Source of the DNA: Deltaproteobacteria bacterium
GTDB lineage: Bacteria > Desulfobacterota > Syntrophorhabdia > Syntrophorhabdales > Syntrophorhabdaceae
NCBI GenBank assembly: GCA_022711595.1
Contig: JAKLET010000013.1
Location: 1-64,000 of the forward strand
Length of the DNA: 64,000 nt
Direction of reading: 5' to 3'
The position numbers and the translations under genes are program-made. The notes under the pieces are model-generated. The model saw nothing but the letters and a program-made list of their open reading frames with translations, had not been told where the DNA came from and did no database searches. This document shows, one piece after another, positions 1 to 64,000 of the stretch; the first letter of the stretch is position 1; each line of letters opens with the position of its first letter.

Positions 1-2
1 AC

Positions 3-170
3 TGGAACGGTGAGGCTTCAGGCCTCATGTCCTCCTTTGCCGGGATATGCGGGGGAGAGTTCCTCGACCACGACGATGACCCCTGGATACACCCCTGCCG
101 GGAGAGGCTCCGCAGGAAGTCCCTGAAGGTGGAGCAGATGCTCTCGGGCATGCTCGGAAAGGAGGGCTGA
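3..170 (+). CDS. C-terminal end of an unidentified protein, cut by the window edge
   Basis: The third forward frame is open from the window edge to a TGA at 168-170 and gives about 55 residues. The tail contains a Cys-Gly-Gly stretch, an acidic HDDDP run, a Trp-Ile-His-Pro-Cys motif and a basic helical end. I do not recognise the family. Codon use matches the neighbouring genes, so it is probably a real gene end. The start lies outside the window and no function can be given. Confidence 0.45.
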   Translation, partial: WNGEASGLMSSFAGICGGEFLDHDDDPWIHPCRERLRRKSLKVEQMLSGMLGKEG

Positions 171-249
171 GGGGGGATTGCTGGCAGGTGGTTATATTTT
201 TCACTGCAGTATAGTAAGCTTGAACGTCGAAATTCCGAGGAGAAAAAAG

Positions 250-324
250 CGTCCCCAGGGGGATTCGAACCCCCGTTGCCGGCTTGAAAGGCCGGTGTCC
301 TGGACCAGGCTAGACGATGGGGAC
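250..324 (-). tRNA. tRNA-Glu (anticodon TTC)
   Basis: On the minus strand the sequence folds as a cloverleaf. The acceptor arm GTCCCCA pairs with TGGGGAC, the T arm carries GGTTCGAATCC, and the anticodon stem CCGGC/GCCGG closes the loop CTTTCAA, so the anticodon is TTC (glutamate). The CCA end is not encoded. It lies directly downstream of tRNA-Lys and is probably co-transcribed with it. Confidence 0.96.
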
Positions 325-329
325 ACATA

Positions 330-403
330 TGGGCCGTGAAGGACTTGAACCTTCGACTCTCTGCTTAAAAGGCAGATACTCTACCAGACTGAGTTAACGG
401 CCC
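330..403 (-). tRNA. tRNA-Lys (anticodon TTT)
   Basis: The minus strand gives acceptor GGGCCGT paired with ACGGCCC, a D arm with CTCAGTCTGGTAGAG, an anticodon stem TCTGC/GCAGA around the loop CTTTTAA, and a T arm with GGTTCAAGTCC. The anticodon is TTT, so it reads lysine codons. Five bases separate it from tRNA-Glu. CCA is not encoded. Confidence 0.96.
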
Positions 404-415
404 GAAACGTCCATT

Positions 416-444
416 AAGATATGAAAATTTTCCTCCAAAGTCAA
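416..444 (-). promoter_or_regulatory. Sigma-70 type promoter for the tRNA-Lys/tRNA-Glu pair
   Basis: On the minus strand TTGACT (444-439) and TATCTT (421-416) are separated by 17 bases. The predicted start falls about 6 bases before the tRNA-Lys 5' end. It is divergent from the nadC promoter 40 bases away. Confidence 0.6.
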
Positions 445-484
445 GGAGAATGAGATCATTCAACAGTCTTTCCGCAGTCTTCCA

Positions 485-513
485 TTGACTCACCCTCAGC
501 GTCACTTTATAAT
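485..513 (+). promoter_or_regulatory. Near-consensus promoter of the nad operon
   Basis: TTGACT (485-490), a 17-base spacer and a perfect TATAAT (508-513). The expected transcription start is near base 520, only about 2 bases before the nadC ATG at 522. No Shine-Dalgarno sequence fits in that space, so the operon mRNA is probably leaderless or nearly so. Confidence 0.75.
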
Positions 514-521
514 ATCCTCAC

Positions 522-1340
522 ATGACAGGTAAGATCGAGGAATTTCTCATTGAGGACATCGGGATAGAGGACGTGACAACCAACTCCATAGTCCCCGCCG
601 ATCACCGCTCCGGCGCGAAGATCGTCGCAAAGGCACGGGGCGTCCTTGCCGGGCAGGCATTAGCCAGAGAGGTCTTCACCATACTCGACAAGGACATCGC
701 CTACACCGAACATAAAAAGGACGGAGAACCCCTTAAGCCGGGTGATATCATCGCCGTTATCGAGGGCCACACGCGAGCCATTCTGACAGGCGAGCGCCTC
801 GCGCTCAACCTGCTCCAGAGGCTCTCGGGCATAGCAACGCTGACACGCGGCTATGTCGACGCGGCGTCGGGAACGAAGGTGCGGATACTCGATACCCGCA
901 AAACCACACCAGGAATGAGAAAGATGGAAAAATACGCCGTCACCATGGGCGGCGGCTTCAACCACCGGGGCAACCTGACCGAGATGGCCCTCATCAAGGA
1001 AAACCATATCGCCGCCGCGGGCTCCATCAGGAAGGCTGTGGCAATGGTGCGCAAGGCATCAAACGTCCTCATCGAGGTCGAGGTCCGTACCATGGAGGAA
1101 TTGGAAGAGGCCCTTGAGTCAAAGGCGGACCGCATTATGCTTGACAACTGGGACACCCGGGCAATGGGCGCCGCCGTTTCATTCATCGGCGGACGGGCCG
1201 AGATAGAGGCCTCGGGTAACATGACTATAGAAAGGGTAAAGGAAACAGCCGGAACAGGGGTCGATCTCATATCCGTGGGGGCCCTTACGCATTCGGCAAA
1301 GGCCCTCGATATGAGCTTACTTCACGAAGGAGTCAAGTGA
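522..1340 (+). CDS. nadC: Nicotinate-nucleotide pyrophosphorylase (quinolinate phosphoribosyltransferase)
   Basis: NadC joins quinolinate to PRPP to give nicotinate mononucleotide, the last step of the de novo NAD branch. The 272 residues carry the family hallmarks: an N-terminal IEDIGIEDVTT segment, the RLALNLLQRLSGIAT helix, the signature LDTRKTTPGMR near residue 125, KENHI near residue 160, EVEVRT, and LDNW in the barrel. The N terminus is slightly short for the family. The ATG at 522 is nevertheless the only usable start, because an in-frame TAA at 510-512 overlaps the promoter -10 box. Its stop overlaps the nadA start, which points to coupled translation of the three nad genes. Confidence 0.97.
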   Translation: MTGKIEEFLIEDIGIEDVTTNSIVPADHRSGAKIVAKARGVLAGQALAREVFTILDKDIAYTEHKKDGEPLKPGDIIAVIEGHTRAILTGERLALNLLQRLSGIATLTRGYVDAASGTKVRILDTRKTTPGMRKMEKYAVTMGGGFNHRGNLTEMALIKENHIAAAGSIRKAVAMVRKASNVLIEVEVRTMEELEEALESKADRIMLDNWDTRAMGAAVSFIGGRAEIEASGNMTIERVKETAGTGVDLISVGALTHSAKALDMSLLHEGVK

Positions 1341-2398
1341 CAGCCATGGAAACAAACCCCTCAAGGGAAGAGATCATAAACCGCATAGCTGCAGCGAAAC
1401 AAAAGCTCGGCGGGGACCTCGTCATCCTCGCGCATTACTACCAGAACACAGACATTGTGAGTTCGGCGGATTTCGTCGGTGATTCGCTCCAGCTTGCACG
1501 CAGCGCATCGCAGCAGCATAACGCGAAATACATCGTTTTCTGCGCCGTTTCATTCATGGCCCAGATGGCCCGCATCCTCTGCCGGCCCGAACAGAAGGTC
1601 TTTCACCCGAACCTCGAGGCGAAATGCCCGCTGGCGGAGATGGCAGTGATCGGGGATGTCGAGCGGGCATGGTCGCTGCTCCAGAAGACCGGTAAAAAGA
1701 TCGTCCCCGTTGTATATGTAAATTCCCGGGCCGATCTGAAGGCATTCTGCGGCCGAAACGGCGGATTTGTCTGCACCTCTGCCAACGCTCAAAAAGCCAT
1801 GAAATATGTCCTGTCCCTGAACGCCGTGCCCTTTTTCTTTCCCGACGAGAACCTGGGCCGCAACACGGCCCACGCCATGGGCATTTCGGACGATGAGGTG
1901 TTGCTCTGGGAACCTTATGAGAATACTCCCACCGGCCAGGCGGCGGACATCGCCCGTAAAAAAGTTGTACTGTGGCGGGGTTTCTGCTACGTCCACGTTG
2001 CCTTCAAGCCCTCCGACGTGGAAGATGTCAAAAGAACCCATGGCGGCATCAATGTCATTGTCCACCCCGAGTGCGTCCCCGAGGTCGTCAGGCTCGCAGA
2101 CCATGTGGGATCTACAAGCTTTATCAAGAACACCGTGGAAAACGCTCCTGCCGGTTCCAAATGGGCCATAGGCACGGAGATCAATTTCGTGGAGCGCATT
2201 ATCACAGACAATCCCGGCAAGCTCATCGTTCCTCTCAAAGAGTGGCGCTGCAGGGAGATGGCAAAGGTCACACCGCTTAAGTTCTTAAACGTTTTGGAAA
2301 ACCTTGTTGAAGGCAGGGAACAGCCGGAAGTGGCCGTTGATGAAGAGAGCGCGAAATATGCCGGAATAGCGCTGGAAAGGATGCTTACGATAAGTTGA
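1337..2398 (+). CDS. nadA: Quinolinate synthase A
   Basis: NadA condenses iminoaspartate (from NadB) with dihydroxyacetone phosphate to make quinolinate, using an oxygen-sensitive [4Fe-4S] cluster. Visible family motifs are AHYYQNTDIV, FVGDSLQLAR, CAVSFMAQMA, EAKCPLAEM, VCTSANA, IVHPECVPEV, GTEINFVERI and a C-terminal WRCREMAKVTP. The cluster cysteines lie in the KCPLAEM, VCTSANA and WRCREM or HPEC segments. The GTG at 1337 overlaps the nadC stop (GTGA) and has AAGGAG 4 bases upstream; the ATG at 1346 is the alternative. Length (353 aa) is normal. The middle position in nadC-nadA-nadB fits the pathway. Confidence 0.97.
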   Translation: MTAMETNPSREEIINRIAAAKQKLGGDLVILAHYYQNTDIVSSADFVGDSLQLARSASQQHNAKYIVFCAVSFMAQMARILCRPEQKVFHPNLEAKCPLAEMAVIGDVERAWSLLQKTGKKIVPVVYVNSRADLKAFCGRNGGFVCTSANAQKAMKYVLSLNAVPFFFPDENLGRNTAHAMGISDDEVLLWEPYENTPTGQAADIARKKVVLWRGFCYVHVAFKPSDVEDVKRTHGGINVIVHPECVPEVVRLADHVGSTSFIKNTVENAPAGSKWAIGTEINFVERIITDNPGKLIVPLKEWRCREMAKVTPLKFLNVLENLVEGREQPEVAVDEESAKYAGIALERMLTIS

Positions 2399-2400
2399 AT

Positions 2401-3972
2401 ATGAAGAACGACGAAAAACATTATTGTGATATACTGGTCATCGGCTCCGGCATAGCCGGGTTATCCTGCGCCATTTCCGCGGCCGACCTGGGGCTTGACG
2501 TCATCATCGTGACAAAAGACAGCTCCATCGAGGAATCGAACACCTTCTACGCCCAGGGGGGCATCGTGGCCCGGGGCCGGGACGATTCACCGGAGCTGCT
2601 CATCGACGATATCATGCAGGCAGGCGACGGTATATCGAACCCCGATGCCGCGAAGATCGTCGCTTTCGAAGGACCGGGAATGGTGGAGGATTTCCTCATA
2701 AAGAAGGTGGGTGTTTCATTTTCACGAAACGTTGACAACGAGTTCGAGTTTGCCCGGGAAGGAAGTCATTCCCGCCGGAGGATACTCCATTCTATGGACA
2801 TGACGGGCAAGGCCATCGAAGAGGCCCTCGTCGCGAAACTGCCGGAATATAAAAACATCCGGGCTTATTCCGGGTATACGGCGGTCGATCTTTTGACCAT
2901 CCCGCACCACTCCAAAAGCCCGCTGGCCCTCTACAAGGAGCCCCAGTGCATCGGTGCGTATGTGCTCAACAACAGGACCGAACGGGTGGAGAGGATATTT
3001 TCCTCCTACACGATCCTCGCAACCGGCGGCCTCGGCAGGATCTACCTCCACACGACCAATCCCACGGTGGCAACGGGGGACGGTTTTGCCATGGCTGACC
3101 GGGCGGGGGCAAGACTCATCAATATGGAATACATACAGTTCCATCCCACGACGCTGTTCCACAAGGATGCCGACGGCTTCCTCATCTCCGAGGCGCTTCG
3201 CGGTGAAGGTGCCAAGCTCAAGACAAAGGACGGTATTCCGTTCATGGACAAGTACTCTCCGCTCGGGGACCTGGCCCCGAGGGACGAGGTTTCCCGGGCC
3301 ATGTACGAGGAAATGATCAAGCGAGGCGACAACTACGTCTACCTCGATATCGCCTCCTACACGGAGATCAACGTCAAAAAACGTTTCCCCATGATCTACC
3401 AGAGGTGTCTTGCGCACGATATCGATATCCAGAAGGTTCCCATCCCTGTCGTTCCCGCTGCGCATTACAGCTGCGGCGGGGTCCAGGTCGACCTGTGGGG
3501 AAAAACATCGCTTAAATGCCTTTACGCCGCAGGGGAAGTTGCTGCAACCGGCCTTCACGGCGCCAACAGGCTCGCCTCGACATCACTCCTCGAAGGCCTC
3601 GTCTGGGGGATACGTTCTGCCAAGGACATTGCCGGGACATTCGACGGCAACAAACCCTACAAAGAATCTGAAATACCTCCCTGGCAATTCCCGGAGCGCA
3701 TCGAAGAGGTTGACCCGGCCCTTATCCAGCAGGACTGGGTGAGCATCAAGTCGACAATGTGGAACTATGTGGGAATCATCCGCACCGTCAGGAGGCTCCA
3801 GCGCGCCCGCGCCGATATCGGTTACCTCAAGAACAGGGTCGATGATTTTTATCGCAGGGCCCATCTTTCCCCCATGGTGATCAGCCTGCGCAACGGGGTA
3901 CGCACAGCCCGCATCGTCGCCGAGGCATCGCTCAAGAACAGGGTGAGCCGCGGCGCTCATTTCATACGTTAG
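2401..3972 (+). CDS. nadB: L-aspartate oxidase
   Basis: NadB oxidises L-aspartate to iminoaspartate with FAD. The N-terminal dinucleotide fold is clear (ILVIGSGIAGLSCA), followed by SNTFYAQGGIVA, the FAD/substrate segment QFHPTTLF, RGEGAKL, the substrate-binding RDEVSRAMYEE and HYSCGGVQVD, then GLHGANRLASTSLLEGLVWG and the C-terminal helical domain with TMWNYVGIIRT. An in-frame TTG at 2395 overlapping the nadA stop is an alternative start; the ATG at 2401 gives the usual N terminus. In an anaerobe fumarate would be the electron acceptor (inference). It ends the nad operon and faces the convergent chemoreceptor gene. Confidence 0.96.
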   Translation: MKNDEKHYCDILVIGSGIAGLSCAISAADLGLDVIIVTKDSSIEESNTFYAQGGIVARGRDDSPELLIDDIMQAGDGISNPDAAKIVAFEGPGMVEDFLIKKVGVSFSRNVDNEFEFAREGSHSRRRILHSMDMTGKAIEEALVAKLPEYKNIRAYSGYTAVDLLTIPHHSKSPLALYKEPQCIGAYVLNNRTERVERIFSSYTILATGGLGRIYLHTTNPTVATGDGFAMADRAGARLINMEYIQFHPTTLFHKDADGFLISEALRGEGAKLKTKDGIPFMDKYSPLGDLAPRDEVSRAMYEEMIKRGDNYVYLDIASYTEINVKKRFPMIYQRCLAHDIDIQKVPIPVVPAAHYSCGGVQVDLWGKTSLKCLYAAGEVAATGLHGANRLASTSLLEGLVWGIRSAKDIAGTFDGNKPYKESEIPPWQFPERIEEVDPALIQQDWVSIKSTMWNYVGIIRTVRRLQRARADIGYLKNRVDDFYRRAHLSPMVISLRNGVRTARIVAEASLKNRVSRGAHFIR

Positions 3973-3975
3973 AAA

Positions 3976-4145
3976 AATGGCTTGAATGCCTGAGCCGCTT
4001 GAACAGCTTGAATGTTAAAAGCAAAAGCAAAAAACCTCCTCCTCGGATAAAGGCGGCTTGAATGGGAAAAGCCACGGTTTCTTCGGTTTGTACGGTTTTT
4101 ATGGTTTGAACAACCAAAGAAACCAGAGAAACTATATAAACCGTC
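3976..4145. repeat. Intergenic word repeats between convergent nadB and chemoreceptor
   Basis: The gap first holds three copies of a GCTTGAA word (at 3980-4015 and again near 4048) and then a run of CGGTTT-type words from about 4075, with their complements (AAACC) from about 4117 to 4143. The second part can fold as a long imperfect hairpin. It lies between two convergent genes, so a bidirectional terminator role is possible. Similar words recur in at least eight other gaps of this window. Confidence 0.6.
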
Positions 4146-4152
4146 TTTTGCC

Positions 4153-5769
4153 TTACTTGTTCTTGTATATCCCGCAGCCCACCACGTAATCGCCGGCGCG
4201 CTGGAAATAACTCGATTTCTCGTAGACCTTTTTTGTTTCAGGGTGAGCCCATTTATAGTCCGACCATCCGCTGCCTGTCTTCAGTGCGCCGTCGACCATG
4301 TCCTTGATGAAGAATTTGCCCCCGGCGTCCCGGAGATTGAACATGCCCTGCCTCACCAGCTGCGGGTTGCCGCCATGCGCGGCGGTAAGTCCCTGCAGAT
4401 CCACGACAAATATGTAAAGATCGCTGTCTTTGAATTGCCCCGTCCGGTTGTTCGTGAACTCGTCAAAGGCCTTCTTCTCGCCCTGTTCCTTGATGTATCT
4501 TACGGCCTTGTCCACCATGCGCACAGCCTTTTCGGTATCGCCTGAAGCAACTGTCAGGTCCTTCTTGTCATGGAGCGTGAACTGCTCAACCACTTTCTGA
4601 AGTTCCTGGGAAAGGGAGACAACCTGTGACGCGGCATCGGCATTTTCCTGAAGGCGCCTGGATGTGTTCTTCATGACCTCCGATATCTGCTGGATGTTCT
4701 GCGAGATCTCGTTCGTCGTCGCCGTCTGTTCCTCGGAGGCAACGGCGATCTGATTGATCTCGGAGGTGACAATGCCTATCTGCTTGAGTATCTCGTTGAG
4801 GGCCTGTCCTGATTTGGCCGCTTCCTCCGCCCCCAGTTCCACCTCACGAACACCCTCCTCCATGGACGAGACCGCGTTTCTCGTCTCCGTCTGCATGGCC
4901 ACAATGGTTTCGCCTATCTCCTTGGTCGCCTGAGTCGTTCTTTCCGCGAGCTTTCGCACCTCATCTGCCACAACGGCAAAGCCGCGTCCGTGTTCCCCTG
5001 CCCTTGCCGCCTCTATCGCCGCGTTGAGGGCCAGCAGGTTCGTCTGATCGGCGATGTCGTTGATCAGTTCCACGACCTTGCCGATCTGGTCGGACCTGAC
5101 CCCAAGATTCCTGATTATCTCCGCCGTGTCCTTAACCCGCCCATTTATATTGGACATGACGTTCACCGTACCGTCGGTGATCGATTTTCCATTCTTGGCA
5201 AGACTGTCCGCCTTCTCTGAGCTTTTTGCCGCCATGACGCAATTCTGTGCGATCTCGGACGAGGTGGTGGACATCTCTTCGCTTGCCGTGGCGACCGATG
5301 TCACCTGGCCCACGACCTGCTGGATGCCTGTCGACATCTGCTCTGCCGTGGTGTCAAGGATATTCGCGGCATAGAGCACGCTGACGCTGCTTTCATCCAC
5401 CCGGGTGACAGAATCATGCAGTTTTTCCACAAAGGCATTAAGGTGTGTATAAAGGGTCCCCATTTCATCGGCCGAGTCTATCTCGATCCTTCGCGTCAGA
5501 TCTCCGCGAGACACTCCCTCAACAACCTCAATGGCCTTTTGCATCGGTTTCCGTATCTCCGAGGACACGACGTGCCAGGTAAGAACGGAAAACCCTATGG
5601 AGATCACCACGATCGCTCCCGCCAGGGCGGAGGCGGTATGAGGGTCCATGGAAACCCCCAGCGAAGGCAGATACACGATCACACCGACAATAAGCATGAG
5701 AACACCGGAAACCAGTACGGGAACAAACAACTTTGCCGACAGGCTCATTTTTTTAAGGAAAACTCTCAT
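4153..5769 (-). CDS. Methyl-accepting chemotaxis protein with a C-terminal Cache-type sensor
   Basis: The protein is about 538 residues. Two membrane segments (about 13-34 and 47-66) are joined by a loop of only about a dozen residues, so there is no periplasmic sensor. A HAMP region (about 70-120) follows, then the long signalling coiled coil with the hairpin tip [20 protein letters not shown] and [15 protein letters not shown]. After the signalling domain (about 425-538) comes a Cache-like module with [41 protein letters not shown] and YVVGCGIY. Normally such a module is extracytoplasmic. ATG at 5769 is chosen because AAAGGGGG lies 5-6 bases upstream; a longer frame to 5871 lacks such a site. 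It probably talks to CheA/CheW outside the window. The ligand is unknown. Confidence 0.9.
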
Positions 5770-5991
5770 ACATAACCCCCTTTGATGATCACGGGTTTCC
5801 GGACGACCCCATTTCGCCGTTTCAAGCCCCACCCCCCGCAACATTAAAAAAATGTTTTTACGCGGCGGCAAAACGCTTTCACATAATGGCGGGCTTTCCC
5901 CGTTTATATTTATTTATCGGCACGCCGCCGTAATGATTAATGCGTCTTTACCGGTTTGGAGTCGTCTGCTGCCCGTGTTCCCGGTACGGGT

Positions 5992-6591
5992 CTACCGTGG
6001 AGGCTTTTTTGTTATATCGCCTATCATTGCAAGAAACATCGCAAGGTTCGTTTCCTCGTGAGCCTTCGCATCGGTGAAATAAGTGACCCTGAGCTTAACG
6101 AAGAGGCCGCCGTAGCCGGTCAGGTAGAGGTGGGATATAAGCTTGATGTTGTTCTGTTCGTAGGTGAGAACACTGTGCAGGAATTTAAGGCTGCCCACGG
6201 GCACGGTCTCTTTCTTGATCATGGTCGAAATGTTCTTATAGGTACCGTTCTTTTCCATGGAGTAGATGTCTGCAATTGCCTGTTCGAACTCATCTGCGAC
6301 AACAGGGGACGAGATGCCGTTCGGGACGGGGCCCTTCTGCATATCGTAGAGAAAGACATCGGCCCTGATCGTTTCCGTGCGGTATGATATACCCGTGCCA
6401 AGACCCGCGTAGAGAGGTTCGTAATCTGTCACCTTGACAAGCTTCATGCTGCCCACGGGGTCGGGAAAAACAAGGCCCGTTTTCTGGTGGCGGTAAGTTT
6501 CAGCCGAAGCAATGGGCGCCTCGACGGCCATAACGGCGATCGCAAGGACAACCATAAGAAGCGCTGTTAAAGCTTTTTTCCCTGTCTTCAC
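5992..6591 (-). CDS. Exported protein of unknown function
   Basis: About 199 residues with a clear signal peptide: KTGKK, a hydrophobic stretch and an IASAE cleavage site. The mature part has no cysteine pattern or catalytic motif that I recognise; it looks mainly beta-stranded. GTG at 6591 is preferred because GAGGTG lies just upstream; an ATG further up (6630) would put a basic extension before the signal peptide. It is 35 bases downstream of the PH-like membrane protein gene and probably shares its transcript. Confidence 0.65.
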   Translation of the reverse strand: MKTGKKALTALLMVVLAIAVMAVEAPIASAETYRHQKTGLVFPDPVGSMKLVKVTDYEPLYAGLGTGISYRTETIRADVFLYDMQKGPVPNGISSPVVADEFEQAIADIYSMEKNGTYKNISTMIKKETVPVGSLKFLHSVLTYEQNNIKLISHLYLTGYGGLFVKLRVTYFTDAKAHEETNLAMFLAMIGDITKKPPR

Positions 6592-6626
6592 TTTGTCACC
6601 TCGCAAGATGATCCGTCGCCGCCCGG

Positions 6627-7106
6627 TCATGTTGCCGCACCGGCTGCATCGGGATCGTTCTGTTGCCTGAAACTTACAAGCTGTTGCCTGAGTCTCGTGA
6701 TAAAATCGTTCGGCTTCGCCACCAGCCTGAAAACAATGGCCTTGCCGTTGGACTGCACAATGATGACCTTCCCGAAGTTGAGCATCATCCCGAGGGCCGG
6801 CTGGTGAAAATCAACGCCCGTTATCTTCGAATAGGGAAATTCATAGAAGCGCTTGAAAGGGAAGCCGATCCGTATGGTCAGCTTCGTCGCCGTAAGCGCA
6901 AATTCTGACGCGCGCAGGTTGTAGATTGAAAAGACCCCCCAGAGAACGGCGAGGCCGATCATCACCAGCGCGGCAACGGGCCTCGCCCGGACCGACACCC
7001 CTCCCACGATGAGGAGCATGGCGGGGCCAAGAAGCGCCGCCCGGTGGACGCTTGTCCTGTAAAGAACCGGCTCTGTCTGCTGAGAAAGGCTTTCACTCTG
7101 GGTCAT
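6627..7106 (-). CDS. Membrane protein with bacterial PH-like domain
   Basis: The 159-residue protein has two adjacent hydrophobic segments (about 23-41 and 44-62) followed by a beta-rich domain with TATKLTIRIG, FPYSKITGVDFHQ, VIIVQSNGKAIVFRLV and a closing helix NDFITRLRQQL. This order matches the bacterial PH (YdbS/YdbT-like) membrane family, whose biochemical role is poorly known. AAGGGAAG precedes the ATG. It is followed by an exported protein gene. Confidence 0.7.
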   Translation of the reverse strand: MTQSESLSQQTEPVLYRTSVHRAALLGPAMLLIVGGVSVRARPVAALVMIGLAVLWGVFSIYNLRASEFALTATKLTIRIGFPFKRFYEFPYSKITGVDFHQPALGMMLNFGKVIIVQSNGKAIVFRLVAKPNDFITRLRQQLVSFRQQNDPDAAGAAT

Positions 7107-7183
7107 TTTACTTCCCTTAAATATTTCTTAACAAGTTACACCATAACACAATCCTGAGGTTTTTTCTATCAGTCTTATGGCGC

Positions 7184-7415
7184 TGACCTGCCCCCCACAA
7201 ACCGGTTCAGTGTCTACGCGAGGATACGGGAAATGGGAAGGAACACCTGCCAGCCGGAACAGATCATGGCAAAGCTGGAGGAAGCCGAAGCGCTTTTGAG
7301 CAAGGGCCAGACCATCCCTGCCGTAGTCCGCCGCCCGGGGATATCGGATGACTCCGCGGGCTATAAAACGGCAACGCTGCCTGACCGCGGTCAGCGTTTT
7401 ACTCCCGGTTCTTGA
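7184..7415 (+). mobile_element. Truncated IS3-family insertion sequence (left end and orfA fragment)
   Basis: A TGACCTGCCCCC end resembling IS3-family termini starts at 7184. A short reading frame follows from 7233 (MGRNTCQPEQIMAKLEEAEA, then LLSKGQTIPAV and GISD). This matches the N-terminal helix-turn-helix of IS3-type OrfA proteins, which normally continue with a YYRW-like segment. Here homology stops at GISDD, as after a deletion. There is no OrfB and no right end before nhaA begins on the other strand. It is a dead remnant. Confidence 0.65.
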
Positions 7416-8818
7416 TCCGGAACGGTTTTTTCATCTTCTGAATCCTGGGCCCTGAACGAGCAATTTACTGCAGGCCCTTGAGGTTTTCGGGCGCTGAGAT
7501 AGAGCCAGGTGAGACCCAGGATGGCAGAGATCAGCGATGCCATGATAATGCCTATCCTGACCTCTTCGAAAAGGGCAGGCTTGCCGGAAAAAGCCAGTTG
7601 CCCGATAAAAAGGGACATGGTGAAGCCGATCCCGCCAAGCCATGCCGCCCCCAGGATATGGCGCCACTTTACGCCGCCCGGGAGCCTTGAAAGACGAAGC
7701 TTTACGGCAAGCCAGGCAAAGCTTGTGATCCCGAAAAACTTCCCCAGGACCAATCCCAGGATAACACCCAGCGTTGCAGGCTGAACAATAACCTCCCGGA
7801 AGGGCATGGCAAGGACATCGAGTCCGCCATTCGCCATGGCAAACAACGGTATCACTCCGAATGTGACCCAGGGGGAAAGGTGGTGCTCCATTCGCTGTTG
7901 GGGTGACTGAACGGCAGACGATGCCTTTTCGAGGTTCTCGGCGATGGTGCTCATGCGGGTAACGTCCAGGGGCGCGTCGATCTCTTCGCAATTGATGGTC
8001 TCCGCATGGAAGGCATCCCTCATTTCATCGAGCCGTTCGTCGAACTGGCGTGGTGTGTAAACGGGCCGTGCCGGGATCGTGAAAGCCAGTAAAACACCCG
8101 CCAGGGTGGCGTGTATTCCCGATTTAAGGAGTGCCAGCCAGAGAAGTACCCCGAGGACCGCGTACGGCAGGGGGTGGCGGATGCCTCCCCGGTTAAAAAG
8201 AACGAGGACACTCAGCAGGGCAACCGCAACACCCAGAAGCGTCATATCAATGGTCTGTGTGTAAAACAACGCGATGATCAGCACAGCCCCAAGGTCGTCA
8301 GCAATGGCGAGGGCAGTCAGAAAAATAATGAGGTTCCTGGGAATGCGCCAGGCCAGAAGAACAAGGATACCCACGGAGAAGGCAATGTCCGTGGCCATCG
8401 GGACTCCCCAGCCAGCCGAGGCTGGACCGGAATGATTTAAAAGGGAGTAGATGAGCGCCGGCGCAAGCATTCCACCCAACGCCCCGGCGACAGGAAGAAC
8501 GGCATTGCTTAGAGATGCCAGTTCTCCCACCATTATTTCGCGCTTCAGCTCAAGGCCGACGAGCAGAAAGAAGAGGGCCATCAGTCCTTCATTCACCCAT
8601 ACATGAAGAGACATCTCCATGTTCCAGGAACCGATGCCGATGCGGACAGGCATCTCCCAAAGGTGTCGATACACATCGCCCCATGGCGAGCTGGCCACGA
8701 TCAGCGTCAGCAGCGTCATGCACATAAGCACGATCCCGCCAGCAGTGGTTTGGCGGAGAAACCGCTCAAAAGGACCGATTATCTTCCCGAAAAGGGGTTC
8801 AAGGGGATATGAGTTCAT
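7391..8818 (-). CDS. nhaA: Na+/H+ antiporter NhaA
   Basis: NhaA exchanges protons for sodium across the inner membrane and supports pH and salt homeostasis. The sequence has about twelve hydrophobic segments and the family landmarks LVGLELKREIMVGEL, MATDIAFSVGIL (the TM4 aspartate) and ALAIADDLGAVLIIALFY with the paired aspartates that bind the ion. At 475 aa it is longer than the E. coli protein; a polar insert (about 245-300) and a C-terminal tail account for this. The stop codon lies inside a perfect palindrome CTGACCGCGGTCAG (7381-7394). The leader holds a hairpin directly before the start. Confidence 0.95.
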   Translation of the reverse strand: MNSYPLEPLFGKIIGPFERFLRQTTAGGIVLMCMTLLTLIVASSPWGDVYRHLWEMPVRIGIGSWNMEMSLHVWVNEGLMALFFLLVGLELKREIMVGELASLSNAVLPVAGALGGMLAPALIYSLLNHSGPASAGWGVPMATDIAFSVGILVLLAWRIPRNLIIFLTALAIADDLGAVLIIALFYTQTIDMTLLGVAVALLSVLVLFNRGGIRHPLPYAVLGVLLWLALLKSGIHATLAGVLLAFTIPARPVYTPRQFDERLDEMRDAFHAETINCEEIDAPLDVTRMSTIAENLEKASSAVQSPQQRMEHHLSPWVTFGVIPLFAMANGGLDVLAMPFREVIVQPATLGVILGLVLGKFFGITSFAWLAVKLRLSRLPGGVKWRHILGAAWLGGIGFTMSLFIGQLAFSGKPALFEEVRIGIIMASLISAILGLTWLYLSARKPQGPAVNCSFRAQDSEDEKTVPDQEPGVKR

Positions 8819-8822
8819 GAAG

Positions 8823-8859
8823 GTCTTGAAATATCATTTTTCCCGTGACATTTCAAGAC
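8823..8859 (-). promoter_or_regulatory. Hairpin in the nhaA leader, four bases before the start codon
   Basis: Perfect 10-base arms GTCTTGAAAT and ATTTCAAGAC enclose a 17-base loop. In the mRNA the downstream arm ends 4 bases before the nhaA ATG (8818). No Shine-Dalgarno sequence is visible between the hairpin and the start. The position suggests that folding could control ribosome access. This is inference from the sequence only. Confidence 0.5.
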
Positions 8860-8934
8860 TTCGCCGGCCTGCCTGTCGAAAAACACGTTTTGCAGTGCAG
8901 TTGATCGGCAGTTAATCCGGTGATCCGGACGTTT

Positions 8935-10512
8935 TTATTCAGAACGATAGATCGACTGTCCGTCTATGAAATCACATTCTTTTTTAAAAAGGTTTTTATT
9001 GATGCGCATGTTATCCGAGAATTCCATGTTCAGGCCGGAGGCGCTTATATATGAAGGCCAGTAAACAAGGCCGTGGCCATTGGGGTCACCCGTTTTTGCA
9101 AAATTTGTCCAGTAGTCCATCATTTTATTGGAAAGCTCCACATCTGTATCGTTGTAGCCGTCCGACCTGCTCATGTTCCCGAAAACATATGCCAGTTCCG
9201 CTCCATGATGCACTCCCAGCTTGCGGGCCATCGCCGTGCCCGGCAGGCGGGCGAACTGATACAGATATGCCCTGGATCCCTTTTTTCCCATGCTTTGGGC
9301 CACAAACCTTGCGGGCTGAGCATTCGCCGCCACGGTCACGAACCTGTCGATCGCCCGGGCGACGTCATTCGAGCCGGAAGCAGGGAAGACCTCGAACGCC
9401 TTGCCGGCGTTGTCGCCAAACCTTGCCTTCAGGAATGACCGGTATCGCTCGATGGACAGGTCCTTCTCGTCGGCCAGATAAATATTGCCTTCGTTCAGCG
9501 TGCTGCCGGTGATGATCGGCACGTCGTGCTGCTCCCCGCCGGAATATGCCGTAAGCGGGTTCCCGGGAAGCACGTGACCGTCAAAGACAGGCGCAAAGAA
9601 AAGGCCTTCGTCAAAGAGGCCCGTCTTGCAATCGCCAGCCGTGATCACTTCCTGCGCCGACTTTGAGCGCATGGCTGACAGGACATCTTCGGCCTTATCA
9701 CAGCCAAGTCTGGATGCCAGTTCCTGCCCCATCTTCGACACGCTTTCCATGCCGCCGTTGAAGACGGGGTTAAGATACTCGGAGCCGATTATCGGTCCGC
9801 CGCTTTCGGCTATCGCCCGATGGAAAAGACCTGCAGATAAAGGGCTGATCATCAACAGCGCGACCGACCTGGACCCTGCCGATTGACCGAAGATCGTTAC
9901 CTTGCCGGGGTCTCCTCCGAATGCGGCAATGTTCTTCTGCACCCATTTCAACGCAAAGATCTGATCGAGCAGGCCATAGTTGCCTGAAGTGCCCCTGGCA
10001 GATTCTTTTGACAGAAGGGGGTGGGCCAGAAAACCAAGCGGTCCGAGACGGTAATTGATAGTCACCACCACCACACCTTTTTTGGCAAGGTTCCTTCCGT
10101 TATATTCCGGCAGAGACGCGGAGCCGAAATTAAAGCCGCCGCCGTGGACCCAGACCATTACGGGCAATTTATCGTCAGGCCTTTTTGCGGTGGTCCATAC
10201 ATTGAGGTACAGGCAGTCCTCGCTGAACTTTCCGGTATCCTTTTGACCCGGCTGCGGGCAGGAGGAGCCAAAATCCGCGCTGTTTCTCACCTTCGTCCAC
10301 GAAGCAACCTCCTGCGGGGGTTTCCATCGAAGTTCCCCGACAGGCGGGGCGGCATAGGGAATTCCCAAAAAAACATGCACTCCGTCTTCAATCTTTCCAC
10401 TCACCGGCCCGCTGTGAAGCTTAATGACGCCGGCCCCCTGCTCATCGGCATATGCTCCGATTGACAGGGTGATCGTTAATAAAATAAATACGGTCAGCCT
10501 GATGATTTTCAT
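8935..10512 (-). CDS. Secreted type B carboxylesterase
   Basis: This alpha/beta hydrolase of the carboxylesterase/cholinesterase family is 525 residues with a signal peptide (hydrophobic residues about 4-22, cleavage near AYAD). Family features are GIPYAAPPVGELRW, EDCLYLNVW, the oxyanion segment VHGGGF, the nucleophile motif FGQSAGS (Ser near residue 212), the acid segment TLNEGN and the histidine region HHGAELAYVFG. The usual Glu of GESAG is Gln here, which is common in bacterial members. It should cleave carboxylic esters in the periplasm or outside; the substrate is unknown. It lies 61 bases downstream of the recombinase gene. Confidence 0.92.
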   Translation of the reverse strand: MKIIRLTVFILLTITLSIGAYADEQGAGVIKLHSGPVSGKIEDGVHVFLGIPYAAPPVGELRWKPPQEVASWTKVRNSADFGSSCPQPGQKDTGKFSEDCLYLNVWTTAKRPDDKLPVMVWVHGGGFNFGSASLPEYNGRNLAKKGVVVVTINYRLGPLGFLAHPLLSKESARGTSGNYGLLDQIFALKWVQKNIAAFGGDPGKVTIFGQSAGSRSVALLMISPLSAGLFHRAIAESGGPIIGSEYLNPVFNGGMESVSKMGQELASRLGCDKAEDVLSAMRSKSAQEVITAGDCKTGLFDEGLFFAPVFDGHVLPGNPLTAYSGGEQHDVPIITGSTLNEGNIYLADEKDLSIERYRSFLKARFGDNAGKAFEVFPASGSNDVARAIDRFVTVAANAQPARFVAQSMGKKGSRAYLYQFARLPGTAMARKLGVHHGAELAYVFGNMSRSDGYNDTDVELSNKMMDYWTNFAKTGDPNGHGLVYWPSYISASGLNMEFSDNMRINKNLFKKECDFIDGQSIYRSE

Positions 10513-10573
10513 TCAATATCCCCTGATTGAACTGCACAATAAGATCTCCCGTAAGGCAAAGCCCATAGAAACA

Positions 10574-11611
10574 TCACCAGCTTACCGGCAGGTCCCTTAC
10601 GGCCTCTAATTTCCTGCACCCGCAGGAAACAAGTCTTTCCCCGCACCTGGGGCAGCGTTCTATATAACATCCATCGTGATGGAACCCGCCCGGGCTGACG
10701 CCGCATCTGGGGCAGCGGTCTTTTTCGTCCTCCGGATAGGGAACGCGATGAAAAGATTCTCCTCCCTGGTAATCTACATAACCACCGGCGCAGGTGGTTG
10801 TCCTGGGATCAAGGATGTTCTTGCCGCAATGCCTGCAGAGGAGGACATCATGCGCCGCGTCAAAGTGATGTGCCTGCTTGTCTTGTTCCATTGCTGTATT
10901 GAAAGACCTGGCCTCTTTTTTATCCTCTTTATTTACGGTCTCCTTTCGAAGATCATCCCTGTGCGCAGCTGCAGCTTCCGTCGCCGCCGGTTTTGCCTTC
11001 TTCGTTGCCGTTATTTTCCTCGTCCTGAGATAACTCAGCAGGTTGGATGGAGAAGTGTCGAGAATCCGTGCAAGGGAGGCCTTGCTCACTCCTTTGGAGA
11101 GGTATTCAACAATAAGCTCTTTTTTGCCGTCGAGCTTTGAGGAAGAGATGCTGCCCCTTGGCCTGCCCAACGCTACGCCTTCTCTTTTTCCCGGGGCAAG
11201 GGGCCCCTTTACGCGAGCGGAAGAAAGGTCTTTTTCCAGTTCAGCGAGCATGTCAAATACGGCAGTTGCGGCCTTTGACGACCCGTTTCCGGGTCCATTC
11301 AGTTCGACGCCCTGTCTGGCGGCAATGAACCGGATCCCTTTCTCCGAGAAACCCCTGATCAAAGTGACGATCTCTGTGATGCCGTGCCCCATCCTGGCAA
11401 GGTCCGATACGATCACCACATCCCACCGGTTAACGTTGGAAAAAAGCTCTTTTAACTTCAGGCTCCGCTCGTTCCTGGCGGATGGGACCTCAATGGTAAT
11501 GTAATTGTCTATACGGAGATTGTTCCTCCCCGCATAATCCTGTATCGCACCTTTTTGTTTATCTGTGTCATGCTCGTCGACAGACACCAGCAGATACGCT
11601 ATGTTGGCCAC
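10574..11611 (-). CDS. Serine recombinase-like protein with C-terminal zinc ribbons
   Basis: The N-terminal 140 residues match the resolvase/invertase fold: AYLLVSVDEHDTDKQ keeps the serine, and WDVVIVSDLARMGHG sits where family members have LDRLGR. The arginine of YARVS is replaced by leucine, the motif Asp by Ala and the last Arg by His, so catalysis may be weakened or lost. A GRPRG hinge and a helix-turn-helix (about 155-195, KGVSKASLARILDTSPSNLL) follow. The last 90 residues hold CRHCG, CPRCG, then CPRCG and CGC, which look like two or three zinc ribbons. No inverted-repeat att sites were recognised. It may act as a DNA-binding regulator or an invertase. Confidence 0.8.
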   Translation of the reverse strand: MANIAYLLVSVDEHDTDKQKGAIQDYAGRNNLRIDNYITIEVPSARNERSLKLKELFSNVNRWDVVIVSDLARMGHGITEIVTLIRGFSEKGIRFIAARQGVELNGPGNGSSKAATAVFDMLAELEKDLSSARVKGPLAPGKREGVALGRPRGSISSSKLDGKKELIVEYLSKGVSKASLARILDTSPSNLLSYLRTRKITATKKAKPAATEAAAAHRDDLRKETVNKEDKKEARSFNTAMEQDKQAHHFDAAHDVLLCRHCGKNILDPRTTTCAGGYVDYQGGESFHRVPYPEDEKDRCPRCGVSPGGFHHDGCYIERCPRCGERLVSCGCRKLEAVRDLPVSW

Positions 11612-11816
11612 ATTTCATCCCTCATCATAAAAATTTAAAAACGATGATCTCCCGGTCCATTGATACCTGACACATATGCCCTTTTTATGATCGATAAACG
11701 ACGTCTAAAAACCAGAGTTTCCACGATCATAATATTCCATGAAACTACAATTCCAAATAATCATAGCGCATATCGGACGTTCCATCATGCAAAGTGATTA
11801 TACACTATGGTTACCC
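11612..11816. other. AT-rich upstream region of the recombinase gene
   Basis: About 200 bases between the recombinase start and the direct repeats at 11817. It is clearly richer in A and T than its surroundings and has no credible open frame. I see no strong promoter or tRNA. It may hold the recombinase promoter and binding sites. Confidence 0.4.
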
Positions 11817-11847
11817 ACAGATTACTTACAGATTACACTTACAGATT
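11817..11847 (+). repeat. Three direct copies of ACAGATT
   Basis: ACAGATTA begins at 11817 and 11828, and a third copy, ACAGATT, begins at 11841. The spacing is 11 and 13 bases, close to one helical turn. The array lies about 205 bases upstream of the serine recombinase start. It could be a protein-binding array or another low-complexity intergenic word family. Confidence 0.5.
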
Positions 11848-11889
11848 GTAAAAAAATGTTAACACTGATCGCGTAGATGACAAAAAGAC

Positions 11890-11996
11890 GATATAGTTTG
11901 TCTGGTTTATTCGGTTTATTCGGTTTGTTTAGTTTTTTTGGTTGTTAACCAGACAAACTGGAGAAACTGGAGAAACCAGATAAACCGTCAAACTGT
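11890..11996. repeat. CGGTTT-word repeat with 13-base inverted repeat downstream of mogA
   Basis: Tandem TTCGGTTTA words are followed by complementary GGAGAAACT words. A perfect inverted repeat AGTTTGTCTGGTT / AACCAGACAAACT lies at 11895-11907 and 11947-11959. The block ends 3 bases before the mogA stop, so it could serve as its terminator. Same family as the block at 4075-4145. Confidence 0.65.
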
Positions 11997-11998
11997 CT

Positions 11999-12484
11999 TC
12001 ACGCACAGTCTGAGGGATCACCATTTATCTTCGCCAGTGCATGCGGTATGGCCTTTATGATAAAACCAAGGCATTCGGTGGCGGCCTTCTCGCTGCCGGG
12101 CAGGTTGACTATGATGCTTCGGCCCCTGATGCCGCAGATGGCCCGGGAGATTATGGCATGGGGGGTAATCTTGTAGCTTTCGGCCCGCATGACCTCGGCG
12201 AAACCCGGAAGTTCGTGATCGATCACGGCACGAGTCGCCTCGGGTGTCACGTCGCGGGGCGACACACCCGTCCCTCCCGTGGTGACAATAAGATCCATGC
12301 CCATTTCGTCTATTGCATGGGTGATCGCCCCGGCAATACGGTCTTCTTCATCGGGCACGATGATGATATCAGCAACGTCGAAATCCTTTTCCAGCACTTT
12401 TTTAAGGGCGGGCCCGCTTGTATCGATGCGTTCTCCCCACGCCCCCTTGTCGCTTATCGTAATGACCTGGGCACGATATCTCAT
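11999..12484 (-). CDS. mogA: Molybdopterin adenylyltransferase, MogA/MoaB family
   Basis: The 161-residue protein carries the molybdopterin-binding fold: ITISDKG at the start, LIVTTGGTGVSPRDVTPEAT in the middle and AICGIRGRSIIVNLPGS near the end. MogA-type proteins adenylate molybdopterin to prepare it for metal insertion. The length is closer to MoaB, while the SPRDVTPE and IRGRSIIVNLPG segments are typical of both. It is last in a moaA-moaC-MOSC-mogA set, which supports a role in molybdenum or tungsten cofactor assembly. Confidence 0.88.
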   Translation of the reverse strand: MRYRAQVITISDKGAWGERIDTSGPALKKVLEKDFDVADIIIVPDEEDRIAGAITHAIDEMGMDLIVTTGGTGVSPRDVTPEATRAVIDHELPGFAEVMRAESYKITPHAIISRAICGIRGRSIIVNLPGSEKAATECLGFIIKAIPHALAKINGDPSDCA

Positions 12485-12499
12485 TGTTTCCCTTCTCCT

Positions 12500-12934
12500 T
12501 TATATCACTTCAAATTCATCACCCACGGAGATCTCCCCGTCGGTGATGACCTCCGTGAAAATACCCTCTCTCGGCATCACGCAGTCCCCGACAGCCTGAA
12601 AGATGGCACAGCGCGTGTGACATTCCTTGCCGATCTGGGTCACCCTGAGCGTGACGCCCCGGTTTGTTCTGAGCGTTGTTCCAAGGGGCAGTTCATGGAG
12701 GATGACCCCTTCAGTGGTGAGGTTTTCGGCAAAATCGCCATAGGAAACGTCAAGGCCTTTGGCCTTTATCTTCTCCACGCTTTCCTTCGCAAGGAGGCTG
12801 ACCTGTCTGTGCATGAACCCGGCATGGGCATCGCCCGAAAGGCCTTTATTCTTGAGAAGCCGGCACGTACCTACATTACGCTTCTTCTCACCCTTGGCCT
12901 CACTGATGTTGACGGAAATGACCCTTCCTTTCAT
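12500..12934 (-). CDS. MOSC domain protein
   Basis: The 144 residues form a stand-alone MOSC (Moco sulfurase C-terminal) domain: GRVISVNISEAKG, the GLSGDAHAG segment, RQVSLLAKESVE, GDFAENLTTEGV, LPLGTTLRT and the conserved cysteine segment IGKECHTRCAIF. Such small proteins are thought to handle sulfur or the cofactor itself. It sits between moaC and mogA with 15 bases to mogA, so a role in molybdenum cofactor modification is likely. Confidence 0.9.
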   Translation of the reverse strand: MKGRVISVNISEAKGEKKRNVGTCRLLKNKGLSGDAHAGFMHRQVSLLAKESVEKIKAKGLDVSYGDFAENLTTEGVILHELPLGTTLRTNRGVTLRVTQIGKECHTRCAIFQAVGDCVMPREGIFTEVITDGEISVGDEFEVI

Positions 12935-12943
12935 GCTTCCCCC

Positions 12944-13426
12944 TTATTTGTCGGCCCGCTTGTAACGGCCGCTCTTTCCACCGCTCTTTTCAAGCAGGAA
13001 GAACGGGCCGAGCTCGATCCCTTTGTCAACGGCCTTGCACATATCATATATGGTAAGACCCACGATCATTGCGCAGGTCAGCGCCTCCATCTCCACCCCT
13101 GTGGGTCCCTTCGTCCTGACCGTTGATGTGATATCGATGGTATGCCGTCTGTCATTGAAGGTGTAATCCACATCGATATGGGTGATCGCCAGCGGATGGC
13201 AGAGCGGTATCACGTCATGTGTCCTTTTCGCGGCCATGATACCGGCAATCTTCGCCACGGTGAATATATCTCCCTTGGGACCATGTCCTTTCCTGACAAG
13301 AGAATAAGTCGATGGCGACATTTTCACCTTTCCCGATGCCACCGCCTCCCGCTCGGTCTTTCTCTTTTGAGTGATATCCACCATACGGGCATTGCCGTCA
13401 CTGTCTACATGGCTCAGCTTTTCCAC
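12944..13426 (-). CDS. moaC: Cyclic pyranopterin monophosphate synthase
   Basis: MoaC acts with MoaA to turn GTP into cyclic pyranopterin monophosphate. The 160-residue protein begins LSHVDSDGNARMVDIT and carries KRTHDVIPLCHPL, the GVEMEALTCAMIVGLTIYDMCK signature region and the conserved lysines and histidines of the active site. The 3' end is 9 bases from the MOSC gene. Length is normal for MoaC. Confidence 0.96.
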   Translation of the reverse strand: MEKLSHVDSDGNARMVDITQKRKTEREAVASGKVKMSPSTYSLVRKGHGPKGDIFTVAKIAGIMAAKRTHDVIPLCHPLAITHIDVDYTFNDRRHTIDITSTVRTKGPTGVEMEALTCAMIVGLTIYDMCKAVDKGIELGPFFLLEKSGGKSGRYKRADK

Positions 13427-13514
13427 CCCTCACCTCCGTACAGACGATAATGATTGATAACCAAATTCCAATGATCAATCCTAAGAAAAATGCCTTTAAT
13501 ATTATTTTCCTGTC

Positions 13515-13632
13515 GGTCATCGGCCATCGGGTATTGCCTCTTGATCGGTCATTGGCCATTGAAACGGTTCACAAACTCTCAAGCTTTCAAACTGCTCTTC
13601 CATCACCCATGACCTGTAACCCATGACCTGTT
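13515..13632. repeat. GGTCAT / CCCATGACC word repeat between moaA and moaC
   Basis: CGGTCATCGGCCATCGGG, GGTCATTGGCCATTG and two copies of CCCATGACCTG follow each other, with CATGACCTGTAACCCATG in between. The block separates the moaA 3' end from moaC within the operon. Related words occur at 14946-14993 and 36993-37111. Confidence 0.6.
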
Positions 13633-13636
13633 CTCT

Positions 13637-14611
13637 TTATCCCCCTATGTTCCTCAGGCTCCTCTGGCATTTCCTTATCGCGCCCATTTCAAGTTTCCTC
13701 TCCGGCTTAACCTTCACGACAGCGCGGATGAACTCCTTGATCTCATCATCGCTCTTGCCGGACCTGATAAGCGACTTCACGTCATATTCCACATCGGAGA
13801 ACAGACAGGGCCGTATCATGCCGCTGGCGGTGAGCCGGATACGGTTGCATTCGGCGCATATATGGCTGGAGACCGGGCTGATGAATCCCACCCTGCCGGA
13901 GCCACCTCCGATATCATACACCCTGGCCGGGCCCTTGTCGGACCTCTCTGATGGAACAAGCTCAAACTTGCTGCGGATGACCTCTTCTATCTGTCCTGAC
14001 GTGACGATCTCGGTACTCTTCCAGAGGGAACTGTCACCAAAAGGCATGAATTCGATGAACCTCACCTCATGGTCCCATTTGCGGGCAATACGGACAAAAT
14101 CGAGTATCTCGTCATCGTTGAAATCCTTGATTATGACGGTATTGATCTTTATGGGGTGAAGGCCGCTGTATGTGGCCTTTTTTATGCTTTCGATGACCTT
14201 GTCAAAGGCGTCGACCCCGGTGATCCAGGCAAATCTGTCTTTTTTCATGGTATCGAGGCTGATATTTACCCGTTTGAGGCCAGCCTGTTTTAGTTCCTCC
14301 ACTTTATCGCCGAGGAACACCCCATTCGTGGTAAGGCTTATGTCGGCTATACCATCGATACGGTTGAGCTCGCAGAGGAGGTATGACAGTCCCTTCCTTG
14401 CAAGCGGCTCCCCACCGGTCAGGCGCACCTTTTTCACCCCCATTGGCGCGCATATTCTGACGAACCGGATGATCTCCTCGTAGGAAAGAACCTCCGGGTG
14501 AGGAATGAAAGGAAAATCCCCGTCGACACAATAGCGGCAGCGCAGATTGCACCGGTCCGTGATGGAGATGCGGACGTAATCTATGACCCTGTTGTAATCG
14601 TCAATAAGCAT
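13637..14611 (-). CDS. moaA: GTP 3',8-cyclase (radical SAM)
   Basis: MoaA opens molybdenum cofactor synthesis by cyclising GTP in a radical SAM reaction. The radical SAM cluster motif is CNLRCRYC near residue 22, preceded by YVRISITDR and followed by VRLTGGEPL. The C-terminal cluster that binds GTP is CAECNRIRLTASG with a further Cys in IRPCLF. The protein ends in the family's Gly-Gly (NIGG). At 324 aa the length is standard. About 210 bases of repeats separate it from moaC on the same strand. Confidence 0.96.
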   Translation of the reverse strand: MLIDDYNRVIDYVRISITDRCNLRCRYCVDGDFPFIPHPEVLSYEEIIRFVRICAPMGVKKVRLTGGEPLARKGLSYLLCELNRIDGIADISLTTNGVFLGDKVEELKQAGLKRVNISLDTMKKDRFAWITGVDAFDKVIESIKKATYSGLHPIKINTVIIKDFNDDEILDFVRIARKWDHEVRFIEFMPFGDSSLWKSTEIVTSGQIEEVIRSKFELVPSERSDKGPARVYDIGGGSGRVGFISPVSSHICAECNRIRLTASGMIRPCLFSDVEYDVKSLIRSGKSDDEIKEFIRAVVKVKPERKLEMGAIRKCQRSLRNIGG

Positions 14612-14667
14612 CTATCTTCTTTGCGGTCCATTTTTCTACAGGCGAGTGATGTATTTTGCTTTTCCCC

Positions 14668-14895
14668 TCAAGACCGCGCTGTAACCTCCCATGTCGTTAA
14701 GCCTTTCCATGGATTCCCGGGACGAAAGGGTCTCTGTATACGCTGGAAAATATCGCCCCGGTCCTTCAGCCGCGGATATTTTACCACAAAACCAATGAAT
14801 TTTCCTTTAAAAACGGACTCTTTCATGAGACAGGATCGTACATGATGAGATGAACACGAGGCAAAGGCGACCCGGTCTTTATCAAATAGCTTCAT
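14668..14895 (-). CDS. Doubtful small open frame upstream of moaA
   Basis: A 75-codon frame starts with ATG after an AAGG four bases upstream and ends 56 bases before moaA. The product would be basic with a Ser-Ser-His-His stretch. I recognise no family, and codon choice is less GC-rich at third positions than in the neighbouring genes. It may be a real small gene or simply leader sequence of moaA. Nothing else was seen in 14612-14945. Confidence 0.22.
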   Translation of the reverse strand: MKLFDKDRVAFASCSSHHVRSCLMKESVFKGKFIGFVVKYPRLKDRGDIFQRIQRPFRPGNPWKGLTTWEVTARS

Positions 14896-14945
14896 CTTGC
14901 CTTGCTTTCACCCTAAAACTTTTAAGATCCAGGAACAGTGGACCT

Positions 14946-14993
14946 GCATTCCATCACCCATGGCCCATTGCCCATGACCCGTTTTTCATCATT
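14946..14993. repeat. CCCATGACC-type word repeat
   Basis: CCATCACCCATGGCCCATTG and CCCATGACCCG follow one another. This is the same family as at 13515-13632, only 330 bases away from the other side of moaA. It ends just before the promoter of the NYN gene. Confidence 0.55.
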
Positions 14994-14998
14994 CCCCC

Positions 14999-15027
14999 TT
15001 GTTTAATCCCGGGAAAACAGGTATCAT
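14999..15027 (+). promoter_or_regulatory. Promoter of the NYN-domain gene
   Basis: TTGTTT (14999-15004), 17 bases, TATCAT (15022-15027). The start of transcription is expected at about 15034, one base before the ATG at 15035. This implies a leaderless mRNA, as for nadC. Confidence 0.5.
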
Positions 15028-15034
15028 AATATTC

Positions 15035-15655
15035 ATGGATAAAACAGTAAAACGGATTATACTCGTAGACTTCGAGAACATTCAGAAGTTCGATTTCGAA
15101 CACATAGATACGACCGAAACGAACGTTGCAATATTCGTAGGGAAATCCCAGAACAAGATCCCCTTCGCCCTCGTCGAAAAGGCGCAGTCATTCGGCGAAC
15201 GGCTGGCATGGGTCAAGATAGCCGGGGACGGAAAGAATAACCTTGATTTCCATCTCGCTTTTGAAATGGGAAGACTCTGTGAGAGAATGGAGCTGGGGCA
15301 GAGTATCGAGCTTATCGTACTGTCAAAAGACAGTGGTTACGACTCCCTGATCAGATATGTAAATGAACTCGGTATAAAAACCCGCAGGATCGCGAACCCG
15401 GCGGAACTATCCGACAGCACCAAACAGCTCCCCTCATCGAACTTCACTAATTATATTGTCAACAATCTCAATAAGATAGATAGTCAAAAACGTCCCAGGA
15501 CCAGAAGGACGCTCAAAAAACACATCGAGTCCCTGCTCCGCGAAAAGGCCGGCGCCAATGAGATAGATGCCATTCTTGAAGAGATGTTCATCAAGGGCCT
15601 CTTGAGCGAGATCAACAACCGTCTGAAGTACACCTTTGACACCCCTGAAGAGTAA
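15035..15655 (+). CDS. NYN/PIN-like nuclease domain protein
   Basis: The 206-residue protein starts with a PIN-like fold: IILVDFENIQK supplies the first acidic residue, KIAGDGKNNLDFHLAFEMGR the middle ones and VLSKDSGYDSLIRYV the last. This acidic layout is that of NYN (LabA/YacP-like) putative RNases. A linker and a C-terminal winged-helix-like segment (RTRRTLKKHIESLL, ANEIDAILEEMF, GLLSEINNRLKY) follow. Target RNA is unknown. ATG at 15035 is chosen because it begins just before the conserved strand; no ribosome site precedes it. A TTG at 14999 would lie inside the promoter. Confidence 0.8.
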   Translation: MDKTVKRIILVDFENIQKFDFEHIDTTETNVAIFVGKSQNKIPFALVEKAQSFGERLAWVKIAGDGKNNLDFHLAFEMGRLCERMELGQSIELIVLSKDSGYDSLIRYVNELGIKTRRIANPAELSDSTKQLPSSNFTNYIVNNLNKIDSQKRPRTRRTLKKHIESLLREKAGANEIDAILEEMFIKGLLSEINNRLKYTFDTPEE

Positions 15656-15697
15656 AACGGTTTCTCCGGTTTCTGCGGTTTATTTATAATTTATATA
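15656..15697. repeat. CGGTTT-word repeat between convergent genes
   Basis: CGGTTTCTCCGGTTT and CTGCGGTTTATTT occupy the short gap between the NYN gene and the lipoprotein gene, which face each other. Same word family as 4075-4145 and 11890-11996. Confidence 0.55.
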
Positions 15698-16246
15698 TTA
15701 TTCTCTTGCCTTTATGAAAAAAAAGGGGCTTTCCCAGTCAAACAGAATGCCCTTCTCTTCGGACATTATTATTTTCATATGCTCAGGCCCGAGCTCACCG
15801 AGGATAACCGATTCCTTTGCAGCTTCGCCAGGCAGTATCTTTTTTTTCACAAGTTCGGAGATCTTCTCGACATTCGGCAGCCAGATCAGAATGATATCTT
15901 TCTCCTTTTTGATCTTCGCAAAAAGATAACCTCTCGGCTGCTCGCCTTTTTTTACCTCATCCTGGATGTTCGCGAACTGCCACCGACCTGAACCGAGGAT
16001 AATGACATCATAAGATTTGAAGGTCATGTCCTTGTCATCTTCGATCCATGCAAGCCTCAGGACCCCTTGATCTCCATCCTTGACCTTCATCATGACAGGC
16101 GCGCCCTGAGGGGTCGTCCACGCACCATCCCATCCCGCCGGGTCCAGAACAACCGGTTTATCACCTACAGGTTTCTTCGACATGACCACGGAACATCCGT
16201 AAAGGAGAATGAAAACGCAGATCAGTACCACGAGTTTTTTTGTCAT
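15698..16246 (-). CDS. Lipoprotein of unknown function
   Basis: A 182-residue protein with a type II signal: KK, a hydrophobic run and the lipobox LLYGC, so it should be anchored to a membrane by a lipidated cysteine at about residue 18. The rest has repeated beta-type segments (VLRLAWIEDD, YDVIILGSGRWQF, GYLFAKIKKE, IILIWLPNVE). I do not recognise a family. It lies 3' to the MEDS-PAS gene on the same strand, though in a different order of transcription (upstream gene 16304-18142). Confidence 0.7.
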   Translation of the reverse strand: MTKKLVVLICVFILLYGCSVVMSKKPVGDKPVVLDPAGWDGAWTTPQGAPVMMKVKDGDQGVLRLAWIEDDKDMTFKSYDVIILGSGRWQFANIQDEVKKGEQPRGYLFAKIKKEKDIILIWLPNVEKISELVKKKILPGEAAKESVILGELGPEHMKIIMSEEKGILFDWESPFFFIKARE

Positions 16247-16303
16247 TTCATTCCTCCCCTTTCTATGCCTTCCAAATTTATTTAAAAAAGGATCAGCGAA
16301 ACC

Positions 16304-18142
16304 TCAGGTTCCGATCATCTTCAGCTTCTCTTCCATCTCCTTGCGGCTGGTGATATCACGAAGATAAATGAGGGAAGCCGATTCGCCCTGATACATGATG
16401 GGGGTGGCAGAAACCTCTATATATACGATGGAGCCGTCTTTTCTTATAGCTTTGAACTCATACCGTGGAGGGGCATCCTCTCCCCTCTGTCTCATGTGAT
16501 TGATATCGAGGACCCGCTCTATGTCATCAGGATGAATGATTATGGTTATCCTCTTACCCGTCACCTCTGCAGAACCGCGGTAGCCGAATATCTCGGCAAA
16601 CCTGCGGTTCACATACAGGTAAAACTCTCCCCGAATGATGGCTACACCATCATTTGAACTCTCTATGGCTGTCCTGTAGCGTTCTTCCGATTCCTTCAGA
16701 AGGTCCTCTGCAAGCTTCCTCTCGGTTATGTCCCTGCCGACAAAAAGCGTGGTGTCCTTGTCTTTCTGGGTAAAAGACGTCCCCGTCCATTCGGTGAACA
16801 TGACGGCTCCGCCTGGACGGACTATCCTGATGCGGGCGGGACCGTCCGTTCTCCCTTTCTGTTCGATTGTCTCAAAACAATGCTTCAACGGTTCGGCATC
16901 ACAACTGTCTACAAACTCCTGCATCCGGCGGCCGATGAGGTCCCTGGGGTGTGCCAGGCCAAAAAGATTATAAGCGGCGCTGTTGGCAAATATGATCATT
17001 CCATCGGTCAATGTAATGATGGCATCAGGCAGGATCTCAATAAGCTGGCGATAGCGTTTCTCGCTTTCAAAGAGGGCCTCTTCCGCACCCTTGCGCTCGG
17101 TGATGTCCTCAACTACCGACACCACCTTGGCAATCTTGCCCTTTTCGTTCTTAAGCGGCGTGGTGTTGACGCTCACATAAACAGTGGATCCATCTTTTTT
17201 GACCATCTTGTATTGCTTGTTGTAAGATGAACCTTTTTTTATGACCTCTTTCAGCGTTTCGAGAGCTCTTGGAAGATGTTCGGGATGAAAGAGCGCGGCA
17301 ATGGACCTGCCCATGACCTCTTCCCGGATGTAGCCGAGGACCTCTTCTATCTTCCCGTTGCAGTCTATGATCTTTCCCTTTTTATCAACGGTGGCAATGA
17401 GATTCGCCGCGGATTCGAATATGGACCGGTAATTCTCCTCGCTTGCCTTCAGGGCCTCTCCGCCCTTTTTGATCGTTTCTTCAAGCTTCCTGTGGTCCCT
17501 GAGCAGATCCAGGAGATGTTCCACCTTGAGCGTCGTCATTTCCTCCTGACCGAGAGGAAGATTGTCGCGGAAGAGAAAATTATCATAGACATCGTCACCG
17601 ATGATAAGCGAAGGGTAGGTTACGAGAACACGAAAGAGCACCTCCGGAGACAGATGGTTCATGCCGTACATAAATACCATCAGGCATCTTTCACGAAGAA
17701 TACCTTCCAGCCTCTCCATTGCAGCGGGGGCGTAAAGACCTGCCGGTCCTGAATCCCCCATGCGATCAGTGAAATCTATGCCTATCCTCAGGGAAGAATA
17801 TCCCGCCGGCGGTGCCCCTTCCGGCCCCGTGGTAAAAAATGCGTTCAATGCCGCCAGATCATTGAGCATCTTTTCGTAGGAATCATTCTCATTGCTCTCT
17901 ATCTGGAGCTGACCGGATTTTATAGCGCCGCCGACATCGACACCGCTTTCCTCCAATAACGCGGCCAGATTGTCCGCGCTGTGATCGGCGGCAAAATAGA
18001 TTATTTTTTCCTTCCTGTCCAGTCCCTGGCGTATAAAGGAAACGGCAAAAGAACTCGCCTCCGGATCGCTCTCATAGAGGAAACAATGATAACCGCCAGG
18101 TTTAAGCGATCGCAGTTTATATAATGGCATTTCGCGAGTCAT
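16304..18142 (-). CDS. MEDS-PAS-PAS-PAS sensor protein without output domain
   Basis: About 612 residues. The N-terminal 190 residues fit the MEDS domain (YHCFLYESDPEASSFAVSF, KIIYFAADHSADNL, CLMVFMYGMNHL), a sensor known from methanogens and DcmR-type regulators. A short coiled segment leads to three PAS domains (about 245-365, 365-485 and 485-605), each closed by a DITERK-like linker (DITERKGAEE, DITERKLAED, DITSRKEMEE). The chain ends EKLKMIGT, precisely where a histidine kinase would start its dimerisation helix, so no kinase, GGDEF or DNA-binding output is present. ATG at 18142 is chosen; a TTG at 18172 has a better purine-rich site but adds a basic tail. Confidence 0.85.
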   Translation of the reverse strand: MTREMPLYKLRSLKPGGYHCFLYESDPEASSFAVSFIRQGLDRKEKIIYFAADHSADNLAALLEESGVDVGGAIKSGQLQIESNENDSYEKMLNDLAALNAFFTTGPEGAPPAGYSSLRIGIDFTDRMGDSGPAGLYAPAAMERLEGILRERCLMVFMYGMNHLSPEVLFRVLVTYPSLIIGDDVYDNFLFRDNLPLGQEEMTTLKVEHLLDLLRDHRKLEETIKKGGEALKASEENYRSIFESAANLIATVDKKGKIIDCNGKIEEVLGYIREEVMGRSIAALFHPEHLPRALETLKEVIKKGSSYNKQYKMVKKDGSTVYVSVNTTPLKNEKGKIAKVVSVVEDITERKGAEEALFESEKRYRQLIEILPDAIITLTDGMIIFANSAAYNLFGLAHPRDLIGRRMQEFVDSCDAEPLKHCFETIEQKGRTDGPARIRIVRPGGAVMFTEWTGTSFTQKDKDTTLFVGRDITERKLAEDLLKESEERYRTAIESSNDGVAIIRGEFYLYVNRRFAEIFGYRGSAEVTGKRITIIIHPDDIERVLDINHMRQRGEDAPPRYEFKAIRKDGSIVYIEVSATPIMYQGESASLIYLRDITSRKEMEEKLKMIGT

Positions 18143-18345
18143 GCGTATGTGTCGGCCTCGATCCCCTTCCAACTCTGATATCGTTTCATCATATCATATT
18201 CAGCTTTTAATTAAAATGTTGAATAAAGCGGTTTGCTTGAATGGGAGAAACAAAAAAAGTATATCTCTTGTAAGGGATTAAATTGATATTTTTTTGGTTT
18301 TTACGCTCAAGCATTTGAGCGGCCCGAGCATTTAAGCCGGTCTTG
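18143..18345. other. Intergenic region with GCTTGAA / AGCATTTGAGC words
   Basis: The gap upstream of the sensor gene contains GCGGTTTGCTTGAATGGGAG near 18230 and the repeated words CAAGCATTTGAGC and GAGCATTTAAGC near 18309-18337. It resembles the first part of the repeat at 3976-4065. No open frame or clear promoter was found. Confidence 0.4.
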
Positions 18346-18753
18346 TCACCTGAGCATCCAGTGAACGGAAGCACCGCAAACGATCAAAAAAGCTGCCAGA
18401 GCGGTGAGGATCGTCTCCCATTCCCATCTGCCGATCTTCACTACTTCGCTCCAACTGCAGCCGGTGCAATAGAACACCTTCCGGCCGGCAAATTTGAGGA
18501 GCCAATCGACGGGATGCAGCCTGTACCTGCGTTTGACCTCGCTCCCGCATGAAGGACACGAAAGCGATGTCAGGGCCGTTCTCAGGTAAAGAGGGCCCAT
18601 GCCGGACGAGTCCCTGTTGGGATTGAATTGCATTATTTCGGGCAGATGTGTATGGTCGGCAAAAAAATCGAGGTCTTTCAACCCTTTGTGGTGCTCTTCA
18701 ACGGATATGCGAAGATTTCCTTTTGAATCCTTCAAAGCCCTGACCTGCTCCAT
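18346..18753 (-). CDS. Small membrane protein with a CxxC zinc ribbon
   Basis: About 135 residues. A polar N-terminal part is followed by CPSCGSEVKRRYRLHP, then CTGC, which together form a four-cysteine zinc ribbon (about 82-115), and a single C-terminal membrane segment (TILTALAAFLIVCGASV). ATG at 18753 has GGGGGTG six bases upstream. The open frame runs further upstream but only through the tRNA-Leu gene, so that extension is not coding. Function unknown. Confidence 0.6.
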   Translation of the reverse strand: MEQVRALKDSKGNLRISVEEHHKGLKDLDFFADHTHLPEIMQFNPNRDSSGMGPLYLRTALTSLSCPSCGSEVKRRYRLHPVDWLLKFAGRKVFYCTGCSWSEVVKIGRWEWETILTALAAFLIVCGASVHWMLR

Positions 18754-18834
18754 GGACACCCCCGGTGTAATTATTTGTCCATCTACGGAGAAGGCACTCA
18801 CTCGTCTGTGAGTGTCTGTTAAACTTTTTAATAA

Positions 18835-18916
18835 TGCCGAAGGCGGGATTTGAACCCGCACGAGTCTCCCCGCCACCCCCTCAAGATGGTGTGTCTGCCA
18901 ATTCCACCACTTCGGC
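18835..18916 (-). tRNA. tRNA-Leu (anticodon GAG)
   Basis: On the minus strand GCCGAAG pairs with CTTCGGC, the D arm is TGGAATTGGCAGACA, and the anticodon stem CCATC/GGTGG closes the loop TTGAGGG with anticodon GAG. A long variable arm typical of type II tRNAs (GGCGGGGAGACTC) precedes the T arm GGTTCAAATCC. It lies 9 bases downstream of secG and probably shares its transcript. Confidence 0.95.
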
Positions 18917-18924
18917 ATTCATTT

Positions 18925-19221
18925 CTATTTCTTCCCCTGCTCGGGCGCACTCTGCTGCGATTGGACAGGGACGCTCTTGATGGTGCTTTCCCTGTGGCTG
19001 TATGTATATGCCAGTACCAGACTTGTCAGCATAAAAACAACCGCCGCTATCGTTGTCAGCTTCGTCATAAAACCCGACGATCCGGAACTCCCGAAAAGCG
19101 TCTGACTGGACCCTCCGCCAAAAGCGGCGCCTATATCGGACCCGCGCCCAGTTTGAAGCAGGACTATAAGTATCAGTGCGATCGCTATTACTACATGGAT
19201 TATTCCGGTAACTATGGTCAT
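18925..19221 (-). CDS. secG: Preprotein translocase subunit SecG
   Basis: SecG is the small accessory subunit of the SecYEG channel. The 98-residue protein has the two expected membrane helices and the family core LILIVLLQTGRGSDIGAAFG followed by the Gly/Ser stretch and LFGSSGSSGF, then TKLTTIAAVVFMLTSLVLAY. Its start overlaps the tpiA stop by four bases. The gap-pgk-tpiA-secG order is common in related bacteria. Confidence 0.95.
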   Translation of the reverse strand: MTIVTGIIHVVIAIALILIVLLQTGRGSDIGAAFGGGSSQTLFGSSGSSGFMTKLTTIAAVVFMLTSLVLAYTYSHRESTIKSVPVQSQQSAPEQGKK

Positions 19222-19979
19222 TTATTCTTCTCCATTGCGCGGCTTATTATACCAAGAAAGTTTTCAGATTTCAAGGATGCACCGCCTACAAGTGCACCAT
19301 TTATATTTTCCATGGCGATAAGCTCCCCGAAATTATCCGCCGTAACGGATCCGCCATAGAGGATCTTTACGTTCCGGGACGCATCTCCGTGCGTTTCTCC
19401 CAGCACGTTCCTTATAAAATGATGCACCTCTTCAGCCTCAATGGGAGCGGCGTTCTTTCCTGTGCCTATGGCCCATACCGGCTCATAGGCGATCACGATC
19501 TTATCGAGGGCCGGTATGCCGGCCAGGGCCTTTTTCACCTGAATACCCACCACGAACTCTGTGATGCCCGCTTCACGCTCCTCATCGGTTTCGCCAACAC
19601 AGACGATGGGTTTCAAACCCGTTGCAAGGCATTTCTTTACTTTCAAATTCACGTTCTCGTCCGTCTCATGGAAGTATTTCCTGCGCTCGGAGTGTCCGAT
19701 GATCGCGTACGTGCAACCGGCATCTCTGAGCATCGCAGAAGATATCTCGCCGGTAAACGCGCCTTTGTCCTCAAAAAAGACATTCTGGGAGGCAAGGGCC
19801 ACCGGAGTACCGGCAATGACATCAAAAACACTTTTTAAAACAGTAAAGGGCGGCGCGAGGACAACTTCACCGCGGCCTGCGATCGGGGGCAGTCCGGAGA
19901 CGACATCCTTTGCCAGCGCAACGGCCTCACCTGTCAGGTTGTTCATTTTCCAGTTACCTGCAACCATCCACATTCCCAT
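19218..19979 (-). CDS. tpiA: Triosephosphate isomerase
   Basis: TpiA interconverts dihydroxyacetone phosphate and glyceraldehyde 3-phosphate. The 253 residues contain VAGNWKMN (Lys and Asn of the site), AIIGHSERR (catalytic His), IAYEPVWAIGTGK (catalytic Glu and loop 6) and ILYGGSV near the end. ATG at 19979 has GGAGG six bases upstream, which overlaps the pgk stop region; a longer frame adds five residues without a site. Confidence 0.97.
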   Translation of the reverse strand: MGMWMVAGNWKMNNLTGEAVALAKDVVSGLPPIAGRGEVVLAPPFTVLKSVFDVIAGTPVALASQNVFFEDKGAFTGEISSAMLRDAGCTYAIIGHSERRKYFHETDENVNLKVKKCLATGLKPIVCVGETDEEREAGITEFVVGIQVKKALAGIPALDKIVIAYEPVWAIGTGKNAAPIEAEEVHHFIRNVLGETHGDASRNVKILYGGSVTADNFGELIAMENINGALVGGASLKSENFLGIISRAMEKNK

Positions 19980-19981
19980 AT

Positions 19982-21169
19982 TTATCCTCCGCACGCCTCG
20001 AGGGCTTCAACGGCCGGCATTTTTTTTCCTTCGAGAAGCTCAAGAAAAGCTCCGCCGCCCGTGGATATATACGACATCTTGTCGCCGACACCGGCCTTGT
20101 GAACCGCCGAGTCGGTGTCTCCGCCGCCTATGATAGAAAGTGCCCCTGAAACGGCCACGTCCCTTGCGATGGTGAATGTGCCCTTGCTGAACGCCTCAAG
20201 CTCGAACATCCCCAGCGGTCCATTCCAGACGATCGTCTTTGCCTCTTTCACGGCATCCCCGAAGGCCTTGATCGTTTCCGGCCCGATATCCAGCCCCATA
20301 CTTTCCCTGGGTATATTGGCCACGGGGCATATATTTGCCGCCGCAGAGGCTTCCGCTTTATCGGCGACAATGCAGTCAACAGGCAAAAGGACTTTTACAC
20401 CTTTCGATGCCGCCTTTTCCATGATACTTTTCGCCTTGTCCAGCATCTCGCCTTCGCAGAGCGATTTTCCGATCTCGTTGCCAACGGCCTTGAGAAAGGT
20501 GAATGCCATCCCGCCGCCTATGATAAGCATGTTTACAGTATCAACAAGATTTTCAAGAACCCCGATCTTGTCGGAAACCTTCGCGCCGCCGATGATCGCA
20601 ACAAGCGGCCGGGCGGGGTCCTTCATGGCCTTGTTAAAATATTCGATCTCGTCCTTAAGAAGAAAACCCGCCGCACACACCTTCACGAACTGAGTGATGG
20701 CAGAGTTCGAGGCCGCCTTGCGATGTGCGACGGCAAAGGCATCATCGATATAAACATCGCAAAGCTTTGCAAGTTCCCGGGCAAACCCGGGATCGTTCTT
20801 TTCATCGCCTATGTGAAACCTCAAGTTTTCAAGAAGAATAACTTCGCCGGCCTTCATCGAGGCAACCGCGGCCTGGGCCTTCTCACCTATGCAGTCGTCA
20901 ACGAAAGGGACCTCTTTCCCAAGAATCCTGGAAAGGCTTGCGGCACAAGGCCTCAAAGTGAGTTTTTCCACTCTTTCGCCCTTTGGCCGCCCCATGTGGG
21001 AGATCAGGATCACCCTGGCGCCTTTTTCAATGCAGTAACCGATGCTGCGAATATGCGCTCTGATCCTTGTCTCGTCAGTGATATTGCCGCCTGAATCAAC
21101 GGGGACATTGAAGTCAACGCGCATCAATACCTTTTTTCCCGCAATATCAATCTGTTCTATGGAGTTCAT
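19982..21169 (-). CDS. pgk: Phosphoglycerate kinase
   Basis: Pgk transfers phosphate between 1,3-bisphosphoglycerate and ADP. Motifs along the 395 residues are VLMRVDFNVPVD, ISHMGRPKG, LLENLRFH, IIGGAKVSDKIGVLENL, the MLIIGGGMAFTFLKA hinge, IVWNGPLGMFE and the nucleotide loop IIGGGDTDSAV. Length is standard. It is flanked by gap and tpiA on the same strand with short spacers. Confidence 0.97.
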   Translation of the reverse strand: MNSIEQIDIAGKKVLMRVDFNVPVDSGGNITDETRIRAHIRSIGYCIEKGARVILISHMGRPKGERVEKLTLRPCAASLSRILGKEVPFVDDCIGEKAQAAVASMKAGEVILLENLRFHIGDEKNDPGFARELAKLCDVYIDDAFAVAHRKAASNSAITQFVKVCAAGFLLKDEIEYFNKAMKDPARPLVAIIGGAKVSDKIGVLENLVDTVNMLIIGGGMAFTFLKAVGNEIGKSLCEGEMLDKAKSIMEKAASKGVKVLLPVDCIVADKAEASAAANICPVANIPRESMGLDIGPETIKAFGDAVKEAKTIVWNGPLGMFELEAFSKGTFTIARDVAVSGALSIIGGGDTDSAVHKAGVGDKMSYISTGGGAFLELLEGKKMPAVEALEACGG

Positions 21170-21184
21170 GGGCTACCTCATTTT

Positions 21185-22183
21185 TTATTTCATGACATAC
21201 GAAAAAAGGTCGAACATCCTGTTGGAGAAGCCCCATTCATTGTCATACCACGAAAGCACCTTCACCATGTTCCCGCCGATCACTACGGTGTTGTCCATAT
21301 CGACGATCGATGAATGGCTGTTGCCGTTAAAGTCACGGGAAACGAGGGGCTCTTCGGAACATGCCAGGATACCCTTCATGGGTCCCGCGGCATATTCCCT
21401 GAACTTGTTGTTGATCTCTTCTTTCGTTGTTTTTGTCGAAAGCGTCGCCACAAAATCGACGAGGGAAACGTTCGGTGTGGGTACCCTGATGGCAAGGCCG
21501 TCGAGCTTGCCTTTAAGTTCGGGGATAACCTCAGATATCGCTTTAGCGGCGCCTGTAGTAGTCGGTATCATCGAAAGGGCCGCGGCGCGCGCCCTGCGCA
21601 GGTCTTTGTGGGGTTCATCAAGGACCACCTGGTCATTTGTAAAAGAGTGGATGGTCGTCATCAGACCGTATTCGATGCCAAATTCCTTCTGGAGGATCTT
21701 CGTGATGGGGGCCAGGCAGTTCGTGGTGCAGGACCCCATGGAAATGACATGGTGTTTGGTCTTGTCGTACACTTCCTCGTTGACGCCAAGAACAAAAGTT
21801 ACATCCGGCCCCTTGGCGGGCGCCGATATAATGACCTTTTTAGCTCCGGCCTTGAGGTGTCTCTCGGCACCCGCGCGGTCGGTAAACTTCCCGGTGCTCT
21901 CGAGGACGATATCCACCCCGAGGTCCTTCCAGGGAAGGGATTCCGGCTCTTTCATAGCATAGGCCTTGATCTGGTTCCCATCGATAACGATGGCGTCTTC
22001 TTTGGCCTTTACCTCCGCGTCCATTATGCCGTGAACAGAGTCATATTTCAAAAGATGGGCGAGTGTTTTGGGGTCTGTCAGATCATTGACTGCTACGAAC
22101 TCGACATTCTTGTTCCTGAAGCCGGCCCTGAGGACAAGTCTTCCAATCCTTCCGAAACCATTAATGGCTACCTTTATGGACAT
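21185..22183 (-). CDS. gap: Glyceraldehyde-3-phosphate dehydrogenase (type I)
   Basis: The 332-residue enzyme oxidises glyceraldehyde 3-phosphate with NAD. It starts [19 protein letters not shown] and carries the catalytic segment SCTTNCLAP, preceded by Met-Gly where most members have Asn-Ala. Other landmarks are [27 protein letters not shown], and [12 protein letters not shown] near the end. GGAGGAG precedes the ATG. It is the first gene after a strong promoter and heads gap-pgk-tpiA-secG. Confidence 0.97.
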
Positions 22184-22213
22184 AACGATCTCCTCCCCCT
22201 TTTTTTTGATACA

Positions 22214-22242
22214 ATAGTAATCGAAAGAGCGTTTATTGTCAA
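22214..22242 (-). promoter_or_regulatory. Promoter of the gap-pgk-tpiA-secG operon
   Basis: Minus-strand TTGACA (22242-22237) and TACTAT (22219-22214) are 17 bases apart, with the predicted start near 22207 and the gap ATG at 22183. The gap gene has a good Shine-Dalgarno sequence, in contrast to nadC. Confidence 0.75.
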
Positions 22243-22281
22243 CCTCTTAATGGCAAAAGGCTGGGACAGTTCCACGTTCTG

Positions 22282-22830
22282 TTACTGTCCGTCGGGGACG
22301 GTCTTCTTGCACAACACGGCCCATCCGCCGATAACGTAGTGAATGCCTGAAATGATGGTGGACATGGCCGTTACCACAAAGAAGGCCATATCGTATGCTC
22401 TCAGAAAGGGCTTGTCTGAAGACCAGAGCACAAAGAGGATGGTGGCGATCTGGCACGCCGTGGTCACCTTGCCGAACACCGTAGGCCTCGGCCTGACACT
22501 GGCGGCAATGCGGTAAAGCACAAGGAATCCAAGGGCTATGACAACATCTCTGGCAAGGACAAGAAGCGTGAGCCAGCCGGGGATGACCTTGATCACATAG
22601 AGCATGATAAAAGCGGAAACGAGCATTGTCTTGTCGGCTATGGGGTCCAGGTATGCCCCGAGCTCCGTCTTTTTGCTCATCACACGGGCAATGAACCCGT
22701 CGAGAAGATCGCTTATACCCTGAATAAGGAAGAGATAAAGGGCAAGGCGCAATCTTCCGTTGTAAACGGCATAGATGAAATAGAATGTGACAAAGAACCG
22801 GAATATGGAGAGAAGGTTGGGGACGTTCAT
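22282..22830 (-). CDS. pgsA: CDP-diacylglycerol-glycerol-3-phosphate 3-phosphatidyltransferase
   Basis: This integral membrane enzyme makes phosphatidylglycerol phosphate. It starts NVPNLLSIFRF and has the CDP-alcohol phosphotransferase signature as DLLDGFIARVMSKKTELGAY followed by LDPIADK, with all conserved Asp, Gly, Ala and Arg residues. Several hydrophobic segments follow. The 182 residues match the family. The start overlaps the dnaB stop by four bases. Other CDP-alcohol transferases are possible, but the N terminus is typical of PgsA. Confidence 0.9.
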   Translation of the reverse strand: MNVPNLLSIFRFFVTFYFIYAVYNGRLRLALYLFLIQGISDLLDGFIARVMSKKTELGAYLDPIADKTMLVSAFIMLYVIKVIPGWLTLLVLARDVVIALGFLVLYRIAASVRPRPTVFGKVTTACQIATILFVLWSSDKPFLRAYDMAFFVVTAMSTIISGIHYVIGGWAVLCKKTVPDGQ

Positions 22831-24200
22831 TCCTTATACATGTTCCTGAATGTCGCGTGCTTATCGATAAATGCCAGTTCCACAGTGTCAGTGGGGCCGT
22901 TGCGCTGTTTGCCGATGATCACCTCGGCAATCCCTTTGTTATCTTCCTTGTCCTTGTTATACACTTCGTCGCGGTATATGAAAAGGATCACATCGGCATC
23001 CTGTTCGATCGCCCCCGATTCACGAAGGTCGGCAAGGCGCGGACGTTTCCCCTCTTTTTCCCGCTGCTCCGGCGCTCTGTTGAGCTGCGAGATGGCGATA
23101 ATGGGTATATTGATCTCCTTCGCCAGGGATTTGAGAAAACGGGAGATCTCGGAGATCTCCTGTTCGCGGCGCTCACTGTTCGACCTGCCGCGCATGAGCT
23201 GGAGATAGTCTATGATGATAAGGCCCAGGCCGTGTTCCTTTTTCAGCCTTCGCGCGCGCGCCCGCAACTCCATCACCGAGAGCGACGGCGAGTCGTCGAT
23301 GAACATCCTGGCCTCGCTCAATCTTCCCGCGGCTTCCGCCAGTTTCGGCCATTCCGAGCGGGAAAGGGTGCCGGTCCTCAGCTTGGAGTGGTCTATCTCC
23401 GATTCGGAGCTTAAAAGCCTCGTTACGATCTGTTCCTTGGACATTTCCATGGAGAATATCCCCACGGGAACGGCTTCCTCCGGCAGCATCGAAACATACT
23501 GCGCTATGTTCATGCAGAATGATGTCTTCCCCATGGCGGGCCTTCCGGCCACAACGATAAGATCTGAAGGCTGCAGACCGCTCGTCAGTTTGTCGAGGTC
23601 TTTGAAACCCGTGGGGACACCGGTAACTGTTTGCTTCTTCTCGTAAAGACGCTCGATCACCTTGACGTTCTCCATCACGAATTCCTTAATGAGAACGCCT
23701 GAGGGCTTGGTCTTGTTTTCCGAGACCTGGAATATGAGCTTCTCGGCCTCATCTATATAAGTATCGACACTGATCTCCGGATCGAAACCCTTTTCGATGA
23801 TGTCCGTGGCGGCATTGATGAGCGACCTGACGAGGGCCTTTTCCTTTATAACCTTCGCGTAGTAAGCGACATTGGCCGCAGACGGCATGAGGTCAACAAG
23901 GGCATTGAGATAGGCAAGACCGCCAATGTTCTCAAGGATGCCTCTGTCCCTGGCAATACTGTTGACGGTGATAAGGTCGATGGCGTCGTTATGCTCATAA
24001 AGGTGGAGCATAAGCCCGAAGATCTTCCCGTGCGACTCGCGGTAGAAATCGCCGGGGCCCACGATATCGATGACCTTGTTCATGGACTCGGGATCGATGA
24101 GTAGTCCTCCCAGCAACGACTGCTCTATCTCGATGTTCTGAGGGGGGACCCGCATCCTCGGGTCTCTGGCATCTTTAACACTTTTAAGAACCCGGGCCAT
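22827..24200 (-). CDS. dnaB: Replicative DNA helicase
   Basis: DnaB unwinds DNA at the fork. The N-terminal helical domain carries PPQNIEIEQSLLGGLLID and the C-terminal RecA-like domain has Walker A VVAGRPAMGKTSFCMN, Walker B LIIIDYLQLMRG, and AISQLNRAPEQR and LRESGAIEQDADVI. At 457 residues it is normal and has no intein. It directly follows rplI, the usual ribosomal neighbourhood for dnaB. Confidence 0.97.
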   Translation of the reverse strand: MARVLKSVKDARDPRMRVPPQNIEIEQSLLGGLLIDPESMNKVIDIVGPGDFYRESHGKIFGLMLHLYEHNDAIDLITVNSIARDRGILENIGGLAYLNALVDLMPSAANVAYYAKVIKEKALVRSLINAATDIIEKGFDPEISVDTYIDEAEKLIFQVSENKTKPSGVLIKEFVMENVKVIERLYEKKQTVTGVPTGFKDLDKLTSGLQPSDLIVVAGRPAMGKTSFCMNIAQYVSMLPEEAVPVGIFSMEMSKEQIVTRLLSSESEIDHSKLRTGTLSRSEWPKLAEAAGRLSEARMFIDDSPSLSVMELRARARRLKKEHGLGLIIIDYLQLMRGRSNSERREQEISEISRFLKSLAKEINIPIIAISQLNRAPEQREKEGKRPRLADLRESGAIEQDADVILFIYRDEVYNKDKEDNKGIAEVIIGKQRNGPTDTVELAFIDKHATFRNMYKE

Positions 24201-24653
24201 TTAAGCCTCTTCTTTTTCCACCTCTATCTTCACTTCAGCATTGACGTCGGACTGAAGGTGGATCACTACGGTATGCGCGCCGGTCGCCTTAATGGGCTCT
24301 CCGAAACGGACCAGTTTTTTATCCACTTCAACACCGGTGAGCGCCTTGATGGCTTCGGCGACGTCCTTATGAGTAACGGAGCCAAAAAGCCTGCCGTCCT
24401 CGCCCGCCTTCTTCCTGATAGCCAGTGTTGTCTCCTCGAGCTTCGCCTTCATCTCTTCCGCGCTCTTCAGATCACGGGCCTTTTTGTTCGAAACGCTCTT
24501 GATCAAATTTTCCAGACGGGCGACATTACCCTGTGATGCCGGCACGGCAAGTCCTCGGGGAACAAGAAAGTTCCTTCCGTAGCCGTCCTTGACACTGACA
24601 GTGTCCCCTTTCTTTCCGGTACCCTGGACATCTTCAATAAGTATGACCTTCAT
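24201..24653 (-). CDS. rplI: 50S ribosomal protein L9
   Basis: L9 binds 23S rRNA in the large subunit. The 150 residues begin MKVILIEDVQGTGKKGDTV and continue with GYGRNFLVPRGLA, the long connecting helix and the C-terminal domain with GSVTHKDVAEAI. It lies between rpsR and dnaB on the same strand, its usual place. Confidence 0.98.
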   Translation of the reverse strand: MKVILIEDVQGTGKKGDTVSVKDGYGRNFLVPRGLAVPASQGNVARLENLIKSVSNKKARDLKSAEEMKAKLEETTLAIRKKAGEDGRLFGSVTHKDVAEAIKALTGVEVDKKLVRFGEPIKATGAHTVVIHLQSDVNAEVKIEVEKEEA

Positions 24654-24665
24654 TGACCGCCTCCG

Positions 24666-24935
24666 TTATTTCAATAATGTGGTGAAAGGTAAAAAGGCGA
24701 TATGCCTGGCCATCTTAATGGCTTCTTTCAGCTTGCGCTGGTGGTTCGCGCAGGTACCCGTCATCCTTCTGGGCATGATCTTGCCCCTCTCGGTGATAAA
24801 AGCCTTCAGGAGCTTGGGGTCCTTATAATCAATGGCTATGTTCGAGTCCTGGCAGAATCTGCATACCCTTCTTCTCACATAGACCCTTTTCTTCGGTGAA
24901 TCCGAAGACCTCGTTGATCTCGTTGGTCTTGGCAT
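24666..24935 (-). CDS. rpsR: 30S ribosomal protein S18
   Basis: S18 joins S6 on the small subunit platform. The 89-residue chain has the conserved core [41 protein letters not shown] and the end [13 protein letters not shown]. The two cysteine-bearing segments suggest the zinc-binding S18 form. Twelve bases from rplI. Confidence 0.97.
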
Positions 24936-25205
24936 CTATTCCTCCATCCAAAATATTTTCTGTGCTTTCAGTTTGAAAACTTCCCGTGACCTTATTTTCA
25001 GCCGGGTAAGCATCCCCGACACCATCACGCTGCTGCCCTCTTCTGTATCAAGACGCGACATCGAGAGGTCTGAGGCGCATTCCACGTCGATCAGAAGATC
25101 CCCCTCCCGGACACGCATCGGGAAGAGCATGTATTTATCGCCCCTGGGGGTATAAACAACCCGGGGCTTCCCTTCAACCTTTCCGGTCATGAAAACCCTG
25201 TTCAT
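24936..25205 (-). CDS. Small OB-fold protein in the ssb/priB position
   Basis: This 89-residue protein lies exactly where ssb or priB is found between rpsF and rpsR. It starts MNRVFMTGKVEGKPRVVYTP and has PMRVREGDLLIDVECAS, SSVMVSGMLTRLKIRSREVF and KLKAQKIFWME, a strand pattern that fits a single OB fold. It lacks the acidic C-terminal tail of SSB, so it is closer in size to PriB. Single-strand DNA binding is inferred from fold and location. It overlaps rpsF by four bases and abuts rpsR. Confidence 0.75.
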   Translation of the reverse strand: MNRVFMTGKVEGKPRVVYTPRGDKYMLFPMRVREGDLLIDVECASDLSMSRLDTEEGSSVMVSGMLTRLKIRSREVFKLKAQKIFWMEE

Positions 25206-25555
25206 CCAAACTCGCCTTCGAGTTCGTCAAAAACAACCGGATCAGGCGGTTTTTTCGGCCCTTCATTCTTGTCGTCGACAACAACGAACATGTGCCTGAG
25301 CACGGGATCCAGGGTCCGATAAAACTTGGCCATTGTCGCCACGTTGCCTTCGGCCATATCCAGAAGGAAAAAGAAATAATGGCCCTTGTCCTTCTTTTTG
25401 ATGGGATAGGCAAGTTTCCTTACGGCCCAGTCATCAAGTTTTACGATTGTTGCACCCGCCTTATCAAGGTTCCCCTGGATCCTCTTGAGAAGCTCTTCTT
25501 CCTCTTCCTTTGCGAGGTCGGGGCTGAGCACAACAATATTCTCATATCTTCCCAC
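25202..25555 (-). CDS. rpsF: 30S ribosomal protein S6
   Basis: S6 forms a heterodimer with S18. The 117 residues contain YENIVVLSPDLAKEE, GATIVKLDDWAVRKLAYPIKK and HYFFFLLDMAE, ending with DPVLRHMFVVVDD and an acidic tail. It lies 15 bases after yajC and overlaps the next gene. Confidence 0.97.
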   Translation of the reverse strand: MGRYENIVVLSPDLAKEEEEELLKRIQGNLDKAGATIVKLDDWAVRKLAYPIKKKDKGHYFFFLLDMAEGNVATMAKFYRTLDPVLRHMFVVVDDKNEGPKKPPDPVVFDELEGEFG

Positions 25556-25570
25556 GTTTACATCTCCTTT

Positions 25571-25891
25571 CTATTGTGTTCTCTGATACTGAACTACAGT
25601 ACCCTTGTCTATCTTGACGCGTACCTTCTCGGCAATCTCAATGGTGACACTGTCATCAGAAATTCCCGTTATTGTACCATACAAACCGCCTGATGTGACA
25701 ACTTTATCTCCCTTCTTCAGGTTCTCCAGAAAATCCTTATGCTGTTTGGCCCTTTTTTGCTGGGGTCGTATAAGGATGAAGTAGAAAATGGCAAAAACGG
25801 CCGCGATAAAGATAAGCGACGTGTACTGGCCCATTCCGCCCTGACCACCGCCCGCAGGATTGCTACCCATTGCAAACGCTACACCTATCAT
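25571..25891 (-). CDS. yajC: Preprotein translocase subunit YajC
   Basis: YajC is the small membrane partner of SecDF. The 106-residue protein has a glycine-rich N terminus, one membrane helix (SLIFIAAVFAIFYFILIRPQ) and the family core QQKRAKQHKDFLENLKKGDK, then VVTSGGLYGTITGI. ATG at 25891 has the strong site AAGGAGGTG upstream. It overlaps the end of tgt by 29 bases. The usual secD and secF do not follow; rpsF does. Confidence 0.93.
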   Translation of the reverse strand: MIGVAFAMGSNPAGGGQGGMGQYTSLIFIAAVFAIFYFILIRPQQKRAKQHKDFLENLKKGDKVVTSGGLYGTITGISDDSVTIEIAEKVRVKIDKGTVVQYQRTQ

Positions 25892-26999
25892 CTGATTCAC
25901 CTCCTTCGTAAAGTGTTTTAAAGCTCCGGTAATATTCGTCAAATGTTCCTGTGGTGATAGCATGACGAATTTTTCGCATGAGTTCCATATAAAAATGAAC
26001 ATTATGGATCGTATTCAGGTAAAAACTGGTCAATTCGTGAGAAACCAGCAGGTGCCTGAGGTAGGCCCTCGAAAAGGTCCTGCAGGTATAACACGAGCAG
26101 GTCCCGTCAATGGGACCTTCGTCATCGGTATATCTCGCGTTCTTGAGGTTCATCCTCCCCTCCCAGGTGAACATGGTGCCGTTCCTTGCAAGGCGGGTGG
26201 GAATGATGCAGTCGAACATGTCGATCCCCCGGCGGACACCCTCCATGAGGTCTTCCGGCATGCCGATACCCATCATGTAGCGCGGTTTGTCGGCAGGCAT
26301 CATGCCGATGACCGTGTCGACCATGTCCCACATAAGGCTCTTCGGTTCTCCCACGCTCAGTCCGCCTATGGCGAAGCCGTCAAAATCAAGGGCAAGGATA
26401 TCCCCGGCGCTGCGCAGCCTGAGATCGGGATAGAAACCGCCCTGGATGATCCCGAAGAGCTTCTGCCTTTCCGACGAACGGGCGGCAAGACAGCGGCGGG
26501 CCCATCGGGTCGTCAGTTCCACCGAATCCCTGGTATACTCAAAGGATGAGGGGTAGGATACACATTCATCGAGGCACATGGCGATATCGGCGCCTATATT
26601 CTCCTGTACCATGATCATTTTTTCCGGTGTCAGGAAATGGCGGGAACCGTCAATGTGGGACTGGAAGAGCACACCGTCCTCCTTGATCTCCCTCAGTACG
26701 CCGAGGCTGAATATCTGGTAGCCGCCGCTGTCGGTGAGGATGGCGCCGTTCCACCCTGAAAAACGGTGGAGCCCGCCCATCTTTCCGATAAGCTCATCAC
26801 CGGGACGCAGGTACAGGTGATAGGCATTTGAAAGGATCATCTGCACGCCAAGCTCCTCAAGCTGACCGTGGGTCATGGCCTTGACGATCCCCTGGGTCCC
26901 GACCGGCATAAAAACCGGCGTATCGACAACACCGTGGCCCGTAATGAGCCTTCCCGCACGCGCCTGACCGTCTTCCTTGAGTATCTCCATCGTCTTCAT
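25863..26999 (-). CDS. tgt: tRNA-guanine transglycosylase
   Basis: Tgt swaps guanine 34 of certain tRNAs for the preQ1 base. The 378-residue protein has PVFMPVGTQGIVKAMT, LSNAYHLYLRPG, ILTDSGGYQIFSL, the catalytic Asp region DGFAIGGLSVGEP, RYMMGIGMPEDL, and the zinc site CSCYTCRTFSRAYLRHL with its later His in TIHN. ATG at 26999 overlaps the queA stop (ATGA); a longer frame upstream is only a shadow of queA. Confidence 0.96.
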   Translation of the reverse strand: MKTMEILKEDGQARAGRLITGHGVVDTPVFMPVGTQGIVKAMTHGQLEELGVQMILSNAYHLYLRPGDELIGKMGGLHRFSGWNGAILTDSGGYQIFSLGVLREIKEDGVLFQSHIDGSRHFLTPEKMIMVQENIGADIAMCLDECVSYPSSFEYTRDSVELTTRWARRCLAARSSERQKLFGIIQGGFYPDLRLRSAGDILALDFDGFAIGGLSVGEPKSLMWDMVDTVIGMMPADKPRYMMGIGMPEDLMEGVRRGIDMFDCIIPTRLARNGTMFTWEGRMNLKNARYTDDEGPIDGTCSCYTCRTFSRAYLRHLLVSHELTSFYLNTIHNVHFYMELMRKIRHAITTGTFDEYYRSFKTLYEGGESDDRCSVCNG

Positions 27000-28015
27000 G
27001 CTATGAACATCGCGTCCCCGTAACTGTAAAACCTGTATCCTTCGTTTATCGCCTCCCTGTACGCACTTTGCAGGCCTTCCCTGCCCATGAAAGCGGCGGC
27101 GAGCATCAACGGCGTCGAGCGCGGCAGGTGAAAATTGGTGATAAGGGCGCCGACAACACGGAAATGGTAGCCGGGATAGATAAAAAGTTCTGTTTTTCCT
27201 GAAAGCGAACCGTTGCCGCCTTCCGAAAAAACCGTCTCCAGCGTCCTCACGGCGCTTGTACCGCACGCGACTATCCGGCGCCCGGCCGCCCTTGCTTTCG
27301 CTATGAGCGCCCTCGATGCCTCATCGAGCTCGTAGCTCTCGCCGTGCATCCTGTGCTCCTCCACCTCATCCGAATGTATCAGGGCGAATGTCCCTGTACC
27401 TATATGGAGGGTTATCCTTATTATGTCCACACCCTTTGAGCCGATCTGTTCAAGGAGCTCCCGGGAAAAATGGAAACCCGCCGTCGGCGCCGCTATGGAA
27501 CCGGTCTTCTCGGCATAAACGGTCTGGTAGCGTTCATAATCGACCCTGTTGTCTGCTCCGTTGCGCTTTATATAGGGCGGAAGAGGCATTTTACCGTGTT
27601 TTTTCAAGGCCTCTCCGGAGCTCTTCGCGGAATCGAAAGCTATCGTCCATGATGCTCCGCTTCGTCCCAGAGACGCAGGATAATCACCGACAGCAACGGA
27701 AACTTCGCTTTTACCCCTGCCGACTCCCCTGACAAGACATTCCCATGCGCCTTCCCCGAGAGGCCTCACGAGCAGGACATCGAGCAGACCTCCCGTCTTT
27801 TTACGCGCCTTGAGGCGTGCCGGGAAGACCTTGCTGTCATTCAGGACAAGCACATCCCCTTCATCCAGATATCCCGGGATATCTGAAAACCGGTGATGTC
27901 CGACAGTGCCCCGGGCCCTGTCATAAACGAGCAGACGAGAAGCGGTCCTGTCGCCCGACGGATGCTGGGCGATCAACTCCCGCGGTAATGTATAATCAAA
28001 TTCCTCGACTCTCAT
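26996..28015 (-). CDS. queA: S-adenosylmethionine:tRNA ribosyltransferase-isomerase
   Basis: QueA builds epoxyqueuosine on the base placed by Tgt. The 339 residues contain FDYTLPRELIAQHPSGDRTASRLLV, VLNDSKVFPARL, LPPYIKR, VYAEKTGSIAAPTAGFHFS and TNFHLPRSTPLMLAAAF, the family hallmarks. No Shine-Dalgarno sequence precedes the ATG; a GATATT -10-like box lies only 9 bases away. It is the first gene of the queA-tgt-yajC-rpsF run. Confidence 0.96.
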   Translation of the reverse strand: MRVEEFDYTLPRELIAQHPSGDRTASRLLVYDRARGTVGHHRFSDIPGYLDEGDVLVLNDSKVFPARLKARKKTGGLLDVLLVRPLGEGAWECLVRGVGRGKSEVSVAVGDYPASLGRSGASWTIAFDSAKSSGEALKKHGKMPLPPYIKRNGADNRVDYERYQTVYAEKTGSIAAPTAGFHFSRELLEQIGSKGVDIIRITLHIGTGTFALIHSDEVEEHRMHGESYELDEASRALIAKARAAGRRIVACGTSAVRTLETVFSEGGNGSLSGKTELFIYPGYHFRVVGALITNFHLPRSTPLMLAAAFMGREGLQSAYREAINEGYRFYSYGDAMFIA

Positions 28016-28024
28016 ATATAATTC

Positions 28025-28053
28025 AATATCATTGATTGCCGTACCGACCGCAA
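28025..28053 (-). promoter_or_regulatory. Possible promoter of the queA-tgt-yajC operon
   Basis: TTGCGG (28053-28048), 17 bases, GATATT (28030-28025). The predicted start is near 28018, three bases before the queA ATG. Both boxes are only fair matches. The rest of 28016-28275 holds nothing I can identify except a possible promoter for the next plus-strand gene (TTGTAA at 28222, TAAAAT at 28246). Confidence 0.35.
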
Positions 28054-28275
28054 CCTGCCGACCGGTCCACCCGGGCCGGAAATACTCCTCCCTCTGTTCA
28101 GATGTTAAATGCGCCCAGAGTCAAACAGGCTAATTTTATAACAGATTATCCCGATATTCGCAAATCAATTAACAGGTTACATGCGCTATTTCCCCTCCGG
28201 CAGGCGACAGCAAGATTCTGCTTGTAAAAAAGACACCCTTTATTTTAAAATGCTCCTGAGCAAAAGAGACAATAC

Positions 28276-29097
28276 ATGGGAATCATAACCATATCGAGAA
28301 CTCACGGCTCCGGTGGAACAATGTTTGCCCGGGAACTGGCAAAACGCCTCGGCTATTTGTTCATCAACCGGACATACATCAACAATGACTGCCAGGAGAG
28401 CGACTACCACATCTGCATGTTCGGTGATGAGGACGACATCTCGCCCAGGCTCCGGAAAAACATGCAGGACCTCATGGCAGACGCCAATTTCCACAAGGTT
28501 TCCATGATCGCCAACATCCTGGACCGCGCCCTGAAAAACAACGCTGTATTCCTGGGAATGGGCGCCGGGATCGTTCTTTCGGGCATATCGAACACCATCA
28601 ACCTGCGCGTGGTGCGCCTTCTGGAAGAGAGGGTCAAGGCTATCGCCCAGGTCAAGAACATCCCCTATGACGATTCCTTCGATCTGATCGAAAAAATGGA
28701 TGAAGGCAAAGAGGATTACATAGCCCGTTACTTCGACGCGGACGTGAACGATCCGGCCCTCTACCACCTGATGATCAATTCCAGCCATATCTCGCTCGAC
28801 GACGCCGTCGACATAGTGGCGAATTATTTATACAAACACTTCACCCCGTCCCACACGAAAGAGGCGGAAACAGCTCTGAAAAACCGCCTTCTCGAAAAGC
28901 GCGCCGAGATACTTCTCTTCCGGCTGGGAATGATGCACAGCTACGGTAATGTGACATTCCATGCGTCCGGCGACGGCATCCTCTCCATCGCAGGGGTCTT
29001 GAGGAACGAGGCCGAAAAGGACCTTCTCTTGCAGACACTGGGGAACAATAAAGATATCAAAGAGATCAAGGCAAACGTGCACACCGGCGTGCTTTAG
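28276..29097 (+). CDS. Cytidylate-kinase-like protein with a C-terminal BON-like segment
   Basis: The 273 residues open with ITISRTHGSGGTMFARELAK, a P-loop variant used by the cytidylate-kinase-like family, followed by GYLFINRTYI, GMGAGIVLSG, LRVVRLLEERVKA and a helical middle part. The last 70 residues (FHASGDGILSIAGVLRNEAE, IKEIKANVHTG) look like a BON-type alpha-beta repeat. True Cmk is shorter and has a different lid, so nucleotide kinase activity is uncertain. AAAAGAGA precedes the ATG. Confidence 0.75.
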   Translation: MGIITISRTHGSGGTMFARELAKRLGYLFINRTYINNDCQESDYHICMFGDEDDISPRLRKNMQDLMADANFHKVSMIANILDRALKNNAVFLGMGAGIVLSGISNTINLRVVRLLEERVKAIAQVKNIPYDDSFDLIEKMDEGKEDYIARYFDADVNDPALYHLMINSSHISLDDAVDIVANYLYKHFTPSHTKEAETALKNRLLEKRAEILLFRLGMMHSYGNVTFHASGDGILSIAGVLRNEAEKDLLLQTLGNNKDIKEIKANVHTGVL

Positions 29098-29139
29098 AGA
29101 AAACACGCGGCGTCCATGTCCGCCATAATTTCCGCGGCA

Positions 29140-29715
29140 TTATTTTTTCAGCAGTTTTTTGCCCATCACAAAGGCCTTCCCGAGTTTTTTTCCAAAGGCG
29201 TAATAGTTGCGTATCTGGGGCACCAGCACGGTGGGCCGCACCTTTTCAATGTCAGGCATACCTTTCTCGTCCAGCGTATCTTCGTCCGCTTTTACATCGA
29301 CGATCTCCCCTATGAACTGGGTATGGAGGCCCAGTTCAACAACCTTCAGCAGCCTGCATTCCATGACAAAGGGGAATTCCTTTATGTAGGGTGCATCGAC
29401 AAGATCACCCCTGACAGGCGTAAAACCTGTCACGGCAAGCTTGTCCACGTCCCTGCCCGAGGCGATCCCGAAATAGTCCGCTTCAGAGAGGTATCTTTCC
29501 GGTGTCACGTGGACGGTAAAGGCCTTGCGCTCCATGATGCTTTCGTAGCTGTATGTCGCCTTCCTTAAGGCTATGTTAACGCAAGGCGGGCTGGAACAGC
29601 ACATGCCGCCCCACGCCACCGTCATGACATTGGGCCTGCCGTCTTTATCGTAGGTCCCTATGACCAGCACCGGTGCAGGCAGGACCATGGTGCTGGCACC
29701 CAGCGATCTTTTCAT
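29140..29715 (-). CDS. Flavin reductase family protein
   Basis: The 191-residue protein has a split-barrel FMN-binding pattern: PAPVLVIGTYDKDGRPNVMTV, AWGGMCCSSPPCVNIAL, FTVHVTPERYLSEADYFGI and a late VECRLLKVVELG-like strand (FVMECRLLKVV). This resembles flavoredoxin-type proteins of anaerobes that pass electrons through bound FMN. Partner and substrate are unknown. It stands alone, facing the cytidylate-kinase-like gene and divergent from the next operon. Confidence 0.85.
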   Translation of the reverse strand: MKRSLGASTMVLPAPVLVIGTYDKDGRPNVMTVAWGGMCCSSPPCVNIALRKATYSYESIMERKAFTVHVTPERYLSEADYFGIASGRDVDKLAVTGFTPVRGDLVDAPYIKEFPFVMECRLLKVVELGLHTQFIGEIVDVKADEDTLDEKGMPDIEKVRPTVLVPQIRNYYAFGKKLGKAFVMGKKLLKK

Positions 29716-29845
29716 TTAAACCTCCTTACAAGGGCCATAAAGCAGGCATAAGAGCATTTTTGGAACGGACACTAGTATACCCTATCATTGACAGCCATGA
29801 AATACTTTTATACAATGGATGGCATCCGAATGAAGGAACGCCTGA

Positions 29846-30196
29846 ATGCCCTATAGAAGAACATCACAGTGGATCGTAGCCGGAGTTTCCACACTGATCA
29901 CGGTATTTTGCCTGTACGCCGCCATCGCAAATGCAAGAGGGGGCGACACGAGAGGAGTGTGGATATTCACAGCCTTTGCCTTTCTCTTCATGATACCGCT
30001 TTTTGTCACTGTCTTCCATTTTATCGCCGACAGAAGCCCTTCTCTGAAAAAGATACATGACAAATATCTGTCATCGGGTCAAAAACACAAAACAACATTC
30101 GCCCCTCACTGGTTCGTCATATCGGGAGTCATCCTTATAGGCCTTATTATGCTTTACGCCATCATAAAATGGCTCTTCATCTATTTCACCCGATGA
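29846..30196 (+). CDS. Small membrane protein, first gene of a coupled operon
   Basis: 116 residues with three hydrophobic helices (about 9-27, 39-59 and 89-112) and a short polar loop holding SPSLKKIHDKYLSSGQKH. I do not recognise the family. Its stop overlaps the start of the ParB-like gene as ATGA, so the two should be translated together. Confidence 0.6.
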   Translation: MPYRRTSQWIVAGVSTLITVFCLYAAIANARGGDTRGVWIFTAFAFLFMIPLFVTVFHFIADRSPSLKKIHDKYLSSGQKHKTTFAPHWFVISGVILIGLIMLYAIIKWLFIYFTR

Positions 30197-31101
30197 CAAA
30201 AATCCCCCTTTCGAAGATCGATCTGAAGGACAGGCGTTTCTCCATATCATATCCGCCGCGCGATGAAAAGCTCCTGTGGTCCATAGGCTCCATCGGGATT
30301 ATCCAGCCCGTCGTTCTTCTCGACAGGACGCCTTTTGTGCCCGTGGCCGGTTTAAAGCGCCTTCAATGCGCTCGCTCACTGCGCTTAAGGACGGTTGAGG
30401 CCGTAATAATGAACCTGAGCGACAGGGAGGCCCTGCTCATTTCCATTCATGACAATCTGTCTCGGGAACTCAACATTGTTGAAAAGGCCCTTGCCATCGG
30501 CAAGATGGACCTTTTCGGCCTGAGCGAAAAGGAGATCTTCGATGTAATGGAACACATGGGCCTTCAACCCCACAAAAAGGTCCTCTCGGGTTTTCTGGCT
30601 ATTGCCGGGTCGGATGAGGCCTTCAAGGACCTGGTCTTTGAGAAGAACCTCTCTTTCAGGAACATTGATTCGCTCATCAGGTTCGACGGAAGAGAGAGGG
30701 CAAAGATAGTCGGGAGGCTTAAAGGGCTCCATCTTACCGAAAGCACGCTGCGCGAGATACTTGAGATGCTTCACCTGCTGAAAATAAGGAAAGGTTCGAT
30801 CACCGCAGCGGACATCCCCCGGTCGGAGAATGCGGACACCCTGAGGGCCCACCTCAAGAGGAAAACCCATCCCATCCTCACATCTCTCCAGGAAAAACTG
30901 AAGGTTATCCGGGAGGCCATGGCCCTGCCGCCGGGCGTGGATATTAAGGTAGACCCTTTCTTTGAAAAGGAGTATATTGATATAATATTGAAAATATGCA
31001 ACGAAGAGGATGTCGCGAAGGCACTCGCCGGTATATCCGGGTTGTTACAGGCGGGATATGTGAGGAGTATCCTTGAGCTTACAAAAGGCAGAGTTCGTTG
31101 A
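30193..31101 (+). CDS. ParB-like protein
   Basis: The first 100 residues follow the ParB/Spo0J N-terminal domain: IPLSKIDLKDRRF, LLWSIGSIGIIQPVVLL, VPVAGLKRLQCARSL and EALLISIHDNLSRELNIVEKA. The usual GERRxRA box is GLKRLQCA. A helix-turn-helix segment may lie at about 110-140. The last part is helical. It is not next to parA, so chromosome partition is unlikely; a specialised DNA-binding or CTP-switch role is possible. Start at 30193 (ATGA overlap) is preferred over 30169. The following radical SAM gene starts inside it. Confidence 0.75.
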   Translation: MTKIPLSKIDLKDRRFSISYPPRDEKLLWSIGSIGIIQPVVLLDRTPFVPVAGLKRLQCARSLRLRTVEAVIMNLSDREALLISIHDNLSRELNIVEKALAIGKMDLFGLSEKEIFDVMEHMGLQPHKKVLSGFLAIAGSDEAFKDLVFEKNLSFRNIDSLIRFDGRERAKIVGRLKGLHLTESTLREILEMLHLLKIRKGSITAADIPRSENADTLRAHLKRKTHPILTSLQEKLKVIREAMALPPGVDIKVDPFFEKEYIDIILKICNEEDVAKALAGISGLLQAGYVRSILELTKGRVR

Positions 31102-32020
31102 AACAAAAGGCGGTGTGGTCAGAAAATGTCCCGGTACCAAAAACCACATCTGCTGTGGTTATCAGACGATCGACCTCGTCGAAGGCTGCGTGCTTGACTG
31201 CTCCTACTGCATCCTCAAGGCCTACCTCAGAGACGACAGGATAAAGATCACCCGCGGTGAAGACGCGATCATCTCCGAACTCAACAACACCATTGACAAT
31301 GCCGGAGGCCACATCCCGCGCTTCGGAACCGGAGAGCTCTCCGATAGCCTTGCCATCGACAGGCGATACAAGCTCAATCGTTTTCTCCTGGAATACTTCG
31401 GAAAAAAGAAAAAGGCCATACTGGAGCTGAAATCAAAATGGGCCGACTTCGGTCATCTTTCAGAACACTTGAACCCGTACACGGTCATTTCTTTCTCCGT
31501 TTCACCGCAAAGGTTCATCGACGCGGAAGAAAAGAGGACGAGTCCCCTGTATAAGCGCCTCAAGGCGGCAAGGGCAGCCCAGGAACTCGGCTGTTTCGTC
31601 GGTCTGCACCTGGATCCCATCGTCATCTACGACGGATTCGAAAAGGACTACCGGTACCTCATCGGGGACATAGGCAGGATTCTGGATCCGTCGAAGATCA
31701 TCTGGATAAGCCTGGGGCTGCTCAGGTTCCCTCCCGCCATGTACGGGCTCCTCCTGGAAAGAAAGAGAAAGTACCTCCTGACCGGGGAGTTCATCCGGGG
31801 CGAAGACGGCAAATACCGTTATATAAAGACCGAACGCATCCGGATATTCAGGATGCTCTACCGGCTCCTGAAAGACATAGACAAGGGCCTTTTCGTCTAT
31901 CTCTGCATGGAAAGGGCTGACGTATGGCGTGAATCCACAGGAATCGAATTGAAAGACAGCGAGGGCCTCATCGGGCTCTTCGACAAACGGATCAAGAACA
32001 TATACGGAGGTGCGTTATGA
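31073..32020 (+). CDS. Radical SAM protein related to spore photoproduct lyase
   Basis: The motif GCVLDCSYCILKAYL (CxxxCxxC, about residues 39-46) with an upstream CPGTKNHICCGY segment matches the SPL-like radical SAM group. Further family-like segments are RFGTGELSDSLAID, ELKSKWADF and VISFSVSPQRFI, and then HLDPIVIYDGFEKDY. SPL itself repairs thymine dimers in spores; non-spore relatives have unknown substrates. TTG at 31073 has GAGGAG five bases upstream and overlaps the ParB-like gene by 29 bases. The gene for the SDR protein begins at its stop. Confidence 0.82.
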   Translation: MSLQKAEFVETKGGVVRKCPGTKNHICCGYQTIDLVEGCVLDCSYCILKAYLRDDRIKITRGEDAIISELNNTIDNAGGHIPRFGTGELSDSLAIDRRYKLNRFLLEYFGKKKKAILELKSKWADFGHLSEHLNPYTVISFSVSPQRFIDAEEKRTSPLYKRLKAARAAQELGCFVGLHLDPIVIYDGFEKDYRYLIGDIGRILDPSKIIWISLGLLRFPPAMYGLLLERKRKYLLTGEFIRGEDGKYRYIKTERIRIFRMLYRLLKDIDKGLFVYLCMERADVWRESTGIELKDSEGLIGLFDKRIKNIYGGAL

Positions 32021-32802
32021 GATTTCAGGAAAAGGTTGTTTTTATCACCGGCGGGGCCAGAGGACTTGGCAAGACAATGGCCCAGGCCTTCCTTTCAGAG
32101 GGTGCGACGGTCGCCGTGAACGGCAGGGACGCACAGGCCGTTTCGCGTTTCACGGAAGAGTTCATGGGTCAGCAGGTCCTCGCCTTTGAAACGGACATCG
32201 CGGACCAGGGGGCCGTGGAAGCAATGGCTTCAAAGGTCTATGAAACGCTGGGCAAGGTTGACATCCTCATCAACAACGCCGGCGTGGTCAATCCCCTGGT
32301 TCCTTCGGAAAAGATAAAGAAGGACGATTTCGACAGGGTCATCGACATCAATATAAAAGGCACATTCTACGTCACACAGGCTTTCGGCAAAAGAATGGTG
32401 GGGCACGGGTCGGGCCGCATCATCAACATCGCCTCGCAGGTTGCCCTTTTCGGCGAAAAAGGGTTTTTGCCCTATGCGGTCAGCAAATCAGCTCTCATGG
32501 TAATGGCCCGGCAACTGGCCTACGAGTGGTCAAAGTCCGGCGTGACCATCTGCACCGTTGCTCCCGGTTTCATAAAGGGCGGCATGAACGAAGGGCTCAT
32601 CAAAAAAGAAGCCTTCGTTAACTACCTCTCGGGCAGAACTCCCATCGGAAGGATGGGAACCGTGGAAGAGCTTGTCTCGACCATACTGTTCCTTTCATCG
32701 GATGACGCCCGTTACATCAACGGTGAAACCATTGTCATGGACGGCGGCATGACAGGCTACACCGCCGAGGGGCTTCTCGACTTTATATCCAAAGGGAAGT
32801 AG
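32017..32802 (+). CDS. Short-chain dehydrogenase/reductase
   Basis: A 261-residue classical SDR: cofactor loop FITGGARGLGKTMA, LINNAGVVNP, the catalytic Ser in IINIASQVALFG, YAVSK with Tyr and Lys, and the end INGETIVMDGGM. GRDAQ after the second strand favours NADP (inference). It overlaps the preceding radical SAM gene (ATGA). The substrate is unknown. Confidence 0.9.
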   Translation: MRFQEKVVFITGGARGLGKTMAQAFLSEGATVAVNGRDAQAVSRFTEEFMGQQVLAFETDIADQGAVEAMASKVYETLGKVDILINNAGVVNPLVPSEKIKKDDFDRVIDINIKGTFYVTQAFGKRMVGHGSGRIINIASQVALFGEKGFLPYAVSKSALMVMARQLAYEWSKSGVTICTVAPGFIKGGMNEGLIKKEAFVNYLSGRTPIGRMGTVEELVSTILFLSSDDARYINGETIVMDGGMTGYTAEGLLDFISKGK

Positions 32803-32805
32803 TGA

Positions 32806-33462
32806 ATGGACATCATCCCCTTTATCCGCTTCACCATCAATTCACGCTACATAACACGCTGGATATACGGGGGGCTTGCCCTTTTCATCCCGGTGCTCAA
32901 TTTTTTCTCCATCGGTTTTCTGTCAAGAACTTCGCGGCTCGTCCTCGTCGGGGGGATGGGCCTTGCCACGTGGCAGGAAAGATACGAAATATGGCTGGAA
33001 GGTGTGAAACTGCTTTTTGTTTTCATACTTTACAATGCCATACCATTCTTTATGTTCTCAAGCGGTTTCTTCCTCACAACGCTTAACAGCTTCACTGCAT
33101 TTTTCGGTCACCTGGTGATCAAGCTTGCCGTTTTTATCATATTCCCTGTCTGCTCCTTCTTTTTACCCTTCGCCTTTACCATCTTTGCCGAGCGTGCCGA
33201 TTTCCGCGAGGCCCTCGAATTCGAGAGTATCCTCAGGGGTATCAAAGAGGTGCTTGTCGAATACATAATCGGCTACATCGCCACCATCGCAGCCTTATAT
33301 ATCGCCCTGCTCTTCATGCACATCCCCTACCTGATAGGTTTTGTCCTCTCGTCGATCCTCACCTATTACGCCCTGCTCCTCTCCGCCTTTTATTTCACCG
33401 GACTCTACCGGAAAACAAGCCTCTGCATGCAAAGGATACCGGAGGAAGAGACGGAAACATAG
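32806..33462 (+). CDS. DUF4013-like membrane protein
   Basis: The 218-residue protein has about five hydrophobic segments with FIPVLNFFSIGFLSRTSRL, TWQERYEIWLEGVKLL and LPFAFTIFAERADFREALE, an arrangement typical of DUF4013 proteins, whose function is unknown. It lies 3 bases after the SDR stop and closes the coupled five-gene run. Confidence 0.7.
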   Translation: MDIIPFIRFTINSRYITRWIYGGLALFIPVLNFFSIGFLSRTSRLVLVGGMGLATWQERYEIWLEGVKLLFVFILYNAIPFFMFSSGFFLTTLNSFTAFFGHLVIKLAVFIIFPVCSFFLPFAFTIFAERADFREALEFESILRGIKEVLVEYIIGYIATIAALYIALLFMHIPYLIGFVLSSILTYYALLLSAFYFTGLYRKTSLCMQRIPEEETET

Positions 33463-33540
33463 GGAAACAGCTGAAACTGTTTACGCCTTACGCTTTACGG
33501 TCTATCGAAACGGCTCAAACGGTTTTCTCTTGAAAGGTCT
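33463..33540. repeat. ACAGCTGAAACTG / GAAACGG word repeat
   Basis: ACAGCTGAAACTG (33467) leads into TTTACGCCTTACGC, then TTTACGGTCTATCG and AAACGGCTCAAACGG. A 21-base core beginning at 33467 is repeated exactly from 35758. The block lies between the DUF4013 gene end and the tRNA-His promoter. Confidence 0.65.
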
Positions 33541-33589
33541 GCTGCATTGACTTGCGCCCCGAATTATGCTAACTAATTATTCTCACAAC

Positions 33590-33665
33590 GGTGGCTGTAG
33601 CTCAATGGCGGAGCATCGGATTGTGGTTCCGAGGGTTGCGGGTTCAAGTCCCGTCAGCCACCCCA
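33590..33665 (+). tRNA. tRNA-His (anticodon GTG)
   Basis: GTGGCTG pairs with CAGCCAC, with an extra G at position -1 as in all tRNA-His. The anticodon stem TCGGA/TCCGA closes the loop TTGTGGT (anticodon GTG), and the T arm is GGTTCAAGTCC. CCA is encoded at 33663-33665, unlike the other tRNAs in this window. A TTGACT at 33547 is a possible -35 box. Confidence 0.96.
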
Positions 33666-33794
33666 TTTTTTATTAGCATCAACGGGTTATCAAACGTAAA
33701 CCTGCATAACAAATGCAAAGGAACAATACGGGGCCAGGCGGGCCTTGTAAATGACCCCATTAACAGCGCTTACGCTTGTTTTGGTATATAGTGA

Positions 33795-34739
33795 ATGATT
33801 CCAATGAATAATGATCAATACATGATGCGGGCCGTGAAAGTGAGCCTGGCGGCAAATATTGTTCTATGCATTATCAAGGCGGGCGCGCTCGTCGTGGTCG
33901 ATTCCATTGCCATCCTGGCCGATCTGGGGATATCGTGCGTCGCCCTCGCTGTTTCGGTCATACTTTATTACGCGATCAGGATCTCCAACAAGCCCGCTGA
34001 CATCCTTCATAACTACGGTTACGGAAGGATAGAGAACGTATGCGAGGTGATGGAAGGTGTTGTCCTCGTCGGGCTCGCCCTTGCCATGTCATTTCAGGCG
34101 ATCATGTGCATCATCCGGGTGGAAGAAGTGCATGCCCCTCTGGTAGGTTTTTACTGCAGCCTCGTTGGTGTGGCCATCAATTTCTGGGGATCATATTACA
34201 TACTTAAGCTGGCACGCAAAAGCGCTTCTCCCGCGTTACGGGCGGAAGGGATCCATTTCAAGCTCGAAGGGTACATCTCGCTGGCTATCACCGTGTCGTT
34301 TGTTTTAATTATCCTTGCAACAAAGACAGGCCCTGCCGGGGTGGCTGATTACATAGACCCGGTGACCACCCTCTTTGTGAGCGCTTTAATAGCCGTCCCA
34401 TCCATCCGGCTGCTCAAGGAGGCCTTTATAAAGCTCCTCGATGCCTCCATAGAGGAATCCAGGCAGATCGATGTGGTCAAGGTCCTGGCCAAACATATCG
34501 ACAGGTATTGCAACTTCAAAGACCTGAAGACCCGGAGTGCCGGAAGAAAACGTTTCGTAGATCTCCATCTTGTTATGCCCGAACACATTTCATTGCGAAA
34601 AGGCCACGAAATAGCTTCCGGCATCAAGAACGATATTCACACGGCGATAGCCGAAAGCGAAGTAACCATAAGAATGGTGCCCTGCAAAAAAGATTGCGCC
34701 TATGCTCGTCAGAAAGCAAAATGCCCCTACCTGGAATAA
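33795..34739 (+). CDS. Cation diffusion facilitator family transporter
   Basis: A 314-residue CDF protein that should export divalent metal ions in exchange for protons. Membrane helices cover the first 210 residues; the metal-site residues appear as DSIAILADLGISC in helix 2 and EGIHFKLEGYISL in helix 5, where the usual HxxxD reads HFKLE. The cytoplasmic domain carries DLHLVMPEHISLRKGHEIA. A cysteine cluster at the end (CKKDCAYARQKAKC) is unusual and may bind metal. An ATG at 33804 is an alternative start; an extended -10-like TGGTATATA lies at 33782-33790 and no ribosome site is visible. Confidence 0.88.
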   Translation: MIPMNNDQYMMRAVKVSLAANIVLCIIKAGALVVVDSIAILADLGISCVALAVSVILYYAIRISNKPADILHNYGYGRIENVCEVMEGVVLVGLALAMSFQAIMCIIRVEEVHAPLVGFYCSLVGVAINFWGSYYILKLARKSASPALRAEGIHFKLEGYISLAITVSFVLIILATKTGPAGVADYIDPVTTLFVSALIAVPSIRLLKEAFIKLLDASIEESRQIDVVKVLAKHIDRYCNFKDLKTRSAGRKRFVDLHLVMPEHISLRKGHEIASGIKNDIHTAIAESEVTIRMVPCKKDCAYARQKAKCPYLE

Positions 34740-34860
34740 TCCTCCGCCCATCCGTTTCCGGCAGCTTCTTTTCCCGGTGCACGAATCCGGCGATCTTACC
34801 GGCCAGCCCGAGATGGTCGCTGTCTGTTCTTGACATTTTTGTCATGCTTTCATTAAGATA

Positions 34861-34889
34861 TTGTTTTTTTACCGGTCATCGTATACAAT
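34861..34889 (+). promoter_or_regulatory. Promoter of the STAS-kinase operon
   Basis: TTGTTT (34861-34866), 17 bases, TACAAT (34884-34889), with the ATG of the STAS gene 23 bases further on behind GAGG. A second, upstream candidate is TTGACA (34830) with TAAGAT (34854). The rest of 34740-34829 shows no feature. Confidence 0.55.
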
Positions 34890-34912
34890 TCATCTAAAAA
34901 ACGAGGATATCA

Positions 34913-35257
34913 ATGGAGATCAGCAGCCGCAAAGAAAAAGAAGTTACAGTGGTTACCGTTACAGGAAGGATAGACGCCATTACCGCGCCTGACTTTGAAA
35001 ACCATCTTGACGGCCTTATCGGCCAGGGGGACAAGCTGCTTCTCATAAACCTGTCCGGCCTCGGATACATCAGCAGCGCCGGACTCAGGAGCATTCTCTC
35101 ATCGGCCAAAAAATTGAAAACGCTCTCGGGAGAACTCGTCTTCGCCGGCCTTCAGGGCCCCGTTGAAGAGGTCTTTCAAATATCCGGGTTCCAGTCGATT
35201 TTCAAGATCTTCCCCTCAGAAGGGGATGCATTGAACAGCTTTTTAAAGGATGGCTGA
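34913..35257 (+). CDS. STAS-domain anti-sigma factor antagonist
   Basis: The 114-residue protein is a single STAS domain: VVTVTGRIDAITAPDFENHL, LLLINLSGLGYISSAGLRSI and GELVFAGLQGPVEEVF. The serine pair in ISSAGL is where the family is phosphorylated by its partner kinase. It overlaps the following HATPase gene by eight bases. Together with the SpoIIE phosphatase at 37103-39034 it can form a partner-switching pathway. Confidence 0.9.
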   Translation: MEISSRKEKEVTVVTVTGRIDAITAPDFENHLDGLIGQGDKLLLINLSGLGYISSAGLRSILSSAKKLKTLSGELVFAGLQGPVEEVFQISGFQSIFKIFPSEGDALNSFLKDG

Positions 35258-35678
35258 AAGCTTTCACACCCTTCGCCGCATAGAGTTTCCCGCGGCAATC
35301 CCTTCCTTGCCCGACCTTCTGGCATCGCTCTCCGAATGCGCGCGCGATGCAGGCTTCAGCGAACACAAGATAGGCTCCATTGAACTTGTTGTGGAAGAGG
35401 CGATAGTCAATATCATTAAATATTCCTACAAAGAGGCCGAAGGCACCGTCACTGTGATCTGTTCCGTTGACAACGACAGGAAGAGCATCCGCATCGAAAT
35501 CATCGACAGCGGCACACCTTTCAACCCTCTCACAAAAGACACTCCAGACACAACCTCCGGCATAGAGGATCGTGCTATCGGCGGGTTGGGGATATTCTTT
35601 ATAAAGAAAATGACTGACAACGCAGAATACCGCCGGGAAGATGACAGGAACATCCTGAGTATCACGATAGAGAAATAG
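35250..35678 (+). CDS. Serine kinase / anti-sigma factor of the HATPase family
   Basis: 142 residues of the RsbW/SpoIIAB type. The ATP-binding boxes are visible: N box VVEEAIVNIIKYSY, G1 IIDSGTPFNPL and G2 GGLGIFFIKKMTD. Such proteins phosphorylate the STAS partner and sequester a sigma factor or another target. No sigma factor gene is adjacent. The gene ends before a large word-repeat block. Confidence 0.88.
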   Translation: MAESFHTLRRIEFPAAIPSLPDLLASLSECARDAGFSEHKIGSIELVVEEAIVNIIKYSYKEAEGTVTVICSVDNDRKSIRIEIIDSGTPFNPLTKDTPDTTSGIEDRAIGGLGIFFIKKMTDNAEYRREDDRNILSITIEK

Positions 35679-35689
35679 ATGATAAAACA

Positions 35690-35883
35690 AGCCTGAACCG
35701 TTCCAACCCGTTCCAACCGTTTCAAAAGGTAAAACCAAAAAAGATCTGAGGTCTTTAACAGCTGAAACTGTTTACGCCTGGTGCTTCACGGTTCACGGTT
35801 TTTAAAACGCCTTACGGTTTCACTCCTTACGCTTTACGGCCTATTGGAACGGTTGGAACGGTTGGAACGGCTGGAACGGTTTT
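35690..35883. repeat. Long AACGG-word repeat block between convergent genes
   Basis: GAACCGTTCCAACCCG and TTCCAACCGTTTC at the left are matched by inverse words GGAACGGTTGGAACGG and GGCTGGAACGG at the right (35850-35880). In between, the ACAGCTGAAACTG core (35758) and several TTACGG / TTCACGG words recur. The two arms are complementary in style, so the block can form long imperfect hairpins between two facing genes. Confidence 0.7.
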
Positions 35884-36870
35884 TCAGAGGTTTACTTCGT
35901 AACCGTCATAAGCAAGGTCCACCTTCATAGGATGGGGCTTGTGATCGTTATAGATCTTCAGGTAATTCCTGGTATCGTCCAGCAGGACATCAAGGCGTTC
36001 ATCGGTGTATGTGGGTTCGTTGTGGAACAGGCACAAATGCTTGACCTTGGCCTTAACGGCAAGTTCGACGGCCGCGACGTAGCTCGAATGGCCCCAATCG
36101 TCCTTGGAAAGCACCGCTTCGCCCCAATCATACTGGGCGTCAAAGATCAGCAGGTCCGCCTCTTTGAAAAAATCCAGAAAGGGATAGTTCTCTTCCCGGG
36201 CGGTGCTGTCATAGCTTGTCTTGTGTTCCGCATCGGATGAATAGACAACCGTCTTGCCAGCTTTTCGAAAACGGTACCCGTAAGAAATGCCAGGGTGCTC
36301 CTGTTTTATGCCCGTGACGTGGAAACCGCTTATTTCGTAGCTTTTTCCGGGCTTAAGTACAACGAATTCTATATTTGCGTTCATGCTGGCAAGAGGCACC
36401 GGGAAATACGGCTGGTTCTGCTGCTTGACAAAATAGCTTTTCAGGTTCTTGTGGAAACTGTAGACTTTCACAATATTACCGGGGATATACGCGGGCGTGA
36501 AAAAAGGGAACCCCTGTATATGGTCCCAGTGAAAATGGGAAATGAATATATTGAAGACCGATCCGCTCTTGCGCTGCAAACCCTGCTCGATGCGTTTCAT
36601 GTGATAATTGCCCAGATCCCTCAGCCCCGTTCCCGCATCGCAGATGACATATTCTTTACCGTTGCGGATCTCCACACAGGGCGTGTTGCTTCCATAGTTC
36701 CCCCGGACGGTAAAGGGCAGATCATTGTCAACGAATCTCTCTATTTCCTCATCGTTTGTGAATTTATGCGTTTTAGCTTCTTTGATGGCCCGGACGACCT
36801 TGGCACGCACGGTCTCTGCCGTAATAGATGCAGGCAGCGACCCCCTGGTGCCCCAAAAATAAACCCGCAT
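35884..36870 (-). CDS. MBL-fold metallohydrolase
   Basis: About 328 residues. It starts MRVYFWGTRGSLPAS and carries SNTPCVEIR, DAGTGLRDLG and the metal motif SHFHWDHIQG, then YSSDAEH, LLIFDAQYDW and HLCLFHNEP with the further ligands. This is the RNase Z/phosphodiesterase-like branch of the superfamily; nucleotide or RNA phosphodiester cleavage is likely, but the substrate is unknown. AAGGAG five bases before ATG 36870 fixes the start; a longer frame to 36912 is less likely. It sits between the kinase gene and the SpoIIE phosphatase. Confidence 0.85.
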   Translation of the reverse strand: MRVYFWGTRGSLPASITAETVRAKVVRAIKEAKTHKFTNDEEIERFVDNDLPFTVRGNYGSNTPCVEIRNGKEYVICDAGTGLRDLGNYHMKRIEQGLQRKSGSVFNIFISHFHWDHIQGFPFFTPAYIPGNIVKVYSFHKNLKSYFVKQQNQPYFPVPLASMNANIEFVVLKPGKSYEISGFHVTGIKQEHPGISYGYRFRKAGKTVVYSSDAEHKTSYDSTAREENYPFLDFFKEADLLIFDAQYDWGEAVLSKDDWGHSSYVAAVELAVKAKVKHLCLFHNEPTYTDERLDVLLDDTRNYLKIYNDHKPHPMKVDLAYDGYEVNL

Positions 36871-36992
36871 ACCTTCTCCTTTGATTTGACATATTATTTT
36901 AACCTCTTGCAAGGAAAATGCAAGAATATTTTTAAGGTATTGTAATGTAAAAACAGCTAATGAACAATGATATGAATCACAGGTAATAAAAA

Positions 36993-37111
36993 AACAGGCG
37001 ATGGGTCATGGGTGATAGATTATGGGAAAGAATAAAAAAACCGGTCATGGACGATGGGATTTTTCGAATGCTTTTTTCCCATTACCGATAACCTATGACC
37101 CATCACCTGTT
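36993..37111. repeat. Palindromic GATGGGTCATGGG element
   Basis: The arms 36993-37016 and 37088-37111 are inverted copies (21 of 24 bases match by eye), built on AACAGG, GATGGGTCAT and GGT. Between them are further related words (CCGGTCATGGACGATGGG, then TTTTTTCCCATTACC). The right arm includes the stop codon of the SpoIIE phosphatase gene. The element could act as its terminator, or be a miniature mobile element. Confidence 0.65.
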
Positions 37112-39034
37112 TCCTTCATACCTCACCACCATCATGGTGATGTCGTCATACTGGGGAGTGTCCTGGCAGAAATCGTTGACGGCCCTGGCAACTGACCCTG
37201 TGATCTCCGACGCGGACCCGCCGCTGCTTGCGAGGATAACATCCTTTAAGCGGTCTGTGTTGAATATCTCTTCGGCACCGTTCATGGCTTCCGTTACACC
37301 GTCGGTATAAAGGAACAATCCGTCACCGGGTTCGAGGACAAGGGTCCTTGTTGAATAGCGGGAGCCGTCCATGATGCCCACGACAAGTTCTCCGGGACCG
37401 TCAAGGTAATCCGCCCCGCCGTCTGCCCGCATTACAAGGGGAGGGTTGTGCCCTCCGTTGGTATAGGAGATCTCACCCGTTGCAGTGTTAAGTATGGCGC
37501 AAAAGACGGTAATGAACATGTCGGCATCGTTTCCCTTGCTGAGCTCGTCGTTGACCTGCTCCATGAGGGCGCCCGTCCCGAGGCTCGTCGATGCCTTCGC
37601 CTTGATGAGCGTTTTTGTATATGCCATGAATATGGCCGCAGGTATCCCCTTGCCGGAAGCGTCTCCGATGACAAAACAGAGGTGGTCGTTATCGATGAGG
37701 AAAAAATCATAGAAGTCGCCGCCGACCTCGCGCGCAGGAATGGTTGAGGCATGGATGTCAAAGTCCGTCCTGTCCGGAAAGGCCGGGAATTTTTTAGGCA
37801 GGATGCCCATCTGGATATTGCGGGCAATTTTCAGTTCGCTCTCCATGCGCTGTTTGGAGGCGGTTGTTTCGGTGATCTCCCTGATATAATCCTTCAGGGA
37901 TGTTTTCATGCAATCGAGGGCGACCGTGAGCTTGCCCACCTCATCGCCCGCTTTTGCCTCCGGCAGCTGCACCTCGAGATTGCCCCTGCCTATCTTTACC
38001 GCCGCATTGGCCATCTCCGTCAGCGGCCTGGTAATGGACCTGGCGATAAATATTATTGCCAGTGCCAGGAGCAAAAGCCCGATCACGCCAAGGGCAATAA
38101 CAACATGGTTGAGATTGGTGATGTCCGCCATGAGCTCATCATAAGGGAAGAGGACCCCCAGCGACCATCCGTTGGACTTGATCGGCACATAGGTCATAAT
38201 GCAGTGTTTTCCGGTGACCGCGCTTCTGACCGGGACCGAGGAATATCCCGTCTCCCCCCGTATCATCTTTCTTCCCGTTTCCCTGAGGGTGTTTTCTCCC
38301 CTCTCCTCTGCCACGGAAAAGATCGTCTCGTTCATAATGTAGTCTTTGATGGGATGGGTGACAAAGGTGCCATTCTTTGAGATGAGGAACCCGTAGCCGG
38401 ATTTGAGGATCTTGATCGATGAGACGATGTCCCTGAGGTGGTCAAGGGAGATGTCGACAACCACGATGCCTGCCAGTTTCCTCTCGCCCTCAACGTTCCT
38501 GTAGAATGGAACGGCATAGGAAGACATGAGGATACCGCCGCCTTCGCCAAAATACGGCTCCGTCCACTGAGGTTGTTCAAGCTCTTTCGGTATCTGATAC
38601 CAATCCCATAAAAAATAATCATAGAACTTATCGAGATACTTGAAGCTGACCCCGCCGTTGCTCTTGTAGAAATATGGAGCATAATGTTTTTTGTTCTTGT
38701 CAAAGGCGTAGGGCTCGAACGCAACCGCCGCGCCGTAGATCTCAGGATTTTTCTCAACAATGGCGTATATGACCCTGAAAAGCTCCGCTTCATCATAATT
38801 GGTGTTTTCCAGGAGATATGCAGTGTTTAAGGGGACCTTCTGTGTTGAGGTCAAAAGGATCTCTATCCTGCTCGTTGTAGTTGTTATGAGGTTCGCGGAG
38901 TTCTCTTCGATGCCCTTTTTGATCATCTTGCGCGATACAAGATAATTGTAGCTGAAAATGACGGTAAAGATCAGGGCGCTGCTCAGGGTAAAGAACAGGA
39001 CAAGTTTGAAAGCGATCCCTTTATTTTTGAACAT
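37103..39034 (-). CDS. Membrane SpoIIE-type phosphatase with Cache and HAMP domains
   Basis: About 643 residues: an N-terminal membrane helix (LVLFFTLSSALIFTVIFSYN), a double-Cache periplasmic sensor (about 40-300) with PEIYGAAVAFEPYAF, WYQIPKELEQPQWTEPYFGE and GIVVVDISLDHL, a second helix, a HAMP linker (RSITRPLTEMANAAVKIGRG), then a PP2C-like SpoIIE domain with REVGGDFYDFFLI, GDASGKGIPAAIFMA, TNGGHNPPL, LYTDGVTEA and YDDITMMVV. It should dephosphorylate a STAS protein, probably the one at 34913-35257. ATG 39034 is chosen; 39061 is possible. It overlaps the binding-protein gene upstream. Confidence 0.9.
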   Translation of the reverse strand: MFKNKGIAFKLVLFFTLSSALIFTVIFSYNYLVSRKMIKKGIEENSANLITTTTSRIEILLTSTQKVPLNTAYLLENTNYDEAELFRVIYAIVEKNPEIYGAAVAFEPYAFDKNKKHYAPYFYKSNGGVSFKYLDKFYDYFLWDWYQIPKELEQPQWTEPYFGEGGGILMSSYAVPFYRNVEGERKLAGIVVVDISLDHLRDIVSSIKILKSGYGFLISKNGTFVTHPIKDYIMNETIFSVAEERGENTLRETGRKMIRGETGYSSVPVRSAVTGKHCIMTYVPIKSNGWSLGVLFPYDELMADITNLNHVVIALGVIGLLLLALAIIFIARSITRPLTEMANAAVKIGRGNLEVQLPEAKAGDEVGKLTVALDCMKTSLKDYIREITETTASKQRMESELKIARNIQMGILPKKFPAFPDRTDFDIHASTIPAREVGGDFYDFFLIDNDHLCFVIGDASGKGIPAAIFMAYTKTLIKAKASTSLGTGALMEQVNDELSKGNDADMFITVFCAILNTATGEISYTNGGHNPPLVMRADGGADYLDGPGELVVGIMDGSRYSTRTLVLEPGDGLFLYTDGVTEAMNGAEEIFNTDRLKDVILASSGGSASEITGSVARAVNDFCQDTPQYDDITMMVVRYEGNR

Positions 39035-40013
39035 ATCCCTGACACCTAAAAGCAAACTCATCGTAATCGGGTATATTCGTGATGAGACCGCCGTTTTTTA
39101 ATTCCAGGGCCACTCTCTCGTAATCCTCCTTTTTCAGGACCCCCGGCTCTCCTGCGCCCTGCTCAACCGGCATTATGATGTCTTTCATCCTTTCGAACAT
39201 CCATTTTTGATGTACCCTGTTCGCGGGCACATTGGCCGCGGTCATATACTTGAGCACAGTATCAACGGCACGGTCCGGATGGCTGAACGCGTACATCCAG
39301 CCTTCCATGGAAGCCTTGACAAAGGCGCATACCAGTGCCGGGTCTTTTTTCAGCGTTTCCTCCATGACAAAGATGCCGTCTTCGGGAAAATTGAGGCCGA
39401 AATCACTATAGAAAAAGGTGGTCAGTTCATCGGCGTTTATGCCGGCGTTGAGGATCGTGTGATACTCATTGTACCACATTGCCGATGCCGCGTCGACACC
39501 ATCCCGAAGGAAAAGGTTCACTGAATACGACTGTGGAATGATCTTAACCATGAGGTTATGTTTTTTGAAAAAAGCCATCGGCTGGATGCGGAAATCATTA
39601 CCCCAGAGACCAACCTTCTTTCCCTGAAGGTCTTCCGGTCTCTTGATGCCGCGCGCTTTTTTTGCAATGAGCATAAGTGATGAACGCTGTACGATCTGGG
39701 CTATGTTGACCAGTCTGACACCGCTGGAGCGTTTCTGGATAGCGGTTGAGAGCCATATGCTGCCAACGTCCGCCTCCCCTTTCTCAAGAAGCTCCGATGA
39801 AGGCCTGCCTGGTCCTCCCTGGATGATATTAATATCAATGCCGTGCTTTTTGTAGATCCCTTCATCATACGCCACGTAATAGCCGGCGAACTGGGCCTGA
39901 GGGCCCCACTGGGGAATGAAGGATATCTTCTTCAATGGTTCCTGTGCCGTGGCGACGGCAGCTGCCGCGAAAAACAAAAAAGACAGCAGCATTGCTGTCG
40001 TCATCCTTCGCAT
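39021..40013 (-). CDS. NMT1/THI5-type periplasmic substrate-binding protein
   Basis: About 330 residues with a signal peptide ending at VATAQE. The mature part is a type II binding protein of the NMT1/THI5 (pyrimidine precursor, sulfonate, nitrate) group: FIPQWGPQAQFAGYYVAYDEG, IDINIIQGGPGRPSSELLEKG, DVGSIWLST, KVGLWGNDFRIQP and RDGVDAASAMWYNEYHT. No ABC permease or ATPase lies nearby. The following phosphatase gene overlaps it by 14 bases, so the protein more likely feeds a signal to the Cache receptor. AAGGGG seven bases before ATG 40013 fixes the start. Confidence 0.85.
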   Translation of the reverse strand: MRRMTTAMLLSFLFFAAAAVATAQEPLKKISFIPQWGPQAQFAGYYVAYDEGIYKKHGIDINIIQGGPGRPSSELLEKGEADVGSIWLSTAIQKRSSGVRLVNIAQIVQRSSLMLIAKKARGIKRPEDLQGKKVGLWGNDFRIQPMAFFKKHNLMVKIIPQSYSVNLFLRDGVDAASAMWYNEYHTILNAGINADELTTFFYSDFGLNFPEDGIFVMEETLKKDPALVCAFVKASMEGWMYAFSHPDRAVDTVLKYMTAANVPANRVHQKWMFERMKDIIMPVEQGAGEPGVLKKEDYERVALELKNGGLITNIPDYDEFAFRCQGYVQK

Positions 40014-40197
40014 AAAAGAACCCCTTAAATTATCTGTCTTGCCCCATTTCATCACGTTCAGTTATTATGATGATTGATGGTGCACCGTTTAGTCAACACA
40101 AAAATCCCTAATTTTCGATAACAATGATAATAAACAGCATTTCCATCCGAAAGGGGACAAATCGTGAATACGGACGGCTGAAACGGCTGAAACTTTT

Positions 40198-40923
40198 TTA
40201 GACCAGGTACGGTTCCCACATCTTCAACGTTCTTTTGATGTACTCGGAAGGCACACCCTTCACTATCTGGTTATGGCCCGGCAGCAGGATATCTACATCC
40301 AGTTTTGCCAGATTGCCAAGTGATTCCTTGAGTTTCGAAGCGTCAGCCCCGAAAAGGTCAAAACGGCCTATGGCATAATCGGCGTAAACAACATCGCCGG
40401 GAATCAGTATCTTTGCCGCGGGCTCATAGAGGGCGATGCCCCCCATGGAATGGCCGGGAATATGTATCACATCCCAGACCATGCCGCCGATCTCCAGCGT
40501 TTCTCCGCCTTCCAGTTTGCGGTCCACATTGAATTTGAAGGAATCGGGTGCCAGGCCAAACTGCATCTGGCACATCCCCTTGAACATGTCCATACCGTAC
40601 ACAGCGCGATCATCGCCTTTTTCAAGGAGATCTGCTTCAAGTTTATGGACCCAGAGCTGCGCCGACGGGAACGCCTTCTGCATCTCCGTGAGGCACCCGA
40701 TATGGTCGAGGTGCGTGTGGGTCATTATGATCCTTTTCACAGCGGCGGGGTCGATCCCCAGTTTTTTTATGGATCCGGCCTTATATTCGCCTTTCCCTGT
40801 GAGGCCCACATCAACTATTGTCAGGTCATCGGACTCGGGAACACCAAGGACGTACACGTGGGAATCAGGAATGAACTCGTCCTGACCGGGAATGAAATGG
40901 ACACCTTTATAAACCTGCGACAT
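40198..40923 (-). CDS. MBL-fold hydrolase (glyoxalase II-like)
   Basis: The 241-residue protein has the metal motif MTHTHLDHIG, DVGLTGKGE, WDVIHIPGHSMGGIALY, ILIPGDVVYADYAIG and LLPGHNQ. These give the full set of His and Asp ligands of the superfamily. The small size fits a general thioesterase or lactonase-like member; substrate unknown. It lies 11 bases after the RND gene and may belong to its transcript. A GGCTGAAACGGCTGAAAC word repeat occupies 40172-40197 just beyond its stop. Confidence 0.85.
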   Translation of the reverse strand: MSQVYKGVHFIPGQDEFIPDSHVYVLGVPESDDLTIVDVGLTGKGEYKAGSIKKLGIDPAAVKRIIMTHTHLDHIGCLTEMQKAFPSAQLWVHKLEADLLEKGDDRAVYGMDMFKGMCQMQFGLAPDSFKFNVDRKLEGGETLEIGGMVWDVIHIPGHSMGGIALYEPAAKILIPGDVVYADYAIGRFDLFGADASKLKESLGNLAKLDVDILLPGHNQIVKGVPSEYIKRTLKMWEPYLV

Positions 40924-40934
40924 GGAACGCTCCT

Positions 40935-43900
40935 TCAGATTTTTTCTTCTTTTTTCTTCGACCGCCCGATGAGCCAGCGGTTGAGCTCATCGAAATATAC
41001 ATAGAAAACAGGGGTAATGTAAAGAGTCATGATCTGGGAAAGAAAAAGCCCGCCTACAACCGCCACACCCATGGGCTGGCGCGCGTCGCCGCCCGCGCCT
41101 ATGCCCAGCGCGATGGGAAGCGTGCCGAAAAGGGCCGCCATAGTGGTCATCATAATGGGGCGGAACCTGACCAGGCACGCCTGGTAGATCGATTCCTCAG
41201 AGTTTGACCCCTTCCGCCTCTCTTCCTCCAGGGCAAAGTCGACCATCATGATACCGTTCTTCTTGGCTATACCGATAAGCATGATGATGCCCACCATTCC
41301 GTACATGTCGAGTTCCATACCGAAGACCCAGAGTGTGACCAGCGCCCCGCACGCTGCCAGCGGCAGTGCGGTGAGGATCGTGATGGGATGGATAAAGCTC
41401 TCATAAAGCACACCGAGGACCATATAAATAACAAGAACAGTGACAAAGAGAAGGAAACCCATACCGGCAAAGGACTTCTGGAACTCCTGGGCTGAACCCT
41501 GGAACCCGGTGACGATGGATTGCGGCAGGTTCACGTCCTTTGCTATTTTATTTGTGGCATCCACCGCTTCCCCTATGGAATGGCCCGGCTTAAGGTTGAA
41601 TGCGATCGTAGCCGAGTTGAGCTGTCCCGTATGGTTGACGTTCAGGGGGCCCACCGTTTCCTGGATGTCCGCCACGGTACCGATGGGGACAAGCTTGCCA
41701 GCATCGGACTTCACATAAAGATAGGAAAGCGCGTTGGTGTCCTCCTTGAACTGGGGCTGCACTTCGAGGATGACGGAATACTGGTTGAGGTCACCGTATA
41801 TGGTCGATATCTTCTTGGACGCGTATGCTGAATAAAAAGCGCTCTGGATCTGGTTGAGGGTCAGTCCGAGGGATGATGCCTTGTCGCGGTCGACATTTAT
41901 GAAAAGCTTGGGCAGATTCAGCTTGACATCGGAGTTGACATCTTCAAGCCCCGGCACCGACTTCATCTTGCCCTCGAAGATCCCCGCGTACTTGTAAAGA
42001 TCCTCCAGGTCAGATCCCTGGAGCGTGAACTGGTATTCGGCCAGCGCCGACCCCGCGCCTATCTGGATTGGCGGCGGATTCTGCGGAAAGACAAGCATGC
42101 CTGGAACGCTGTTCAGCTTGGGCCGCATGTCGGCGACGATCTCGTCCGCGGAGCGCTTGCGGTCCTTGAGACTCTTGAGCATGACGAAAACGATGCCGCT
42201 GTTGTAGGCGTTGATGCCGGCAACGGAAATAAAATCCTTCACATCCTCTTCGGCCTTTACGATCTCGTTCACCTCCGCCTGGTGGCGCATCATGTCATCG
42301 AAGGATATCTTGTCGGCGGCCTGGACCCAGGCCATCATGAAGTTCTGGTCCTGGGCGGGGAGAAACCCCTTCGGTACCTTCATGAAAAGGACACCGGAAA
42401 CAGCCAGCACGATGACGGTCACAATAAGGGCGATCCTGCGGTGGTCCAGCACCCACTTCAGGGTGCGCCCGTAAAAACCGATCATGGCCTCGAAGCCTCG
42501 TTCCGTCACCTTATAGAACTTGCCTTCCTTCTTTTCCTGGAAGCCCTTCAGCACGCGGCTGCACATCATCGGCGTCAGCGTTATGGAGATGAAACCGGAG
42601 ATCATGATGGCGGAGGCGATACAGACGGAGAACTCGTGGAAGAGCTTGCCGACAATGCCGGGCATGAAAAGGATGGGAATGAAGACGACGACAAGAGAAA
42701 GGGTCATGGACATGATGGTGAACCCGATCTCCTCGGACCCCTTGTATGAGGCATCCACGGCATTCTCACCCATCTCCATGCGTCGCACGATGTTCTCCAG
42801 GACGACGATGGCGTCATCGACTACAAGCCCCACGCACAATACCAGGGCCATCATGGAGAGGTTGTTGAGGCTGAACCCCATAACGCTCATGACAGCGAAG
42901 GTGCCGATAATGGACAGCGGCACGGCAACGTTGGGTATGAGCGTCGACCTGAAAGAGCGAAGGAAAACGAAAACGACAAAGAGAACGATAACAATGGTAA
43001 GGACAAGCGTGAACTGGACATCCTGTATGGATTCTTCGATGTAATCGGAGGCATCGTAGAGCAGGTGCCATTCCACCGATTCAGGCACCATCGACTTGAG
43101 CCGCGGGATGAGCTTCTTGACGCCGTCGGACACGAGGACCGTATTGGACCCGGGCTGCTTCTTGATGGCGAGCACGATGGCGCGCTGTGTCTTCTGGCGG
43201 GTCGAGTACCAGGAGGCCATCTGTTTGTCCTTCTCGACGCCGCTTATGGCGTCTCCCACATCCCTTATGCGTACGGGTGTACCATCCTTATAGCGGACGA
43301 TGACATCACGATATGCCTCGCCGACCATGAGCTGTCCGTTGGAATCGATCGTGAAGGCCTGGTAGGCGCCGTCGAGTGTCCCTCCGGGGAGGTTGACGTT
43401 GGCATTCTGGATCGCCCTCTCCACTTCATCGATGCCGATGCCCTGCTTTGCCAGGAGCTTTGGGTTCACCTGGATGCGGGCCGCAAACTTTTGCCCGTAT
43501 ATGATGACCTGCGAGACACCGTTGACCATGGTAAAGTTCTGGGCGAGGTAGTTCTCGGCATAGTCGTTGAGCTGGATAAGCGGCATCGTTTCCGAGGTCA
43601 GGGCGAAATAGAGTATGGGCTGGTCCGACGGGTTGACCTTGTCATAGGTGGGGGGGCTCGGCATGTTGGTCGGCAGTTCACCCTGGGCGGCGGCTATCTT
43701 GGAGTTAACGTCCTGGGCGCAGGCGTCTATGTTGCGACCCAGCGAGAACTGCAGAATGATGGTCGTCGAACCCGTGTAGCTCTGGGACGCCATCGACTCA
43801 AGACCCTGGATGGTGGAAAAATGCTTCTCAAGGGGCTTCGCCACGTTTGACGCGATCGTTTCCGGAGACGCGCCCGGGAGGGAAGCCGACACCATGATCG

Positions 43901-44030
43901 TGGGGAAATCGACCGCGGGCAGGTCGTTGATGGGAAGATTGAGATAACTGTTGATACCGAAAAAGAAAAGGCCGAACATGACCAGAATGGTCATAATGGG
44001 CCTCTTGATCCATATGGCGGAGATGTTCAC
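40935..44030 (-). CDS. RND efflux transporter inner membrane pump
   Basis: A full-length 1031-residue RND permease of the AcrB/MdtB/MexF type. It starts SAIWIKRPIMTILVM and has NLPINDLPAVDFPTI, SASLPGASPETIASNVA, LCVGLVVDDAIVVLENI with the proton-relay aspartates, KVPKGFLPAQDQ and the C-terminal MVGIIMLIGIAKKNGIMMVD and GTLPIALGIGAGGDARQPMG. It is driven by the proton gradient and exports hydrophobic compounds; specificity cannot be read from sequence. The start overlaps the adaptor gene by four bases. Confidence 0.95.
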   Translation of the reverse strand: MNISAIWIKRPIMTILVMFGLFFFGINSYLNLPINDLPAVDFPTIMVSASLPGASPETIASNVAKPLEKHFSTIQGLESMASQSYTGSTTIILQFSLGRNIDACAQDVNSKIAAAQGELPTNMPSPPTYDKVNPSDQPILYFALTSETMPLIQLNDYAENYLAQNFTMVNGVSQVIIYGQKFAARIQVNPKLLAKQGIGIDEVERAIQNANVNLPGGTLDGAYQAFTIDSNGQLMVGEAYRDVIVRYKDGTPVRIRDVGDAISGVEKDKQMASWYSTRQKTQRAIVLAIKKQPGSNTVLVSDGVKKLIPRLKSMVPESVEWHLLYDASDYIEESIQDVQFTLVLTIVIVLFVVFVFLRSFRSTLIPNVAVPLSIIGTFAVMSVMGFSLNNLSMMALVLCVGLVVDDAIVVLENIVRRMEMGENAVDASYKGSEEIGFTIMSMTLSLVVVFIPILFMPGIVGKLFHEFSVCIASAIMISGFISITLTPMMCSRVLKGFQEKKEGKFYKVTERGFEAMIGFYGRTLKWVLDHRRIALIVTVIVLAVSGVLFMKVPKGFLPAQDQNFMMAWVQAADKISFDDMMRHQAEVNEIVKAEEDVKDFISVAGINAYNSGIVFVMLKSLKDRKRSADEIVADMRPKLNSVPGMLVFPQNPPPIQIGAGSALAEYQFTLQGSDLEDLYKYAGIFEGKMKSVPGLEDVNSDVKLNLPKLFINVDRDKASSLGLTLNQIQSAFYSAYASKKISTIYGDLNQYSVILEVQPQFKEDTNALSYLYVKSDAGKLVPIGTVADIQETVGPLNVNHTGQLNSATIAFNLKPGHSIGEAVDATNKIAKDVNLPQSIVTGFQGSAQEFQKSFAGMGFLLFVTVLVIYMVLGVLYESFIHPITILTALPLAACGALVTLWVFGMELDMYGMVGIIMLIGIAKKNGIMMVDFALEEERRKGSNSEESIYQACLVRFRPIMMTTMAALFGTLPIALGIGAGGDARQPMGVAVVGGLFLSQIMTLYITPVFYVYFDELNRWLIGRSKKKEEKI

Positions 44031-45322
44031 TTTTTATTTCCCGCGGGATCTTCAGTTTTGGGCTGGGCCTGCGTGCCGGTCGATGTGCCGGCGGGTTTCG
44101 CCGGGGTACCCGTCCTGGCGCCGTCCGGCTTCTGCTGGGGGCTCACCGCGCTGCCGCCCTGTCCCGACGTGAGTGAGTCCCGTATCGCAACAGGGAAACC
44201 GTCCTTAAGCTTGAAGTGCCCGTCGGTGACGACCATCTCACCGGCGCTGACCCCTTTGGTCACCACCGTGAGGCCCCCAACGGTCCTGTCCGTCGTCACG
44301 ACCCGGTATTCAACGGTGTTGTCGGACTTGACGACAAAGGTATATTTTCCGGTCTGACTGAGCTGAATGGCCCGATCCGGTACGACGACGACGTCCTTTT
44401 CGGTGGTCAGCGTAAGGACCACATTCACAAACTGGCCGGGCCAGAGGAACTTGTCCGTATTGGGAAAGGTGGCCTTGAGCAATATCATGCCCGTCTGGGT
44501 GTTCACCGTGTTGTCTATGAACGTGAGTTCGCCTTCGGGCGGAGCGCCGGTGTATCCGGGAATGACAGCCGACGCCTTCAGCTTCCCCTGGGCGGAATAT
44601 TTCCTGATGGCAGGAAGGTCCTTCTCGGGCATCGAGAACGCGGCGTTGACAGGGGCGATCTGGTTGATAGTGGCAAGCTGTGTGTCGACGTCCTTTATCA
44701 TCCTGCCTTCAAAGACCGCGTAGGCACCCATGCGTCCGTCAAAGGGGGCCGAGATGAAACAGTGTGCCAGGCTGAGACGGGCGTCCTGCAGCGAAGCCCT
44801 GTCTGCCAGGACGATTGCGCCCTGGGCATCGGCGATGGACTGCTTGTTCTCGTAATCCGAGAGCGAAACGGCGCCCTTCTCATAGAGGAATTTATATCGT
44901 TTCGCCTCGTCCCTGGAAAACTTCATCTGCGCGGTGTCCTGGGCAAGTTTGGCTTCGGACTGGCGCACCTTCTCCTGGTACTGGTTGGGGTCTATGGTAA
45001 AAAGCGGCTGGCCTTTCCTGACATCCTGGCCTTCCTTGAAGTGTATCTTGACGAGCTGGCCTGTTACCTGGGCATACAGGGGAACACTGCGGTAGCCTTC
45101 TATAGTGCCGATCTCCTTCAATTCCACCGGCATGTCCTTCTTGACCGCCCTGGCGGCTGTGACGGGAATGTGCGGCCTTGGCGGCTCAGGCTTTTTCCTG
45201 GTTGCCGCGTACACGATCACGAGGATGATGCACAGCGCGATGATCCCGGCAGATATGATCTTTCTCTTTCCTGACATTGCCTGTATCTTTCCGGTCATTT
45301 CCTTAGCTTTTGATAGATCCAT
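44027..45322 (-). CDS. RND efflux periplasmic adaptor
   Basis: A 431-residue membrane fusion protein. A membrane anchor (IISAGIIALCIILVIVYAAT) is followed by the lipoyl-like halves (VPLYAQVTGQLVKIHFKEGQ, VRKGQPLFTIDP, ISAPFDGRMG), the hairpin and the beta-barrel segment (LWPGQFVNVVLTL). The end is a low-complexity Pro/Thr/Gly tail (about 385-431) of unknown role. It links the RND pump with the TolC-like channel and overlaps both neighbouring genes. Confidence 0.93.
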   Translation of the reverse strand: MDLSKAKEMTGKIQAMSGKRKIISAGIIALCIILVIVYAATRKKPEPPRPHIPVTAARAVKKDMPVELKEIGTIEGYRSVPLYAQVTGQLVKIHFKEGQDVRKGQPLFTIDPNQYQEKVRQSEAKLAQDTAQMKFSRDEAKRYKFLYEKGAVSLSDYENKQSIADAQGAIVLADRASLQDARLSLAHCFISAPFDGRMGAYAVFEGRMIKDVDTQLATINQIAPVNAAFSMPEKDLPAIRKYSAQGKLKASAVIPGYTGAPPEGELTFIDNTVNTQTGMILLKATFPNTDKFLWPGQFVNVVLTLTTEKDVVVVPDRAIQLSQTGKYTFVVKSDNTVEYRVVTTDRTVGGLTVVTKGVSAGEMVVTDGHFKLKDGFPVAIRDSLTSGQGGSAVSPQQKPDGARTGTPAKPAGTSTGTQAQPKTEDPAGNKK

Positions 45323-46617
45323 TATTTGCTCCCCATCGCCTTTTCCATGTTGGCCTTCGCCACCTTGTAATCGAAAAGGGCGTTGATGTTGGCCAGCTTG
45401 GCCTGGCTGTAAGAGACAGTGGCATCGGTCACTTCCAGAGGATCGGCGAGCCCCGCCTCGTACCGGAGATTCGTGATCTCCAGGTTTTCCGAGGCCTGCT
45501 TGATCTGCACATTCGTGGTGTCTATCGTTTGCTGTGCCTTTATAAGGCCAAGCCAGGCCTGTTTGACATCAAGCATGATCTGCAGCTTCATGGCGCTTAT
45601 CTTCGAGTCCACCGACTGCTTGTTCGCCAGGGCTTCGGCAACCTTGTTGGTCGTATATAACCCGTCAAAGAGATTGACCGTCAGTCCCACACCTGCATAC
45701 CACCCCTGACCGAGCGGGTACCGGCTCCCGGCAAAATTGTACTGGGCATTGCCGTTGATCTGCGGGTAGTATTCCTGCTTTGCCCGGGCGATGGACTTCT
45801 CGGCGGAATCTCTCTGGGCCTCGAGCGACTTGAGGTCCGGTCTCGCCTGATAGGCCGTCTTGAGGGCTTCCTCCATGGTTATCTCGTACTTCTGGTATTC
45901 AAGGTTGTCATGGATGGCATACTCGGCATCACTGTCTATGCCCATGGCGTTGTTAAGGTTCACCCAGGCGATCTTGCAGTCGTTCTCGGCGTTGATAAGG
46001 TTCAGCTTCGCGTTGCTGAGGTCAAGCTCGGCTTTTGTGACATCGTACTTCGGCTTCTTGCCGGCCTCGAAAAAGATCGCCGCGATCCTCAGATGCTTCA
46101 CGTACTTGCCGACGACCTCCACGCTGACATCGCGCGAGCGTTTCGCCTTGAGCACCCCATAATAGGACGACTTTACAGTGTTCGATGTTTTGTTGACGCT
46201 GTCATCAATATCCCGACGTGACGACTCCAGGTTGAGCTTGCTGATGTTGAGGCTCGTCGGCGTCCTCCAGAAATCGAAGATCATCTGCTTGAGGGTCACG
46301 TTGGCGACATTCTGGTTATACTGTTCCAAAAGCGAGGTGTAATAGGGATCGTTGGTATTATATACGGAAAAATTCCTGGTGAAGCTTGCGGCGCCGTCAA
46401 ACCTGGGGAAAAAACCTGACCTCGCCTGGCCGACCTGGGCCTCCTTCGCCTTCATGGCATAATACGAACCTGCTATGGTCGGGTTCATCTTCAGGCCGAT
46501 CTCGATGGCCTTATCGAGGTCCAGGGGATCGCCCGCCTTGATGGGCGGCTCCTGCGCAAGAACAGGACATGTAAAGAACAACATCAGGATTATAATGAGA
46601 AGGGAGTGCCGTTTCAT
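45322..46617 (-). CDS. TolC-family outer membrane channel
   Basis: About 431 residues with a signal peptide ending TCPVLAQE. The two-fold repeated helical hairpins of the outer membrane efflux family are visible: LDLDKAIEIGLKMNPTIAG and VGQARSGFFPRFDGAAS, then EEALKTAYQARPDLKSLEAQ and ARAKQEYYPQINGNAQY, ending with LAKLNALFDYKVAK-like text (ANINALFDYKVAKANMEKAM). ATG 46617 is preferred because the longer frame to 46659 adds charged residues before the signal. First gene of the efflux operon. Confidence 0.92.
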   Translation of the reverse strand: MKRHSLLIIILMLFFTCPVLAQEPPIKAGDPLDLDKAIEIGLKMNPTIAGSYYAMKAKEAQVGQARSGFFPRFDGAASFTRNFSVYNTNDPYYTSLLEQYNQNVANVTLKQMIFDFWRTPTSLNISKLNLESSRRDIDDSVNKTSNTVKSSYYGVLKAKRSRDVSVEVVGKYVKHLRIAAIFFEAGKKPKYDVTKAELDLSNAKLNLINAENDCKIAWVNLNNAMGIDSDAEYAIHDNLEYQKYEITMEEALKTAYQARPDLKSLEAQRDSAEKSIARAKQEYYPQINGNAQYNFAGSRYPLGQGWYAGVGLTVNLFDGLYTTNKVAEALANKQSVDSKISAMKLQIMLDVKQAWLGLIKAQQTIDTTNVQIKQASENLEITNLRYEAGLADPLEVTDATVSYSQAKLANINALFDYKVAKANMEKAMGSK

Positions 46618-46673
46618 GCTCTTCGGTTTCTCTCGGCGCTGACCAGATTTGGCAAACAATTAAATACTATGAA

Positions 46674-46716
46674 AATACGTATTCCACATATTAGATAAGT
46701 GCGGTTCCATTGTCAA
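46674..46716 (-). promoter_or_regulatory. Promoter and operator-like palindrome of the efflux operon
   Basis: Minus-strand TTGACA (46716-46711) and TAATAT (46693-46688) are 17 bases apart, giving a start near 46681. The perfect palindrome AATACGTATT (46674-46683) overlaps that start and could bind a repressor. No regulator gene lies next to the operon. Confidence 0.65.
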
Positions 46717-46852
46717 TAGGGAGTTTAAAGAGACGGAAGATGTGGTAGAATTAAGGAACAGTTTCAATTTTCAGGTCTTAAGACTTAAAAAAAGCTTTTT
46801 TATATTCAACCTGAAACCGGGCACTCAAAACCATACATCAAGGAGGATGAAG

Positions 46853-47626
46853 ATGGACATGCAGCTGAAAGAAAGGTTCATGAAAAGATGGGGGAAGTAT
46901 TTTCCCGGTGCTTCATTGCCTGTAGCCTTCTTTTATTCCGATGATGAAGCCGGCTCGACGAAGGTAAAAGGGCCGAAAAGCCTGGAAGAGCACCGGTGCG
47001 TCCTTGCCGACATCGTCCGGGCGACCCGCGGGCGTTCCCTCGCATTCGATGTAAACTCAATCGGCTGCGGCGGCGGCAGGAAGTACCTGGGTTTCACACA
47101 GAACCTTCGCCCGAACTTCGAATACTTCCTCTCTTATGGAATCCCGGGAGAGCTTGAAGGTGAACGGTATAAAAAGTCGCCGGAGATGGTGGGCAAAATA
47201 ATGAATAAAATGCCGAAATTCGATGCCCCCGCCAAACACATCGTCTTTAAGCGCTGGGACAAGCTTGAGGAGGAGGACGATCCTGACGCGGTCATCTTTT
47301 TCGGCACGCCTGACGTTATCTCCGGACTCTTCACTCTCGCCAACTTCGATGAGATCGAACAGAACGGGGTCTTCTCTCCATTCGGTGCGGGTTGTTCCAC
47401 CATCGTCACCTATCCATACCTGGAGAACAACGCCAGGCGGCCCCGCTGCGTCCTGGGCATGTTCGATGTTTCAGCAAGGCCGTGCGTTCCCGCCGGCACA
47501 CTCACCTTCGCGGCGCCCTTCAAAAAGTTCATACGCATGGCAGGCAATATGGATGAAAGCTTCCTCATAACGGAAAGCTGGAAGAAGGTGAAGAGGAGAA
47601 TTGCCAGGAACAACGGGAAAATGTGA
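46853..47626 (+). CDS. DUF169 family protein
   Basis: About 257 residues. DUF169 features are LPVAFFYSDDE, HRCVLADIVRATRGRSLAFD, the GCGGGRKYLGF segment, and AGCSTIVTYPYLE and MFDVSARPCVPAGTLTF. The cysteines are conserved in the family. The role is unknown, although such genes are frequent in anaerobes. ATG 46853 is chosen since AAGGAGG lies six bases upstream. A second copy of its last 60 codons occurs at 49818-50000. Confidence 0.88.
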   Translation: MDMQLKERFMKRWGKYFPGASLPVAFFYSDDEAGSTKVKGPKSLEEHRCVLADIVRATRGRSLAFDVNSIGCGGGRKYLGFTQNLRPNFEYFLSYGIPGELEGERYKKSPEMVGKIMNKMPKFDAPAKHIVFKRWDKLEEEDDPDAVIFFGTPDVISGLFTLANFDEIEQNGVFSPFGAGCSTIVTYPYLENNARRPRCVLGMFDVSARPCVPAGTLTFAAPFKKFIRMAGNMDESFLITESWKKVKRRIARNNGKM

Positions 47627-47698
47627 GCCGCTCCCCCACCCTCTTCTTTTCTGTACATTATCAGGTAAGAGAGGGGCACAGACCAGGGGCCGCGTTCT

Positions 47699-49387
47699 TT
47701 ACCTAACGCCCGGCAGCTGCTCAAAATCAAGCATGCCTTCAGTTTTTTGAGAAACCTTGAAAACAAAGGGCACCGTTGTCACGGGGTCCTTATCGGGCTG
47801 GGTTATGTGCACCACGGCCTTGTCAGGGAGCTTCACCACCCCTCCCTTCGCCAGGTTCTGGAATTCGGCGCCAACTGTTTTTGCGCCGCCCGTTGCCCTG
47901 TCGAAACCAAAATGTTTCCAGACGGAATCTTCGCCGGTCTGATCGGCGGCAAAGACCCCCCGGCCGATCAACTCCGAACCGCTCGAAGACCATCCTCCAC
48001 TCTCCCTCTTGACCGCCTGGTTGTCGACGTAGGTGGTCCTTGTCCAGGAAACAGAGATCCACCAATTCGCCCAGAGCTCATAGAGAAAATACTTATCGGG
48101 CATCATGATGGAACAGTCATCATCCCTGTGCAGGGTGATGCTGTGGATTGTCGGTTTGCCATCCCCTTTCTCCACCCCTGTTGCGATGAGCACGCCCTTT
48201 TCCGTCTGTTTCCCTGCCAGGCAGATGACGGTACCCGTATTGGAATCCGTAAAGGTGTTCATCTTTCTAAAAGGGTTGGTATCGAGAGGGGGCCTGTCTG
48301 CCGTTTCACCCATGCCCGAGGAACCGCCGCCGCCACCTCCGCCTCCAAGGATCCCCCCGATCAGGCCGCCCAGAACGCCCTTCGCGACATCCTTGGCTGT
48401 ATTCGAGGCACCGCTTCCGAATTTCAGCTGTGGTCCGATCTTTATGGGCCCGAATGGAATGACGGGACATGCTTCCTTTCCGGGAACGGGGCACTTTTTG
48501 CCGCACTCTTCGATTTCTTTAATCCTCTCGGAAATCTTTCTCATGCCGTCCTCGATCGATAATACCTCAAAGACCTTGTGCTCCCTCGAATCACGCAATT
48601 CTTTTATTTCATCAAAAAGTTCAAACCTTCTTCTCTGATACTCTGTCCGCTCTGCCCCGCTCTTAGGTACAAAGTCGCCCCAACCATCCAATTCATCGAG
48701 TTCACTTTCTTTCTCCATTGCTTTTTTCGAGAGGGATTCTATGTCAGCCTCCAGCCGCCTCACTTCATCTTTCTTTTTTTCCAGCTCGGCACGTGCCCTG
48801 TCCAATTCATCTGCAATGCTCTTGCAGTCAGGGCAGCCGGCCGATGACGGAGGCCCTGTCGGAGGAGATTCTTGGGGCCCCGCCGGAGACCCCCCGGACT
48901 GTTCCCGGCACCTCTTCCTGCATTCCCCGAGTTCCTGTCCCAGTTTGCCTTTTCTCGCCTCAAGCTCCCTGATCTCACTTTCCAAGCCTGACTGCCTTTC
49001 CCTTTTTCCGGGGAGACTCTCGAGTTTCTTTTTGAGTTCCTCTATTTCCTTGCCGATATTTGGGTCGTCCTTAAGGAATTCCCTGCCTTTTTCCTTTACC
49101 GTAAGTTCCCTTTTGTATTCTTCCTCGTTCCTCACGTCACGAAGTATCTCCGCCAATTCCCTTTTCTTCGATTCAAGTTCACCGGAAACGCGCCTCAACT
49201 CTGCTGCTTTGGATTGACACTGCGGACATATGACCCGACCGGATGTTCCTGCCGGGTCGCCCTTCGGGGCTTCGCCCGGTCCGTCATCGCCAGCCACGGC
49301 ATAAAAAGGGGCCGTAGCAATGAGCGCAATGATCAGGACAGGACAAAACCGTTTCACGGAACATGACCGAAACCAATCTCGAGACAT
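47699..49387 (-). CDS. Exported coiled-coil protein with two cysteine-capped modules
   Basis: 562 residues. A signal peptide (about 1-32) precedes two similar modules. Module 1 runs from CPQC (54-57) through charged coiled coil to ECRKRC (155-160); module 2 from CPDC (185-188) to ECGKKC (294-299). Each coiled coil has a break near its middle, so it could fold back and bring the two cysteine pairs together. A glycine-only stretch (about 345-360) leads to a C-terminal domain of about 190 residues, beta-rich with several Trp, that I do not recognise (TFTDSNTGTVICLAGKQ, WISVSWTRTTYVD). Function unknown; a structural envelope or adhesin-like role is a guess. Confidence 0.75.
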   Translation of the reverse strand: MSRDWFRSCSVKRFCPVLIIALIATAPFYAVAGDDGPGEAPKGDPAGTSGRVICPQCQSKAAELRRVSGELESKKRELAEILRDVRNEEEYKRELTVKEKGREFLKDDPNIGKEIEELKKKLESLPGKRERQSGLESEIRELEARKGKLGQELGECRKRCREQSGGSPAGPQESPPTGPPSSAGCPDCKSIADELDRARAELEKKKDEVRRLEADIESLSKKAMEKESELDELDGWGDFVPKSGAERTEYQRRRFELFDEIKELRDSREHKVFEVLSIEDGMRKISERIKEIEECGKKCPVPGKEACPVIPFGPIKIGPQLKFGSGASNTAKDVAKGVLGGLIGGILGGGGGGGGSSGMGETADRPPLDTNPFRKMNTFTDSNTGTVICLAGKQTEKGVLIATGVEKGDGKPTIHSITLHRDDDCSIMMPDKYFLYELWANWWISVSWTRTTYVDNQAVKRESGGWSSSGSELIGRGVFAADQTGEDSVWKHFGFDRATGGAKTVGAEFQNLAKGGVVKLPDKAVVHITQPDKDPVTTVPFVFKVSQKTEGMLDFEQLPGVR

Positions 49388-49802
49388 GGTTTCCTCGCTT
49401 TCCCCGATCAGGTCGGATATAAGAACTATATATCAATAATAGCACAAAACCGAAAAATCGAAAAGCGGCACAAACAGGAGACGAGACATGCTTCCGGGGG
49501 ATGGGTTTAAGGACTTAGCGTCCAGTCACGGGCATTGCGGTCCGCAATGCCCGGAGTCATATCCGGCCAAGATCATCCAGACGGCAGATGGAAACCGAAA
49601 ACCTTCCTGGATGACAGCGGTGTTGATGACAGCCGGGTACGCGTGTCCGTCTGAGAAACATTTTCCCGAAAGGAGGATAATGGACGAAAATAACAGAAAG
49701 ATGGGGAAACACTTCGTGAGATAACGAAAATAGCCCTCTTCACGCATGAAGAGTCCCGTAAGCATATTCATTGCCTTTGCCGCAAGGTAGAGGTAGCGTT
49801 AA
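49388..49802. other. Mixed intergenic region between the coiled-coil protein and the DUF169 remnant
   Basis: The region has no convincing gene. A minus-strand frame at 49526-49771 would encode an 81-residue protein with a signal-like hydrophobic run (FPIFLLFSSIILLSG), but it ends inside a palindrome and has no recognisable family; confidence that it is a gene is about 0.25. The palindrome at 49529-49553 is listed apart. Confidence 0.4.
49529..49553. repeat. Perfect 12-base inverted repeat with a single central base
   Basis: CGGGCATTGCGG (49529-49540), one T, and CCGCAATGCCCG (49542-49553). This is a 25-base near-perfect palindrome without a poly-T tail. Such structure suggests a protein-binding dyad or a mobile-element scar rather than a simple terminator. 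Confidence 0.7.
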
Positions 49803-50000
49803 CACTGGCGTTCCCCGGCAAGGCCCTGTGTACCGGCCGGCGTGTTCACCTTCGCGGCGCCCTTCAAAAAGTTCATACGCATGGCAGGCAACATGGATGA
49901 GAGCTTCCTCATAACGGAAAGCTGGAAAAAAGTGAAAAGGAGAATAGCAGGGAGCTTTATTTGCGGTCCTGTGCTAAAATATTTTGAAAGGCGTTTTTAA
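49803..50000 (+). pseudogene. Remnant of a second DUF169 gene (C-terminal part only)
   Basis: From 49818 the frame reads ARPCVPAGVFTFAAPFKKF, then IRMAGNMDESFLITESWKK, matching the last 55-60 residues of the DUF169 protein at 46853-47626. The remainder of that gene is absent, and an in-frame TAA at 49800-49802 closes the frame upstream. Many differences are silent (AAT/AAC, GAA/GAG), so the copy was under selection before it decayed. The end runs on into AT-rich sequence and stops just before the B3/B4 gene. Confidence 0.8.
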
Positions 50001-50022
50001 CTGCTGGTCCGAAAAGGAACAA

Positions 50023-50694
50023 ATGAAAATGGCAGAATGGATAGACTTTTCGATCTCGTCCGCTTATAAAGCCAGGTACCCGGGCGTGGCCTTCGGGTTT
50101 ACACTCATTTCAGATTGCCGGCCCTTAAGCGACAGCGCGGGATTCGATCAATACAAGCGCAACCTCCTGCGAAAAATGAGAAAGCGGGAAACGCTTGCCG
50201 GAATCTCTCGGCGCATCGATGCCTACGACCGGTTTTTTCAGGGCTTCGGATTCGAGTGCCCTCTTCCCCGGCACCTTAAGAGAACGGTCCAGAGCGGGTT
50301 TCCGAGGTACAACCTCATGGTCGATGCCCACTTCATGGCCGAGATGTGTGCCGGCATCCTCGTGGCGGTCACTGATTTTGACCGGGTCGAAGGCGGGCTC
50401 ATGCTCGATGTGTCCAGGGGAGGGGAAAGGAGTGTCGGAATGGGCGGCCGCCAATTCATAACGACAGAAGGAGAGATCGTGCTCCGGGACGAAAAGGACA
50501 TTATCTGCGTCCTTTGCCAGGGAGCTGATGAAAAAACAAAAGTGAGGGATGACACGGGCAATGTTCTTTTCTATTCCTACGCTGTTCCGGGTATCGATCG
50601 GATCCACCTTGAGGAAGGATTGACCGTCGCCGCACAAACCATGGCCCAATGGGGCGGGGGGAACATCAAGGGCCTGGAGGTGTTCATTGAATAA
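50023..50694 (+). CDS. B3/B4 domain protein
   Basis: About 223 residues resembling the B3/B4 domain found in phenylalanyl-tRNA synthetase beta subunits: RIDAYDRFFQGFGFECPL, VQSGFPRYNLMVDAHF, AVTDFDRVEGGLMLDVSRGG and GEIVLRDEKDIICVL. Free-standing members may edit mischarged tRNA or bind small ligands; this is not settled. ATG 50023 has AAAAGGAA a few bases upstream; an in-frame ATG at 49984 overlaps the DUF169 remnant. Confidence 0.75.
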   Translation: MKMAEWIDFSISSAYKARYPGVAFGFTLISDCRPLSDSAGFDQYKRNLLRKMRKRETLAGISRRIDAYDRFFQGFGFECPLPRHLKRTVQSGFPRYNLMVDAHFMAEMCAGILVAVTDFDRVEGGLMLDVSRGGERSVGMGGRQFITTEGEIVLRDEKDIICVLCQGADEKTKVRDDTGNVLFYSYAVPGIDRIHLEEGLTVAAQTMAQWGGGNIKGLEVFIE

Positions 50695-51080
50695 GGTGCA
50701 TGAGCGCCTCCTAATGCCTGGCCCCCACAGTCCCCTGCAAGCGTCAGATTTGATAAACTTTTTAAAATAACAACTTTTAACTGGCAATGAACAGTTTTTT
50801 TATTGCATATCGGTAAGTAATTGGATAAAAATTAAGGCAACGGGGCGGGGGAATCACACCAAAGAGAATATCATAATATCTTACCCCTTATAAGATATTT
50901 CTTTGACAGAAAGGCTTGCTTTTATAAAGCGATCCGGTTTCTATGTGCTGTCAGACAAAAACTGGTCTTGAGGTCAGGACGGCAGATGATGGTGGACGGT
51001 TGCAATATTTTCTTATTAAACAGGCGGTTTGGTACCCTGGAATGTTTCAAGTTATCCATTACTTCACACAGTAAGGCCGT
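50695..51080. other. AT-rich upstream region of the hybrid kinase gene
   Basis: The 386-base gap has no credible gene. It holds the dyad at 50875-50899 and, directly after it, TTGACA (50903) with TATAAA (50923); the 14-base spacing is too short for a normal promoter. A run of A/T-rich sequence precedes it. Confidence 0.45.
50875..50899. promoter_or_regulatory. Dyad AATATCTTA-7-TAAGATATT upstream of the hybrid kinase
   Basis: Perfect 9-base arms around CCCCTTA, 3 bases before a TTGACA. The location, about 180 bases before the kinase start, fits an operator or activator site. Confidence 0.45.
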
Positions 51081-53843
51081 ATGGAAGATCGATCCATGAC
51101 AGAGCTGGAACTGGTCAAAGAAAATTCCTTGCTAAAGCAAAAAATCAAAGAGCTGGAACAATCGGAGAGCGAACGCTTGAGAGCTGAAGGACCATTGAGG
51201 GCAAGCGAAGCACTGTTAAAAACCTATCTGGAAAATGCCCCGGACGGTATATACATGCTCGACATGAAGGGTAATTTCCTTTACGGCAACCGCAGGAGCG
51301 AAGAGATAATCGGTTATAGCAGAAACGAACTGATAGGCAAAAGTTTTCTTGAGTCAAACTTACTGCCAAAAAAAGACCTCAACAGGGCCATCGAGTTATT
51401 CCAGGCAAGTATCGAAGGCAGATCCACCGGCCCGGATGAGATCGAACTGATCAACAAGGAGGGGCGCCTCATATCAGTTGAGATCAACACCAGCGTGGTC
51501 CAGGGTGCAGACCAAAGGATCGTCCTTGGTTTCGTTCGCGACATCAACGAACGCAAGCAGGAAAAAGCGGCGCTGCAGGAGAGCGAGGAAAGGTACCGTC
51601 AACTCGTGGAAGGCATCAACAAAGGTATCTTTGTTGTACAGGATGGTATGCTCAAGTTTGTAAATCCTATGTTCATTAAGATCTTCGGTTATTCGGAGAA
51701 TGATCTCACAGCATCTCCTTTCGCAAAATTCATTCACCCTGATGACCGTAACATGGTAATGGAACGTCACACGAGGCGGATGAGAGGAGAGGAATTTACT
51801 ACCAAGTATGAATTCCGGATCATTACTGCCGATGGAAGCGTAAAGTGGGCGGAAATAGATTCTGTAATGATACAGTGGGAAAGCAAGCGGGCAACATTGG
51901 GTTTCATTGATGATATCACCGAGCGCAAGGAGTCGGAGGAGGCCTTGAAGCTCTCCGAGGTCACCCACCGCGAGATATTCAATAAAATCAATGACACGAT
52001 CTGGGTCCACGACATTGAAACCTGGGAGTTTCTCGATGTCAACGACAGCGTTACCGAGATGTTCGGCTACACGGTCAGGGAAGCAATGGATCTGAGTGTG
52101 GAAGATGTCAGTTCGGGCATTCCTCCTTTTACACAGGAGACCGCCGTGGAGCTGTTAAAAAAGGCCGCGGCCGGAGAACCCCAGCTCTTCGAGTGGCACA
52201 GCAGGCACAAGGACGGCCGTCTCTTCTGGACCGAGGTCAACCTGAAGCGGGGAACCATCGCCGGTAAAGAATGTATACTGGCCATCGAGCGCAATATCGC
52301 CGACCGCAAACAGACAGAGGAAGAGATCCTAAAAGAAAGGGAGAAACTGCAAATCCTCTCGGACAACGCCCCCTTCGGAATGGTCCTCATCGATAACAAC
52401 GGTCATTTCACTTATATCAACACCAAGTTCACGCAGCTGTTCGGATATGACCTCTCTGATATCCCCGATGGCAGGACATGGTTCAGAAAAGCCTATCCTG
52501 ATGCCGAATACAGGCATATGGTCATCTCGACCTGGTTAGGGGATCTCAGGGGTGTCAAGCCCGGCGAACGCAAACCAAGGGTCTTTACCGCAACGTGCAA
52601 GAATGGGGTACAGAGGATCATGGAGTTCATTCCCTCAATGCTTGCCTCCGGTGATTACCTGATGACCTGCGAAGATATTACCGAACTGAGAAAGCTTGAA
52701 TCGCAGCTCCGCCAGGCCCAGAAGATGGAATCCATTGGCACCCTTGCAGGAGGTGTGGCCCATGATTTCAATAATATCCTCACCGCCCTTATGGGGTATA
52801 CTTCCCTCATAAAGATGAAGATGGATAAGGACAGTCCGCTGCAGCCATATGTGGACCAGATATTATCGGCCTCCAGGAAAGCAACCGACCTCACCCAGGG
52901 TCTTTTGGCCTTCAGCAGGCAGCAGCCCATTACGCTTGTCCCCATGGATATGAACGGGGCGATAAAAAAAACTGAGCAGCTGCTCAAGAGGCTCCTTACC
53001 GAGGACATTGAACTGTGCACATCCCTTACGAAGGACACCACGGTCGTCATGGCCGATCGATCGCAGGTGGACCAGGTCCTCTTCAATCTTGCCACCAACG
53101 CCAGGGACGCCATGCCGAAAGGGGGGACGCTCACCATAGAAACGGATGCCGCCGATATGGACAGCCGGTTCATCGGGGTACACGGGTTTGGAAAACCGGG
53201 AAGGTATGTACTGATAAGCATCTCCGACACGGGAGAGGGTATGGATAAGGCGACACAGGGGAAGATCTTCGATCCCTTCTTCACCACAAAGGAGATCGGC
53301 AAGGGTACGGGGCTCGGCCTTGCCACTGTCTACGGCATCATAAAACAGCACAACGGATACATCACTGTGTACAGCGAACCGGGACAAGGTACCACCTTCC
53401 GCGTTTACCTCCCCGCAGCGATGACAAAAGCAGGTGAGGAACAGGATGCGGCAACCCCCCCAAAGGGAGGAAGGGAGACGATCCTTATCGCGGAGGACGA
53501 AGAGGAAGTACGGCATATTATGCGTGAGGCGCTTCAGGAGTATGGCTATAGGACCATAGAAACGATAGACGGCGAAGACGCGGTAGGCAAGTTCAAATTG
53601 CACCGGGACATAGACCTCATTATCCTTGACTCGGTGATGCCGAAAAAGAACGGACGGGAGGCCTACGAGGAGATACGCGGGATAGACCCTCAGATCAAGG
53701 TGCTCTTTACCAGCGGATATACAAAGGATGTTGTCCTCAACAAAGGGATCAAGGACAAAGAGTTCGACTTCATTGCCAAACCGCTGATACTGGATGAGTT
53801 CCTTCAGAAGGTTCGCGATGTGCTGGACAACATAAATAAATAA
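51081..53843 (+). CDS. Hybrid sensor histidine kinase with four PAS domains and a receiver
   Basis: A 920-residue soluble protein with no membrane segment. A coiled N terminus leads to four PAS domains (about 43-160, 168-285, 295-415 and 425-550), each joined by a DITERK-like linker. The kinase core follows: H box GTLAGGVAHDFNN (about 570), N box FNLATNARDAMP, G1 SDTGEGMDKA, F and G2 IFDPFFTTKEIGKGTGLGL. The receiver domain (about 800-917) has IAEDEEEVR, LIILDSVMPKKNG with the phospho-acceptor Asp, FTSGYTKD and AKPL. Phosphate should pass from the His to its own receiver. AAGG five bases before ATG 51081. Signal and output partner unknown. Confidence 0.95.
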   Translation: MEDRSMTELELVKENSLLKQKIKELEQSESERLRAEGPLRASEALLKTYLENAPDGIYMLDMKGNFLYGNRRSEEIIGYSRNELIGKSFLESNLLPKKDLNRAIELFQASIEGRSTGPDEIELINKEGRLISVEINTSVVQGADQRIVLGFVRDINERKQEKAALQESEERYRQLVEGINKGIFVVQDGMLKFVNPMFIKIFGYSENDLTASPFAKFIHPDDRNMVMERHTRRMRGEEFTTKYEFRIITADGSVKWAEIDSVMIQWESKRATLGFIDDITERKESEEALKLSEVTHREIFNKINDTIWVHDIETWEFLDVNDSVTEMFGYTVREAMDLSVEDVSSGIPPFTQETAVELLKKAAAGEPQLFEWHSRHKDGRLFWTEVNLKRGTIAGKECILAIERNIADRKQTEEEILKEREKLQILSDNAPFGMVLIDNNGHFTYINTKFTQLFGYDLSDIPDGRTWFRKAYPDAEYRHMVISTWLGDLRGVKPGERKPRVFTATCKNGVQRIMEFIPSMLASGDYLMTCEDITELRKLESQLRQAQKMESIGTLAGGVAHDFNNILTALMGYTSLIKMKMDKDSPLQPYVDQILSASRKATDLTQGLLAFSRQQPITLVPMDMNGAIKKTEQLLKRLLTEDIELCTSLTKDTTVVMADRSQVDQVLFNLATNARDAMPKGGTLTIETDAADMDSRFIGVHGFGKPGRYVLISISDTGEGMDKATQGKIFDPFFTTKEIGKGTGLGLATVYGIIKQHNGYITVYSEPGQGTTFRVYLPAAMTKAGEEQDAATPPKGGRETILIAEDEEEVRHIMREALQEYGYRTIETIDGEDAVGKFKLHRDIDLIILDSVMPKKNGREAYEEIRGIDPQIKVLFTSGYTKDVVLNKGIKDKEFDFIAKPLILDEFLQKVRDVLDNINK

Positions 53844-53953
53844 GCCCTGTCAATGCCTCTCTTCCAGACCGTAATAAAGACTGTTCATCTGGTTTTTTGC
53901 CTCGTTGCAGCCAACCGAAGGAACAAGGGAAACTGAACAAACCGAACAAACTG
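53844..53953. repeat. Short word repeat between convergent kinase and lipase genes
   Basis: AAACTGAACAAACCG and AACAAACTG occur near 53930-53955, within a gap between facing genes. This is the AAACCG-word family in complementary orientation. The rest of the gap shows nothing. Confidence 0.4.
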
Positions 53954-55849
53954 TTATTGTATTCCCACATGGAGAAGGAGGATCCTGCGGACCTCTTCGA
54001 TGGTCTGCGGCCGGTCCTGCGTGGAGTGACCGGAATGGACTATGACCTCCGATACGGCGCCGTCAATATGGGCGCTTTCGTACTTCACAACCCCGTCTGT
54101 CCATTTCTCTTTCGGCGCGCCCGGGTTTTCCACGGAGATGATCGAATGGACAGGGACCCCCGGCGCCATGGGTACCGAGGAAAACGTCTTGATGAAGGTG
54201 CTGCCCGGATCCATGTTCTCGGTGCTCTTCGGGATGTCTTTCAATGATCCCATATCAATGGCCTGCGGATTCCGGGAAACAACCTCTTTCATGGCGTCAA
54301 GCATTCGAAAAGGCAGGGACACGAACTTGCCGGCCAGACGGCCTATCCAGCCTCCCGCAACGTAGCTGCCCTTGTGGGGTGTAGAAATGAAAATGACCCG
54401 CCTGACAAAGGCAAGGGGAGTGTAAAAGAAACTCCTTTTGATCATCTTTCTTGTATCGGGAGAAACGTCGAGCTTATCAGGGGAAACTCCGGAAACGTTG
54501 TCCCAAAAACGCGTCCCGCTGTCGATTACGGCAAGCTTTGCCAGGAGCCCCCCCTGGCTGTGGCCTATGATGACCATTTTTTTAAGCGCCGGGTCCCTGC
54601 CCTCCGGATCAAGGCCCCTTACGAGTTCTTTTAAGCCGTCGGCCAGAAGGCCTCCCGTGTAAAGAATGGGGTTTCCCGTATTGTAGGTGAACGACCAGAA
54701 CTGGTATCGACCCCACAACCGCCGGTCATTCTGCAGCTCGTTGAGCATCTCGATCCATCGGGCGGAGCTTGAGGCCGTCCCGTGGATGAAAACAACAGGG
54801 ATATGCCCCGGCTTGTAAGGGCTCATGAAAAAGATATTCTCCCGGAAACGCGTCTGGTCCCTGAGAAGCAGGTAGTTGCCGGAAAAAAACCCTTTCGTCT
54901 CTGTCGAATAGACCTTCGATCCCTCAAGGGTGTATGCCAGGGCCGAAGAGATATCGAATTCGAGGGGCACTCTGCGGCCTTCAACAGTGACCGTAGTGTC
55001 GCCGTCAGTGGTATACAGCTCAAGTTTTCCATGAAGCCGGCCGTTCTTTAAACCATCTCCGGGATCATCGATCCGTATGAAAGCCGTGACAGGGATCTTC
55101 ACATCCGGAGGTACCTTCGCGGAAACCGGGGCGGCCGAGCCGGGAAGATACATAGTGGACGCGACAAGCGCGGCCCCTATCCCCGGCCATCGATATTCGT
55201 TCCTCAGCCCCCTGATGGAAAGCTTCGACGAGTCAACAAACCTCACAAGACGGTACGAGCTCCACCGGAACGAATCGGGATCGACGGTAATGACAAGCTG
55301 CCCGAATGGAAGCGGGTATACGCCAGCCTTCAGATCGACCCCGGCGCCGTCAGGCCCGGCGAAACCTTCGGCGATCCCCAGGTTGTAGATATTGACAGCG
55401 GTGCGGAATCTGGGATCGAAGGCATCCGGAGAGCGTCCATCCTCTTTGGAAAAAAGCAGTGCGTAGGCATAGACGGCCGAAGCCAGGTAGTACGACCTGT
55501 CGCCTCCCTGTGAAGCGTGCAAAAAGGAAAGCTCCGCCAGGGCATAAAGGCGGTCCGATTCTTCCTCGGTGGGAACGCCCCTGTGTATGGTCGCGATCAC
55601 CTCGGCCGGGTGGCTTTTGAATCTTTCCGCAAGGCCGGTGCGGTTAAGTATCTGCGTTGTAGGCGCGCTGAGCGTCGGGCCCGTGAGGACATTGGCCGTG
55701 AGCTTCCGGTGTGATTCCTGCCGGTCCATGTAACCGACACCGACAGGCGTCGCGCACCCGTACAGCGCAAGAAGGGCAAGGACAAGGACGGCACATGCCA
55801 TTCTTGAAAAAGAAATAAAGGTGCGTGTATGGAATAATATCTTTTTCAT
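53954..55849 (-). CDS. Lipoprotein with lipase-like alpha/beta hydrolase domain
   Basis: About 631 residues. The signal carries a lipobox (LLALYGC), so the protein is lipid-anchored. After a 300-residue N-terminal region of beta character comes a hydrolase domain: VVFIHGTASSSARW (oxyanion loop), VIIGHSQGGLLAKLA (nucleophile Ser), FISTPHKGSYVAGG and a late His in VHSGHSTQD. It should cleave esters or lipids at the envelope surface. ATG 55849 has GGTGA upstream. The longer frame overlaps the DUF4105 gene, which lies just upstream. Confidence 0.85.
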   Translation of the reverse strand: MKKILFHTRTFISFSRMACAVLVLALLALYGCATPVGVGYMDRQESHRKLTANVLTGPTLSAPTTQILNRTGLAERFKSHPAEVIATIHRGVPTEEESDRLYALAELSFLHASQGGDRSYYLASAVYAYALLFSKEDGRSPDAFDPRFRTAVNIYNLGIAEGFAGPDGAGVDLKAGVYPLPFGQLVITVDPDSFRWSSYRLVRFVDSSKLSIRGLRNEYRWPGIGAALVASTMYLPGSAAPVSAKVPPDVKIPVTAFIRIDDPGDGLKNGRLHGKLELYTTDGDTTVTVEGRRVPLEFDISSALAYTLEGSKVYSTETKGFFSGNYLLLRDQTRFRENIFFMSPYKPGHIPVVFIHGTASSSARWIEMLNELQNDRRLWGRYQFWSFTYNTGNPILYTGGLLADGLKELVRGLDPEGRDPALKKMVIIGHSQGGLLAKLAVIDSGTRFWDNVSGVSPDKLDVSPDTRKMIKRSFFYTPLAFVRRVIFISTPHKGSYVAGGWIGRLAGKFVSLPFRMLDAMKEVVSRNPQAIDMGSLKDIPKSTENMDPGSTFIKTFSSVPMAPGVPVHSIISVENPGAPKEKWTDGVVKYESAHIDGAVSEVIVHSGHSTQDRPQTIEEVRRILLLHVGIQ

Positions 55850-55905
55850 AACTTCACCGGGCAATATTATCGTAGCGGACGAGAACAAAGTCAACATAAA
55901 GAAGG

Positions 55906-56937
55906 TCAATTGCCATGACCGTCATCCACGGGGAGCCCCTTCCGTATGAGTCGCGAGAATGCCGGGTTATTGCCGGCCTTTCTGGCTTTTTCATTTATAA
56001 GGCTTCTTTTCTTCAACTCTTCAAAAGGAAGGCTTCGGTCCACAACCCCCCGATCGTATACCAACCGGTCGACATACCCGTTGATAATGATACGCCAGTC
56101 GAAACGGGCACCAGGGTTGTACGGCGCCGTGTGGCCCCGGATATTGGTCGTGCAGTTGCTGGTAAGCGCATTGTACCACTCGGGTTTTTCCTTCAGGCTG
56201 TTCATTGTGCGCAGATAGTCGAGAAAGACCTCGCGTGCCAGGTCCACGGATGCCCGCAGGCGATAAAGATAGACCTCCTCGCCGCGGTAGTTGGTCCTGA
56301 GCCTCACCAGGTCACGCTCGTCGCCTGCGATGTATATAAGCTCGTACTGTTTAAAGAAGCCTTTGACGGCGGAGTATTCTTCGCCCACCTCCTTGCGTGT
56401 CTCAATGGAAAAACAGACATATTCCCCTCCTTCGAAACCGAAACTGAGCATGGTGTGAGCGATGAAGGGGGAACCCCAGTAGACGACAAAAAGATCGACG
56501 CTGCGCATCTTCGCAAGTTCGAACGTCCTGTCATAATAGCGGACGGTGTAGTCGGTCTCGCTGAGGTAATCGATATCACGGATATTGTGGATGGTGACGA
56601 GACCGCCATCTGTCTCCGCAAAGGGCAGCAGTGCGACATCGGGCTGCCAGTGCCTCTCGTTCGACGGCGGGGCCAAAAGCCACCAGGCGAGGACGGCAGC
56701 AAAGCCCGCGAGAAAGACCAGTTTTGCTGTCAGTCTGCGATATCCCACGGTAAGAGCGGCCAGGCTCCCTGCGGCAAAAAGACCCGTCACGAAATACCGC
56801 AACGACCGCGGCACATCCGAGTAGCATATGGCAAGTGTTGCCCAGCCGGCCATGACCAGAAAACAGAGCCAGAGAGAGGTGCGTCCAAAGCCTTTCAACA
56901 CCCCTGTTACAAAACCATTTTTATTGCCTTTGCCCAT
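55906..56937 (-). CDS. DUF4105 (Lnb N-terminal periplasmic-like) membrane protein
   Basis: The 343-residue protein has three hydrophobic segments in the first 95 residues, then a domain with IHNIRDIDYLSETDYTVRYY, VDLFVVYWGSPFIAHTMLSF, FSIETRKEVGEEYSAVKGFF, ELIYIAGDERDLVRLRTNYR and SNCTTNIRGH. These fit DUF4105, which is thought to be a papain-like peptidase fold with Cys and His in the last two segments. It precedes the lipase lipoprotein gene by about 57 bases on the same strand, and the two probably act together in the envelope. Confidence 0.85.
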   Translation of the reverse strand: MGKGNKNGFVTGVLKGFGRTSLWLCFLVMAGWATLAICYSDVPRSLRYFVTGLFAAGSLAALTVGYRRLTAKLVFLAGFAAVLAWWLLAPPSNERHWQPDVALLPFAETDGGLVTIHNIRDIDYLSETDYTVRYYDRTFELAKMRSVDLFVVYWGSPFIAHTMLSFGFEGGEYVCFSIETRKEVGEEYSAVKGFFKQYELIYIAGDERDLVRLRTNYRGEEVYLYRLRASVDLAREVFLDYLRTMNSLKEKPEWYNALTSNCTTNIRGHTAPYNPGARFDWRIIINGYVDRLVYDRGVVDRSLPFEELKKRSLINEKARKAGNNPAFSRLIRKGLPVDDGHGN

Positions 56938-57000
56938 TAGAAAAAGGGCCGGCTGCAGTACACTGCAATCGGCCCTTGCTCACTGTCTATGCACCGGGGC

Positions 57001-57594
57001 CTATTTTCCCTGGCCCTCAACCTTGATCGCCATGGCTTCGGTGATGCGGAGGTAAACGTCGTCACCCTTCTTAATGTTCTTGAAATTCTTCACGGCTTTA
57101 TCGACGGTGAACGTCCTCACGTTACCCTCGGGCCCTTTTAATGTCACTGTGCGTTTCTTGTAGTTTATGCTCTCAACCTTTGCTACCACCTCTACTGTGT
57201 CCACAACAACGGCCCCCGGTTTGGCACCCTTCGGCGCCACCTCCACCGTCTGCACCTCCGAGGCAGAGGGCTTCTCGCTGGATTTTGCCACGAATACCGC
57301 CACAGACTGGTAGAATGTCATATTTACCCGGTCTCCTACCTTTATCTGGTCAAAGTTCTTCACTTCCGGTCCCATTTTCGCGGTCTTCGTTGACCCATCC
57401 AGCATTTTGACGGTCACCGTCCGTTTTGCGGCGTCCACCGCATCAACAACGGCCGCCGCCTTCACGACATCGACTTCCACTCCGGCCGGCTTAACGGCCT
57501 TCTTTGCGGCCGGTTTTTTGTCCTGAGCCGCGGCAAAGCCCGCAAGCAGAACAACCATGAACAACACCATTGCCAGTGACAAAACTTTCTTCAT
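57001..57594 (-). CDS. Exported protein with two tandem beta-domain repeats
   Basis: About 197 residues with a signal peptide ending GFAAAQD. Two copies of a 55-60 residue unit follow: AAAVVDAVDAAKRTVTVKM through VAVFVAK, and VVAKVESINYKKRTVTLKG through MAIKVEG. Both hold KRTVT, V.KNF..IK.GD.V and a closing V/IKV strand, typical of a small beta barrel. A Lys/Ala/Pro-rich linker precedes them. ATG 57594 has AAGGAGG upstream. Function unknown. Confidence 0.75.
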   Translation of the reverse strand: MKKVLSLAMVLFMVVLLAGFAAAQDKKPAAKKAVKPAGVEVDVVKAAAVVDAVDAAKRTVTVKMLDGSTKTAKMGPEVKNFDQIKVGDRVNMTFYQSVAVFVAKSSEKPSASEVQTVEVAPKGAKPGAVVVDTVEVVAKVESINYKKRTVTLKGPEGNVRTFTVDKAVKNFKNIKKGDDVYLRITEAMAIKVEGQGK

Positions 57595-57600
57595 GTACAA

Positions 57601-57693
57601 CCTCCTTGTTTAATATAGTTTCAACCGTTTCAACGGTTTCAACCCATTTCAGCAGTTTTGGACAGACTTGCCCGAATGACCGGATGGCCGCTG
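57601..57693. repeat. TTTCAACCGTTTCAACGG word repeat
   Basis: TTTCAACCGTTTCAACGG, TTTCAACCCATTTCAG and CAGTTTTGG stand in a row near 57616-57662, between the repeat protein and the phosphoglucomutase gene. Same family as 33463-33540 and 35690-35883, complementary strand. Confidence 0.55.
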
Positions 57694-59421
57694 TCAGGGC
57701 CCCTCATCCGGACCGAGGGCGTTCTTGATTATCCTTTGCGCCTCTGCCAGGATGTCCCGCAGGTGCTCTTCACCAACAAAGCTTTCCGCATACAGCTTGC
57801 AGATGTTCTCAGTGCCTGACGGCCGCACCGCAAACCAGCCGTTTTTCGCTACAACCTTCAGCCCGCCGATGGGTGCATTGTTGCCTGGAGCGCTGGTCAA
57901 CCTTGCGACGATTGGCTCTCCCGCGAGCTCCGTATCCCTGATCGCTTCGGGGGAAAGCCGCCCTATGGCTTCCTTTTCGGCAGGCGTGGCCGGCGAATCG
58001 ATCCTTGTATACCAGGGCGTCCCAAGCCTACCGGCGATCTCCAGGTATATCTCGCCGGGGTCCTTGCCCGATCTTGCAGTGATCTCGGCCGCCAGCAGGT
58101 CCATAATGATGCCGTCCTTGTCGGTTGTCCACACGGTGCCATCGCGCTTGAGGAAGCTTGCCCCGGCGCTTTCCTCTCCTCCGAAACAACACGATCCGTC
58201 AAACAACCCGCCCACAAACCACTTGAAACCCACAGGCACCTCGGACAACGTCCGGTCAAGGTCCCTGACGACCCGGTCGATAAGTCCGCTGCTGACGAGG
58301 GTCTTGCCCACCGCGGCACCCCTGGGCCATCCAGGCCTGTGGGTCAGAAGGTAATGTATCGCTACGGCCAGGTAGTGGTTGGGGTTCATGAGCCCCGCCG
58401 AAGGCGTGACGATGCCGTGACGGTCCGCATCGGTATCATTTGCAAAAGCGATCCTGAAACGGTCTTTCAATTCGACCAGTCGGGCCATGGCATAGGGACT
58501 CGAACAATCCATCCTGATCTTTCCGTCATGATCGACGGTCATGAAACCGAAACGCGGGTCCACGGCACTGTTGACCACGGTGATATCCAGGCCGTAGGCT
58601 TCCCTGATGGGTTCCCAGTAATGCACCGAAGATCCCCCGAGAGGGTCTGCACCCATGCTGACACCGGCGGACCTGATGCACTCCAGGTCTATCACCGAGG
58701 CCAGATCTTCAATATACGGCACCTTGTAGTCATGCAAATGTGTCGTTACGGCCTTCCGGGCCGACTCGTACGGTATCCTTTTTACGCCGCGGTTTTCGCC
58801 TCTAAGCAGTTCGTTCGCCCTCTCCTGTATCCACCGGGTCGCCTGAGTGTCGGCCGGGCCGCCGTTTGGCGGATTGTACTTGAAGCCCCCATCTTCCGGC
58901 GGGTTATGAGAAGGCGTGACCACGATGCCATCCGCCAGCTCGGTATTTCTCATGCTATTATAGGAGAGAATGGCCCGGGAGATGACCGGAGTGGGTGTGA
59001 AACCATCATCAACCTGAATGACCGTCTCCACGCCGTTCGCCGCCAGCACCTCCAGCGCGCTGCGCTCTGCGGGCCCGGAGAGTGCGTGCGTGTCCTTCCC
59101 CATATAAAGTGGGCCGGTCGTACCCTGGCTTTGCCGGTAATCGCATATCGCCTGGGTGATAGCCAGGATATGGGTCTCATTGAACGTGCCGGACAGGGGG
59201 GATCCCCTGTGCCCGCTTGTCCCGAAGCTCACCAGCTGAGCGGGGTCGCCCACATCCGGCCTGCGTTCATAATATTCCCTTTCGAGCCGGGCAAGGTCCA
59301 CCAGCATTTCTTCCGGTGCAGGTTTCCCGGCAAAGGGAGAAATTACCCTTTCATCGGCACAAACCCTGTCCGCATCACAGGAAAGGATGATCTCCTTGTC
59401 TTTAGAAGATGGGTCCGCCAT
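57694..59421 (-). CDS. pgm: Phosphoglucomutase
   Basis: This enzyme interconverts glucose 1- and 6-phosphate. The 575-residue alpha-phosphohexomutase carries [17 protein letters not shown], the phosphoserine loop [20 protein letters not shown] (Ser-His), the metal loop [11 protein letters not shown], the sugar-binding [10 protein letters not shown] and the phosphate loop [10 protein letters not shown]. The metal loop reads DTDAD where DPDAD is usual. Length fits the bacterial Pgm type with alpha-D-glucose 1,6-bisphosphate. ATG 59421 has AAGGAG upstream; the longer frame adds nine residues. Confidence 0.93.
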
Positions 59422-59444
59422 ATCGCACACTCCTTTTTCGACCC

Positions 59445-59888
59445 TCAATCAACGAGCTTAAGCAGGGCCATATTGACGACCGGGTCGAGATCACGCACCG
59501 CCTTTATACCTTCGAGTTCAATGATGACAGCCTCCATGACAAGGAAGGTCCTGGCCTCGTCCCTGAGGCAGCCTGTCATGACACTGTCGAACTTGCCGTA
59601 GGTGCCATGAATATGAATACGGGGTTCATCACCATACCAGAAGGCCGTACCGATGGCAAGGGTTTCGTGGCTCTCGACGATCTCCCTCCATGTTGGTTCG
59701 GGAGGCCGGACGTCATCCTGCGCGGGCCCGACAACTATCCTCCCGTCGGTTATTCCGCCCAGCAGATAGAAAACGCAGGCCCTTATGTTCTCCTTGCGCA
59801 CTATGTCCGTAAGACCCCCTATGATCCCGTCCCCGTCCTCGAAATGCGCCAGAATGACCCTGCCCGCCTTTCCGACCTGATATTCCAT
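59445..59888 (-). CDS. PPC-domain (DUF296) protein
   Basis: About 147 residues with [37 protein letters not shown], the histidine motif [19 protein letters not shown] and [13 protein letters not shown]. This is the plant-and-prokaryote-conserved (PPC/DUF296) fold, which forms trimers; in plants it is attached to AT-hooks, in bacteria the role is unknown. ATG 59888 follows AAGGAG. It lies 23 bases upstream of the pgm gene on the same strand. Confidence 0.88.
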
Positions 59889-59959
59889 GAATTCATTCTC
59901 CTTGTCCTGAGGACGACTGCGTAACAATTATATTTAGACCACCGGGGGCAGCTGCCCTG

Positions 59960-60514
59960 TCACGAAAAGCGTTTGATGCGCCCCGAAATCTCCCTGGCCA
60001 GATCGTCCGCGCACTGTGATCCGATCAAGAGCGGCTTGCCTTCGTAAAGCTCAAGCTGTACTCCCCGGTTCCCGCTGACATTGTATGCCCTGCCGCTTTT
60101 TCCATACCGTATCCCCCAGCCGCCATATTCCCGGATGGGGCTGTAGGTCCTGGCACGGCATGATCTGATGGTATCGAAGGGAATCGTTTTCTTCATAAAA
60201 GGGACAAAACGGACCAGGATCTCGCGATCTCTAACCTCGGTTATAAGCCTGGTATAATAAAAAAGGCAGACCATCAAAAAAATAAAAAGGATGGCCCCGC
60301 TCCCTACCAGCGCAAGTTCTGTGTCCGACATGGGCTTCGAACCCCAGGGCCGCCCGAGAAGCAGCTGCTGGAACATGCCGTTGCCAAAAAGCGCGGCCAG
60401 GAACAGGCTTGGAAAAAGGACCAGTATCCAGAGCCACTTTTGCTGAAAACGCTGCTCTTCGCGAAAGTAAACAGCGCGGCCATGGTCATCCTGATATACC
60501 TGCGACGATGACAT
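59960..60514 (-). CDS. DUF6141-like membrane protein
   Basis: The 184-residue protein has two membrane helices (about 27-50 and 66-88) and a beta-rich end with VRDREILVRFVPF, IPFDTIRSCRARTYSPIREY, GGWGIRYGKSGRAYNVSGN and GVQLELYEGKPLLIGSQ. This matches small bacterial membrane proteins known as DUF6141, related to PH-like YdbT domains. Function unknown. Confidence 0.7.
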   Translation of the reverse strand: MSSSQVYQDDHGRAVYFREEQRFQQKWLWILVLFPSLFLAALFGNGMFQQLLLGRPWGSKPMSDTELALVGSGAILFIFLMVCLFYYTRLITEVRDREILVRFVPFMKKTIPFDTIRSCRARTYSPIREYGGWGIRYGKSGRAYNVSGNRGVQLELYEGKPLLIGSQCADDLAREISGRIKRFS

Positions 60515-60528
60515 CTAAAAATGCCTCT

Positions 60529-61050
60529 CTATTTCAGGGGTCCCTTTATGATCTTTATATCGTCAACCCAGACCGTCCCCTTGCCCTCTATTACGACATT
60601 GAGCTTCAAGAGCTCCGGTTTCTGGCCTTTTTTAAGGAAAAAAGGTGTCTCCTGGGTCACCCAGTCCGTGGTGCCCGTAAGAGGCGATTCAAGGGCGCGG
60701 GAGAAATACTCGCCGCCGCCGGGAAAAATGCACCACATCTCAAGATAAACCTTTCCTTCAACGTCCTTTGTTTTCAGCTTCGCCCTGTAAGTCACCCTGG
60801 CGTCTTCAAGGCCGTCAACTTTCATCTCGTAAAGCCGGACCGTGGCCGGGGAAAAGGTATCAATCCTGACGGACCCCCTGCCGTCGCTGGACACGGCGGG
60901 ATCGAAAACAACATTGTTCAGCGTCAGCATCCCCTCCATGCTGTCGATGGGATATTTTTTCAATTCCTGTGGGGCGGTTGTTTGCTGGCAACCCGTGTTG
61001 AACGCACACAAAAAAAGAATGACGGCAATGACGGCGAATAGTTTCTTCAT
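60529..61050 (-). CDS. Lipoprotein of unknown function
   Basis: About 173 residues. KKLFAVIAVILFLCAFNTGC gives a lipobox-type signal. The mature part looks like a jelly-roll or carbohydrate-binding-like domain (VRIDTFSPATVRLYEM, ARVTYRAKLKTKDVEGKVYL, EMWCIFPGGGEYFS, KLNVVIEGKGTVWVDDIKII). ATG 61050 has AAGGAGG six bases upstream. It stands 15 bases before the DUF6141 gene, which may follow it in the transcript. Confidence 0.7.
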   Translation of the reverse strand: MKKLFAVIAVILFLCAFNTGCQQTTAPQELKKYPIDSMEGMLTLNNVVFDPAVSSDGRGSVRIDTFSPATVRLYEMKVDGLEDARVTYRAKLKTKDVEGKVYLEMWCIFPGGGEYFSRALESPLTGTTDWVTQETPFFLKKGQKPELLKLNVVIEGKGTVWVDDIKIIKGPLK

Positions 61051-61191
61051 GCACTGACCTCCTTGAACCGTCTTTTTGAGGCCTATCAAGACCCCACCTG
61101 CGGCATACCTTTGTTCACAATAGTATCACATGAAGGGTATCTTTGCAGATGTTTTTTGAAGACAGGGCCGCGCATCAAACGCTTTTCTCAT

Positions 61192-61452
61192 TCAGCCGGT
61201 CAGGACCTCCAGAATGCGGGGAAAGATGAATTCCGCGATGTCCGGAAAGCAGCCTCCGCGGGTTATGATGAGGTACCGGACGCTGTGGGTCGGAAAGAGT
61301 GCTTCTTCCGGGGCCGGCTCCGATCCAGAACATTCAACACCGGGCAGTGCGAGCTATTTTTCCATAACTTCCGGGAGATTGTGCAGCTTGCCGCCGATAA
61401 TGGTCCAGTCTTTGTTCCTGAATTCGGGATGAAAGAACACGCCGGCCCTCAT
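61192..61452 (-). pseudogene. Broken histone-deacetylase-like gene with an in-frame TAG
   Basis: The minus-strand frame starts with ATG 61452 overlapping the stop of the radical SAM gene (ATGA). It reads MRAGVFFHPEFRNKDWTIIG, then GKLHNLPEVMEK, reaches TAG at codon 33 (61356-61354), and continues LALPGVECSGSEPAPEE, FPTHSVRYLIITRGG and CFPDIAEFIFPRILEVLTG to a TGA. The two ends resemble the beginning and end of HDAC/acetoin-utilisation proteins; the catalytic middle (about 200 residues by my recollection of the family) is missing. It is therefore a deletion derivative with an amber codon. 61053-61191 shows nothing else. Confidence 0.7.
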
Positions 61453-63524
61453 ACATCTTCTCCCGCTGTTTTATCCTGTTGTCCCTGGGCGGGGACAAAC
61501 GCTATCAGACCCCTTTCAAAGAACAGGAAGAGCCATGGCAGCACTTCGTGGTATGCTGTATCCTTCGCCAGTTCGTCTATCGATTCACTGACGGGGCGGT
61601 CATGGCGCGTAAAGGAATCGAACATGCGTTCTGCCATGCCCGGGTACCGGTACACTTCAATATTGAATGACCTCTCCTCTTTCCTTACAATGCCTTTCAT
61701 GAAGTATACATGGTCGCTTTCATCCGGTTCGACCCCGGGGGCCGGGGTGCCTTCCGCCAGTGCTTTTTTGAAGGTATCGGACACCATTGGCGGGGTTGTT
61801 GCGTACCGTCCGGCAACCACCCTGTCGCCCGGCACAGCCTTCAGGCCTGCAAGGTCCCCCGGCACGGCGGGTCCGTCGGAAACAGTGTCCAGGGTGTATT
61901 TCCCGGTAAGGACGCAATCAAAACAGTCCTTTTCATATCTGAAGATATCCAGTATGGGCCGGCAATCAGAGAACCCCTCAAATACCCATCTTTCAAAATA
62001 CTCCATAAACCTTGCCCTGTCCAGGGACCAGTGCGGCTTCAACTCCATGCAGATATCGACAATACGCCTTGTCCGGGCCGACCAGAATATGATCGCCAGG
62101 CAAGTATGGACGAAAGACCGCGTGATGAAGTGCGACAGTGTGGCGAGCCCCTTTATCTCGTCATGCTTCAGTGGAAAGGAGTAGAACACGGAGAATATCT
62201 CCGGTGAAAGCCTGAACATGGCGTGTGTTTCGGGAGAAGAGAAGAAGCGTTCATTGTAATCGGTTGTGTCCCTGTCGGGGTCATATACCAGGCCTTCCCT
62301 GCATTCATTGAATATGTCCGTTCCGGAATATATCATGAGGGGGTTGATCTGGTAATTCACATTGAAGAGCCTGCTGAAGGCAACGAGCCTCATTGTCTTC
62401 TCGACGTCATCGGGCGTTTCTTCCGGGAACTCTATCATGTAGCCAAGATCAAGCTCCAGGCCTTCGCCGCAAAGACGGGGGATGATATCGTATGCCCTGG
62501 CCACATTTCTGTATTTCCTGATCTTTTTCTGGACAACCTCGGAACCGCTTTCTATGCCGATAAAGATCTTGTTGCATCCCGAGTCTTTCAAAAGGCCGCC
62601 TATGTCCTCATCATTGAGGCCGTCAAGCCTTATAAAGCAATTCCAGTCAAAATCAAGCTTTTTTGTCATAGCGGCCAGCGAGCGGCACAGGTCCCTGGCT
62701 TCCCCTGTGCTGCCGAAAAGGTTGTCATGCTGAAAGGACACCGTTCCCAGGGTAGTGAACTTCGCCTTGAGCATCTCGAGCTCTTTTTCGATCCTTCCGG
62801 CTGATTTGTACCGGCATTTCCTGCTGAAAAACTTTCCCGTAAAACAAAAAGAACAATTATTGGGACACCCTCGTCCCGCCTCCACGAGCAGTCCCGGAAC
62901 CGGATAGGGGTAGCAGTCATAATCCGGCAAGGGAAGGGCGTCGAGATCGTCCGGCAAGGGGGCCGCGGCCGTTGACATGACCTTTCCTGTTCCGTCCCGG
63001 TAATGCAGGCCTCCGACAGACACCCGGGGGCGCTCCCCTAAAAGGGCCTCAACGAAGAGAGGGAAGGTGAGGTCGGCCTCTCCGCTCAGGACATAATCCA
63101 CAAAGGGGAACAATTCCATCGTTATGCCGGCGACAGCGGAAGACTGGGGCCCGCCGAAAAGCGTCACACTTTCGGGATAATCTTCCTTGATCCTCCGGGC
63201 AAGGTACAGCGCGGCATGGTGGGATGTGCAAAGCGTTTGAAAACCGGCCAGGAACCTGCCGTTGCCGGGGGCCGCCGCGGATATGATCTCCCTGACCTTT
63301 CGATACAGTCCGGGAAAAAGCTCTCCGGGAGCATCGTCAAGCAGTGATGCCTCATGATTGAGGTCAATTATCCGGGTCGCGCATCCGCTCATGTGCTTTA
63401 TGGACCCCGCCAGGCTGAACAATCCGAGGGGGGGCATCACCTGGAAAGGAGGCGCCTCTTCGGGAAAAAGAGTGATAATGTTCAGGGGAAATATATTCAG
63501 ACTGTTGAAAAGAAAAACTTTCAT
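61449..63524 (-). CDS. B12-binding domain radical SAM protein
   Basis: 691 residues. The first 190 residues fit a cobalamin-binding domain (PPFQVMPPLGLFSLAG, VTLFGGPQSSAVAGI, YVLSGEADLTFP). The radical SAM cluster is GCPNNCSFCFTGKFFS (CxxxCxxC, about residue 225), followed by SFQHDNLFGSTGEA, WNCFIRLDGL, KIFIGIESGSE and DLGYMIEFPEE. A 270-residue C-terminal region is unassigned. It probably methylates or rearranges an unactivated carbon with cobalamin; substrate unknown. GAGGG precedes the ATG. It is 7 bases from the next radical SAM gene and overlaps the HDAC-like remnant. Confidence 0.88.
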   Translation of the reverse strand: MKVFLFNSLNIFPLNIITLFPEEAPPFQVMPPLGLFSLAGSIKHMSGCATRIIDLNHEASLLDDAPGELFPGLYRKVREIISAAAPGNGRFLAGFQTLCTSHHAALYLARRIKEDYPESVTLFGGPQSSAVAGITMELFPFVDYVLSGEADLTFPLFVEALLGERPRVSVGGLHYRDGTGKVMSTAAAPLPDDLDALPLPDYDCYPYPVPGLLVEAGRGCPNNCSFCFTGKFFSRKCRYKSAGRIEKELEMLKAKFTTLGTVSFQHDNLFGSTGEARDLCRSLAAMTKKLDFDWNCFIRLDGLNDEDIGGLLKDSGCNKIFIGIESGSEVVQKKIRKYRNVARAYDIIPRLCGEGLELDLGYMIEFPEETPDDVEKTMRLVAFSRLFNVNYQINPLMIYSGTDIFNECREGLVYDPDRDTTDYNERFFSSPETHAMFRLSPEIFSVFYSFPLKHDEIKGLATLSHFITRSFVHTCLAIIFWSARTRRIVDICMELKPHWSLDRARFMEYFERWVFEGFSDCRPILDIFRYEKDCFDCVLTGKYTLDTVSDGPAVPGDLAGLKAVPGDRVVAGRYATTPPMVSDTFKKALAEGTPAPGVEPDESDHVYFMKGIVRKEERSFNIEVYRYPGMAERMFDSFTRHDRPVSESIDELAKDTAYHEVLPWLFLFFERGLIAFVPAQGQQDKTAGEDV

Positions 63525-63530
63525 GTCCCT

Positions 63531-64000
63531 CTACATAACAACGTTCTTCTGGCTGCCCAGGTGCTCGTGAAAATACAGGTAGTTTTCGTACGGTGACCGC
63601 GGGGCGGAAAAATAGCAGGGCTCAAGCCATTGGAAGGTCCTCTTTCCATAGACGTGCGGTGAAAAAGCGCCTAAGTTACCATCGATCATCCTTCCCAGGG
63701 GTGTCTGTTCGTAGATCCTTAGCCCAAAAACAAAACTGAACTGCAGAGGGGCCTTTTCATAGGACCTGCAGAAGTCTATCACCTCTTCAATGCTCTCCCT
63801 GGTTTCCCCGTACATCCCGACAATGAAATTGATCATAAGGAAGATCCCGTTATCGATGCAGATATCGATATTCTCCCTTATTGTCCGGGCATCGCAGCGC
63901 CTTCCGTTCATGCGCAGCACATCGTCGTTCACGCTGTCGATGGTAAAACCGAAGTCTCTCAGATTGGCCTTGTAAAGAAGGCCGGCGAATTGCCGGGTCA
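63531..64000 (-). CDS. Second radical SAM protein, N terminus beyond the window edge
   Basis: The minus-strand frame is open from the window end to a TAG at 63533-63531, about 156 residues. It reads FAGLLYKANLRDFGFTIDS, NDDVLRMNG, IDICIDNGIFLMINFIVGMY and ETRESIEEVIDFCRS, typical of the second half of a radical SAM/B12 protein. The cluster motif would lie outside. A GTG start at 63932 is internal and not real. It precedes and is close to the next radical SAM gene, so the two may act together. Confidence 0.82.
   Translation of the reverse strand, partial: TRQFAGLLYKANLRDFGFTIDSVNDDVLRMNGRRCDARTIRENIDICIDNGIFLMINFIVGMYGETRESIEEVIDFCRSYEKAPLQFSFVFGLRIYEQTPLGRMIDGNLGAFSPHVYGKRTFQWLEPCYFSAPRSPYENYLYFHEHLGSQKNVVM

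Follow-up and report, generated by a model that had tools for sequence, protein, structure and literature searches.

A gene for a ParB-like protein and a gene for a radical SAM enzyme related to spore photoproduct lyase (SPL) form a conserved pair across many phyla. The two genes occur together in genomes even where they are unlinked, and their coupling is very likely functional, bearing in mind that the tests behind this statement ignore phylogeny. The reading that we prefer, still tentatively, is a two-protein module composed of an NTP-switch adaptor and a radical SAM enzyme that would act on nucleic acid.

Operon layout and conservation of gene order

The pair came to attention in the window, a stretch of 64,000 nucleotides from Syntrophorhabdus, where all five ORFs of an operon are present on the + strand at 29846-33462 (Table 1). 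The initial annotation had described the five genes as overlapping or nearly touching, and its coordinates proved right throughout: both ATGA overlaps, at 30193 and at 32017, agree to the base, and the ParB-like and SPL-like genes overlap by 29 bases at 31073, where the SPL-like gene does have a ribosome-binding site of its own. The TTG start of this gene is kept in 23 of 23 relatives checked, most of which also have an AGGAG-like site. A single sigma-70-like promoter precedes the operon, and an alignment of the promoter region showed no conserved palindrome evident by eye as a candidate operator. Outside the genus, the small membrane protein turned up in a single genome of the family. A tRNA-His gene lies at 33591, beyond the operon.

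Table 1. Features of the operon and of its two central genes, in window coordinates.
Feature	Position	Strand	Remarks
Operon promoter, sigma-70-like	29788..29816	+	TTGACA-17-TACAAT; 11/12 of consensus; core kept in 8 genus members
Small membrane (TM) protein, 116 aa	29846..30196	+	ORF; outside the conserved core
Orphan ParB-fold protein, 302 aa	30193..31101	+	ParB_N/CTPase-fold domain, ParB-like helical middle, own C-terminal domain
C-terminal half of ParB-like protein, residues about 150-302	30640..31098	+	Retained in truncated forms beside SPL-like genes
Internal ribosome-binding site AGGAG	31063..31067	+	Inside ParB-like gene; 5 bases ahead of SPL-like TTG
SPL-like radical SAM enzyme, 315 aa	31073..32020	+	TTG start; PF20903 7.3e-19
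Subfamily-defining motif CPGTKNHICCGY, residues 19-30 (CPGT...CCGY)	31127..31162	+	Absent from SplB
CxxxCxxC radical SAM cluster motif (C39, C43, C46)	31187..31210	+	Invariant
GTGELSDS motif, residues 85-92	31325..31348	+	Glu88 at position of SPL catalytic Cys
SDR oxidoreductase, 261 aa	32017..32802	+	SDR domain 1e-56; order-level partner; ATGA overlap
DUF4013 membrane protein, 218 aa	32806..33462	+	DUF4013 6.8e-12; order-level partner

The genes for the ParB-like protein, the SPL-like enzyme, the SDR and the DUF4013 protein follow one another in this sequence in almost all relatives from the window's order whose contig is sufficiently long, so this arrangement is not due to chance. Outside that order the general state is the ParB-like/SPL-like pair only, with an SDR added in a few families; an SDR gene follows the SPL-like gene at five loci (L046, L076, L077, L080 and L086). 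The five genes had been taken as one set, and this has to be corrected: the core is the pair, and the SDR and the DUF4013 protein are additions to it at the level of the order.

A gene-neighbourhood search had been proposed as a check, and it shows that the pair is conserved far beyond the species. Our scan of named genomes found the SPL-like enzyme in Desulfobacterota, Neomarinimicrobiota, KSB1, Zixibacteria and Aerophobetes, and also in Omnitrophota, Spirochaetes, Acidobacteria and others; Desulfacinum hydrothermale and Desulfacinum infernum are among the cultured hosts of the pair. At 45 of the 65 loci from that scan which lie outside the window's order, a ParB-like gene is located upstream on the same strand, mostly overlapping the SPL-like gene or a few bases from it. 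The other neighbours vary (PurC, GT2, SDR, NifU, Asd) and agree on no single pathway. Some clades have a nucleic-acid-related context, with ThiI/NFACT-R_2 and SNase genes, which is a weak pointer to RNA; nothing is consistent overall.

Co-occurrence of the two genes

Co-occurrence was counted from match lists in 197 genomes of the phylum that are at least 90% complete, and the full ParB-like protein was separated from canonical ParB by a cut that we chose at about E 1e-29 together with the part of the model covered. Both genes are present in 101 of these genomes, the SPL-like gene only in 10, the ParB-like gene only in 4 and neither in 82 (Fisher p 1e-38, not corrected for phylogeny). Collapsed to families, the counts are 40, 5, 2 and 31 in the same order, and joint absence of both genes is seen inside four families. 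A control, a small Rho_N gene that is a common neighbour of the ParB-like gene, gave p 0.006. The Rho_N protein was considered as a third partner and rejected, being absent from the window's order and weakly associated despite its frequency near the ParB-like gene.

Among the 101 genomes with both genes, the two are adjacent in 65 and unlinked in 36. Since they co-occur even when unlinked, the link between them is very likely functional and not one of position only. Some of the apparent exceptions have a partner after all: in at least five of the genomes scored as having the SPL-like gene only, a truncated or diverged ParB-like gene lies directly beside it, in four cases a short upstream gene whose match to the ParB-like model is confined to the C-terminal half, and in the fifth (G224) a longer, diverged gene. 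Across several phyla, 15 of 19 genomes in which no ParB-like gene adjoins the SPL-like locus carry one elsewhere, and the remaining four are MAGs of 1.1-1.9 Mb that are perhaps incomplete. The two proteins also show correlated pairwise distances (r 0.91, 42 pairs), a value that may only mirror shared species history.

Folds of the ParB-like protein and the radical SAM enzyme

The domain assignments of the initial annotation (ParB-like, SPL-related radical SAM, SDR) all held. For the ParB-like protein, ParB_N (PF02195) scores 27.9 bits against a cut-off of 26.3 (E 2.4e-6), and the AF2 model (pLDDT 94.3) matches ParB, KorB and Noc folds over residues 1-200 with Z about 9-11.5; in a structure search with the whole model, the C-terminal domain gave no match above Z about 4. 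The NTP motifs, Box II GxxR and Box III N..R, are kept in most sequences, and the NTP pocket is degenerate in the forms from Neomarinimicrobiota. The protein had been called a DNA binder. The ParB_N fold stands, but sequence-specific DNA binding is uncertain because a Pfam search of the middle domain returned no HTH match. Four truncated forms (L174, L175, L176 and L177) match only positions about 140-294 of the 295 in the model; the ParB N-domain is dispensable in some lineages, and the C-terminal half contains an invariant Pro227.

We do not regard this protein as the chromosomal ParB, since the best ParB_N match of the same genome, a canonical ParB candidate, and an exact parS lie on other contigs (C12 and C17, respectively) and the scores for canonical ParB (TIGR00180, 28.4 bits against 58.45) and for Noc (TIGR04285, 42.4 bits against 315) fall below their cut-offs. 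The protein has no ParA-binding motif, and even with 3 mismatches allowed no parS was found in the window. The Noc NBS pattern, again at up to 3 mismatches, gave 14 matches in the window compared with 5.4 expected, none of them near the operon. With orphan ParB-fold proteins such as Noc and KorB it has in common the ParB_N fold, the GxxR and N..R motifs, a helical middle domain and an operon that lacks a ParA partner. It differs from them in being coupled to a radical SAM enzyme, in its C-terminal domain and in an N-domain that is sometimes degenerate or lost. Orphan ParB-fold switches were recently shown to be widespread, with roles that are largely unknown (PMC12704722); in a text search of that survey's main text, neither radical SAM nor photoproduct turned up. 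We found no description of the ParB-like/SPL-like pair in the open-licence literature; an earlier description in a subscription paper is possible.

The enzyme scores 68.3 bits against the SPL superfamily (PF20903, Pfam cut-off 27), and its AF2 model (pLDDT 93.9) superimposes on SPL (SplB; PDB 4FHC) with Z 29.3 (271 residues, rmsd 2.1 A), compared with Z 15 for the radical SAM families that rank next. It does not group with a family of known unrelated function. Common to the two enzymes are the barrel fold, the CxxxCxxC cluster, the Tyr before its third Cys (Tyr97, kept as Tyr45) and the hairpin residues K247 and Y250. In alignments to wild-type SPL (4fhc) and Bacillus SplB, the catalytic Cys141 (Bs numbering) falls on Glu88, which is invariant in 79 relatives, and the second Tyr of the radical relay, Tyr99, is replaced by Ile47. 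Glu88 probably belongs to an ordinary SAM-binding motif of the GGE type, here GTGE. The SPL equivalog model (TIGR04070) gives 78.8 bits, far below its cut-off of 400. Judged from these comparisons, the enzyme is very probably not a spore photoproduct lyase and has the SPL fold without the Cys/Tyr radical relay.

The subfamily also differs from SplB in its own CPGT..CCGY motif, a shorter hairpin and a C-terminal extension with YLCMExxxVW; the N-terminal domain has been lost in the window's order, and the partner gene is ParB-like instead of SplA. Beyond the cluster cysteines, invariance extends to C19, C28 and C278 and nearly to C27 (79 sequences for C19, C27 and C28). These residues might bind a second cluster or provide a hydrogen donor. 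At three further loci (L056-L058), another SPL-superfamily enzyme likewise has a tightly coupled partner gene; it belongs to a branch without CPGT..CCGY, and its partner is of a three-Cys-motif-partner-like type and not ParB-like. Genes that resemble modification methylases (named by eye) adjoin these pairs.

What the pair may act on

The strongest support for the preferred reading comes from the two folds, that of SPL and that of ParB. The ParB-like protein would be an orphan ParB-fold NTP switch, with CTP as its probable, predicted nucleotide. Its C-terminal domain is the likeliest part to bind and serve the SPL-like enzyme, its N-terminal and helical domains would probably serve to load both proteins on nucleic acid, and the enzyme would most likely modify or restore a DNA or RNA base or sugar. 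We infer the physical complex, the nucleotide binding and the nucleic-acid substrate. An undescribed DNA or nucleotide modification or repair system had been suggested at the outset. This stays the leading idea because the pair is conserved outside the species and the nearest solved fold is that of SPL, and co-inheritance adds to its credibility; repair of photoproducts in the strict sense is the part that is unlikely, given Glu88 and Ile47.

A possible alternative, to which we give clearly less weight, is that the enzyme acts together with the SDR and the membrane proteins on a protein, a lipid or a small molecule, the ParB-like protein serving as a scaffold. The SDR gene is coupled through ATGA, SDR, GT2 or PurC genes recur nearby, and the barrel is common to peptide and cofactor radical SAM enzymes at Z about 15. 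However, most pairs outside the order have no adjoining SDR and DUF4013 genes, and the similarity to SPL is twice that to any peptide or cofactor enzyme.

Slightly less probable again is a sub-case of the preferred nucleic-acid module, with which its likelihood overlaps: the pair might modify RNA (tRNA or rRNA) and not DNA, the ParB-like adaptor presenting the RNA or gating the enzyme. Downstream of the SPL-like gene, and overlapping it, one clade (two loci) has a ThiI plus NFACT-R_2 (RNA-binding) gene; two other loci have RNase PH and RdgB genes (named by eye) in the downstream position and two more have genes for DRG-type TGS GTPases, yet every such context is confined to a clade and the nearest fold is that of a DNA repair enzyme. 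Fusions of the ParB fold to RNA domains have been reported (PMC12704722).

True repair of UV damage, with the hydrogen donor moved to the cysteines of CCGY, is improbable. It would fit the SPL fold at Z 29 and the retained K247 and Y250. It would also fit the location of Cys28, which is invariant, and Cys27, which nearly is: in the alignment both are no more than three residues away from Gt Ser76, which was replaced by Cys in structure 4rh0. In the SPL of Clostridium acetobutylicum the conserved cysteine, C74, is likewise found across the pocket (PMC5368176), and Gt Ser76 is presumably the counterpart of this active residue. Against such repair stands the equivalog score given above, and classical photoproduct-lyase chemistry is unlikely because Cys141 is Glu88 and Tyr99 is Ile47. 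The hosts of the pair are mostly non-spore-forming bacteria of dark habitats, and since hosts such as the digester Syntrophorhabdus live in the dark, a UV phenotype would be unexpected.

Least probable of all is that the ParB-like protein is a transcription regulator, with an ordinary metabolic operon as its target, and does not work with the enzyme: two reports describe the orphan ParB proteins KorB and VirB as able to regulate genes (PMC11790492, PMC10770331), but here the two genes co-occur when unlinked, the truncated ParB-like forms retain the C-terminal half only, and the neighbours change with the exception of the enzyme. Two other readings were rejected. For a defence system, PADLOC gave just a weak MTase_II match over the ParB_N region. 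For a viral or mobile origin, no relative was found among viral contigs, and the remote matches to mobile elements comprise one phage protein (25% identity) and two entries of a plasmid collection, one of which is splB itself.

The furthest-reaching form of the nucleic-acid module, with a ParB-type, NTP-gated clamp that moves along DNA or RNA and takes a radical SAM enzyme with it for an undescribed reaction, across many phyla of mostly uncultured bacteria, is speculative and clearly less probable than the module as such. Should nucleic acid prove to be the target of the pair, this would be a case of a radical enzyme delivered by a clamp, and to our knowledge no such principle is known. On the enzyme side, the pair represents a large branch of the SPL superfamily with invariant cysteines of its own. 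On the other side, it ties an orphan ParB-fold switch to one specific enzyme, with a co-inheritance that persists when the genes are unlinked, and so offers a concrete partner to test.

Surroundings of the operon

A few kilobases upstream of the five-gene operon the window carries YajC, Tgt and QueA (queuosine) genes, named by eye from their ORFs. The window also contains a palindrome, ATATCCCGGGATAT. When the window was scanned with the Noc site pattern, allowing up to three mismatches, there were 14 loose matches compared to 5.4 expected.

Neighbours of the SPL-like and ParB-like genes in other genomes

Where the ParB-like gene is unlinked to the SPL-like radical SAM gene, PurC lies immediately 5' of it (loci L142, L147, L155, L167, L169 and L170, among others), often with a gene for a Rho_N-domain small protein 5' of PurC in turn. 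Two loci have a THEP1-type NTPase gene 5' of the SPL-like gene, in place of ParB.

A distinct SPL-like branch and fusions

In a distinct branch (L056, L057, L058) the SPL-like gene overlaps a three-Cys-motif-partner-like gene and the pair adjoins a large modification-methylase-like gene, the latter named by eye; in L057 the pair is apparently fused into a single 698-codon frame.

Positions of neighbouring features
Locus	Positions	Feature
Window	27869-27882	Palindrome
Window, minus strand	25571-28015	YajC, Tgt, QueA
L045	2404-2940	THEP1-type NTPase (NTPase_1)
L088	5224-5802	THEP1-type NTPase (NTPase_1)
L045	4056-5027	ThiI + NFACT-R_2 gene, directly overlapping SPL-like gene end
L173	5035-6006	As above
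L075	1837-2784	DRG-type TGS GTPase gene, immediately 3' of SPL-like gene
L084	6887-7840	As above
L056	3353-5585	SPL-like, three-Cys-motif-partner-like
L058	5106-7458	As above
L057	3514-5607	As above, apparently fused
L183 (Fusobacterium record)	1052-2923	SPL-like domain fused after apparent nucleoside-phosphorylase-type domain (by eye)
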